33,604 nt of DNA from Chloroflexota bacterium (GTDB lineage: Bacteria > Chloroflexota > Limnocylindria > Limnocylindrales > CSP1-4). The DNA lies in the NCBI GenBank assembly GCA_016875645.1, contig VGPE01000003.1, forward strand, positions 1 through 33,604, given 5' to 3'. The position numbers were made by a program, and so were the translations under genes. Every line of letters begins with the position of its first letter. Position 1 is the stretch's first letter. Positions 1 to 33,604 of the stretch are shown in pieces. The notes beneath the pieces were generated by a model. That model searched no databases, was not told the origin of the DNA, and saw only the letters and a list, made by a program, of their open reading frames with translations.

Positions 1-5
1 CCCGA

Positions 6-20
6 TACTCCGGGGGAGTA
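6..20. promoter_or_regulatory. Candidate CsoR operator upstream of the csoR-like gene
   Basis: Perfect inverted repeat TACTCC-GGG-GGAGTA ending 10 bp before the ATG at 31; resembles short G/C-tract CsoR boxes. The GGGGGAG could alternatively be part of a ribosome-binding site. Confidence 0.4.
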
Positions 21-30
21 CCATTCGAGC

Positions 31-378
31 ATGGTCATCGAGCACCGCCCGGACGAGCCCGGCGAGACGTTCCGGCATGCCTACACGAAGGACAAGTCGC
101 AGCTCCTGCGCCGCCTGAGCCGGATCGAGGGCCAGGTGCGCGGCATCGGCCGGATGATCGAGCGCGATGAGTACTGCGTCGACATCCTCCAGCAGACCTC
201 TGCGCTTCGAGCCGCCGTGGACGCTCTCGCCATCCTGGTGCTCGAGGATCACGTCCAGGGTTGCGTGCGGACGGCCGCCGAGCGCGGTGAAGCCGACGTG
301 TACGCGGCCGAGGTCCTCGATGTGGTGCGCCGGACGCTGGGACGCCCGACCCGAGGCGGAGGCCCACGGACCGGCTGA
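31..378 (+). CDS. csoR: CsoR/RcnR (DUF156) family metal-sensing transcriptional repressor, probably Cu(I)-responsive
   Basis: RLSRIEGQVRGIGRMIERDEYCVDILQQ...LEDHVQGCV: family signature with the C...HxxxC copper-ligand pattern of CsoR. Confidence 0.85.
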   Translation: MVIEHRPDEPGETFRHAYTKDKSQLLRRLSRIEGQVRGIGRMIERDEYCVDILQQTSALRAAVDALAILVLEDHVQGCVRTAAERGEADVYAAEVLDVVRRTLGRPTRGGGPRTG

Positions 379-390
379 TCGCCGGTCCTT
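368..390 (+). terminator. Candidate intrinsic terminator overlapping the csoR stop codon
   Basis: GGACCGGC-TGATC-GCCGGTCC, perfect 8-bp stem with the TGA stop in the loop, followed by TT; no long T tract. Confidence 0.4.
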
Positions 391-599
391 CTGCCGTGCA
401 AATCTCGGCAGGTCGGGTGAAGACGCATCGAACGATGGGCGGGGGGATCGGGCCCGTCCTGATCGCCGCCGGGGAGCGGATCGCGAGGCGTCGTTCCATG
501 CGCCTGCGCGCGATCACGGGTGGAGTGAGCGAAGCTCCCGGGCGCCGGTCGCCCTGACGAGGCGGAAGGCCGAGCACGGGTCGTGGAGAGGCCGCCGTG

Positions 600-640
600 T
601 TATCCACGATTTCCGGAAGTCCTCCACCGTTCGTGGATAA
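600..640. repeat. Inverted pair of DnaA-box-like sequences
   Basis: TTATCCACGA (600-609) and TCGTGGATAA (631-640) are exact reverse complements, each 8/9 to the DnaA box TTATCCACA, flanking a TTCCGGAA palindrome (611-618). Confidence 0.6.
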
Positions 641-851
641 GGCCGTTGACGCCGCCGGTGGCCGCTCGTAGCGTCGCCCTTCCGCACGGCCCGCAGGGGA
701 ACCCGGGTAACGTGATCCGCCAGGGGTCCGGGGAAACCCGGCCACTTCGCACCGGACGGATCATGGAAAACCGCGATGTCGGCAGTGCGCAGCAGTCGAT
801 GACGGGAGCGGCTCGCGTCTCGGGTCCGGTCGTGACCTGGCGCACTGGCCG

Positions 852-1634
852 ATGATGACGCGCGACGAGCCGCTCCCGCCTCGCCCCGGGCGCATCGCGT
901 TGCCGGGATCTGTATCCGCCACACCTCCGTTGCCGGCCTCGACCCGGGCCCTGCTCGATTCGGGCCTCGAGCGTCTCGGCCTCGAATTGCCTGCCGGCGC
1001 TCGCGCGGCTCTGGAGGGCCACGCCCGGCTGCTGCTGGCCTGGACACCACACATCAACCTCACGGCGATCCGCGAGCCCGCCGACGTCGCCCGCGAGCAC
1101 CTGCTCGACTCACTCGCAGCCGTCGGGCTGCTGCGCTCGGGCGGCGTGCGCCGGCTGCTCGACCTGGGCAGCGGAGGCGGATTCCCTGGCATCCCGCTGG
1201 CGATCGCGCTGCCCGAGTCAACGGTGATCCTCGTGGAATCGATCGCAAAGAAGGCACGGTTCCTGGGGGTGGCGGTCGACGCACTCGGTCTGGGGGACCG
1301 GGTCGCGGTTCGAAACGCACGCGCCGAAGCCCTCGCCGCGTTGACCGGCTCCCCCGGCCTGCCCGTGGAGGCCGTCTGCGTCCGTGCCGTCGCCGGCCTC
1401 GGCGCCGTGGCCGGTCTCGCGGCACCCCTCCTGGCCCCCGGCGGCTGGCTCGTCGCATGGAAGCGCGGCGATGTCGCCGCGGAGATCGCGGCCGCCGGTC
1501 CGGACCTCGAGGCCAGCGGGTTCGGCCCGGCCCTCGCCCACACCGTTGACGTGGCGGGACTGGAAGACCATCGCCTCGTCGTCGCGACGCTGGTCCGCCC
1601 GCCTCCCCGGCGGGCTCATCGGCGGGCACGCTAG
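852..1634 (+). CDS. rsmG: 16S rRNA (guanine527-N7)-methyltransferase RsmG (GidB)
   Basis: HINLTAIREPADVAREHLLDSL and RLLDLGSGGGFPGIPLAIALPESTVILVESIAKKARFL motifs. Confidence 0.92.
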   Translation: MMTRDEPLPPRPGRIALPGSVSATPPLPASTRALLDSGLERLGLELPAGARAALEGHARLLLAWTPHINLTAIREPADVAREHLLDSLAAVGLLRSGGVRRLLDLGSGGGFPGIPLAIALPESTVILVESIAKKARFLGVAVDALGLGDRVAVRNARAEALAALTGSPGLPVEAVCVRAVAGLGAVAGLAAPLLAPGGWLVAWKRGDVAAEIAAAGPDLEASGFGPALAHTVDVAGLEDHRLVVATLVRPPPRRAHRRAR

Positions 1635-1674
1635 GCTCATCTCCATGCCCCTTCCGCCCCGGCTCCCCTGAAGC

Positions 1675-2397
1675 GTGCGGGTCCTGATCGTCTCGGACGT
1701 GCACGCGAACCTGCGTGCGCTCGACGCCGTCCTCGAAGCGGCCGGCTCCGTTGATGCTGTCTGGCATCTCGGCGACGTGGTCGGGTACGGCCCCGACCCG
1801 GACGCCGTGGTGGATCGACTCCGGTCGCGGGGAGCGGTCGGCGTTCGCGGCAACCACGATGCGGCGGCACTCGGCGGCCGTGAGATCGAGCAGTTCAACG
1901 CGTACGCGCGACGCGCGATGGAGTGGACGCGCGACGCGATCCGCGAGGAGACGCGCGCCTGGCTCGCGGATCTCCCAGAGCGACTGATGATCGGCCAGTT
2001 CACGTTGGTCCACGGCAGTCCACGAGACCCGATCTGGGAGTACATCAGCTCGGGCCCCGTGGCGCGCGCGAACCTCTCGGCCTTCGAAACCGCGTATTGC
2101 CTCCACGGGCATACACACGTGCCGGCGGCCTTCCGCGACGATGATGGGCGGCTCACGTCGATCGCGCCCGCGGGGGGCTCGTCGCTGGTGTTGGACTCGC
2201 GGCGGGTCCTGCTCAACCCGGGCAGCGTCGGCCAGCCCCGTGACGGGATCGCGACCGCGAGTTACCTCGTGCTGGACCTGGAACGACGTGAGACCCGTTG
2301 GCGACGGGCGGCCTACGACATCGGCGCCACCCAGGCGGCGATGACGGCGCTCGGCCTTCCGCCGCCGCTCGTGGCCCGCCTGAAACACGGCGTGTGA
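1675..2397 (+). CDS. Metallophosphoesterase, YfcE-type
   Basis: MRVLIVSDVHANLRALDAVL, WHLGDVVGYGPDP, GNHD, HGHTHVP, NPGSVGQPRDG; GTG start. Confidence 0.88.
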   Translation: MRVLIVSDVHANLRALDAVLEAAGSVDAVWHLGDVVGYGPDPDAVVDRLRSRGAVGVRGNHDAAALGGREIEQFNAYARRAMEWTRDAIREETRAWLADLPERLMIGQFTLVHGSPRDPIWEYISSGPVARANLSAFETAYCLHGHTHVPAAFRDDDGRLTSIAPAGGSSLVLDSRRVLLNPGSVGQPRDGIATASYLVLDLERRETRWRRAAYDIGATQAAMTALGLPPPLVARLKHGV

Positions 2398-2503
2398 TGA
2401 CGCGACCCCGTGATAGCCTCCGGCCGATGTCCAACCCGCCGCGAGGCCAGGGGGCGCGCGGCCACCCGGGTCCAGCCCTGCTGCGAAGGCGATTCCTGAG
2501 CCG

Positions 2504-4513
2504 GTGAGCGACCCAAGCCGACCCCTTCCGGGGCGCAAGATCGCCGATCGTCGTGTCCGCGTGGAGCGACCCCACGCGGCGTACTTCCGATACACCGGAC
2601 GAGGCCAGCTCAAGGCCAAGCCGGCGGCCAGTCTCCCCACCACCCCGGCCGGCCGCCTCGCGGCGCGCCTGAAGTCGATTGCCCTCGGGCGCCCCCTTGC
2701 CAACGAGGAGGAGGCCGGCGAGCGCCTGAGCAAGAAGAAGGCGCTCGCGATCTTCAGTTCCGACGCGATCTCGTCCTCGGCGTACGCGACCGAGGAGATC
2801 GTCCGCGTCCTCGTCCTGGGCGGAGTGGCAGCTCTGGCGCTGAGCCTGCCGGTCAGCATCGCCATCGCCCTCCTCCTGGGCGTCGTGGCGTTCAGCTACC
2901 GCCAGGTCTGCATCGCCTATCCGACGGGCGGTGGCTCCTACTCGGTCTCGAAGGCGAACTTCGGCAAGATCGCTTCACTCGTCGCCGCCTCGGCGCTCCT
3001 GATCGACTACACGCTCACGGTCGCCGTGTCGACGTCGTCGGCCGTGGAGCAGATCGTCTCGGCGGTCCCGAGCGTGGCGCCGATCGCCGTGCTGATCGGC
3101 GTCGGCGCGATTGCGCTGCTCACGATCGGCAACCTGCGCGGGCTGCGCGAGGCAGGGAACATCTTCGCGGTCCCGACGTACCTGTTCCTGGGCGCGGCGC
3201 TGCTCACGATCGTGCTCGGGGTCATCCAGGTCCTGGGCGGCGACCAGGCCGCCTACACGGCCGAGCAGCTTGCCCGTCAGCAGTCCTCGGTCGAGTCGTT
3301 GAGCATGATCCTCGTACTTCGGGCGTTCGCGTCGGGCGCGGTCGCGCTGACTGGCACCGAAGCGATCGCAACGGGCGTGCCCGCGTTCCAGCCACCCGAA
3401 TCAAGGAACGCTGCCACGACCCTTCTCGTGATGGGCGTGCTGCTGGCCACGCTGTTCATCGGCATCACGTTCCTCGCGGTGAACTTCGCGGTGCTGCCGA
3501 TCGAACAGTCGGCGCGCGAGACCGTGATCGCGCAGGTCGCGGCCCACGTCTACGGCGACGGCTCGATTCCATTCTTCCTGTTCCAGGCGTTCACCGCCCT
3601 GTTGCTGTTCCTGGCCGCGAACACGAGCTTTGCCGCGTTCCCGCGCCTCGCCGCGGTCCTCGCCCAGGACGGCTTCTTCCCCCGCCAGTTCTCGTTCCGC
3701 GGCGACCGGCTCGCGTTCTCGATGGGCATCGTGGTGCTGGGCGTCTTCGCCGCGGCCCTCGTGATCGCGGTCGGCGGCCACACCCACACGCTGATTCCCC
3801 TGTACGCGGTCGGGGTGTTCACCGATTTCACGATCAGCCAGGCGGGCATGATCCGCCACTGGCTGCGCGAGCGGCCGCCGGGCTGGCGCTATCGGCTGGC
3901 GATCAACGCGATCGGCTGCGTGGCCACCGCCGTTGTGGCGATCGTCGTCACCACCGTCAAGTTCGTGGACGGCGCGTGGCTGGTGATCCTGCTGATCCCG
4001 ACCTTCGTCGGGCTGATGATGTTCGTTCACCGCCAGTACGCCGAGCAGGCGCGCGAGCTGCATGTCCGCGACGACATCGTGATCCCGGGGCCGCATCGAT
4101 CGCAGCGCGTGGTGATCCCAGTGCCGGGCATCAACCGGGCCGTGGTGCAGGCGGTCAACTTCGCCCGGGCCATCGGGCCTGACATCCGGGGCGTCTACGT
4201 CACCGACGACATCGAGGGAGGCGAGGAACTGCGGCACCGGTGGGAGCGCCAGTTCCCGGAGGTGACCCTGGTGCTCGTCGAGTCGCCGTTTCGCGCGTTC
4301 ATCGGGCCCTTCGTGGCGTATCTCGACGTTCTCGACCGGGAGTGGCCCGCGGAACAGGAGGCGCCGATCACGATCGTGGTCCTGCCCGAGTACGTGGCAC
4401 GCCACTGGTGGGACCGGCTGCTCTACAACCAGACCGCCAAGCGGCTCAAGGCCACTCTCGTCGGCCGCGAGCACACGGTCATCGCGGACGTCCCGTACCG
4501 CCGCGACCACTGA
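2504..4513 (+). CDS. APC-superfamily permease, KimA-like (putative K+ transporter) with cytosolic C-terminal domain
   Basis: ERLSKKKALAIFSSDAISSSAYATEEI signature, multiple hydrophobic helices, soluble C-terminal ~130 aa; GTG start. Confidence 0.75.
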   Translation: MSDPSRPLPGRKIADRRVRVERPHAAYFRYTGRGQLKAKPAASLPTTPAGRLAARLKSIALGRPLANEEEAGERLSKKKALAIFSSDAISSSAYATEEIVRVLVLGGVAALALSLPVSIAIALLLGVVAFSYRQVCIAYPTGGGSYSVSKANFGKIASLVAASALLIDYTLTVAVSTSSAVEQIVSAVPSVAPIAVLIGVGAIALLTIGNLRGLREAGNIFAVPTYLFLGAALLTIVLGVIQVLGGDQAAYTAEQLARQQSSVESLSMILVLRAFASGAVALTGTEAIATGVPAFQPPESRNAATTLLVMGVLLATLFIGITFLAVNFAVLPIEQSARETVIAQVAAHVYGDGSIPFFLFQAFTALLLFLAANTSFAAFPRLAAVLAQDGFFPRQFSFRGDRLAFSMGIVVLGVFAAALVIAVGGHTHTLIPLYAVGVFTDFTISQAGMIRHWLRERPPGWRYRLAINAIGCVATAVVAIVVTTVKFVDGAWLVILLIPTFVGLMMFVHRQYAEQARELHVRDDIVIPGPHRSQRVVIPVPGINRAVVQAVNFARAIGPDIRGVYVTDDIEGGEELRHRWERQFPEVTLVLVESPFRAFIGPFVAYLDVLDREWPAEQEAPITIVVLPEYVARHWWDRLLYNQTAKRLKATLVGREHTVIADVPYRRDH

Positions 4514-4680
4514 CCGCCGCGGGTGGCGACGCCCGCCCTTCGGCCGGCGGCTGGCCGACCGCCGAGCGCACGTGCCGCCGGTGGTATCGTGACCACCGCG
4601 CGTTCCGGGCCGGCCGGGCGCGAGAGCCGACCGCATTCGTCGCCGGAAACCGCCGCAGACCGCGGCTCGGAGCTGACCCT

Positions 4681-5139
4681 TTGGCGGACGCCAATCACGC
4701 ACCGTTTCGGCGTGCCGTGCTGGCCGTGAACGGCGGGCCGACCGATCGCCAGATCGTGCGCCTGGCCTGCGACCTTGCGAAACCCTGGAAGTCGGAGATC
4801 GTGGCGGTCCACGTGGTGGAGATCGATTGGACGCTCCCGCTCGATGCCGACGTCGCCGGACGCTCGGAGGAGGCGCAGCGCGTGCTCGACTTCGCCGAGG
4901 CCGTGGCGGAGGAATCGAAGTACCGCGTCCAGGTCGTCCTGCTCCAGGCACGCGACGTGGGGGCGGCCCTCGTCGACGAGGCGAGTGAGCGCAACGCCGA
5001 CCTGGTGGTGCTCGGACTGCCGTATCGGACCAGGTTCGGCGGCGACTTCGAGATCGGCCGCACCATTCCGTACGTGCTCAAGAACACCCAGTGCAGCGTC
5101 TGGGTGGTCCGCCAAGCGATGCTCGAGGGTTCCCCATGA
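4681..5139 (+). CDS. Universal stress protein (UspA) family
   Basis: FRRAVLAVNGGPTDRQIVRLACDLAK...DLVVLGLPYR...GRTIPYVLKNTQCSVWVVR; TTG start proposed inside the longer ORF 4240-5139; the stop overlaps the next ATG. Confidence 0.75.
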   Translation: MADANHAPFRRAVLAVNGGPTDRQIVRLACDLAKPWKSEIVAVHVVEIDWTLPLDADVAGRSEEAQRVLDFAEAVAEESKYRVQVVLLQARDVGAALVDEASERNADLVVLGLPYRTRFGGDFEIGRTIPYVLKNTQCSVWVVRQAMLEGSP

Positions 5140-5654
5140 AGGTGGTCATCGTCGGTTGCGGGCGCGTCGGCGCGCTGCTGGCCGCCACGTTCGCGGCAGC
5201 CGGTCACAACGTCTCCATCATCGATACCTCGACGACGGCGTTCGAGCGGCTGCCGTCGTCGTTCCGGGGCGATGCGATCCGCGGCAACGGCACCGACGAG
5301 GCGGTCCTCCGGCGTGCCGGGGCGCAGGACTGCGATCTGTTCCTCGCACTCACAGAGGGTGACAATCGCAACGTGATGTCCGCCCAGCTCGCGGCCGAGG
5401 TGTTCGGCGCGCGCAAGTCCGTCGCCAAGCTCAACGACCCCGTGCGAGCGGAGGCCTACGCCGAGCTCGGAATCGCGACCATCTGCCGCACGTCGCTCAT
5501 GGCGGACGCCATCCTGGCCTTCGCCGGTCTGGCGGGCAGCGGGGCGCCGGTGATCCGGGTGCCCAGCGGCGGCCACGACGATGCGGCTCAGCTTCACGAC
5601 GCGCTCCTCCCGGAACCCGGGGCCGGCGCCGGCTCCACCACGCGAGGTCGGTGA
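5136..5654 (+). CDS. TrkA-N (RCK) NAD-binding protein, short form
   Basis: MKVVIVGCGRVGALLAATFAAAGHNVSIIDTS Rossmann motif; 172 aa with no obvious TrkA-C domain. Confidence 0.8.
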   Translation: MKVVIVGCGRVGALLAATFAAAGHNVSIIDTSTTAFERLPSSFRGDAIRGNGTDEAVLRRAGAQDCDLFLALTEGDNRNVMSAQLAAEVFGARKSVAKLNDPVRAEAYAELGIATICRTSLMADAILAFAGLAGSGAPVIRVPSGGHDDAAQLHDALLPEPGAGAGSTTRGR

Positions 5655-5655
5655 C

Positions 5656-6339
5656 ATGTTCGTTCTGGTCGTCGGCGGAGGGCGCGTCGGCTACTACCTG
5701 ACGCGCGAGTTGATCCAGTCCGGTCATGAAGTTGTGCTGATGGAGAAGGACCGCGCGCGGGCAACGCAGATCGCCGACGAGATCGGCTCGATCGTCATCC
5801 CCCACGACGGCTGTGAGGGCAAGTACCTCGCCGAGGCCGGTGCGAACCGCGCCGACGTAGTGGCCGCCGTGACCGGCGACGACGAGGACAACCTGGTCAT
5901 CTGCCAGATGGCCAAGCACCACTTCGATGTGCCCAAGACGATCGCGCGCGTGAACAACCCGGCCAACGAGGCGCTCTTCGAGCACCTTGGCGTCGACGAT
6001 CAGATCTCGCCGACCCGGATGATCCTGGCGTCCATCGAGCAGGAGATCCCCGTCCGGGAGCTGCTCCACCTGGCGGCACTCGGCGGCGAGGGTGATCTCG
6101 AACTCATCGAGGCCCAGATCGACGACCGGTCACCGGCCATCGGCCGGGCTGCCCAGGACCTGGGCGTTCCGAACGGCTGCTCGCTGTTCGCCGTGATCCG
6201 CGGCGGCGTGGCGACACCCGTCGGCTCGGACACGGTGCTCCGTCAGGGCGACAAGGTCCTTGCGATCGGCCGCCGAGAGTGCGAAGCGGAGCTGCGCGAG
6301 CAGTTGATCGGGGCGGAGATCGGGGCTCCGGGTCTCTGA
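5656..6339 (+). CDS. trkA: TrkA family K+ uptake regulatory protein (TrkA-N + TrkA-C)
   Basis: MFVLVVGGGRVGYYLTRELIQSGHEVVLME...; C-terminal GRAAQDLGVPNGCSLFAVIRGG..VLRQGDKVLAIG typical of TrkA-C. Confidence 0.85.
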   Translation: MFVLVVGGGRVGYYLTRELIQSGHEVVLMEKDRARATQIADEIGSIVIPHDGCEGKYLAEAGANRADVVAAVTGDDEDNLVICQMAKHHFDVPKTIARVNNPANEALFEHLGVDDQISPTRMILASIEQEIPVRELLHLAALGGEGDLELIEAQIDDRSPAIGRAAQDLGVPNGCSLFAVIRGGVATPVGSDTVLRQGDKVLAIGRRECEAELREQLIGAEIGAPGL

Positions 6340-6461
6340 CGCCCGGCCGTCACGGCCGCGTCCCTCCTTCGCAGGCCGAGCGTATCCCCGTGACGGGTTC
6401 CGTGCCCGCCTGCCCGGAAGCTCCGGGCCCTCGTTGCCTGCCCGCACCACGCCCGCGACTC

Positions 6462-6480
6462 TTGACAATGATGTTGTCAA
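6462..6480. promoter_or_regulatory. HAIR-like operator over the hsp20 promoter
   Basis: TTGACAATGATGTTGTCAA = TTGACA-N7-TGTCAA perfect inverted repeat; TTGACA can act as -35 with TAGGAT (6486-6491) as -10, 18-bp spacer. Confidence 0.65.
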
Positions 6481-6587
6481 TATTCTAGGATGTGCCACAT
6501 CCGGTGCGAGGTGCATCGGACGGGCCCGCGGGTCCACCCCAGGCAACCCGGGCCGGGAGGTCCGGAGATCATTCCAGGAGGTTCGAG

Positions 6588-7109
6588 ATGACGATCGCAC
6601 GGCGGCCGTCGCCGTTCGGCGAGCTCGTTTCGCTCCGCCAGGCGATGGACCGGCTCTTCGAGGACAGCTTCGTTCGGCCCCGCATGTGGGCCGGTTCTGC
6701 ACTCGAGAGCTCCAGTCTCGCCCTCGATGCCAAGGTCACGGCGGACGAGCTGCTCGTCCGGGCGTCGCTCCCCGGGGTCAAGCCCGAGGACGTCGAGATC
6801 ACGATCGAGAACGGGACGTTGACCATCTCCGGCGAGTCCCGGAGCGAGACGAAGGAGGAGTCCGATCAGTACCTGCTGCAGGAGATCCGGCGCGGCACCT
6901 TCGCCCGCTCGGTGACTCTGCCCAACGGCCTCGAGGCGGACAAGGCCGCGGCCACGTTCGACAACGGCATCCTGACCCTGCGCATTCCGCGCGCGGAGCA
7001 GGTGAAGCCACGGACGATCCGGATCACCCCGACAAGCGATGGCTCCGCACGCGACATCAGCACCGCTGGCGCCGGCCACGCCACCGCTCGCATCGAACAG
7101 CCCGCCTGA
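6588..7109 (+). CDS. Hsp20/alpha-crystallin small heat shock protein
   Basis: VRASLPGVKPEDVEITIENGTLTISGESR...FDNGILTLRIPRAE; ATG with upstream AGGAGG. Confidence 0.9.
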   Translation: MTIARRPSPFGELVSLRQAMDRLFEDSFVRPRMWAGSALESSSLALDAKVTADELLVRASLPGVKPEDVEITIENGTLTISGESRSETKEESDQYLLQEIRRGTFARSVTLPNGLEADKAAATFDNGILTLRIPRAEQVKPRTIRITPTSDGSARDISTAGAGHATARIEQPA

Positions 7110-7110
7110 C

Positions 7111-7488
7111 GTGCACGGCCGCCCCGATCGTGACCCCACTCGCCCGGTCTACGTCATCAGCGTGGCCGCGAGCATCGTCAGCGTCCACCCGCGGACGTTG
7201 CGCATCTACGAGGATGAGGGGCTGATCGCGCCGGCTCGTACCCCCACCAACATCCGGCTCTATAGCGAGAACGACATCCGGCGGGTCCTGTGGATCCGCC
7301 ACCTCACCCAGGAACGAGGCGTCAATCTGGCCGGCATCCGCGTCCTCTTCAAGCTCGAAGAGCGCCTGGGGACGCGGATCCTGGAGCTCCTCTACGACGA
7401 GCGGGCGCGGGATCGCACGGGCGAGCCGGGCACAGCCACCGGCGACCGACCGGTCCGGGTCGGTTCGCGTCGAGGCTGCCAGCCGTGA
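7111..7488 (+). CDS. hspR: MerR-family heat-shock repressor HspR
   Basis: PVYVISVAASIVSVHPRTLRIYEDEGLIAPARTPTNIRLYSENDIRRVLWIRHLTQERGVNLAGI; GTG start 1 nt after the hsp20 stop. Confidence 0.85.
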   Translation: MHGRPDRDPTRPVYVISVAASIVSVHPRTLRIYEDEGLIAPARTPTNIRLYSENDIRRVLWIRHLTQERGVNLAGIRVLFKLEERLGTRILELLYDERARDRTGEPGTATGDRPVRVGSRRGCQP

Positions 7489-7575
7489 TCAGCGCCACCA
7501 CGTCACAGATCCGGACGACGGCCGCGATGGCGACGTTGCCCGCGCGCAAGCGAAGCCATCCCCAGAGGAGATTCC

Positions 7576-10089
7576 ATGGCGCCTGAAACGCCGAACGCCA
7601 AGCCGAAGAAGACGGCCGTGCCGACCCAGCCGGCCGGCACCGTTCGCGACCTGCCCCTTGTGGCACTGCGGGAGACGGTCATCTTCCCCGAGATGATCGT
7701 GCCCCTCCAGGTCGGCCGCGAGAAGAGCGTCGCCGCCCTGAACGCGGCCGTCGCGGAGAACGGGCCGATCGCGCTGGTCACCCAGCGGCAGGCTGACCAG
7801 GAGGACATCAACGACCCCTCCGAGCTCTACACCGTCGGGACGCTCGCCAAGATCGCCCAGATCGTCCAGCTCCAGGACGGGACGGTCCGCGCGATCGTCC
7901 AGGGCCAGGGCCGGCTCCGCGTCGAGGGGTTTTCCTCGACCTCGCCCCACCTGCGGGCCCGGATCGTGGATCTCGCCGACGAGACCCCGACGGGAGTCGA
8001 GGTCCAGGCGCTCATGCGCACGGTCCAGGCGCAGATCGAGCAGTACGTCGCCAACGGCGCACCGGTCCCGCCTGAGGCGGCGGTGGCCGCGCGCAACATC
8101 AGCGAGCCGGGGCTGCTGGCCGACATGGTCGCCTACAGCCCGGACATGACCACCGAGCAGCGCCAGGAGCTGCTCGAGACGGTCGACGTCATCGAGCGCC
8201 TCAAGCTGGTCTCGAACTTCCTGGCGCGCCAGATCGAGATCCTCGAGCTCAAGGGGAAGATCCAGTCCGAGGTCAAGTCCGAGATGGACAAGACCCAGCG
8301 GGAGTACATCCTCCGCGAGCAGCTCAAGGCCATCCAGCGCGAGCTGGGCGAGGACGACCCCCAGCAGGCCGAGATCAACGAGCTGCGCGACAAGGTTGAG
8401 GCCGCCGGCATGCCCGACGAGATCAAGGCCCGGGCGATCAAGGAGATCGACCGGATGAGCCGCATCCCGTCGGCGTCGCCGGAGGTGGGCGTCATCCGGA
8501 CGTACGTCGACTGGCTGGTCGGCCTGCCGTGGAACGTTGCAACCGAGGACCAGCTCGACATCAGGGAGGCCGCCAAGATCCTCGACGAGGACCACCACGG
8601 CCTCGAGAAGATCAAGGAGCGCATTCTCGAGTACCTCGCCGTCCGCGCCCTCGCCGACAAGATCCGCAGCCCCATCCTGGCGTTCGTCGGCCCGCCCGGT
8701 GTCGGCAAGACGTCCCTCGGCCGAAGCATCGCGCGGGCCATGGGCCGCAAGTTTGTGCGGATGAGCCTGGGCGGCATCCACGACGAGGCGGAGATCCGCG
8801 GCCATCGGCGCACCTACATCGGCGCGCTGCCCGGTCGTGTCATCCAGAACATCAAGACTGCCGGGTCGAACAACCCGGTCTTCATGCTCGACGAAGTCGA
8901 CAAGATCGGCATGGACTTCCGCGGCGACCCGTCCTCGGCGCTGCTCGAGGTGCTGGATCCGGAGCAGAACTTCAGCTTCCAGGACAACTACCTGGAGGTG
9001 CCGTTCGACCTCTCCCGGGTGCTCTTCGTTGCCACGGCCAACCTCCTCGACCCGATCCCGGCGCCGCTGCGCGACCGGATGGAGATCATCGCGCTCCCCG
9101 GATATACCCAGCAGGAGAAGATCGAGATCGGCAGGCGGTTCCTCATCCCCAAGCAGATGGAGAACCACGGCCTGACCCCGAAGAACATCGAGATCACCGA
9201 CGAGACCATGACCGAGCTCGTCCAGGCCTATACCAAGGAGGCCGGCGTCCGGAATCTCGAGCGCGAGATCGCCAACATCATGCGCAAGGTCGCCCGCACG
9301 GTGGCGGAGGGCCGCAAGCGCAAGACGGTGGTCGACCGGCGCAAGCTCGAGGAGTTCCTCGGGCCCCCGCGCTGGGAGTACGGCGAGCTCGAGGCCGAGG
9401 ATCAGACCGGTTCCGCCACCGGCCTTGTCGTCACCGAGGTCGGCGGCGATGTCGTCGCCGTCGAGGTCACGAAGATGGAGGGCAAGGAGGACTTCATCCT
9501 CACCGGCCAGCTCGGCGAGGTCATGCGGGAGTCCGCCCGGGCCGCCCTGTCCTGGATCCGTGCCAACGCGACCCAGCTCGGCATCTCGCGCGAGATCTTC
9601 GAGAAGAACACGCTTCACATCCACGTGCCCGCGGGCGCGATCCCCAAGGACGGCCCGTCGGCGGGCGTGACGATGGCGACCGCCATGGTCAGCGCGTTCA
9701 CCGGCATCGCTGTCCGCAAGGACGTCGCGATGACGGGCGAGATCACCCTGCGCGGGCGGGTGCTGCCCATCGGCGGGCTCAAGAGCAAGATCCTGGCGGC
9801 GCACCTCGCCGGGGCCAGGATCGTGGTCCTTCCCCGCAAGAACGAGAAGGACCTGCGCGACGTGCCCGACGAGATCCGCAAGTCGATCAAGCTGGTCCTC
9901 GCCGACTCCATGGAGCAGGTGCTCGAGGCGGCTCTCCGGCGCAAGCCGCGGCCGCTCCCCGCGGAGCCCCCGAAGCTGGTGGAGGGCGACAAGCCGCTCA
10001 AGCCAGAGCCCGAGAGCCGGGTTCGACGAACGACCTTCCCGCCGGCCGAGCAGCCGCCGGTGGTGGTTCAGCGGGCCACCCCGGACTGA
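7576..10089 (+). CDS. lon: ATP-dependent protease Lon (LonA)
   Basis: [50 protein letters not shown] and the Ser/Lys protease region [18 protein letters not shown]. Confidence 0.97.
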
Positions 10090-10107
10090 GGCCGTCCGAT
10101 GCGAGGG

Positions 10108-10140
10108 AGCCCGGCTTGGTGATGAACCCTGCCGGGCTTC
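10108..10140 (+). terminator. Stem-loop terminator candidate between lon and dnaJ
   Basis: AGCCCGGC (10108-10115) / GCCGGGCT (10131-10138), perfect 8-bp stem, 15-nt loop, then TCTTCG. Confidence 0.5.
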
Positions 10141-10161
10141 TTCGATCAGGGGACTGAATCG

Positions 10162-11211
10162 ATGGACTACAAGGACTACTACCAGGTCCTGGGCGTGCCC
10201 CGGACGGCAACGCAGGCTGACATTAAGAAGGCCTTCCGCAAGCTCGCCCGCCAGCACCACCCGGACCGCAACCAGGGCGACAAGGCCGCTGAACAGCGGT
10301 TCAAGGACCTCAACGAGGCCAACGAGGTCCTGTCAGATTCCGGGAAGCGCAAGCTCTACGACGAGCTGGGCTCCAACTGGGAGGCCTACTCGCGCGCCGG
10401 CTCGAGGCCGGGTGCCGGCGGCACCGGCGCTCCGTTCAGCGGGTTCTCCGGCTTCGGCGGGCAGGGTGCCAACGTCCGTTACGAGTTCCGGGGCAGCGGC
10501 GACGCCGGCGAGTTCAGCGACTTCTTCCGCATGTTCTTCGGCGGCGAGGAGTCAGCCGCCGGCGGTGCGAGCGGCCGGACCCGGACGCGGGCCCGCCAGG
10601 CGCGGGGAGCCGGGACACCCTCGATCGAGGACATGCTCGCCGGTCTGGGCGGGCCGGCGGCCGGCGGCTCCGCGCCGACCGCGGCCGACGGGCGCGCTCA
10701 AGGGCCCGACGCCCAGGCCGAGATCAGCCTCGAAGAGGCATTCACGGGGACGACACGCATCGTTGACGTTGACGGCAAGCGACTCGAGCTCAAGATCCCG
10801 GCCGGCGTCGACTCCGGAAGCCGGATCCGGATCGCGAGCAAGGGCGGCTCGGGGCCGGCGCGCGACGTGTTCATCGCGACGAGGCTGCGGCCGCATCCGG
10901 TGTTCAGCCGGAGCGGGGCCGACATCACGCGCGACCTGAAGGTGGCCCTGCGGGAGGCGCTCCTCGGCGCCGAGGTGCCGGTCGGAACCCTGACGGGCCG
11001 CGTGCTCCTGACGCTGCCGGCGGGCACTCAGAACGGCCGCACGTTCCGTCTGTCCGGCCAGGGCATGCCGCGTCTGAAGGGCGAAGGCCGAGGAGACCTG
11101 TACGTGAAGGTGCAGGTCATCCTGCCGACCGGCCTGTCGGAGGCTGCGAAGAGCGCCGCGGAGGCGTTCCTCAAGAAGGTCGATCAGCCGAACCCGCGGA
11201 GCGACGGGTAG
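10162..11211 (+). CDS. DnaJ/CbpA-type J-domain co-chaperone without zinc finger
   Basis: [37 protein letters not shown] with HPD motif, G/F region and DnaJ C-terminal domain; no CxxCxGxG repeats. Confidence 0.9.
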
Positions 11212-11301
11212 TCGCTCGGCCGAAGGCCGTCCCGCCGCGGCGAGAGACAGCGTCGATCAGGCTCGCGGGCGGCACGTCCGGGGGCGCTGCCGATCGGGGG
11301 A

Positions 11302-11319
11302 CCCGGGGCCTGCCCCGGG
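11302..11319 (+). other. GC-rich stem-loop after dnaJ
   Basis: CCCGGGG-CCTG-CCCCGGG, perfect 7-bp stem with tetraloop; no T tract. Confidence 0.35.
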
Positions 11320-11357
11320 AAGACGTCGCCAACACCCCATTTACAGTGGCAGCACAC

Positions 11358-11376
11358 CTATCAATAATGCTGTCAA
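11358..11376. promoter_or_regulatory. Second, degenerate HAIR-like operator upstream of clpB
   Basis: CTATCAATAATGCTGTCAA matches the hsp20 operator at 14/19 positions with the right half-site TGTCAA intact; overlaps a possible -10 AATAAT (11363-11368; TTACAG at 11341-11346, 16-bp spacer). Confidence 0.45.
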
Positions 11377-11415
11377 CTCTGCTCTCTGTTCCTCCCCTCG
11401 GAGGCTGACCCCACG

Positions 11416-14163
<2,748 letters not shown>

Positions 14164-14216
14164 TCCGACCGGCCGCACTCGCTCGTCCGCTTGCGTTGAA
14201 CGGGCATGCTCCGCGC

Positions 14217-14849
14217 ATGAAGTTCGACGCTGCCGTCGCGCGCCTGTCGCCGCTGCCAGCGCGCCTGCCGCCGGGACCCGCGAGGCTGACGCCCGTGATC
14301 CTGGAGGGACCCGCGCGGACACCGGTCCACTTCGACGCCAGTACATCGCGTCCCGCGGCCGTGCTGGTCCTCGTATACCCGGACGAATCGGGTGACGCGT
14401 GCGTGCTCCTGACGGAACGGGTCGTCGGTGGCGCCCATCACAGCGGCGAGGTCAGCTTCCCGGGCGGGAAGGCAGAGCCGCACGATGTGGACGCGGCCGC
14501 AACCGCGATCCGCGAATCCGAGGAGGAGGTCGGCCTCGACCCTTCCGCCGTCGGGCTGACGGTCGTGGGCGTACTGGACCCGGTCTGGATCCCGGTCAGC
14601 GGCTTCCGGCTGACGCCGGTCATGGCCCTGGCCGAACGGCGACCTGCCTATCGGGCGGAGCCGCGCGAAGTCAGCCGGATCCTTGAGCCGCCGCTCGCGG
14701 CCTTCGTGCCGCCCGCCCCGATCGAGATCGTCGAGCGGGCGTTCGGCGAGCGGCTGATCCGCTTCGGGGCCTACTCGCTCGACGGCCTGCTCGTCTGGGG
14801 GGCCACTGCGCGCGTCCTGGGCCAGGTCGGCGCGATCGTGGCGCGCTAG
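14217..14849 (+). CDS. NUDIX hydrolase, CoA pyrophosphatase (NudL-like)
   Basis: VLLTERVVGGAHHSGEVSFPGGKAEPHDVDAAATAIRESEEEVGLDP; NudL-type Nudix box. Confidence 0.85.
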   Translation: MKFDAAVARLSPLPARLPPGPARLTPVILEGPARTPVHFDASTSRPAAVLVLVYPDESGDACVLLTERVVGGAHHSGEVSFPGGKAEPHDVDAAATAIRESEEEVGLDPSAVGLTVVGVLDPVWIPVSGFRLTPVMALAERRPAYRAEPREVSRILEPPLAAFVPPAPIEIVERAFGERLIRFGAYSLDGLLVWGATARVLGQVGAIVAR

Positions 14850-16018
14850 ACGACCTCCCGCCGGATCGTCGCCCCGGCGAGCACCACGAACAGCACGGCC
14901 GTCCCAGCCAGGAACGCGAGGTCCAGCTGCAGGGTCCGCGACGCGAGGTCGGCGCCGCGCACCATCACCTCCCGCAATCCCTCCACCGCGTAGGTCAGGG
15001 GCATGACGCGCGCCACCGGCTGCAGGGCGGCCGGCAGCGATTCGATGGACCAGAAGACGCCGCCCAGCAGCCCCTGCGGCACGATCACCAGCGGAATGAA
15101 CTGGAGGATCTGCAACTCAGTCCGCGCGAAGGTCGAAAGGAAGATGCCCAGGTTCACCGAGCCCAGCGCGAAGAGCAGGACCACGAGGAACGCCAGCAGC
15201 GGACTGCCGGCCGACGGAATCCCGAGGCCGATCGCGACCCGAGGTCCGTCCCAGCCATCGGGCGTGGACCAGCCCGACAGGCTGAACGCCAGGATCAGTA
15301 CGACCTGGATTGTGGTGAAGATCGCGAACCCGAGTGAGTAGCCCGCCACGATCTCCGCGCGCCGGATCGGCGTCGCGAGCAGCCGCTCAAGCGTGCCGCC
15401 CACCCGCTCGCGCAGGAAGCTGATCGCGGTCAGGATGAAGACGAAGAAGAACCCGAAGTAGCCGATCAGCGCAGGCGCGAAGCTCGCCAGCGCGTCCGGC
15501 GGGCCGGCGATGAACGGCGGCCCGAAGACCGAGCGGCGCAGGATCGATGCGGTGCCCGGCGGCAGGGGCAGCGCTCCGGCCAGCTGGCGCAACACGACCT
15601 CCACCTGCGCGTTGTCGTCGGTGCCGCGCACGCCCTGGGTCACGATCACCAGCGGCGGGGGGTCGCCATCGGCCAATCCGGCACCGAAGCCGACCGGGAG
15701 CAGGATCACCACGTCGACCGCGCTCGCACGCAGCGCGGCGTCGGCCGCCGGTTCATCCGCTCCGACCTCGACCAGCGGCAGAGCGGCCTGGCGGATTGCC
15801 TCGGTCAGCGCGCCGCGCACCCGTTCGCTCGGCGCGGATGCGACGTCGAGGTTCACGATGGCGACCCGCGGCGACGGCGCCGACGAGTCGCGCAGCACCC
15901 AGCCCAGCAGCGCCATGATCACGAGCGGCGCGACGAAGATCAGGCCGAGCGAGCGATGGTCGCGCAGGAACTGGTCCACGATTCGCCGCGCGAGCGCCAC
16001 GACGCGCCAGGGGTTCAC
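14846..16018 (-). CDS. ABC-2 type transporter permease
   Basis: ABC-2 membrane topology, large extracytoplasmic loop, SFLRERVGGTLERLLATPIRRAEIVAGY. Confidence 0.85.
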   Translation of the reverse strand: MNPWRVVALARRIVDQFLRDHRSLGLIFVAPLVIMALLGWVLRDSSAPSPRVAIVNLDVASAPSERVRGALTEAIRQAALPLVEVGADEPAADAALRASAVDVVILLPVGFGAGLADGDPPPLVIVTQGVRGTDDNAQVEVVLRQLAGALPLPPGTASILRRSVFGPPFIAGPPDALASFAPALIGYFGFFFVFILTAISFLRERVGGTLERLLATPIRRAEIVAGYSLGFAIFTTIQVVLILAFSLSGWSTPDGWDGPRVAIGLGIPSAGSPLLAFLVVLLFALGSVNLGIFLSTFARTELQILQFIPLVIVPQGLLGGVFWSIESLPAALQPVARVMPLTYAVEGLREVMVRGADLASRTLQLDLAFLAGTAVLFVVLAGATIRREVV

Positions 16019-16767
16019 GGGACCGGCTCGCCGAGGCGCAGAAACGCCCCTTCGAGGTCAGGCGTGCCGGCCCGGTCGCGCAGCTCCGCTGCAGTCCCAC
16101 GCCCCAGCACGCGACCGGCTCGCAGCAGGACCAGCTCGTCGCAGCGGTCCGCCTCGTCCATGACGTGGCTCGAGACGATCAGCGTCCGCCCGGCGTCGGC
16201 CAATCGCCGGAAGTGGGCCCAGAACTGCACGCGCAGCGCCGGGTCCACGCCCACCGTCGGCTCGTCGAGAAAGATGACTGCAGGGTCGTGGACCAGGGCA
16301 CACGCCAGCGAGAGCCGGCGGCGCATCCCGCCCGACAGCTCGAGTGCCGGCGTTCCGCGCCGATCGGCCAGCTCCACGAGTTCCAGCACACGCTGGAGCG
16401 GGGCCGCGTCACGGACGCCGTAGAGCGCCGCGAGGAAGCGCAGGTTCTCCCACGCGGAGAGCTCGGCGTAGGTCCCGTCGCCCTGGGTCATGTACCCGAT
16501 CCGGGCGAGCAGGGTCCGAGACGGCATCGGGACGCCGAGCACGCGCACGCTGCCCTCCGTCGCGCGCGCGAGGCCGGTCATGAGGCGGATGAGCGTCGTC
16601 TTGCCGGAGCCGTTCGGGCCCAGGACCCCGTAGATGCGCCCGGGCGCCAGCGAGAGGTCGATGCCATCGACGGCGTGGATCGCGCCGAACCGCTTGACGA
16701 GGCCGACCGCCTCCATTGCGGGTGTCGTGCCCGTCGCGGGTTCCGGGATCGCGAACCCTCGCGACAT
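16015..16767 (-). CDS. ABC transporter ATP-binding protein
   Basis: GPNGSGKTTLIRLMTG (Walker A), LSGGMRRRLSLACALVHDPAVIFLDEPTVGVD; start placed at 16767 to avoid overlap with the cupin stop. Confidence 0.9.
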   Translation of the reverse strand: MSRGFAIPEPATGTTPAMEAVGLVKRFGAIHAVDGIDLSLAPGRIYGVLGPNGSGKTTLIRLMTGLARATEGSVRVLGVPMPSRTLLARIGYMTQGDGTYAELSAWENLRFLAALYGVRDAAPLQRVLELVELADRRGTPALELSGGMRRRLSLACALVHDPAVIFLDEPTVGVDPALRVQFWAHFRRLADAGRTLIVSSHVMDEADRCDELVLLRAGRVLGRGTAAELRDRAGTPDLEGAFLRLGEPVP

Positions 16768-16774
16768 CGGGGCC

Positions 16775-17254
16775 CTAGAAGGGTTCCCCCTCGGCGACGT
16801 CATACCGGCTGGCCGGTCGTTCCAGGAGATGGCCGTACGCGCGCTGTGGGGGCGTCGGCGAACCGCCGGGCGCCGTGACGTCCCCGGCGGCGATCTCCCG
16901 CGCCGTGCCCTCGAGCACCCGCGACTCGACCAGCTCGGGCAGTTCCACCACGATCGCGCGCATCGGTGACTGGTCGGTCCACGCCGCGTGCACGACGTTG
17001 GCCGGCCAGAGGACCGCCTCGCCCGCGGCGACCCGCGACTGCTCGTCGTCGACCTGCACGAACCCGCCGCCCTCGATTACCACGAACCAGGTCGTGTTGG
17101 GGTTGCTGTGCGGTTCGATGCGACCCTGGCGGCCGAAGGCGAGCTCCGAGATCACGCCGTTCGCGTCGGAGTGGATGACCTGGCCCTGCAGGTTGCGCGA
17201 CCCCTTCGGGCCCTCGGCCCGCCGGTTGCCGACTCCGAAGCGAGCGATCTGCAC
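16775..17254 (-). CDS. Cupin-domain protein
   Basis: IEPHSNPNTTWFVVIEGGGFVQVDDEQSRVAAGEAVLWPANVVHAAWT cupin motifs. Confidence 0.75.
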   Translation of the reverse strand: MQIARFGVGNRRAEGPKGSRNLQGQVIHSDANGVISELAFGRQGRIEPHSNPNTTWFVVIEGGGFVQVDDEQSRVAAGEAVLWPANVVHAAWTDQSPMRAIVVELPELVESRVLEGTAREIAAGDVTAPGGSPTPPQRAYGHLLERPASRYDVAEGEPF

Positions 17255-17267
17255 AGCAGTGGCGCTG

Positions 17268-17726
17268 TCAGCGCCGGCGGCGGCGCCGGGCCGGCTTCGT
17301 GCGGATCGTGCTTTCGGGATGCGCGAACCGCGAGCGCGAGAAGTACCGCTGGCGAGCCAGTTTCTGCTCGTAGGCGGCCAGGATCGGCGGGAAGTGGATG
17401 AAGCGGATCCAGATGAACACGCCCAGCATGATCGGGATCGTGATGACCACGAACAGGAAATCGAAGACGAACAGCGCGTAGGTCACCAGGAGCCCGAACG
17501 AGATCACGCCCGTCCAGAGCAGCCACTCATACATCTCGAGATATGGCGCGTGTGTGCGCAGCTGCCGCGTCCGGACGTTGTAAAGGATCACGAGCGCGAT
17601 CAGGAGGACCAGCGAACTGCTCCAGATCGGGTTGAACAGGTCATGGAAGTTGAAGCTGTTGAAGGAAATGAACAGGTATTCCCAGGGCTCGTGCTTCACG
17701 GTTCTCCCCGTGCGTATGGGCGCCAT
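17268..17726 (-). CDS. Small membrane protein of unknown function
   Basis: 152-aa ORF with two to three hydrophobic helices and a basic RRRRRR tail; a GTG at 17699 is an alternative start. Confidence 0.55.
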   Translation of the reverse strand: MAPIRTGRTVKHEPWEYLFISFNSFNFHDLFNPIWSSSLVLLIALVILYNVRTRQLRTHAPYLEMYEWLLWTGVISFGLLVTYALFVFDFLFVVITIPIMLGVFIWIRFIHFPPILAAYEQKLARQRYFSRSRFAHPESTIRTKPARRRRRR

Positions 17727-17858
17727 TCGGGCGGCGATCCCCGCCGCAACTGCGCGCCACTCAACGGCCCGGGCGGACCCGGCCCGAGCGGCATCGACGC
17801 CGGCGGGCGCCCTCCATGGAGCACCGTCCGGCTGACCGAGTATGCCATGACCGCGCGC

Positions 17859-17864
17859 TATACT
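17859..17864 (+). promoter_or_regulatory. Possible purH -10 element TATACT
   Basis: TATACT within an inverted repeat GAGTAT (17838-17843)/ATACTC (17860-17865); no convincing -35. Confidence 0.35.
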
Positions 17865-17868
17865 CGCC

Positions 17869-17967
17869 CTCCGGGAGACGCCGTCCGGAGCGACCGAAGG
17901 CGACTTCGGGCCGCGGCGGGCGGATCACGACCGATCCCGCTGCGGCGGACCGGCGGGTCGGCACCCG
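17869..17967 (+). promoter_or_regulatory. Structured 5' leader of purH
   Basis: Four consecutive hairpins: CTCCGG/CCGGAG, CCGAA/TTCGG, an 11-bp GCCGCGGCGGG/CCCGCTGCGGC (one G.U), and CGGGT/ACCCG, followed by a GGAGG SD and GTG start at 18010. Confidence 0.45.
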
Positions 17968-18009
17968 GCACCGCCCCGGACGGAGACCCACTGGACGGAG
18001 GCAGGCTGG

Positions 18010-19557
18010 GTGCGAGCCCTCATCTCGGTCGCCAATCGCGACGGCCTGGGGGCCCTCGCGCGGGAGCTGCGAAGTCTCGGGGTCGACATCTACGCCACCG
18101 ACGGCACGCGGGAGCACCTCGCCGGTGACGGCATCGATGTGGCGAGCGTCAGCGACCTGACCCTCGTGCCGCCCCTCGTCGGTGGCCAGGTCAAGACGTT
18201 CCACCCGGCGGTGTACGCGGGCATCCTCGCCCGGCGCGACGATCCCGGCCAACTCGCCGAACTCGTGGAACACGGCATCGCGCCGATCGACATCGTGGTC
18301 GTCAACGTCAAGCCGTTCGCGCCCGAAGTCGGCGCCGGCGTCCATCGGATCGATGAAGCGCTCGAGCTCGTGGACGTGGGCGGCGTCGCGCTGCTCGGCG
18401 CCGCGGCCCGTAACTGCGTGGCGGTGGCCGCTGTCTCGAGCCCGCATCACTACCCGCGTGTGATCCGGGAGCTGCGCGAGCTGGGCACCACCTCCGCCGA
18501 GCTGCGCCAGGCGCTGGCCGCCGAAGCCTTCGGCGCCATCGCCGCCTTCCACGCGGAAATCGCGGCGTACCTCCACCAGCTGACGGGAAACCTGTTCCCG
18601 CCCCGGCTCGCGCTGGTGCTCGAGAAAGTCGACGACCTTCGGTACGGCGAGAACCCGCACCAGCGAGCGGCCTTCTACCGCGAGACCACCCATCGCAGCG
18701 GCACGCTTGCCGATGCGACCCAGCTCCAGGGTGCGCCGCCCAGCTTCAACGACCTCATGGATCTCGACGCGGCGTACCGCATCGCGCGCGATTTCACATC
18801 GCCCGCGGTCGCGATCGTCAAGCACACCGAGCCGGTCGGCCTCGCGTCAAGCGATGAGCTGGCCGAGGCGTACCGCCGGGCGCTCGAGTGCGATACCGTC
18901 GCCGCGTTCGGCGGGATCGTGGCCGTGAACCGCCAGCTGGACGTGGCGACCGCGCGGGAGATCGCCGCCAACTCGTACGAGGCGGTGGTGGCCCCGTCGT
19001 ACAGCGACGCGGCGCTGGCCGTCCTGCGTGAGAAGGAGCAGCTCGAGATCCTGGCGGTGCCCGCTGACCCCACCGAAGGGATGCGCGACTACGGCATCGC
19101 CACGCTGGACTTCAAGCGCATCTCCGGCGGCCTGCTGGTCCAGACCCAGGACGATCTGGCGCTCGACCGCGGCCAGCTGCAGGTTGTCACCCAGCGGCGC
19201 CCCACACTCGAGGAGCTGACCGACCTGCTGTTCGCCTGGCGCGCCGTCCGCCACATCAGCTCCAATGCCATCGTGCTCGCCCGCAACGCGGCCACCGTGG
19301 GCATCGGGGCAGGGCAGGCCAGCCGCCAGGTCTCGGTGGAGATCGCGCTGCGCCGGGCGGGCGATCGGGCCAAGCTCGCCGTGATGGCGAGCGATGCGTA
19401 CTTCCCGTTCCCCGATGGCATCGCCATCGCCGCCAACGCGGGCGTGACTGCCATCATCCAGCCGGGCGGCTCTGTCCGGGACGAGATGGCCATCGAGGTC
19501 GCAAACCGCCACCATCTCGCCATGGTCTTCACCGGTCGCCGCCACTTCCGATCCTGA
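18010..19557 (+). CDS. purH: Bifunctional AICAR formyltransferase/IMP cyclohydrolase PurH
   Basis: VGGQVKTFHPAVYAGILAR, RYGENPHQRAAFYR, full-length with ...HHLAMVFTGRRHFRS C-terminus. Confidence 0.95.
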   Translation: MRALISVANRDGLGALARELRSLGVDIYATDGTREHLAGDGIDVASVSDLTLVPPLVGGQVKTFHPAVYAGILARRDDPGQLAELVEHGIAPIDIVVVNVKPFAPEVGAGVHRIDEALELVDVGGVALLGAAARNCVAVAAVSSPHHYPRVIRELRELGTTSAELRQALAAEAFGAIAAFHAEIAAYLHQLTGNLFPPRLALVLEKVDDLRYGENPHQRAAFYRETTHRSGTLADATQLQGAPPSFNDLMDLDAAYRIARDFTSPAVAIVKHTEPVGLASSDELAEAYRRALECDTVAAFGGIVAVNRQLDVATAREIAANSYEAVVAPSYSDAALAVLREKEQLEILAVPADPTEGMRDYGIATLDFKRISGGLLVQTQDDLALDRGQLQVVTQRRPTLEELTDLLFAWRAVRHISSNAIVLARNAATVGIGAGQASRQVSVEIALRRAGDRAKLAVMASDAYFPFPDGIAIAANAGVTAIIQPGGSVRDEMAIEVANRHHLAMVFTGRRHFRS

Positions 19558-19584
19558 CGCACATCGCCTGGGAGGATTTGCCAC

Positions 19585-20601
19585 GTGACGACGGCTCAGC
19601 CTCGGAGTCCGATGGAAAAGCTGCTCGCGCTCGAGATGGTCCGGGTCACCGAGGCCGCGGCAATCGCGGCTGCGCGGTACATGGGCCGGGGCGACCGCCA
19701 CGAGGCAGACCGAGCCGCCACCGAGGCCATGCGCCGGACCATGGACGATATGGACATCGCGGCCACGATCGTCATCGGCGAGGGCGAGCGGGACGAAGCG
19801 CCGATGCTCTACATCGGGGAACGCCTGGGCCGGATGGAGGGTGAAGACGGCGCCACGCTCATGGAAGTGGACATCGCGGTCGATCCCCTCGAGGGCACCA
19901 ACCTGGTCGCAACCGGGTCCGGCAACGCGATCACGGTCCTCGCCGCAACGGAGCGCGGCGGCCTGCTGAATGCTCCCGATACGTACTTCGACAAGCTGGC
20001 GGTCGGGCCCCTCGCAGCCGGCAAGGTCGACATCCGGCTTTCGCCCACCGAGAACCTGCACCGGATTGCGGCCGCGCTCGGGCGCGGCGTCAACGACCTG
20101 ACGGTGATCATCCTGGACCGGCCGCGCCACGCGGACCTGATCCGCGAGGTCCGCGAGGCGGGTGCCCGCATCTCGCTCATATCGGACGGCGACGTGATCG
20201 CCGGGATCAGCACGGCGATTTCGGGCACGGGCGTGCATGCCCTGATGGGCATCGGGGCCGCCCCCGAGGGTGTGCTCACGGCCGCCGCGCTGCGCTGCCT
20301 GGGCGGCGAGATCCAGGCCCGATTCCGCTTTCGCAACGAATCCGACCGCGAACGGGCCAGGCGCATGTGCGGGATCGGTGACGAGGACTATGTCTTCAAG
20401 ACCGAGGAACTGGCCCGCGGCGAGCACCTGGTCTTCGCCGCCACCGGCGTCACCGACGGTGAGGTGCTCCAGGGCGTCCGCTTCTTCGGCGGCGGGGCGC
20501 GAACCCACTCGCTCGTCATGACCTACCGCAGCAAGACGATCCGCTTCGTCGATACGGTGCACATGTTCGACCGGAACCGGCCGCCGTCCGTCCGGCTGTA
20601 G
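19585..20601 (+). CDS. glpX: Class II fructose-1,6-bisphosphatase GlpX
   Basis: [62 protein letters not shown]. Confidence 0.93.
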
Positions 20602-20650
20602 GCCTCCGGCGAAGGCGCTTTCGCGGAAGGCCCCGCGGGGAGACCCCGCG
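20601..20650 (+). terminator. Tandem stem-loops directly after glpX
   Basis: Imperfect long hairpin GGCCTCCGGCGAA-GGCGCT-TTCGCGGAAGGCC (20601-20632), then CGCGGGG-AGA-CCCCGCG (20634-20650). Confidence 0.45.
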
Positions 20651-20724
20651 ACCCCGGGATGCCGTCGGCCCGTGCCCTCCGCGTCGCGACGGCGACCATC
20701 GCGGACATCCACCGCGCGCGCCGG

Positions 20725-20766
20725 GCGCGCCTTCCGGCGCGCTGGACGCGCCTTCCGGCGCGCTGG
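20725..20766. repeat. Two tandem 21-bp hairpin units
   Basis: CGCGCCTTCCGGCGCGCTGG occurs exactly at 20726-20745 and 20747-20766; each folds as (G)CGCGCC-TTCC-GGCGCG(C). Confidence 0.7.
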
Positions 20767-20936
20767 TCGCCGTCCGGTCGGGATTCACGCTGTGAGCGCT
20801 CCGTCGAGCACTTCGACGATCGCAACCTGACCGGGCGTGTTCGGTGCCTGACGGTTTCACGCCGTGGGCGGGATTCGGGCATCCAGGCAGGTCGATCCGG
20901 CGCGATGTCCGCCCCGATGTGCGGGGGGTGCCGCCT

Positions 20937-21539
20937 TCAGCGTGAAGCGCGGCGCCAGCGGCCGGCGGCCGGGTCCCAGTCACCCGCGACCCTGACGGCG
21001 CCCGAGCCCTCCACGTGCTCCTGTCGGCGGCGCGCGGACCCGACCGTCTCGCCCCAGCCCGGCGGCACCAGTCCGGGCGCAAGGTCCGCCCACGGGGCAA
21101 GCACGAACAGACGCTCGCGGGCGGACGGGTGCGGCACGACCAGGAGCCGGACGCCCTTCACGGCGACGTCGCGCGACTGGCCGTCGGGCGGCCGGTCGAG
21201 CGAGAGGCGATGACGACCGAATGCCAGCAGATCGAGGTCGATCTCGCGTGGGCCCCAGCGGCCGCGGGCCCTGCGGCCGGCCGCTCGCTCAAGCGCCTTG
21301 AGGTGGACCAGCAGGTCGAGCGCTCCCTGCGCCGGGTCCGGGCCCGGGGGTACGTCCAGCGCGACGACCGCATTGCGGAAGTCCGGCTGATCGGCGACCC
21401 CCACCGGCCGTGTCACATAGAGTCGCGAGACGCCGACCACGCGCGTCCCGGGCAGCGCCGCCAGTGCGCCGACCGCGCCGGCCAGCGCTGCCTCGGCATC
21501 GCCGACGTTCGCCCCGAGCCCGATATACGCGCGTGTCAC
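20937..21539 (-). CDS. folK: 2-amino-4-hydroxy-6-hydroxymethyldihydropteridine pyrophosphokinase FolK
   Basis: TRAYIGLGANVGDAEAAL..., RPVGVADQPDFRNAVVAL, GRWGPREIDLDLLAFG; GTG start at 21539. Confidence 0.9.
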   Translation of the reverse strand: MTRAYIGLGANVGDAEAALAGAVGALAALPGTRVVGVSRLYVTRPVGVADQPDFRNAVVALDVPPGPDPAQGALDLLVHLKALERAAGRRARGRWGPREIDLDLLAFGRHRLSLDRPPDGQSRDVAVKGVRLLVVPHPSARERLFVLAPWADLAPGLVPPGWGETVGSARRRQEHVEGSGAVRVAGDWDPAAGRWRRASR

Positions 21540-21581
21540 GATCGGGATCGTAGTCAAACCCCGCCGCCCTAGGATCGGCGG

Positions 21582-22856
21582 GTGCGCCCGGTCACGGTCC
21601 TGATCCTCCACCCGCCATCCCCCGCAGACGGTGGCGAGCCCGTCCGCTGGCTTGCGACCGCCCGCGAGGTCATCGCCGAGGGGCATCGCGCCGCCTTCGT
21701 GGCGGCCGGGGCGGAACACGTGCGCGTCGTGAGCCAGGATGGCGGGCCGCTCACGTTCGGCCAGCGACTGCGCTCCCTGGCGCGCGAGGTGGTCGAGGCG
21801 ACCCTGCCCGGCCGTCGCCATGGCCTCGTCGTCATCGGGTCGGGGGCGATGCCGCTGGCGCGCCGCTTGGACCTCGAGGAGTTCGTCAGGGTGGCCCGCA
21901 GTGTCGCGCGACGCCCGGTTGCGCTCGCCAACAGCTACTACTCGGCCGACGCCGTTGCGATCCCGGACGCGGCCATCCTCCTGGCCCTGCCGGACCTGCC
22001 GTCTGATAACGCGCTCCCGCGCTGGCTCGCGGAGCGGGCCGGCGTGCCCGTGCGCGATCGCCGGAACGTCTGGCGCCTCAGTGTCGACATCGACTCGCCA
22101 CTCGATGTGGTCCTGCTCGCCGGTGATCCCGGTTGTCCGCCGGCACTCCGCGCGCTCGCCCGCGAAATCGCGGCCGGTGCCCCCGAGTTCACCGACGCCC
22201 TGCGTGGCGTCGTGGCGGTGATGGCGGACCGGCGCTCTGAGCTCTTCGTGGCCGGCCGCTCGTCGTCACGGACCCTGCGCTGGCTCGAGACCCGTGTGGC
22301 CTGCCGCGTCCGCGCCCTCATCGAGGAGCGGGGCATGCGCTCTGGCACCGCCCTTGCGCTGGGGGACCTCGACGAGGAACGCGACCAGCCACCGGCCGTC
22401 CCGGCGGCCTCGGTCGAGCTCGCCCCGCCGCGATCGCTGCTGGCGCTGGCCCTTGACGAATCCGGCCCGCGACAATTGGCACCGCTGATCGGTCAGCTCT
22501 GCGACGCGGCGGTGCTCGACAGCCGGGTCCTGCTGGCGCACCGGCTCGGGAGCGACGAGCGGCGCTGGCCACCGCTGGCACAGCGGCTCGCGTCCGATCT
22601 CCTCCGCCCTGACGAGGTGCGCGATCCGTGGCTGCGCGAGCTGACGCGGCGGGCATTGGCCGCGCGCCGGCCGATCCTGCTGGGTGGGCACACCCTGGTG
22701 GGACCCGGGCTGCCCCTGATCCCCGGTGCCGTTCGCTGGTTGGATCAGCCGGAGGAGCCGGAGGAGCCGGAGAAGCCGGCCGCGCCGGAGCCGGAGGAGC
22801 CGGCCGCGCCGTCGGATGCGCGGCTGCGGCCGAGCCTCTGGGATGAGGCGACATGA
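21582..22856 (+). CDS. Uncharacterised protein, N-terminal half possibly nucleotidyltransferase/GT-A-like
   Basis: GLVVIGSGAMPLARRLDLEEFV, LPDLPSDNALPRWL, WRLSVDIDSPLDVVLLA pattern reminiscent of NTP-transferase folds; Pro/Glu-rich C-terminus; stop overlaps the next ATG. Confidence 0.5.
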   Translation: MRPVTVLILHPPSPADGGEPVRWLATAREVIAEGHRAAFVAAGAEHVRVVSQDGGPLTFGQRLRSLAREVVEATLPGRRHGLVVIGSGAMPLARRLDLEEFVRVARSVARRPVALANSYYSADAVAIPDAAILLALPDLPSDNALPRWLAERAGVPVRDRRNVWRLSVDIDSPLDVVLLAGDPGCPPALRALAREIAAGAPEFTDALRGVVAVMADRRSELFVAGRSSSRTLRWLETRVACRVRALIEERGMRSGTALALGDLDEERDQPPAVPAASVELAPPRSLLALALDESGPRQLAPLIGQLCDAAVLDSRVLLAHRLGSDERRWPPLAQRLASDLLRPDEVRDPWLRELTRRALAARRPILLGGHTLVGPGLPLIPGAVRWLDQPEEPEEPEKPAAPEPEEPAAPSDARLRPSLWDEAT

Positions 22857-24010
22857 CGGCGCCCCTGTCCGATGCCGAGCTGGCCGAGATCATCGGGCGG
22901 GAGATCGACGGTGCGGGCGGGGCGATCCCGTTCGCCCGCTTCATGGAGCTTGCGCTCTATGACCCGGATCACGGGTACTACCTCCAGCCACGACCTGCCG
23001 CCGGCCGGCACGGCGCAGACTTCCTGACGGCGCCCGAGCTGCACCCGATCTTCGGCCAGGTGGTTGCCCGCCAGATCGCGGAGATGCGATCCCGCCTGGG
23101 CGAACCGCCCGACTTCACCATCCGGGAGTACGCGGCCGGCAGTGGCGCGCTGGCCGAGGCGATCCTGGGCGAGATGGGCGCGGACGTCCGCTACGAAGCG
23201 ATCGAGCTCAACCGGCATCGGCGTGCGGAGCTGGCAGCGCGCCTGCCCCTGGCGCGGGTCACGGCCGGCGCGTCCGACACCCCGATCACCGGGGTCGTCC
23301 TCGCCAACGAGCTGCTGGACGCTCTGCCCGTCCACCGCGTGGTGATGCGCGGCGGGCGCCTGCGGGAGGTCTACGTTCGACGAGGCGAAACCGCCCGGTC
23401 CTTCACCGACCAGGAGGGCGAGCCCTCCACGCCGGCCCTCGCGGCACGCCTGGCGGCCGAGGGCGTGGACCTTGCCGACGGTCAGCGGAGTGAAGTCAAC
23501 CTTGGCATCGAGGCGTGGCTGGCCGAAGCAGCCACGGGGCTGCACCGCGGCTACATGCTGATCGTCGACTACGGGTACCGGGCCGCGGACCTCTATTCCG
23601 AGCGCAGGGGGGCCGGCACGTTGCTGAGCTACTCGGGCCACCGCGTGGTCGACGATCCGTACGCCGACGTCGGACGGCAGGACCTCACCGCCCACGTGGA
23701 CTTCACGGCCGTGGAACGTGCCGCACGTCGAGCCGGCCTGACGCCCCTGGGCCTCACGAGCCAGGCGGAGTTCCTCGTCGGGGCCGGCGCGGAAACCGTC
23801 GTGGAGCGCGTCCGGACTGATCCCGCGACCGACCTGGCGGGTTGGGTTGCGCTCCGCTCCGCGCTCGGCCGGCTGCTGGATCCCCGTGCCATGGGCGCCT
23901 TCAAGGTGTGCGTGCTTGGCCGAGGGATCCCGATCGAGCCACCGCTGCAGGGTCTCGCGTACCGCATCGCGGGGCCACCGGCGGCGGCACCGGGCGGGGA
24001 CGCACAGTAG
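22853..24010 (+). CDS. SAM-dependent methyltransferase, MidA/NDUFAF7 family
   Basis: IPFARFMELALYDPDHGYYLQ..DFLTAPELHPIFGQVVARQIAEM, EYAAGSGALAEAIL, VLANELLDALPVHRV. Confidence 0.88.
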   Translation: MTAPLSDAELAEIIGREIDGAGGAIPFARFMELALYDPDHGYYLQPRPAAGRHGADFLTAPELHPIFGQVVARQIAEMRSRLGEPPDFTIREYAAGSGALAEAILGEMGADVRYEAIELNRHRRAELAARLPLARVTAGASDTPITGVVLANELLDALPVHRVVMRGGRLREVYVRRGETARSFTDQEGEPSTPALAARLAAEGVDLADGQRSEVNLGIEAWLAEAATGLHRGYMLIVDYGYRAADLYSERRGAGTLLSYSGHRVVDDPYADVGRQDLTAHVDFTAVERAARRAGLTPLGLTSQAEFLVGAGAETVVERVRTDPATDLAGWVALRSALGRLLDPRAMGAFKVCVLGRGIPIEPPLQGLAYRIAGPPAAAPGGDAQ

Positions 24011-24113
24011 AATGCCCGTGGCGCCTCGGGTCCGATCGCCGCAGATTCACCTGCCCTTCACCGGGCGACCGCCGGACCGTTCAGCGGCGCTGCGTTCCGC
24101 CCGGGCAGGACGC

Positions 24114-24488
24114 ATGAAACATGAGGTTGACGTGACCGGCGTCTGGTACGTGCTGGGCTTCGCGTTCGCGGGGGTCTCGTTCGTGTTCCTGACGATCGGC
24201 GCGTCCTGGCTGCTCACCCACCGCAACAAGGGCGACCATCACAAGGGACTGCCCTACGAGAGCGGCATCGATACGTACGGCGACCCACACGCGCGGTTCG
24301 GCCTCTCGTTCTACATCTACGCTCTGCTCTTTGTCGCCTTCGACATTGAGGTCATCTTCATCTACCTCTGGGCGATCATCTTCAAGGACCTGTTGCTGGG
24401 CGGCTTCGTGAGCATGCTCATCTTCGTGGCCATCCTGATGCTGGGGCTCGCCTACGCCTGGCGGAAGGGAGTGCTCACGTGGCGCTGA
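24114..24488 (+). CDS. nuoA: NADH-quinone oxidoreductase subunit A
   Basis: [44 protein letters not shown]. Confidence 0.93.
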
Positions 24489-25240
24489 CTCCTGATGCGC
24501 CCGGTGCCCCCGGTGGCGCCGCCCCCGGCGACGTGACCGCAGGCGCCTCCGGGCAGGCCGGAACCATGCCGGTCGCCATGCCGGCGGATTCGTCGCGGGC
24601 GCTCACCGAGGCGATCGTCGTCCCCAATTCGCTGTGGACCTCGGCCAACCCGATTGCCTACAACGGCGGACGGCCCGCAGAGATCACGCACCTGCGCGAG
24701 TGGGCGCAGACCGAGGATGCTCGACGCGACAACGCCCGCTGGGGGGCGCTCGAGGTGATCCCGACCAAGGCGGACTACGTGCTGGACCTCATCCGCGCGA
24801 ACAGCCTCTGGCCGCTCCTGTCGGGACTGGCGTGCTGTGCCATCGAGATGATGTCGGCGGCCACCAGCAAGAACGATATGGACCGCTGGGGGATGTTCCC
24901 GTTCCGCGCCAGTCCCCGCCAGGCCGACGTGCTGATCGTGGCGGGAACCCTGACCACGAAGATGTCCGGCCCGCTGCTCCGGCTCTGGGAGCAGATGCCG
25001 GAGCCCAAGTGGTGCGTGGCGATGGGTGACTGCACCGTGTCGGGCGGCCGCTACAAGCGCAGCTACTCCACGGTCGAGGGAATCGACCGGATCATGCCGG
25101 TCGACGTGTACGTGCCCGGCTGTCCCCCGCGACCCGAGGGGCTGATCTTCGGGATGATGAAGCTGCAGCAGCTCGTCAAAGACCGCCGCGGCCACTGGCC
25201 CGAGCGGATGGTTGGGCCCAACGTGCCCGACGGCGTCTGA
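24479..25240 (+). CDS. nuoB: NADH-quinone oxidoreductase subunit B, with N-terminal extension
   Basis: [29 protein letters not shown]2-cluster ligands; GTG start overlapping the nuoA end. Confidence 0.92.
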
Positions 25241-25251
25241 GCGGGACGATC

Positions 25252-25803
25252 ATGGATCCAGCGTTCAAGCGGCGGCTCGAGACCCGCTTCCGCGGCGTTC
25301 TCCTGGGCCCGGTCCACCAGCGCCACGACGAGACCGAGATCCGGGTGGGCCCGGGCGATGTCTCCGCGGTCATGCGCGCCCTCCACGACGAGCCGACCTT
25401 TCGCTTCGAGTTCCTCTCGGACGTGTGTGGCGTGGACACCGGCGTCGTGATGCAGGTGGTCTACCACCTCTGGAGCGAGACGACCGCGGACTGGCTGCGG
25501 GTCATCGCGGACGGCCTGTCGCGCGACGATCCGCGGGTCCCATCACTCACCCCGTTGTGGCCGGGTGCGGAGTGGATGGAACGCGAGGCCTACGACATGT
25601 TCGGCATCACGTTCGAGGGGAACCGCGACCTGCGGCGCATCTACATGCCGCCTGACTACATGGCGTTTCCGCTCCGCAAGGACTTCTATCTGCCCGACGA
25701 TGCGGCCCGTTCGCCCGGGGCCGGCGTTCGGCATGTCGAGCAGTCGCACGCCCCGGTGAATGCCGACCCGTCGGTCACGGTCCGGACGGCCCGCGGAGCC
25801 TGA
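25252..25803 (+). CDS. nuoC: NADH-quinone oxidoreductase subunit C
   Basis: FEFLSDVCGVD, VPSLTPLWPGAEWMEREAYDMFGITFEGNRDLRRIYMP. Confidence 0.92.
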   Translation: MDPAFKRRLETRFRGVLLGPVHQRHDETEIRVGPGDVSAVMRALHDEPTFRFEFLSDVCGVDTGVVMQVVYHLWSETTADWLRVIADGLSRDDPRVPSLTPLWPGAEWMEREAYDMFGITFEGNRDLRRIYMPPDYMAFPLRKDFYLPDDAARSPGAGVRHVEQSHAPVNADPSVTVRTARGA

Positions 25804-25804
25804 C

Positions 25805-27025
25805 ATGGTGACCCACAGCCGGCAACCTTCGGCCGACGACCCCCGCGTCCTGCTGGACCAGGAAATCGGCGTCTTCGAGCCGGTCCCGCCGTATCCCCCG
25901 CGCACGGAGCGCGAAGCCGAGTTCTACACCCTCGGCGACGGCGAGATGTTCGTGAACATGGGCCCCCAGCACCCGTCCACCCACGGTGTGTTGCGGATCG
26001 TGCTCAAGCTCAACGGCGAGCAGGTGGTCGACCTGGATCCGGTGCTCGGCTACCTCCACCGCGGCGTCGAGAAGATCTGTGAGAACAGCGACTACCACCA
26101 CATCGTCAACCAGCTGGACCCGCTCGAGTACATCTCGTCGCTGTTCATGGAGTGGCCCTACGTCCAGGCCGCGGAGAAGCTCCTGGACCTGGAGGTCCCC
26201 CGCCGCGCCGAATACATCCGTGTCCTGTCGGGCGAGCTCAACCGCATCGCCAGTCACGCGCTGTTCATGGGCTGGTTCGCACTGGACCTCGGCGGGCTGA
26301 CGCCGATCCTGTGGAGCTTCATCGAGCGCGACGAGATCGTGGAGATGCTCGGCGCGCTGACCGGCGCCCGGATGCTCTTCAACTACTTCCGGATCGGCGG
26401 CGTGAACGGCGACCTGAACCACGAGTTCATGAGCCGCCTCGGGTCCTGGATGAGCCGCGCCGCGACGCAGATCGAAGCCAACACAAAGCTTCTCAACGAG
26501 AACGAGATCTTCGTCCGGCGGGCCCGCGGCCTCGGCCGGATGGACCGCGAGATGGCCCTCCGGATGTGCGTCACCGGGCCGAACCTGCGCGCGACCGGCG
26601 TCCCGTTCGACGTCCGGCGTGCCCACCCCTATTCCATCTACCCGGAGCTGGACTTCGACGTCCCGACCCGCACGGAAGGCGACTCGCTGGCGCGGTACCT
26701 GCTCCGGGTCGACGAGGTGAAGCAGAGCCTGCGCATCATCGACCAGTGCCTGCACCAGATGCCCGACGGGCCGATCATGGCCCGCATCCCACGCCTGATC
26801 CGGCCGCGCCCGGGGCGTGCCTACGGGGCGGTCGAAAGCCCGCGCGGCCAGTACACCATGTACATGATCAGCGACGGAACCGACCAGCCCTTCCGGCTGC
26901 GGATCCACGATCCATCGTTTGTGCATCTCGGGTCGGTCGGTCGCCTGGTGCCGGGCAACCTGGTCGCCGACACCATGGCCATCATGGCGAGCCTCGACCC
27001 GGTCATGGGCGGCGTCGACAAGTGA
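25805..27025 (+). CDS. nuoD: NADH-quinone oxidoreductase subunit D
   Basis: NMGPQHPSTHGVLRIVLKLNGE, GYLHRGVEK, FDVRRAHPYSIY; His/Tyr/Asp quinone-site residues present. Confidence 0.95.
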   Translation: MVTHSRQPSADDPRVLLDQEIGVFEPVPPYPPRTEREAEFYTLGDGEMFVNMGPQHPSTHGVLRIVLKLNGEQVVDLDPVLGYLHRGVEKICENSDYHHIVNQLDPLEYISSLFMEWPYVQAAEKLLDLEVPRRAEYIRVLSGELNRIASHALFMGWFALDLGGLTPILWSFIERDEIVEMLGALTGARMLFNYFRIGGVNGDLNHEFMSRLGSWMSRAATQIEANTKLLNENEIFVRRARGLGRMDREMALRMCVTGPNLRATGVPFDVRRAHPYSIYPELDFDVPTRTEGDSLARYLLRVDEVKQSLRIIDQCLHQMPDGPIMARIPRLIRPRPGRAYGAVESPRGQYTMYMISDGTDQPFRLRIHDPSFVHLGSVGRLVPGNLVADTMAIMASLDPVMGGVDK

Positions 27026-27152
27026 ATGCGCCCGTGATGCGGCCGATGGCGGCGTCGTCGCCTGCGCGCGCTCGCTCACGCCTCGGGCGCTTCGCGCCTC
27101 CGCTTGCGCTCGCCTCGCCTAACGGGCGAACGGTCAGTTCGGTGGCCGCTCG

Positions 27153-28493
27153 ATGACCACCGTTTCGCGGGCGTGGGGCCGGCTGACGCTGCCCGGGAAG
27201 ATCTTCTTCACGGTCGTGCCGCTGCTGCTCGTGCTCGGGCTGGGCGGGCTGATCGCGATCATGCTGCTGGGGCCGCTCGTGCTCCAGATCCTCGGCGACA
27301 ACCTGCCGCTCGTGCGGTTCGTCATCGCTGCAACCGCGGTGCTGCTCGCCGCGATCCCGATCGCCTTCCTGAACATCTTCATGGAAATGAAGGTCATTGC
27401 CTTCATGAACCTGCGGATCGGCCCCGATCGGGTTGGTCCCTGGGGCACCCTCCTGTCGGTCGTCCACGGGCTCAAGGTGCTCGGCAAGGAAGACTTCACC
27501 CCGACCGGCGCCGACCGGACCATCTTCACCTTGGCGCCGGTGGTGGTCTTCCTGGGCACCGTGATGTCGTTCCTGGTCATCCCGTTTGCACCCGGGCTGT
27601 TTGGCCAGGACTTCAACATCGGGCTGCTGTACTTCTTCGCGGTCGGCGGCCTGACGGTGGTCGGGCTGATGATGGCCGGCTGGGCCAGCTTCAACAAGTA
27701 CTCGCTCCTGGGCGGGCTCCGCGCCGCGGCGCAGATCGTCTCGTACGAGATCCCGTTGACGCTTTCGGTCGTCGGCATCCTCATGCTGGCCGGCACGATG
27801 AGCCTCAACCAGATCGTGCTCAACCAGTCCGGCTCGTTCCTGGACTGGTACGTGTTCCAGCAGCCGCTGGGCGCATTGATCTTCCTGATCGCCATCACCG
27901 CCGAGGCCAATCGCGCCCCGTTCGACCTGACCGAAGCCGATTCGGAGATCGTGGCGGGCTTTGCAACCGAGTACTCGGGCATGCGCTTCGGCTTCCTGTT
28001 CTTCGCCGAGTACGTGAACATGTTCATCGTCTCGGCCCTCACCGTGACGCTGTTCTTCGGCGGCTGGAACGCGCCGTTCGACTGGCCGTTCCCGATCAGC
28101 GCGAACCTCGATCCGGCGAGCCTCGGAATCGGGCTGCTGATCCTGGTGGCGGTGGTCCCCCTGATCGGAACCCTCGCGCTGGCAGCGCCGTTCTGGCTCA
28201 TGCGCAGCTCCATGCCCACCTGGCAGGCACTCGTGATCGGGTTCGTGCTGTTCAACGTGCTGGCGGTCGCGGCGGTCCTCGGCTGGGCCTTCGTCAGCTG
28301 GGAGTGGGTCGTCGGATTGCTCTGGTCTATGATCAAGGCCTACGGGTTCGTGTTCTTCTTCGTCTGGCTGCGCGGTACGCTGCCCCGCGTCCGGATCGAT
28401 CAGCTGATGAATTTCGCGTGGAAGTGGCTGCTGCCCGCGGCGCTTCTGAACCTGTTCGTGACAGCGCTCGCGATCATCGTGCTGGGCCGCTGA
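27153..28493 (+). CDS. nuoH: NADH-quinone oxidoreductase subunit H
   Basis: MNLRIGPDRVGPWGTLLSVVHGLKVLGKEDFTPTGADR, AEANRAPFDLTEADSEIVAGFATEYSGMRFGFLFFAEY. Confidence 0.95.
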   Translation: MTTVSRAWGRLTLPGKIFFTVVPLLLVLGLGGLIAIMLLGPLVLQILGDNLPLVRFVIAATAVLLAAIPIAFLNIFMEMKVIAFMNLRIGPDRVGPWGTLLSVVHGLKVLGKEDFTPTGADRTIFTLAPVVVFLGTVMSFLVIPFAPGLFGQDFNIGLLYFFAVGGLTVVGLMMAGWASFNKYSLLGGLRAAAQIVSYEIPLTLSVVGILMLAGTMSLNQIVLNQSGSFLDWYVFQQPLGALIFLIAITAEANRAPFDLTEADSEIVAGFATEYSGMRFGFLFFAEYVNMFIVSALTVTLFFGGWNAPFDWPFPISANLDPASLGIGLLILVAVVPLIGTLALAAPFWLMRSSMPTWQALVIGFVLFNVLAVAAVLGWAFVSWEWVVGLLWSMIKAYGFVFFFVWLRGTLPRVRIDQLMNFAWKWLLPAALLNLFVTALAIIVLGR

Positions 28494-28539
28494 TGACCCG
28501 CACGGCCAGCATCGCAACGAGCACTCGGAGCGTTCCTCG

Positions 28540-29373
28540 ATGAGCTTGCTGTCGGGCCTGGTGCCCGGTCTGGGCCTGGCGAAGGGCATGGCGCTGGGCC
28601 TCGTGCGCTTCTTCCAGCCCAAGGCCACGATCATGTACCCGGAGGCGGCGCCGGACGTCAGCCCGCGCTTCCGCGGCCGGCTGCAACTGCTGTACGACGA
28701 GTGGGGCACGCTCAAGTGCGAGACGTGCTTCCAGTGCGCCCAGGCCTGCCCGATCGAGTGCATCGACATGGGTGGCATCGACACCAAGGGCCGCTTCCAC
28801 GTCCACTGGGGCCCGCCCGAGACCTACGGCGAGCGACGCGAGGAATCTGCGCTGCGGCGCTCCGGCCGCCCGGTGCCCGACCGCGAGTACGAGCACTTCG
28901 AGCCGATTGATATGAGGGCGGTGGACGAGGCCCTCGCGCGCTACGACTACGACCCAAAGGAGATGCTGCGCATCCTGGAGGCCACGGACGCGGCGTACGG
29001 CTACCTGCCGGTCGCAGCGCTCAAGCGGATCAGCGACGCGACCGGCGCGTGGTACGCGATGCTCTACGGCACGGCGTCCTATTACCGCCATCTGCGCTTC
29101 GATCCGCCGGTTCGAGTCGTCGCGGTCTGTCGCTGCACGAGCTGCCTGATGGCCGGCGGCGGGCGTGTGCTCGAGGTGCTCGAAGCCTCGCTCGGAACCG
29201 AGATCGGGTCAGTGCCGACACATGGTGGTATCCGCATCGAACAGCTGGCGAGCCACATCCCCGGCGCGACCGCACCGCTCGTCACGTTCGACGGGACCAC
29301 CCAGGTGGGGCTCACCGTGGAGTCCGCTGCAGCCTGGGCGCGGACACTCTCGGGCATCGGCGCCAGGGTTTGA
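28540..29373 (+). CDS. Fusion: NuoI-like N-terminal half (one 4Fe-4S motif) + NuoE-like thioredoxin-fold domain lacking the second Cys pair
   Basis: RFFQPKATIMYPEAAPDVSPRFRGRLQLL..CETCFQCAQACPIECI then VDEALARYDYDPKEMLRILEATDAAYGYLPVAALKRISDATGAWYAMLYGTASYYRHL and VCRCTSCLMAGG. Confidence 0.75.
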   Translation: MSLLSGLVPGLGLAKGMALGLVRFFQPKATIMYPEAAPDVSPRFRGRLQLLYDEWGTLKCETCFQCAQACPIECIDMGGIDTKGRFHVHWGPPETYGERREESALRRSGRPVPDREYEHFEPIDMRAVDEALARYDYDPKEMLRILEATDAAYGYLPVAALKRISDATGAWYAMLYGTASYYRHLRFDPPVRVVAVCRCTSCLMAGGGRVLEVLEASLGTEIGSVPTHGGIRIEQLASHIPGATAPLVTFDGTTQVGLTVESAAAWARTLSGIGARV

Positions 29374-29377
29374 CCGG

Positions 29378-30727
29378 ATGACCCGATTGCTCGCCACTCC
29401 CGCCGAGTGGCCGCGGATCCTGCTCGCCCGCGCCGAACGGGACATCTCCGTCCCTGACCTGGCACCAGAGACGGGCCCCGACCTCGAGCGGGCCTTCACC
29501 CTCGGCGCGTTCGAGGGATTGCGACTCGCCATTGACGAGCTCGGGCCTGAGGGCGTCATCGGCGAGGTCGAGCGGGCGAACCTTCGGGGCCGCGGCGGCG
29601 CGGGGCACCCGGCGGCGGCCAAGTGGCGAGCGGCACGGGCCCAGGAGAGCAGCCGCCGGTTCGTCGTCGCGAACGGCTACGGCGCCGATCCCGCGTCGTT
29701 CACCGACATGATCCTGATGGAACGCGACCCCTGGGCCATTCTCGAAGGCATCGCGATCGTCGCCTACACGATCCGGGCGACCGAGGCGGTGATCGCGATC
29801 CGGGCCGAGTACACCGAGGCCATCCGCCGGCTCGACGAGGCCATCCTCGCCGCCGAGGAGGCCGGCTTCCTGGGCACCGACATCCTGGAGTCGGGCGTCA
29901 ACCTCACGGTCACGGTCCGGGTGGTGCAGGGTGCATACATGCTGGGCGAGGAGACCGTCCTGCTCAAGGCCCTCGAGGGCAAGCGCGGCCAGCCCGAGCA
30001 GCGGCCGCCCTACCCCGCGGCGCGCGGGCTCTTCGGCCAGCCGACGGTGGTCCACAACGTCGCGACTCTCGCCGCCGTGCCGTGGATCATCGCCAACGGC
30101 GCCGCAGCGTTCGCGGCCATCGGCTCGCCCGACGCACCGGGTACTGCTTTGGTCCAGGTCCGCGGCCTTGAAACGGAGGGCATCGCGGAGGTCCCGACGG
30201 GCACCCCGCTGCGCGAGATCGTTGGCCTAACGGCCGCGTTCGGCGGCGGCCGGAAGATCAAGGCGGTCCTCGTCGGCGGGCCGTCCGGCGGCCTGCTACC
30301 GGCCGACCTGCTCGACACCCCATATGCGTTCGAGGCGCTGCGGTCCGTCGGCGGCCATATCGGCTCGGGCTCCGTGGTCGTGGCCGACGAGCGCGCCTGT
30401 GTCGTGGACCTCGCCCGCCTCCTCACCCGGTTCTGCGCGGATGAAGCGTGCGGCAAGACAATCCCGTGCCGGATCGGCCTCAGACGCCTGGCGGAGATCG
30501 CCGAGCGCGCCACGAACGGCCACCCGCGGCCCACCGACGCCCAACTCATCAGCGACCTCTGCCACGATGTCTCCGAATCCGGGCTGTGCGACCACGAGCG
30601 CCTTGCGACCCTTCCGCTGACGACCGGGATGCGATACTTCCGCTCCGAACTCGACGATCACCTGCTCCGCGGGACGTGCCCTGCCGGCGTCTGCCGGCCG
30701 ATCGCCGTGAGCGGAGCGGCGCACTGA
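29378..30727 (+). CDS. Divergent NuoF-like subunit
   Basis: LRGRGGAGHPAAAKW, GAYMLGEETVLLKALEGKRGQPEQRPPYPAARGLFGQPTVVHNVATLA, ACGKTIPCR; several canonical motifs altered. Confidence 0.85.
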   Translation: MTRLLATPAEWPRILLARAERDISVPDLAPETGPDLERAFTLGAFEGLRLAIDELGPEGVIGEVERANLRGRGGAGHPAAAKWRAARAQESSRRFVVANGYGADPASFTDMILMERDPWAILEGIAIVAYTIRATEAVIAIRAEYTEAIRRLDEAILAAEEAGFLGTDILESGVNLTVTVRVVQGAYMLGEETVLLKALEGKRGQPEQRPPYPAARGLFGQPTVVHNVATLAAVPWIIANGAAAFAAIGSPDAPGTALVQVRGLETEGIAEVPTGTPLREIVGLTAAFGGGRKIKAVLVGGPSGGLLPADLLDTPYAFEALRSVGGHIGSGSVVVADERACVVDLARLLTRFCADEACGKTIPCRIGLRRLAEIAERATNGHPRPTDAQLISDLCHDVSESGLCDHERLATLPLTTGMRYFRSELDDHLLRGTCPAGVCRPIAVSGAAH

Positions 30728-30773
30728 TGACACTCTCGTCCCTCGCCCGCATCACCCACGCCCGCGAGATCCG

Positions 30774-33371
30774 ATGACCGACCTGATCGTCCGCCCGGAC
30801 GCCGACGCCACCGCCCTCGCCGAGACGCTGCTCACGATCCAGGCGCCGCAGCGCCCGGTGGCAACGCCGCGCATCCGGATCGAAGTGGACGGTCGCGTCG
30901 TGGAGGGATTCGAGGGCCAGACGATCCTCGAGGTCTGCCGCGACAACGGCATCGAGATCCCGACGCTCTGCTACGAGCCCAAGCTGCCGGGCTTCGGCGC
31001 CTGCCGGATGTGCGTCGTCGAGGTCGAGGGCGAGGACCACCCGCCGATTTCCTGTTCACGCTCGGCTGAGGCGGGCATGAAGGTCCAGACCCAGACCGAG
31101 GAGATGCGCCGGCTGCGCAGAACCAACCTCGAGCTGATCTTCAGCGACCACAACGCGTACTGCCTGCCGCCGTGCCAGAACAAGTGCCCGAGTCACATCG
31201 ACATCCCGGGCTTCCTCAAGATGAACGCCGAGACGAACTGGCGGGAATCCACGCGGATCTTCAAGCGCACGATCCCCTTCCCGTCGGTCCTCGGCCGGGT
31301 CTGCCCTGCCCCGTGCGAGGAGCACTGCCGGCGCGACGAGGTGGACGAGGCGATCGCGATCCGCGACTCGCACCGCTACGCCGGCGACCAGGTGCTCAAG
31401 CAGATGAACGACCAGGGCATCGACCCGCCCGTCCCGTTCGAGCTGCGCGAGAAGAGCGGGCGCCGGGTGGCGGTGATCGGATCCGGGCCCGCGGGCGCTG
31501 CCGCGGCGTACTACCTGCTCATCGTCGGCCACGACGTGACGATCTTCGAGCGTGACGCGGCTCCGGGCGGCATGCTCCGCTACGGCATCCCCCAGTACCG
31601 CCTGCCCAAGGTCGAGGTGCTCGAGGGCGAGTACGAGAGCATCACCCGCCTCGGCGGCCGCTTCGTGTGCAACCAGGGCCTGGGTCGCGACTTCACGCTC
31701 GACGACCTCCAGAACCAGGGCTACGACGCGGTCCTCGTCGCGATCGGGTGCTACGACACCAATAAGCTCGGGATCCCGGGTGAGGACGCCGACGGCGTCA
31801 TCGACGGACTCGAGTACCTGCGGACCGCGACGCTCGGCCTGGAGTACCCGGGCCACAAGGGCAGCCGGGTGGTCGTGATCGGCGGCGGCTTCACCTCGAT
31901 GGACTGCACGCGCACGTCCGTGCGCCAGGGTGCCGCCGACGTGACCCTCGTTTACCGGCGCGACATGAAGGACATGCCGGCGTCGAACGAGGTCCACGAG
32001 GCGATCGAGGAAGGCGCGACGGCGATCTTCCAGGCCGGCCCGGTCCGGGTCGTCACCGACGCGAATAACAAGGTGACCGGCGTTGAGTTCATCCGGATGC
32101 GCCTGGGCGAGCCCGACGCATCCGGCCGGCGACGCCCGGAACCGGCGGCCGGCACCGAGTTCACGCTGCCCTGCGACCGGGTGCTGCTGGCGATCGGCCA
32201 GGGCCCCGACCTGTCGTGGATCGGGCCCGGCAGCGAGGGCCCCAAGCCGAATCGCCAGCGCCGTCTGGCGGCTGACGCAGTCACCTTCGCCACCGGGCGG
32301 CCCGGCGTGTTCGGGACCGGCGACGTCCGCATCGGGTCCGCAACGGTCGTGGAAGCCGTCGCCGAGGGTCGGCGGGCCGCCTACGCGGCGGACGCCTACG
32401 TGCGCGGGATGGACCTCGATGCGATCCGGACGCGCCAGACCCTGGCCGAGCCGAAGCCGGAGTTCCTCTCGATCGTGCCGTTCACGAGCGAGGCCAAGGA
32501 GCCGCGCTACCGCATGACGGCCATGGAGCCCGAGGCGCGCAACACCAACTACATCGAGTACGAGATCCCGTATACCCGCGAGGCGGCCGTCGCCGAGTCC
32601 ACGCGCTGTCTCCAGTGCACGTGCGAGGCGATCGGGTTCTGCGACCTGCGGCGCCTGGGGATCGAGTACGGCACGACACTGCGCACCCTGGAGCCGCAGC
32701 ATCACAGTGGGGCGGGCCATCGCTCGGTGACCGAGAACCGGTTCACAGGCACCAATCACGACTACCTTCGCGACGACAGCCACGCCTTCATCCTGCGCGA
32801 GCCCTCGCGCTGCATCGACTGCGGACGCTGCGCCAACGTCTGTGCGGAGGTCGTTGGGGCCGCCTGCTACGACTTCATGCGGATCGGCTTCGACACGCTC
32901 GTGACGACGCCGCTCGACATGAGCCTCAACGACACCCCGTGCGTGTCCTGCGGCCGCTGTGCGGAGACGTGCCCGACCGGCGCCCTCATGCCCAAGCCCC
33001 GCGTCCTGCAGAAGTACGAGGTGGACGAGAGCCGCTGCATCCTGTGCGGCATCTGCGTGGATGCCTGCCCGTACGACGCGCTGCGCGACAGCACCGAGCT
33101 CGAGCTTGCGCACGACAGCCGTGTGCAGCCGATGATCGACCTGCTGGCGTATTCAGCCACGGCACGCGACACCGAGGTCAGCTACATCCGACGCGAGCGC
33201 GACTGGGCCGAACGGGCCATGGCCGAGGGCCGCCTGCTCGATCCCGGCCGCCTCCTGCCCGTCCTGCCCGCAACGATCGGTGCGCGCGTTCCCGGCGCCG
33301 GTGGCGAGGGCAACGGTCACGGCCATGGCAACGGCCACGGCTCGGCGTCACTGCCTGCCCATCACAAGTAA
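30774..33371 (+). CDS. Multidomain iron-sulfur flavoprotein: NuoG-type 2Fe-2S + GltD/NfnB-like FAD/NAD(P) oxidoreductase + 4Fe-4S domains, NuoI-like C-terminus
   Basis: CYEPKLPGFGACRMCVVEVEG...; CLPPCQNKCPSHIDIPGF; GRVCPAPCEEHC; VAVIGSGPAGAAAAYYLL; VVVIGGGFTSMDCTRTSVRQGAADVTLVYRR; CIDCGRCANVC; CVSCGRCAETCPTGAL; CILCGICVDACPYDAL. Confidence 0.88.
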   Translation: MTDLIVRPDADATALAETLLTIQAPQRPVATPRIRIEVDGRVVEGFEGQTILEVCRDNGIEIPTLCYEPKLPGFGACRMCVVEVEGEDHPPISCSRSAEAGMKVQTQTEEMRRLRRTNLELIFSDHNAYCLPPCQNKCPSHIDIPGFLKMNAETNWRESTRIFKRTIPFPSVLGRVCPAPCEEHCRRDEVDEAIAIRDSHRYAGDQVLKQMNDQGIDPPVPFELREKSGRRVAVIGSGPAGAAAAYYLLIVGHDVTIFERDAAPGGMLRYGIPQYRLPKVEVLEGEYESITRLGGRFVCNQGLGRDFTLDDLQNQGYDAVLVAIGCYDTNKLGIPGEDADGVIDGLEYLRTATLGLEYPGHKGSRVVVIGGGFTSMDCTRTSVRQGAADVTLVYRRDMKDMPASNEVHEAIEEGATAIFQAGPVRVVTDANNKVTGVEFIRMRLGEPDASGRRRPEPAAGTEFTLPCDRVLLAIGQGPDLSWIGPGSEGPKPNRQRRLAADAVTFATGRPGVFGTGDVRIGSATVVEAVAEGRRAAYAADAYVRGMDLDAIRTRQTLAEPKPEFLSIVPFTSEAKEPRYRMTAMEPEARNTNYIEYEIPYTREAAVAESTRCLQCTCEAIGFCDLRRLGIEYGTTLRTLEPQHHSGAGHRSVTENRFTGTNHDYLRDDSHAFILREPSRCIDCGRCANVCAEVVGAACYDFMRIGFDTLVTTPLDMSLNDTPCVSCGRCAETCPTGALMPKPRVLQKYEVDESRCILCGICVDACPYDALRDSTELELAHDSRVQPMIDLLAYSATARDTEVSYIRRERDWAERAMAEGRLLDPGRLLPVLPATIGARVPGAGGEGNGHGHGNGHGSASLPAHHK

Positions 33372-33449
33372 CGGTCGAAGAGGGACTGGCCCGGGTCGGC
33401 TCGCAGGCCGGTCGCGGGTGCTGCCAGTCAAGGGAGCCAGAGGGAGTTC

Positions 33450-33604
33450 GTGGCGATACCGAACACGGTCCCGTTCATCGGGATCGGCTGGGACGACGTG
33501 CTGTTTCTGATCTTCGCGGCGGCGATGATCGGGACGGCCCTGCTCGTCGTCACGATGAAGGACATCATCCGCTGCGGCCTGGCCATGATCGCCTCCTTCG
33601 CCGC
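33450..33604 (+). CDS. nuoJ: NADH-quinone oxidoreductase subunit J, N-terminal part, truncated by window end
   Basis: GTG start, translation VAIPNTVPFIGIGWDDVLFLIFAAAMIGTALLVVTMKDIIRCGLAMIASFA; hydrophobic NuoJ-like start in operon context. Confidence 0.7.
   Translation, partial: MAIPNTVPFIGIGWDDVLFLIFAAAMIGTALLVVTMKDIIRCGLAMIASFA

Follow-up and report, generated by a model that had tools for sequence, protein, structure and literature searches.

A complex I locus of Chloroflexota in which NuoI is divided between two fusion proteins

Complex I is usually regarded as having an invariant core of 14 subunits, among which NuoI (NDUFS8) links the input module to the quinone site. The locus studied here, from a Chloroflexota bacterium (GCA_016875645.1), raises the question of how this link is made in an operon that has no nuoI gene and carries half-ferredoxin motifs on two other proteins.

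The operon and the two NuoI halves

The window, that is, the whole stretch of DNA analysed (33,604 nucleotides), is an entire contig (C3) of a 2.85-Mb assembly that is 91% complete and comprises 371 contigs. Its right end carries nuoA, B, C, D and H, the gene for a 277-aa protein (IE), nuoF and the gene for an 865-aa protein (G protein), and the contig stops just within the presumed nuoJ. The features are as follows.

24114-24488, plus strand: nuoA (PF00507, 1.8e-31)
24479-25240, plus strand: nuoB, for the carrier of N2 and acceptor of N6b electrons (PF01058 and NuoB models over cut-off)
25252-25803, plus strand: nuoC (PF00329, 9e-39)
25760-27025, plus strand: nuoD, without the loop of about 25 residues of E. 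coli NuoD (PF00346 in two pieces, 1-173 and 198-271; alignment)
27153-28493, plus strand: nuoH (PF00146, 1.1e-105)
28540-29373, plus strand: NuoI(N)-NuoE fusion (IE), 277 aa
28585-28776, plus strand: NuoI N-terminal half, profile 1-63, including the first cysteine motif (TIGR01971, 49.8 bits)
28717-28752, plus strand: first half-ferredoxin motif CETCFQCAQACP (C60, C63, C66, C70), invariant in 96/96 loci
28792-28911, plus strand: conserved linker from the NuoI half to NuoE (median identity over 80 loci 78%; NuoE part 45%)
28912-29334, plus strand: NuoE-like thioredoxin-fold domain with an incomplete N1a ligand set (PF01257; structure search gave NuoE/HydC-type chains)
29378-30727, plus strand: NuoF-like subunit, 449 aa, with altered FMN/NADH loop (PF01512, PF10589; alignment with E. 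coli NuoF)
30449-30469, plus strand: N3 motif of NuoF, CGKTIPC, second cysteine ligand replaced by Thr (alignment column of E. coli C354)
30774-33371, plus strand: NuoG-like, NfnA/StnC-type protein ending in NuoI(C), 865 aa
30873-31097, plus strand: [2Fe-2S] domain of the G protein (PF13510; C66, C77, C80 and C94 conserved)
31161-32408, plus strand: GltD-like domain of the G protein with predicted FAD and NAD(P)H sites and [4Fe-4S] ligands (PF14691, PF07992, GltD models)
32607-32642, plus strand: CLQCTCEAIGFC of the G protein, a probable further [4Fe-4S] site (four Cys conserved; counterpart in 9bov_A)
32751-32999, plus strand: 2[4Fe-4S] dicluster domain of the G protein (eight Cys in 70/70 loci)
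33000-33128, plus strand: NuoI C-terminal half, profile 71-113 (TIGR01971, 39.5 bits)
33036-33071, plus strand: second half-ferredoxin motif CILCGICVDACP (C755, C758, C761, C765), in 67/70 loci
33450-33604, plus strand: presumed nuoJ start, truncated at the contig end (position and sequence; nuoJ lies at the same place in relatives)

The translation of nuoB showed the CC, GDC and PGCPP cysteines. The true start of nuoD may lie inside the annotated ORF. A Pfam search with the 51-aa piece of nuoJ gave no match. In family members on longer contigs, the gene order is A-B-C-D-H-IE-F-G-J-K-L-M-N without nuoI. Membership in complex I is supported by NuoA, B, C, D and H in the window and by J to N directly downstream in relatives. 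Immediately upstream of nuoA, at 22853-24010, lies a gene for a SAM-dependent methyltransferase (PF02636, 4.2e-49), of a family that includes NDUFAF7, a mitochondrial complex I assembly factor.

We compared both fusion proteins with the NuoI model TIGR01971, which has 121 positions and a curated cut-off of 113 bits. The IE protein resembled NuoI at residues 16-79 (model positions 1-63) and NuoE from about residue 125, and it contained only one CxxCxxCxxxCP motif, the first cysteine of which (C60) is encoded at 28717. Residues 743-785 of the G protein corresponded to positions 71-113. These two pieces, at 49.8 and 39.5 bits, were the best NuoI matches in the whole assembly; membership in the model was unmet, since no single protein exceeded 113 bits. 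The halves are complementary. The break falls between the two CxxCxxCxxxCP motifs, about seven profile positions are missing, and all eight NuoI-motif cysteines are present, spread over two subunits. A preliminary description of the window had proposed a NuoI-like N-terminus with a single motif from 28717 followed by NuoE in the 277-aa protein, and this was confirmed by TIGR01971 and PF01257. It had also read the C-terminus of the 865-aa protein as the second half of NuoI. The match to positions 71-113 bears this out, with the stretch running from Y748 at 33015 (not 33014) to about 33146, and the alignment to the profile that it had called for placed the two segments on complementary halves (1-63 and 71-113). 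Its further suggestion, that the two segments jointly restore the N6a/N6b cluster pair, remains an inference.

The same description had held that a better score of the C-terminal segment against generic ferredoxin or FdhA profiles would refute the proposal. Such an origin was ruled out, as the best scores were all NuoI. The 73-aa C-terminal piece alone gave 44.6 and 42.0 bits against NuoI models, its seven top models were all NuoI, and outside that family the highest score was 28.9 bits ([FeFe] hydrogenase). The N-terminal 90 residues of IE scored up to 56.3 bits, with NuoI as the best family. For composite scoring, an extra HMM was built from six canonical NuoI sequences. With this HMM, the in silico composite of the two halves gave 114 bits in one colinear match and the parts alone 69.7 and 41.0, and a control composite, in which the second half was swapped for the neighbouring dicluster motif, gave 94 bits. 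NuoI in the window is divided in two, and each half is fused to a different subunit. As far as sequence alone can tell, the evidence for this split is very strong.

Occurrence and conservation of the divided NuoI

A scan of named genome contigs gave 156 confirmed relatives. The best 80 of these 156 were nearly all labelled Chloroflexi MAGs, including Candidatus Limnocylindrus, Limnocylindrales and Aquidulcis, and on these labels the window was placed in the class Limnocylindria. A few relative records were labelled otherwise (Thermoflexus, Thermomicrobiales, Anaerolinea). In families f3 and f5 of the class, B-D-IE-F-G are clustered, and C-H-J-K-L-M-N (plus A where seen) lie at another site. 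A plasmid search found no IE fusion, and no description of a split NuoI was found in the open-access literature.

A whole NuoI was searched for with TIGR01971. The source assembly gave no match above the 113-bit cut-off, and NuoI over the cut-off was found in none of 61 genomes (its own and those of its family, order and class, Limnocylindria). Intact loci among these 61 genomes gave two half matches about 4 kb apart, in the same order. A single-chain NuoI with both 4Fe-4S motifs was not found in the assembly, the 61 genomes or the operons of relatives, and a nuoI gene downstream or elsewhere in the genome was ruled out by these searches. The preliminary description had also regarded a separate full-length NuoI gene downstream of the window as a refutation; there is none, as the gene order of relatives runs directly into nuoJKLMN. 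Longer NuoI-like matches in three genomes (G007, G012 and G018) were rejected as the NuoI of complex I, as on our reading of their neighbourhood they look like parts of hydrogenase-type complexes; they adjoin distant NuoD/NuoB homologues (NuoD identity 27-30%). With the assembly only 91% complete and in 371 contigs, an assembly or annotation artefact, with a full NuoI present elsewhere in the genome, could be suspected. However, the same layout recurred in 80 loci of public MAGs and in numerous further genomes, including intact nuoA-N operons, and the 61 genomes had no NuoI over the cut-off. We consider the chance of such an artefact negligible, as it is already refuted by independent assemblies.

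We then examined 121 genomes spread evenly over the phylum Chloroflexota. The IE protein was present in 30 of them, 15 in Limnocylindria and 15 in five other families; in one of the 30 (G084) the match was shorter, with B, F and G adjoining. At a threshold of E below 1e-150, the G protein was present in 29 of the 30 IE-bearing genomes and in none of the other 91. G151 was the sole IE-bearing genome without a match at this threshold, and in G152 the match ended at residue 566. Co-occurrence of the two NuoI-half proteins in the phylum sample is almost perfect. Outside the class, a full NuoI over the cut-off was found in 11 of 12 IE-bearing genomes checked, the exception being the incomplete G084, and a second, full-length nuoD in all ten checked for nuoD. 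These carriers therefore also have a canonical complex I. Nine Limnocylindria genomes had one nuoH-type and one nuoD-type gene each, and no more were found. Since the split recurs in relatives and in families outside the class, it goes beyond chance. In the outgroup families (L182-L195, L200, L203), the second complex I type was seen as separate operons, B-IE-F-G and A-C-D-H, and J-N were not located. Genus g50 has a tandem second NuoG-GltD-NuoI(C) gene beside the first (L189 3418-8469, L195 2802-7825).

The four cysteines of the N-terminal half were present in 96/96 loci and those of the C-terminal half in 67 of 70 scorable loci. In one of the three exceptions (L096) the motif itself is intact, and an assembly gap (NN plus a small duplication) lies immediately before it. 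The other two (L076 and L131) are one frameshifted gene of the same genome, Chloroflexi bacterium CSP1-4, counted twice. The frameshift lies at residue 747, exactly at the junction of dicluster and NuoI half, and the match resumes in another frame; either a sequencing error or a further split could explain this. In the named loci, the median identity to the window was 79% for the N-terminal half, 78% for the linker and 79% for the C-terminal half, as against 45% for NuoE, 56% for NuoF, 80% for GltD and 95% for the dicluster. The G chain is far better conserved than NuoF.

The electron input module and a proposed route

The preliminary description was silent on the GltD-type flavin domain and on the ligand losses in NuoE and NuoF, which together indicate that the entry point of electrons has probably moved. 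The complete N1a ligand set (four cysteines, by comparison with E. coli) was found in 0 of 96 loci, and some members lack the entire second part of NuoE. Of 90 loci, 83, with the window among them, have Thr, Ser or Ala in place of the second N3 cysteine of NuoF (E. coli C354); the other seven have Cys there and kept every N3 cysteine. D92 in the FMN loop was mostly Tyr, and the residue at E. coli E95 was Asp, the same as in bifurcating relatives. In the outgroup families the N3 motif was intact and the N1a cysteines were missing. The ligand losses leave a canonical NADH site (FMN, N3 and N1a in NuoEF) unmet; there are no direct data on FMN binding. N3 is the sole known exit from FMN into the cluster chain. 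With a ligand of N3 lost, it is doubtful that electrons enter through NuoF in most members. Judging from the Asp at E95 and the seven loci with all N3 cysteines, NuoF need not be dead everywhere. The NuoE/NuoF pair is probably structural. The transhydrogenase subunit PntB was found in all 14 Limnocylindria genomes tested and could link the NADH and NADPH pools; an NDH2_C domain was found in 4 of the 14.

The G protein matched 9bov_A over residues 34-765 with 527 bits, followed by Thermococcus NfnA and then StnC of Sporomusa. By its entry title, 9bov is the NfnABC complex of Caldicellulosiruptor. The order of the G protein is [2Fe-2S], GltD-like FAD/NAD(P)H domain, four-Cys site, dicluster and NuoI half, so that StnC/NfnA membership is met by [2Fe-2S], GltD and dicluster in one chain. 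The C-terminal FdhF-like domain of StnC is absent, as the match to 9bov_A stops at residue 765 and NuoI is the best match beyond the dicluster. The GltD motifs GxGxxG, GGG and VYRR were invariant in 39 aligned members. In StnC, NADPH reduces the FAD in the GltD domain, and electrons pass via C7, C6, C5, C4 and C3 (PMC10482914). The same paper describes C1 and C2, towards the FdhF-like domain, as a branch without function and notes that the C2 cysteines are absent from relatives (PMC10482914). The mapping of C1-C7 onto the G protein is inferred from order and spacing, and the CLQCTCEAIGFC site is taken here as the counterpart of C5. An invariant dicluster with a NuoI half in the place of the FdhF-like domain would be expected, we infer, if this branch were now the exit to N6a/N6b. 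The AlphaFold model of the G protein (mean pLDDT 54, residues 588-762 below 50) gave no information on the junction.

A 2[4Fe-4S] fold has two CxxCxxCxxxCP motifs, and each motif lends its fourth cysteine to the cluster of its counterpart. Once the arm is assembled, the two NuoI halves would pair and rebuild N6a and N6b; from ferredoxin chemistry, either cluster would then have three cysteine ligands from one chain and a single one from its partner. NdhI, a homologue of NuoI, supplies on its own the four cysteines of N6a as well as those of N6b (PMC6616624). We favour an explanation in trans because the halves are complementary in coverage, no full NuoI was found, the composite is colinear, the operon lacks nuoI and the eight cysteines are conserved, and also because co-occurrence is near-perfect in the 121 genomes and nine genomes have a single nuoH/nuoD type. 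In the AlphaFold model of IE alone, the NuoE domain was confident and the N-terminal NuoI half had low pLDDT although it is highly conserved, which favours pairing of the halves. Against the explanation stands the low AlphaFold confidence at both half-ferredoxin regions, which may only reflect thin alignments. The halves might instead not form one ferredoxin, each motif binding its own [4Fe-4S] cluster, so that two single-cluster domains in series replace N6a/N6b. Four cysteines are kept per half, and local ligation is formally possible. However, the cross-ligation by the fourth cysteine, the break between half-domains with a colinear composite, and an N-terminal half not predicted to fold alone all speak against it, and we find this arrangement quite unlikely.

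For the trans-rebuilt NuoI, the route would run from NADPH to the FAD of the GltD-like domain, the GltD clusters, the four-Cys site, the [2Fe-2S] cluster and the dicluster, and then via N6a and N6b to N2 in NuoB and to quinone. Entry of NADPH at GltD is favoured by the invariant GltD motifs and dicluster cysteines, as compared with the much less conserved, ligand-losing NuoE and NuoF, and by the reduction of FAD by NADPH in the same kind of domain in StnC (PMC10482914). A preference for NADPH over NADH is suggested by nothing more than motif similarity. Alternatively, NADH may still enter at the FMN of NuoF, with the GltD domain merely structural or a side entrance. NuoF is kept throughout, seven loci have all N3 cysteines and the outgroup families have an intact N3 motif; against this stand the loss of N1a in 96/96 loci, the loss of one N3 cysteine in 83/90 including the window, a D92 that is usually Tyr, and a G chain conserved much better than NuoF. 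We regard NADH entry as unlikely, though not to be dismissed. The complex could also bifurcate or confurcate like StnABC/NfnABC, with NADPH, NAD+ or ferredoxin, and quinone as the coupled partners. Among solved structures, the G protein is closest to NfnA and StnC, which belong to bifurcating enzymes, and the outgroup families keep the N3 motif. However, Pfam showed no additional FeS domains on the NuoF of the window, and with no complete N1a set either, the requirement for a bifurcating partner module is not fulfilled in the window; an N1a-type cluster, needed by Stn for its reaction (PMC10482914), is missing. We therefore hold bifurcation to be very doubtful.

We consider it likely that the locus encodes a conserved variant of proton-pumping complex I with N6a/N6b rebuilt in trans and NADPH entry via the GltD-like FAD; there are no biochemical data on pumping or quinone reduction. 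We lean only slightly towards the full mechanism, in which two subunits jointly ligate each of N6a and N6b in trans and NADPH feeds the complex via the GltD FAD, with the NuoEF site a degenerate remnant. Without co-fold or biochemical data, it is an inference that the halves pair, that they ligate the clusters across chains, that electrons take the route given above and that NADPH is used.

The NuoD loop of about 25 residues, missing in the window, is present in E. coli and in Chloroflexota locus L199, where E, F and G adjoin. The same loop is missing in Chloroflexota L193, L197 and L198, in whose operons neither nuoE nor nuoF nor nuoG was seen; the L193 operon was only partly recognised. A plausible history, inferred without a tree, is that an 11-subunit complex I was the ancestor and gained an Nfn/Stn-type input module, the NuoI gene being divided meanwhile.

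Significance and comparison with known systems

In this complex the NuoI link comes in two parts, integrated into the input module from both sides. This would show the permanent wiring of an Nfn/Stn-type module to a quinone-reducing, ion-pumping unit, and it predicts that a widespread class, most of it uncultured, has an NADPH-driven complex I and no other. Routine annotation would misread the complex as an ordinary NADH dehydrogenase without nuoI.

The locus shares with canonical complex I (NDH-1, E. coli type) the set and order of A-B-C-D-H and J-K-L-M-N, the N2-type cysteines of NuoB and the NuoI-type cysteine motifs. It differs in that NuoI is split and fused to NuoE and the G protein, NuoG is replaced by an NfnA/StnC-type protein, and N1a, usually one N3 ligand, and the NuoD loop are missing. 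The 11-subunit complex I without NuoEFG likewise has NuoD minus the loop of about 25 residues (L193, L197, L198), whereas the window has an EFG-like input module and a split NuoI that attaches it. With StnC of StnABC (8oh5) and NfnA of NfnABC (9bov/9bp5, 9n5u), the G protein shares the [2Fe-2S] domain, the GltD FAD/NADPH domain, the extra Cys site and the dicluster, and both systems have NuoE- and NuoF-like partner subunits. In StnC and NfnA, however, an FdhF-like domain follows the dicluster where the window has half of NuoI, and the F partner of the window is without extra FeS domains and is encoded inside a complex I operon.

What the first reader, a model, noticed from the sequence alone, without database searches (positions are those of the whole stretch)
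29378..30727. NuoF homolog with altered FMN/NADH loop and a Thr replacing a conserved N3 cysteine
Canonical NuoF has NADESEPGT(F/C)KDR and (E)SCGxCxPCR. Here the equivalents are ANGYGADPASFTDM (about 29667-29710) and ACGKTIPCR, where the middle cysteine is Thr (codon 30458-30460). The later Cys is kept (30587-30589), and extra Cys occur nearby (FCADEAC, DLCHD). GAYxCGEETAL is GAYMLGEETVL. The N3 cluster and NADH site may be changed, so NADH may not be the donor at this subunit.
Basis: partly seen in the sequence, partly recalled or inferred. Interest (0 to 1): 0.72.

Follow-up and report, generated by a model that had tools for sequence, protein, structure and literature searches.

The report
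Complex I rebuilt for NADPH input
In a whole class of uncultured soil and freshwater bacteria (Limnocylindria), the respiratory proton pump complex I keeps only a worn-down version of its usual NADH-reading subunit and instead carries a fused, highly conserved NADPH-type flavoprotein, so it probably runs on NADPH rather than NADH.

Summary
It is no error: in 91 distinct orthologues the position is T73/S12/A4/C2, while the other three N3 cysteines and GEET are 91/91. It lies in a complex I operon, nuoA-B-C-D-H-[I/E]-F'-[GltD fusion]-J-K-L-M-N, conserved across the Chloroflexota class Limnocylindria. (1) NuoG is replaced by an 865-residue fusion of a [2Fe-2S] domain, a GltD-type FAD/NADPH domain and ferredoxin motifs, the most conserved part of the input module. 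(2) NuoI is split: its N-half is fused to NuoE and its C-half ends the GltD fusion (16/16 genomes; none has an intact NuoI). (3) The N1a site is incomplete or deleted. All three input subunits have their best PDB match in the same complex, NfnABC/Stn. Best reading: an NADPH:quinone complex I, with an NfnABC-like module rerouted into NuoI and F' kept as scaffold with a three-Cys N3. The donor is inferred, not shown. I found no earlier report in the open-access library.

The parts
24117..24488 (+). nuoA (membrane subunit)
   Evidence: PF00507, E 1.7e-31
24479..25240 (+). nuoB; N2 ligand motifs CC (24833-24838), GDC (25025-25033), GCPP (25118-25129) kept
   Evidence: PF01058, NuoB models over cut-off; motifs
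25252..25803 (+). nuoC
   Evidence: PF00329
25760..27025 (+). nuoD
   Evidence: PF00346, E 7e-85
27153..28493 (+). nuoH
   Evidence: PF00146, E 1e-105
28540..29373 (+). NuoI N-half fused to a degenerate NuoE (277 aa). One CxxCxxCxxxCP only (28717-28752); the NuoE domain keeps two of four N1a cysteines here and none in several relatives
   Evidence: TIGR01971 model 1-63 = residues 16-79; PDB NuoI chains; alignment of 21 loci
29378..30727 (+). F': NuoF/HydB/NfnB-type subunit (449 aa) with altered nicotinamide loop and N3 Cys->Thr
   Evidence: PF01512 and PF10589 over cut-off, TIGR01959 343 bits vs cut-off 559; AlphaFold2 model pLDDT 88, best fold match Nfn-ABC 9bov_B TM 0.90
29669..29710 (+). 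Altered flavin/nicotinamide loop ANGYGADPASFTDM
30458..30460 (+). Thr361 codon (ACA) in place of the second N3 cysteine
30587..30595 (+). C404-D405-H406: last N3 cysteine plus a His at the place of E. coli His400
   Evidence: PMC8357420
30774..33371 (+). G': N1b-type [2Fe-2S] domain + GltD/NfnA-type FAD/NADPH domain + NuoG-like 2x[4Fe-4S] + NuoI C-half (865 aa), in place of NuoG
   Evidence: PF13510, PF14691, PF07992, PF00037; best PDB hit 9bov_A; alignment
31881..31964 (+). NADPH-type Rossmann motif GGGFTSMD...LVYRRD
   Evidence: conserved core in 12 loci of f1, f2, f5; position
33036..33128 (+). NuoI C-half at the end of G': CILCGICVDACPYDAL...
   Evidence: TIGR01971 model 71-113; PDB NuoI chains

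Best explanation
This is the electron-input end of the only complex I in Limnocylindria. An NfnABC/Stn-like three-subunit module (NuoE-like, NuoF-like, GltD/NuoG-N-like) sits where NuoEFG should be. NADPH gives a hydride to FAD in the GltD domain of the 865-aa protein. Electrons run through its Fe-S clusters to the C-terminal ferredoxin region, then into two [4Fe-4S] clusters (N6a, N6b) built from the two halves of a split NuoI (one half on the I/E protein, one on the GltD fusion), then to N2 in NuoB and to quinone, driving the membrane pump. F' is kept mainly as a scaffold, probably with FMN and a three-Cys N3 cluster (fourth ligand Thr/Ser, the nearby His406, or none), and no longer works as the main NADH dehydrogenase. 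Shown: gene order, domain content, motif loss and retention, the NuoI split, conservation, lack of NuoG (own genome). Inferred: NADPH as donor, the route, the role of F', the state of N3.
For: Conserved operon A-B-C-D-H-[I/E]-F'-G'-J-K-L-M-N in f1, f2 and f5. G' keeps FAD and NADPH motifs and its Fe-S cysteines and is the most conserved module subunit: pairwise dN/dS 0.07-0.21 against 0.21-0.38 for F'. All three input subunits have their best PDB sequence hit in one entry, 9bov Nfn-ABC. In Stn the homologous subunit oxidises NADPH at this FAD, even alone (PMC7483475; PMC10482914). N1a cysteines never complete, domain deleted in several genera. No PF01512 protein other than F' in the f2, f4 and f5 genomes tested, except one sub-cut-off 20-bit hit in G162. 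Only one molybdopterin-domain protein in the own genome, so no NuoG. NuoI halves in 16/16 genomes, no intact NuoI. PntB transhydrogenase in 38/38 class genomes sampled against 70/263 other Chloroflexota.
Against: No biochemistry. FMN-contact residues and three N3 cysteines of F' are too well kept for a pure relic. The E93 equivalent survives in 23/91, so some members may still use NADH. NADPH over NADH at G' rests on family knowledge and motifs. PntAB is common in aerobes and the class is one clade, so that association is weak. NDH-2 was not searched.
Confidence: 0.6

Rival explanations
1. Dual-entry or confurcating complex I: NADPH enters at G', and F' (FMN + three-Cys N3) still handles NADH, or another donor or acceptor, so the complex couples NADPH and NAD(H) pools to quinone.
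For: GEET 91/91, GRGGAG, K82 and three N3 cysteines conserved; E93 equivalent kept in f2 and 23/91 overall; parent Nfn/Stn enzymes couple NADPH and NAD+.
Against: The window and most f1 members lack the E93 equivalent; D92 is replaced in all aligned members; no BfuB N-terminal 2Fe-2S or C-terminal 2x4Fe-4S domain in the 449-aa chain; N1a lost; one N3 ligand missing.
Confidence: 0.2
2. Ordinary NADH-dependent complex I with cosmetic motif drift: NADH is still oxidised at F', and G' only passes electrons on as NuoG does.
For: Over the Pfam cut-offs for PF01512 and PF10589; confident NuoF-like fold; FMN residues kept.
Against: Active-site loop, N3 ligand and N1a all changed across a class; falls below all NuoF equivalog cut-offs; G' keeps a complete GltD FAD/NADPH site under strong constraint.
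Confidence: 0.1
3. Ferredoxin (or flavodoxin) is the real donor to the ferredoxin-like end of G' or to the I/E half-ferredoxin; the GltD domain works as an NADP+-reducing exit.
For: An 11-subunit complex I lacking the NADH-oxidising module exists in many bacteria (PMC11238625, abstract); G' is rich in 4Fe-4S motifs.
Against: No ferredoxin docking feature identified; the GltD site is among the most conserved elements; PntAB already links the NAD and NADP pools.
Confidence: 0.1

Closest known systems
Stn (StnABC, Sporomusa) / NfnABC transhydrogenase (PDB 8oh5, 9bov, 9n5u)
   Same: Same three homologous subunits; FAD/NADPH GltD domain fused behind a [2Fe-2S] domain in A/StnC; best sequence and fold matches.
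   Different: Here joined to a complex I operon; F' (449 aa) lacks the parent's N-terminal 2Fe-2S and C-terminal 2x4Fe-4S domains; N1a-type 2Fe-2S lost; N3 lacks a Cys; no inactive FdhF domain, its place being taken by a NuoI C-half.
Nuo-Bfu (e.g. Geobacter; PMC9304861)
   Same: A BfuABC-type module replaces NuoEFG in a complex I operon.
   Different: Nuo-Bfu is predicted to confurcate NADH and ferredoxin through an intact BfuBC core; here that core is dismantled and BfuA carries a GltD domain plus half of NuoI.
Canonical complex I (NuoA-N, E. coli / Thermus)
   Same: Quinone and pump subunits A, B, C, D, H, J-N and N2 motifs.
   Different: NuoG gone, NuoE and NuoF degenerate, NuoI split between two proteins.
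11-subunit complex I without NuoEFG
   Same: Non-NADH input to the same core.
   Different: Here a dedicated, conserved flavoprotein module replaces the missing part.

Membership tests
NuoF (NADH-binding complex I subunit) | NCBIfam equivalog score (TIGR01959, NF010120, NF008436) | tested here: not met
   343 vs 559, 254 vs 389, 253 vs 749 bits
NuoF (NADH-binding complex I subunit) | Four N3 cysteines | tested here: not met
   C358, T361, C364, C404; three of four, in 89/91 orthologues
NuoF (NADH-binding complex I subunit) | NADE(S/M/G)(E/D)PG active-site loop | tested here: not met
   NGYGADPA; D92->Y, E93->G; E95->D only conservative
NuoF (NADH-binding complex I subunit) | Fold and 51-kDa domains | tested here: met
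   PF01512 and PF10589 over cut-off; TM about 0.8-0.9 to known NuoF/NfnB structures
NuoF (NADH-binding complex I subunit) | Binds FMN and oxidises NADH | not testable with these tools
   needs biochemistry or a structure
Bfu (BfuBC bifurcating core) | Five BfuB clusters and one BfuC cluster | tested here: not met
   449-aa F' matches only the central part of the longer BfuB-type chains; N1a/C1 cysteines incomplete; definition in PMC9304861
Stn/NfnABC | A/StnC-type subunit: [2Fe-2S] + GltD FAD/NADPH domain | tested here: met
   Domains, E 4e-157 to 9bov_A, conserved motifs
Stn/NfnABC | Intact StnAB bifurcating module | tested here: not met
Complex I | A, B, C, D, H, J, K, L, M, N subunits in one operon | tested here: met
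   f1, f2, f5 relatives; own genome A-H on C3 and K-N on C181
Complex I | Intact NuoI with two CxxCxxCxxxCP | tested here: not met
   0 of 16 genomes over the TIGR01971 cut-off; two halves in two genes
Complex I | NuoG with molybdopterin-type domain | tested here: not met
   Only one PF00384 protein in the own genome; it holds an in-frame TGA, lies on another contig (C149) and looks like a formate dehydrogenase

The most novel reading that the evidence does not exclude
A whole bacterial class respires through an NADPH-fed complex I made by grafting a dismantled NfnABC/Stn transhydrogenase onto the pump. The Fe-S branch that is a dead end in Stn has become the through-route, while the old FMN/N3 branch has become the remnant. 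The electrons cross into the core through two [4Fe-4S] clusters shared between two polypeptides, because NuoI is trans-split.
Probability: 0.5. Interest if true: 0.82.

Novelty: new variant of a known kind. Interest (0 to 1): 0.66.

Why it matters
Complex I is treated as the NADH entry to respiration. If this class, abundant in soils and fresh water, runs it on NADPH, then energy yields and NADPH budgets drawn from 'nuoF present' annotations are wrong for it, and the input module of complex I is more exchangeable than thought. The split NuoI predicts Fe-S clusters assembled across two chains, and the half-degraded F' is a natural series for which parts of NuoEF are needed for chemistry and which only for structure.

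Tried and rejected
Pseudogene or sequencing error: rejected, since orthologues share the changes and dN/dS of F' is 0.21-0.38. Rescue of N3 by C353 or C395: rejected, conserved in 62/91 and 4/91 only. His406 as universal fourth ligand: weakened, because f5 has Ala361 with Leu406, and two members of the CSP1-4 group keep Cys361 together with His. A second, normal NuoF elsewhere: the own genome has one, but in a formate dehydrogenase cluster; the f2, f4 and f5 genomes tested have none above the cut-off. Bifurcation at the GltD FAD: disfavoured, since the proximal-cluster region has VCPAPCEEHC as in Stn/NfnABC rather than the Nfn glutamate ligand (the exact glutamate position is from memory). The AlphaFold2 model could not be inspected atom by atom, so no cofactor docking was done.

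Full report
WHAT WAS CHECKED. The protein at 29378-30727 is intact and every motif named in the finding is there at the stated place. Against E. coli NuoF the N3 cysteines C351/C354/C357/C398 correspond to C358/T361/C364/C404, and the active-site loop CNADEMEPG reads ANGYGADPA.

NOT AN ACCIDENT. Orthologues exist in nearly all genomes of the same family (f1), in f2 (same order) and f5 (same class); the named GTDB records are all Chloroflexota MAGs, among them CSP1-4, Ca. Limnocylindrales and Ca. Aquidulcis. I take the class to be Limnocylindria from these names together with PMC13212565. In 91 distinct sequences T361 is T73/S12/A4/C2, while C358, C364, C404 and GEET are 91/91. Outside the class the phylum sample that was inspected has normal motifs. 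In a tree F' is one clade next to HydB/NfnB-type proteins: f4 branches first, then f5, then f1+f2. f4 and two CSP1-4-group members keep the second cysteine, so the loss happened inside the class, once with a reversal or more than once; I did not resolve which.

THE SURROUNDINGS. The window ends at its contig end; relatives show the whole operon nuoA-B-C-D-H-[I/E]-F'-G'-J-K-L-M-N, and in the own genome K-N lie on contig C181. In f4 the same complex seems divided over two loci, B-D-I/E-F''-G' and A-C-H-J-K-L-M-N, each lacking what the other has.

THE NEIGHBOUR THAT MATTERS. G' (30774-33371) is not NuoG. It has the N1b-type [2Fe-2S] domain, a GltD-type domain with FAD and NADPH motifs (GGMLRYGIPxYRLP; GGGFTSMD...LVYRRD), a CLQCTC region and ferredoxin motifs. 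Its best PDB match is NfnABC subunit A, and I/E and F' match subunits C and B of the same entry. The homologous Stn subunit oxidises NADPH at this FAD, and its C-terminal cluster branch is described there as a remnant off the electron path (PMC7483475, PMC10482914).

SPLIT NuoI. NuoI models match I/E over positions 1-63 and the end of G' over 71-113, without overlap. The same two halves appear in 16 of 16 genomes from f1, f2, f4 and f5, and none has an intact NuoI over the cut-off. Solved NuoI chains confirm it: for 8qby_I residues 18-81 match I/E and 93-140 match the end of G'; E. coli NuoI gives the same picture. By general knowledge of two-cluster ferredoxins, each cluster takes three cysteines from one motif and one from the other, so both clusters would be shared between two proteins (inference).

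DECAY OF NuoE/F. The I/E protein keeps at most two of four N1a cysteines, and the domain is gone in several genera near the window. F' is under purifying selection but has a higher dN/dS than G' in every pair tested except window/L058, where the two are about equal. Its fold is confidently predicted and closest to Nfn-ABC subunit B. The invariance of three N3 cysteines contrasts with the free loss at N1a and argues that some N3 cluster is still made. His406 (82/91) stands where E. coli His400 touches the N3 iron (PMC8357420), but it does not replace the cysteine in every lineage.

PHYSIOLOGY. PntB, which can make NADPH from NADH, is in 38/38 class genomes of the phylum sample, including the ~1-Mb ones, against 70/263 other Chloroflexota (the class members of the sample were counted). 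This fits the model but does not prove it.

JUDGEMENT. Works like: an NADPH-fed complex I (confidence 0.6). Member of: not NuoF in the strict sense, not Bfu, not Stn; a new variant combining known parts. No earlier description turned up in the held papers, but subscription journals and preprints were not searched.

Noticed in passing
22853-24010: A PF02636 (Methyltransf_28) methyltransferase lies directly upstream of nuoA. From memory this family includes NDUFAF7, a complex I assembly factor that methylates the NuoD homologue, so it may belong to the same operon.
   Followed up: partly
L083-L090 and L199-L203 (families f3, f4): In f4 the complex I genes appear divided over two distant loci, B-D-I/E-F''-G' and A-C-H-J-K-L-M-N, and F'' keeps the fourth N3 cysteine (CGICVPCR).
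   Followed up: partly
L001 (own genome contig C307) and L082 (C149): The own genome also has a NuoE/F-type fusion with normal motifs beside a NuoG-like gene, and a separate molybdopterin protein with in-frame TGA; together they look like a (seleno)formate dehydrogenase.
   Followed up: partly
genomes G007, G021, G056, G072 (family f1): A few genomes, two of them about 91% complete, lack strong F' and G' hits; some lineages may have lost complex I, or the contigs are missing.
   Followed up: no
L048: Elsewhere in Chloroflexota a NuoF-GltD single-chain fusion (1014 aa) with normal motifs occurs, a different joining of the same two domains.
   Followed up: no
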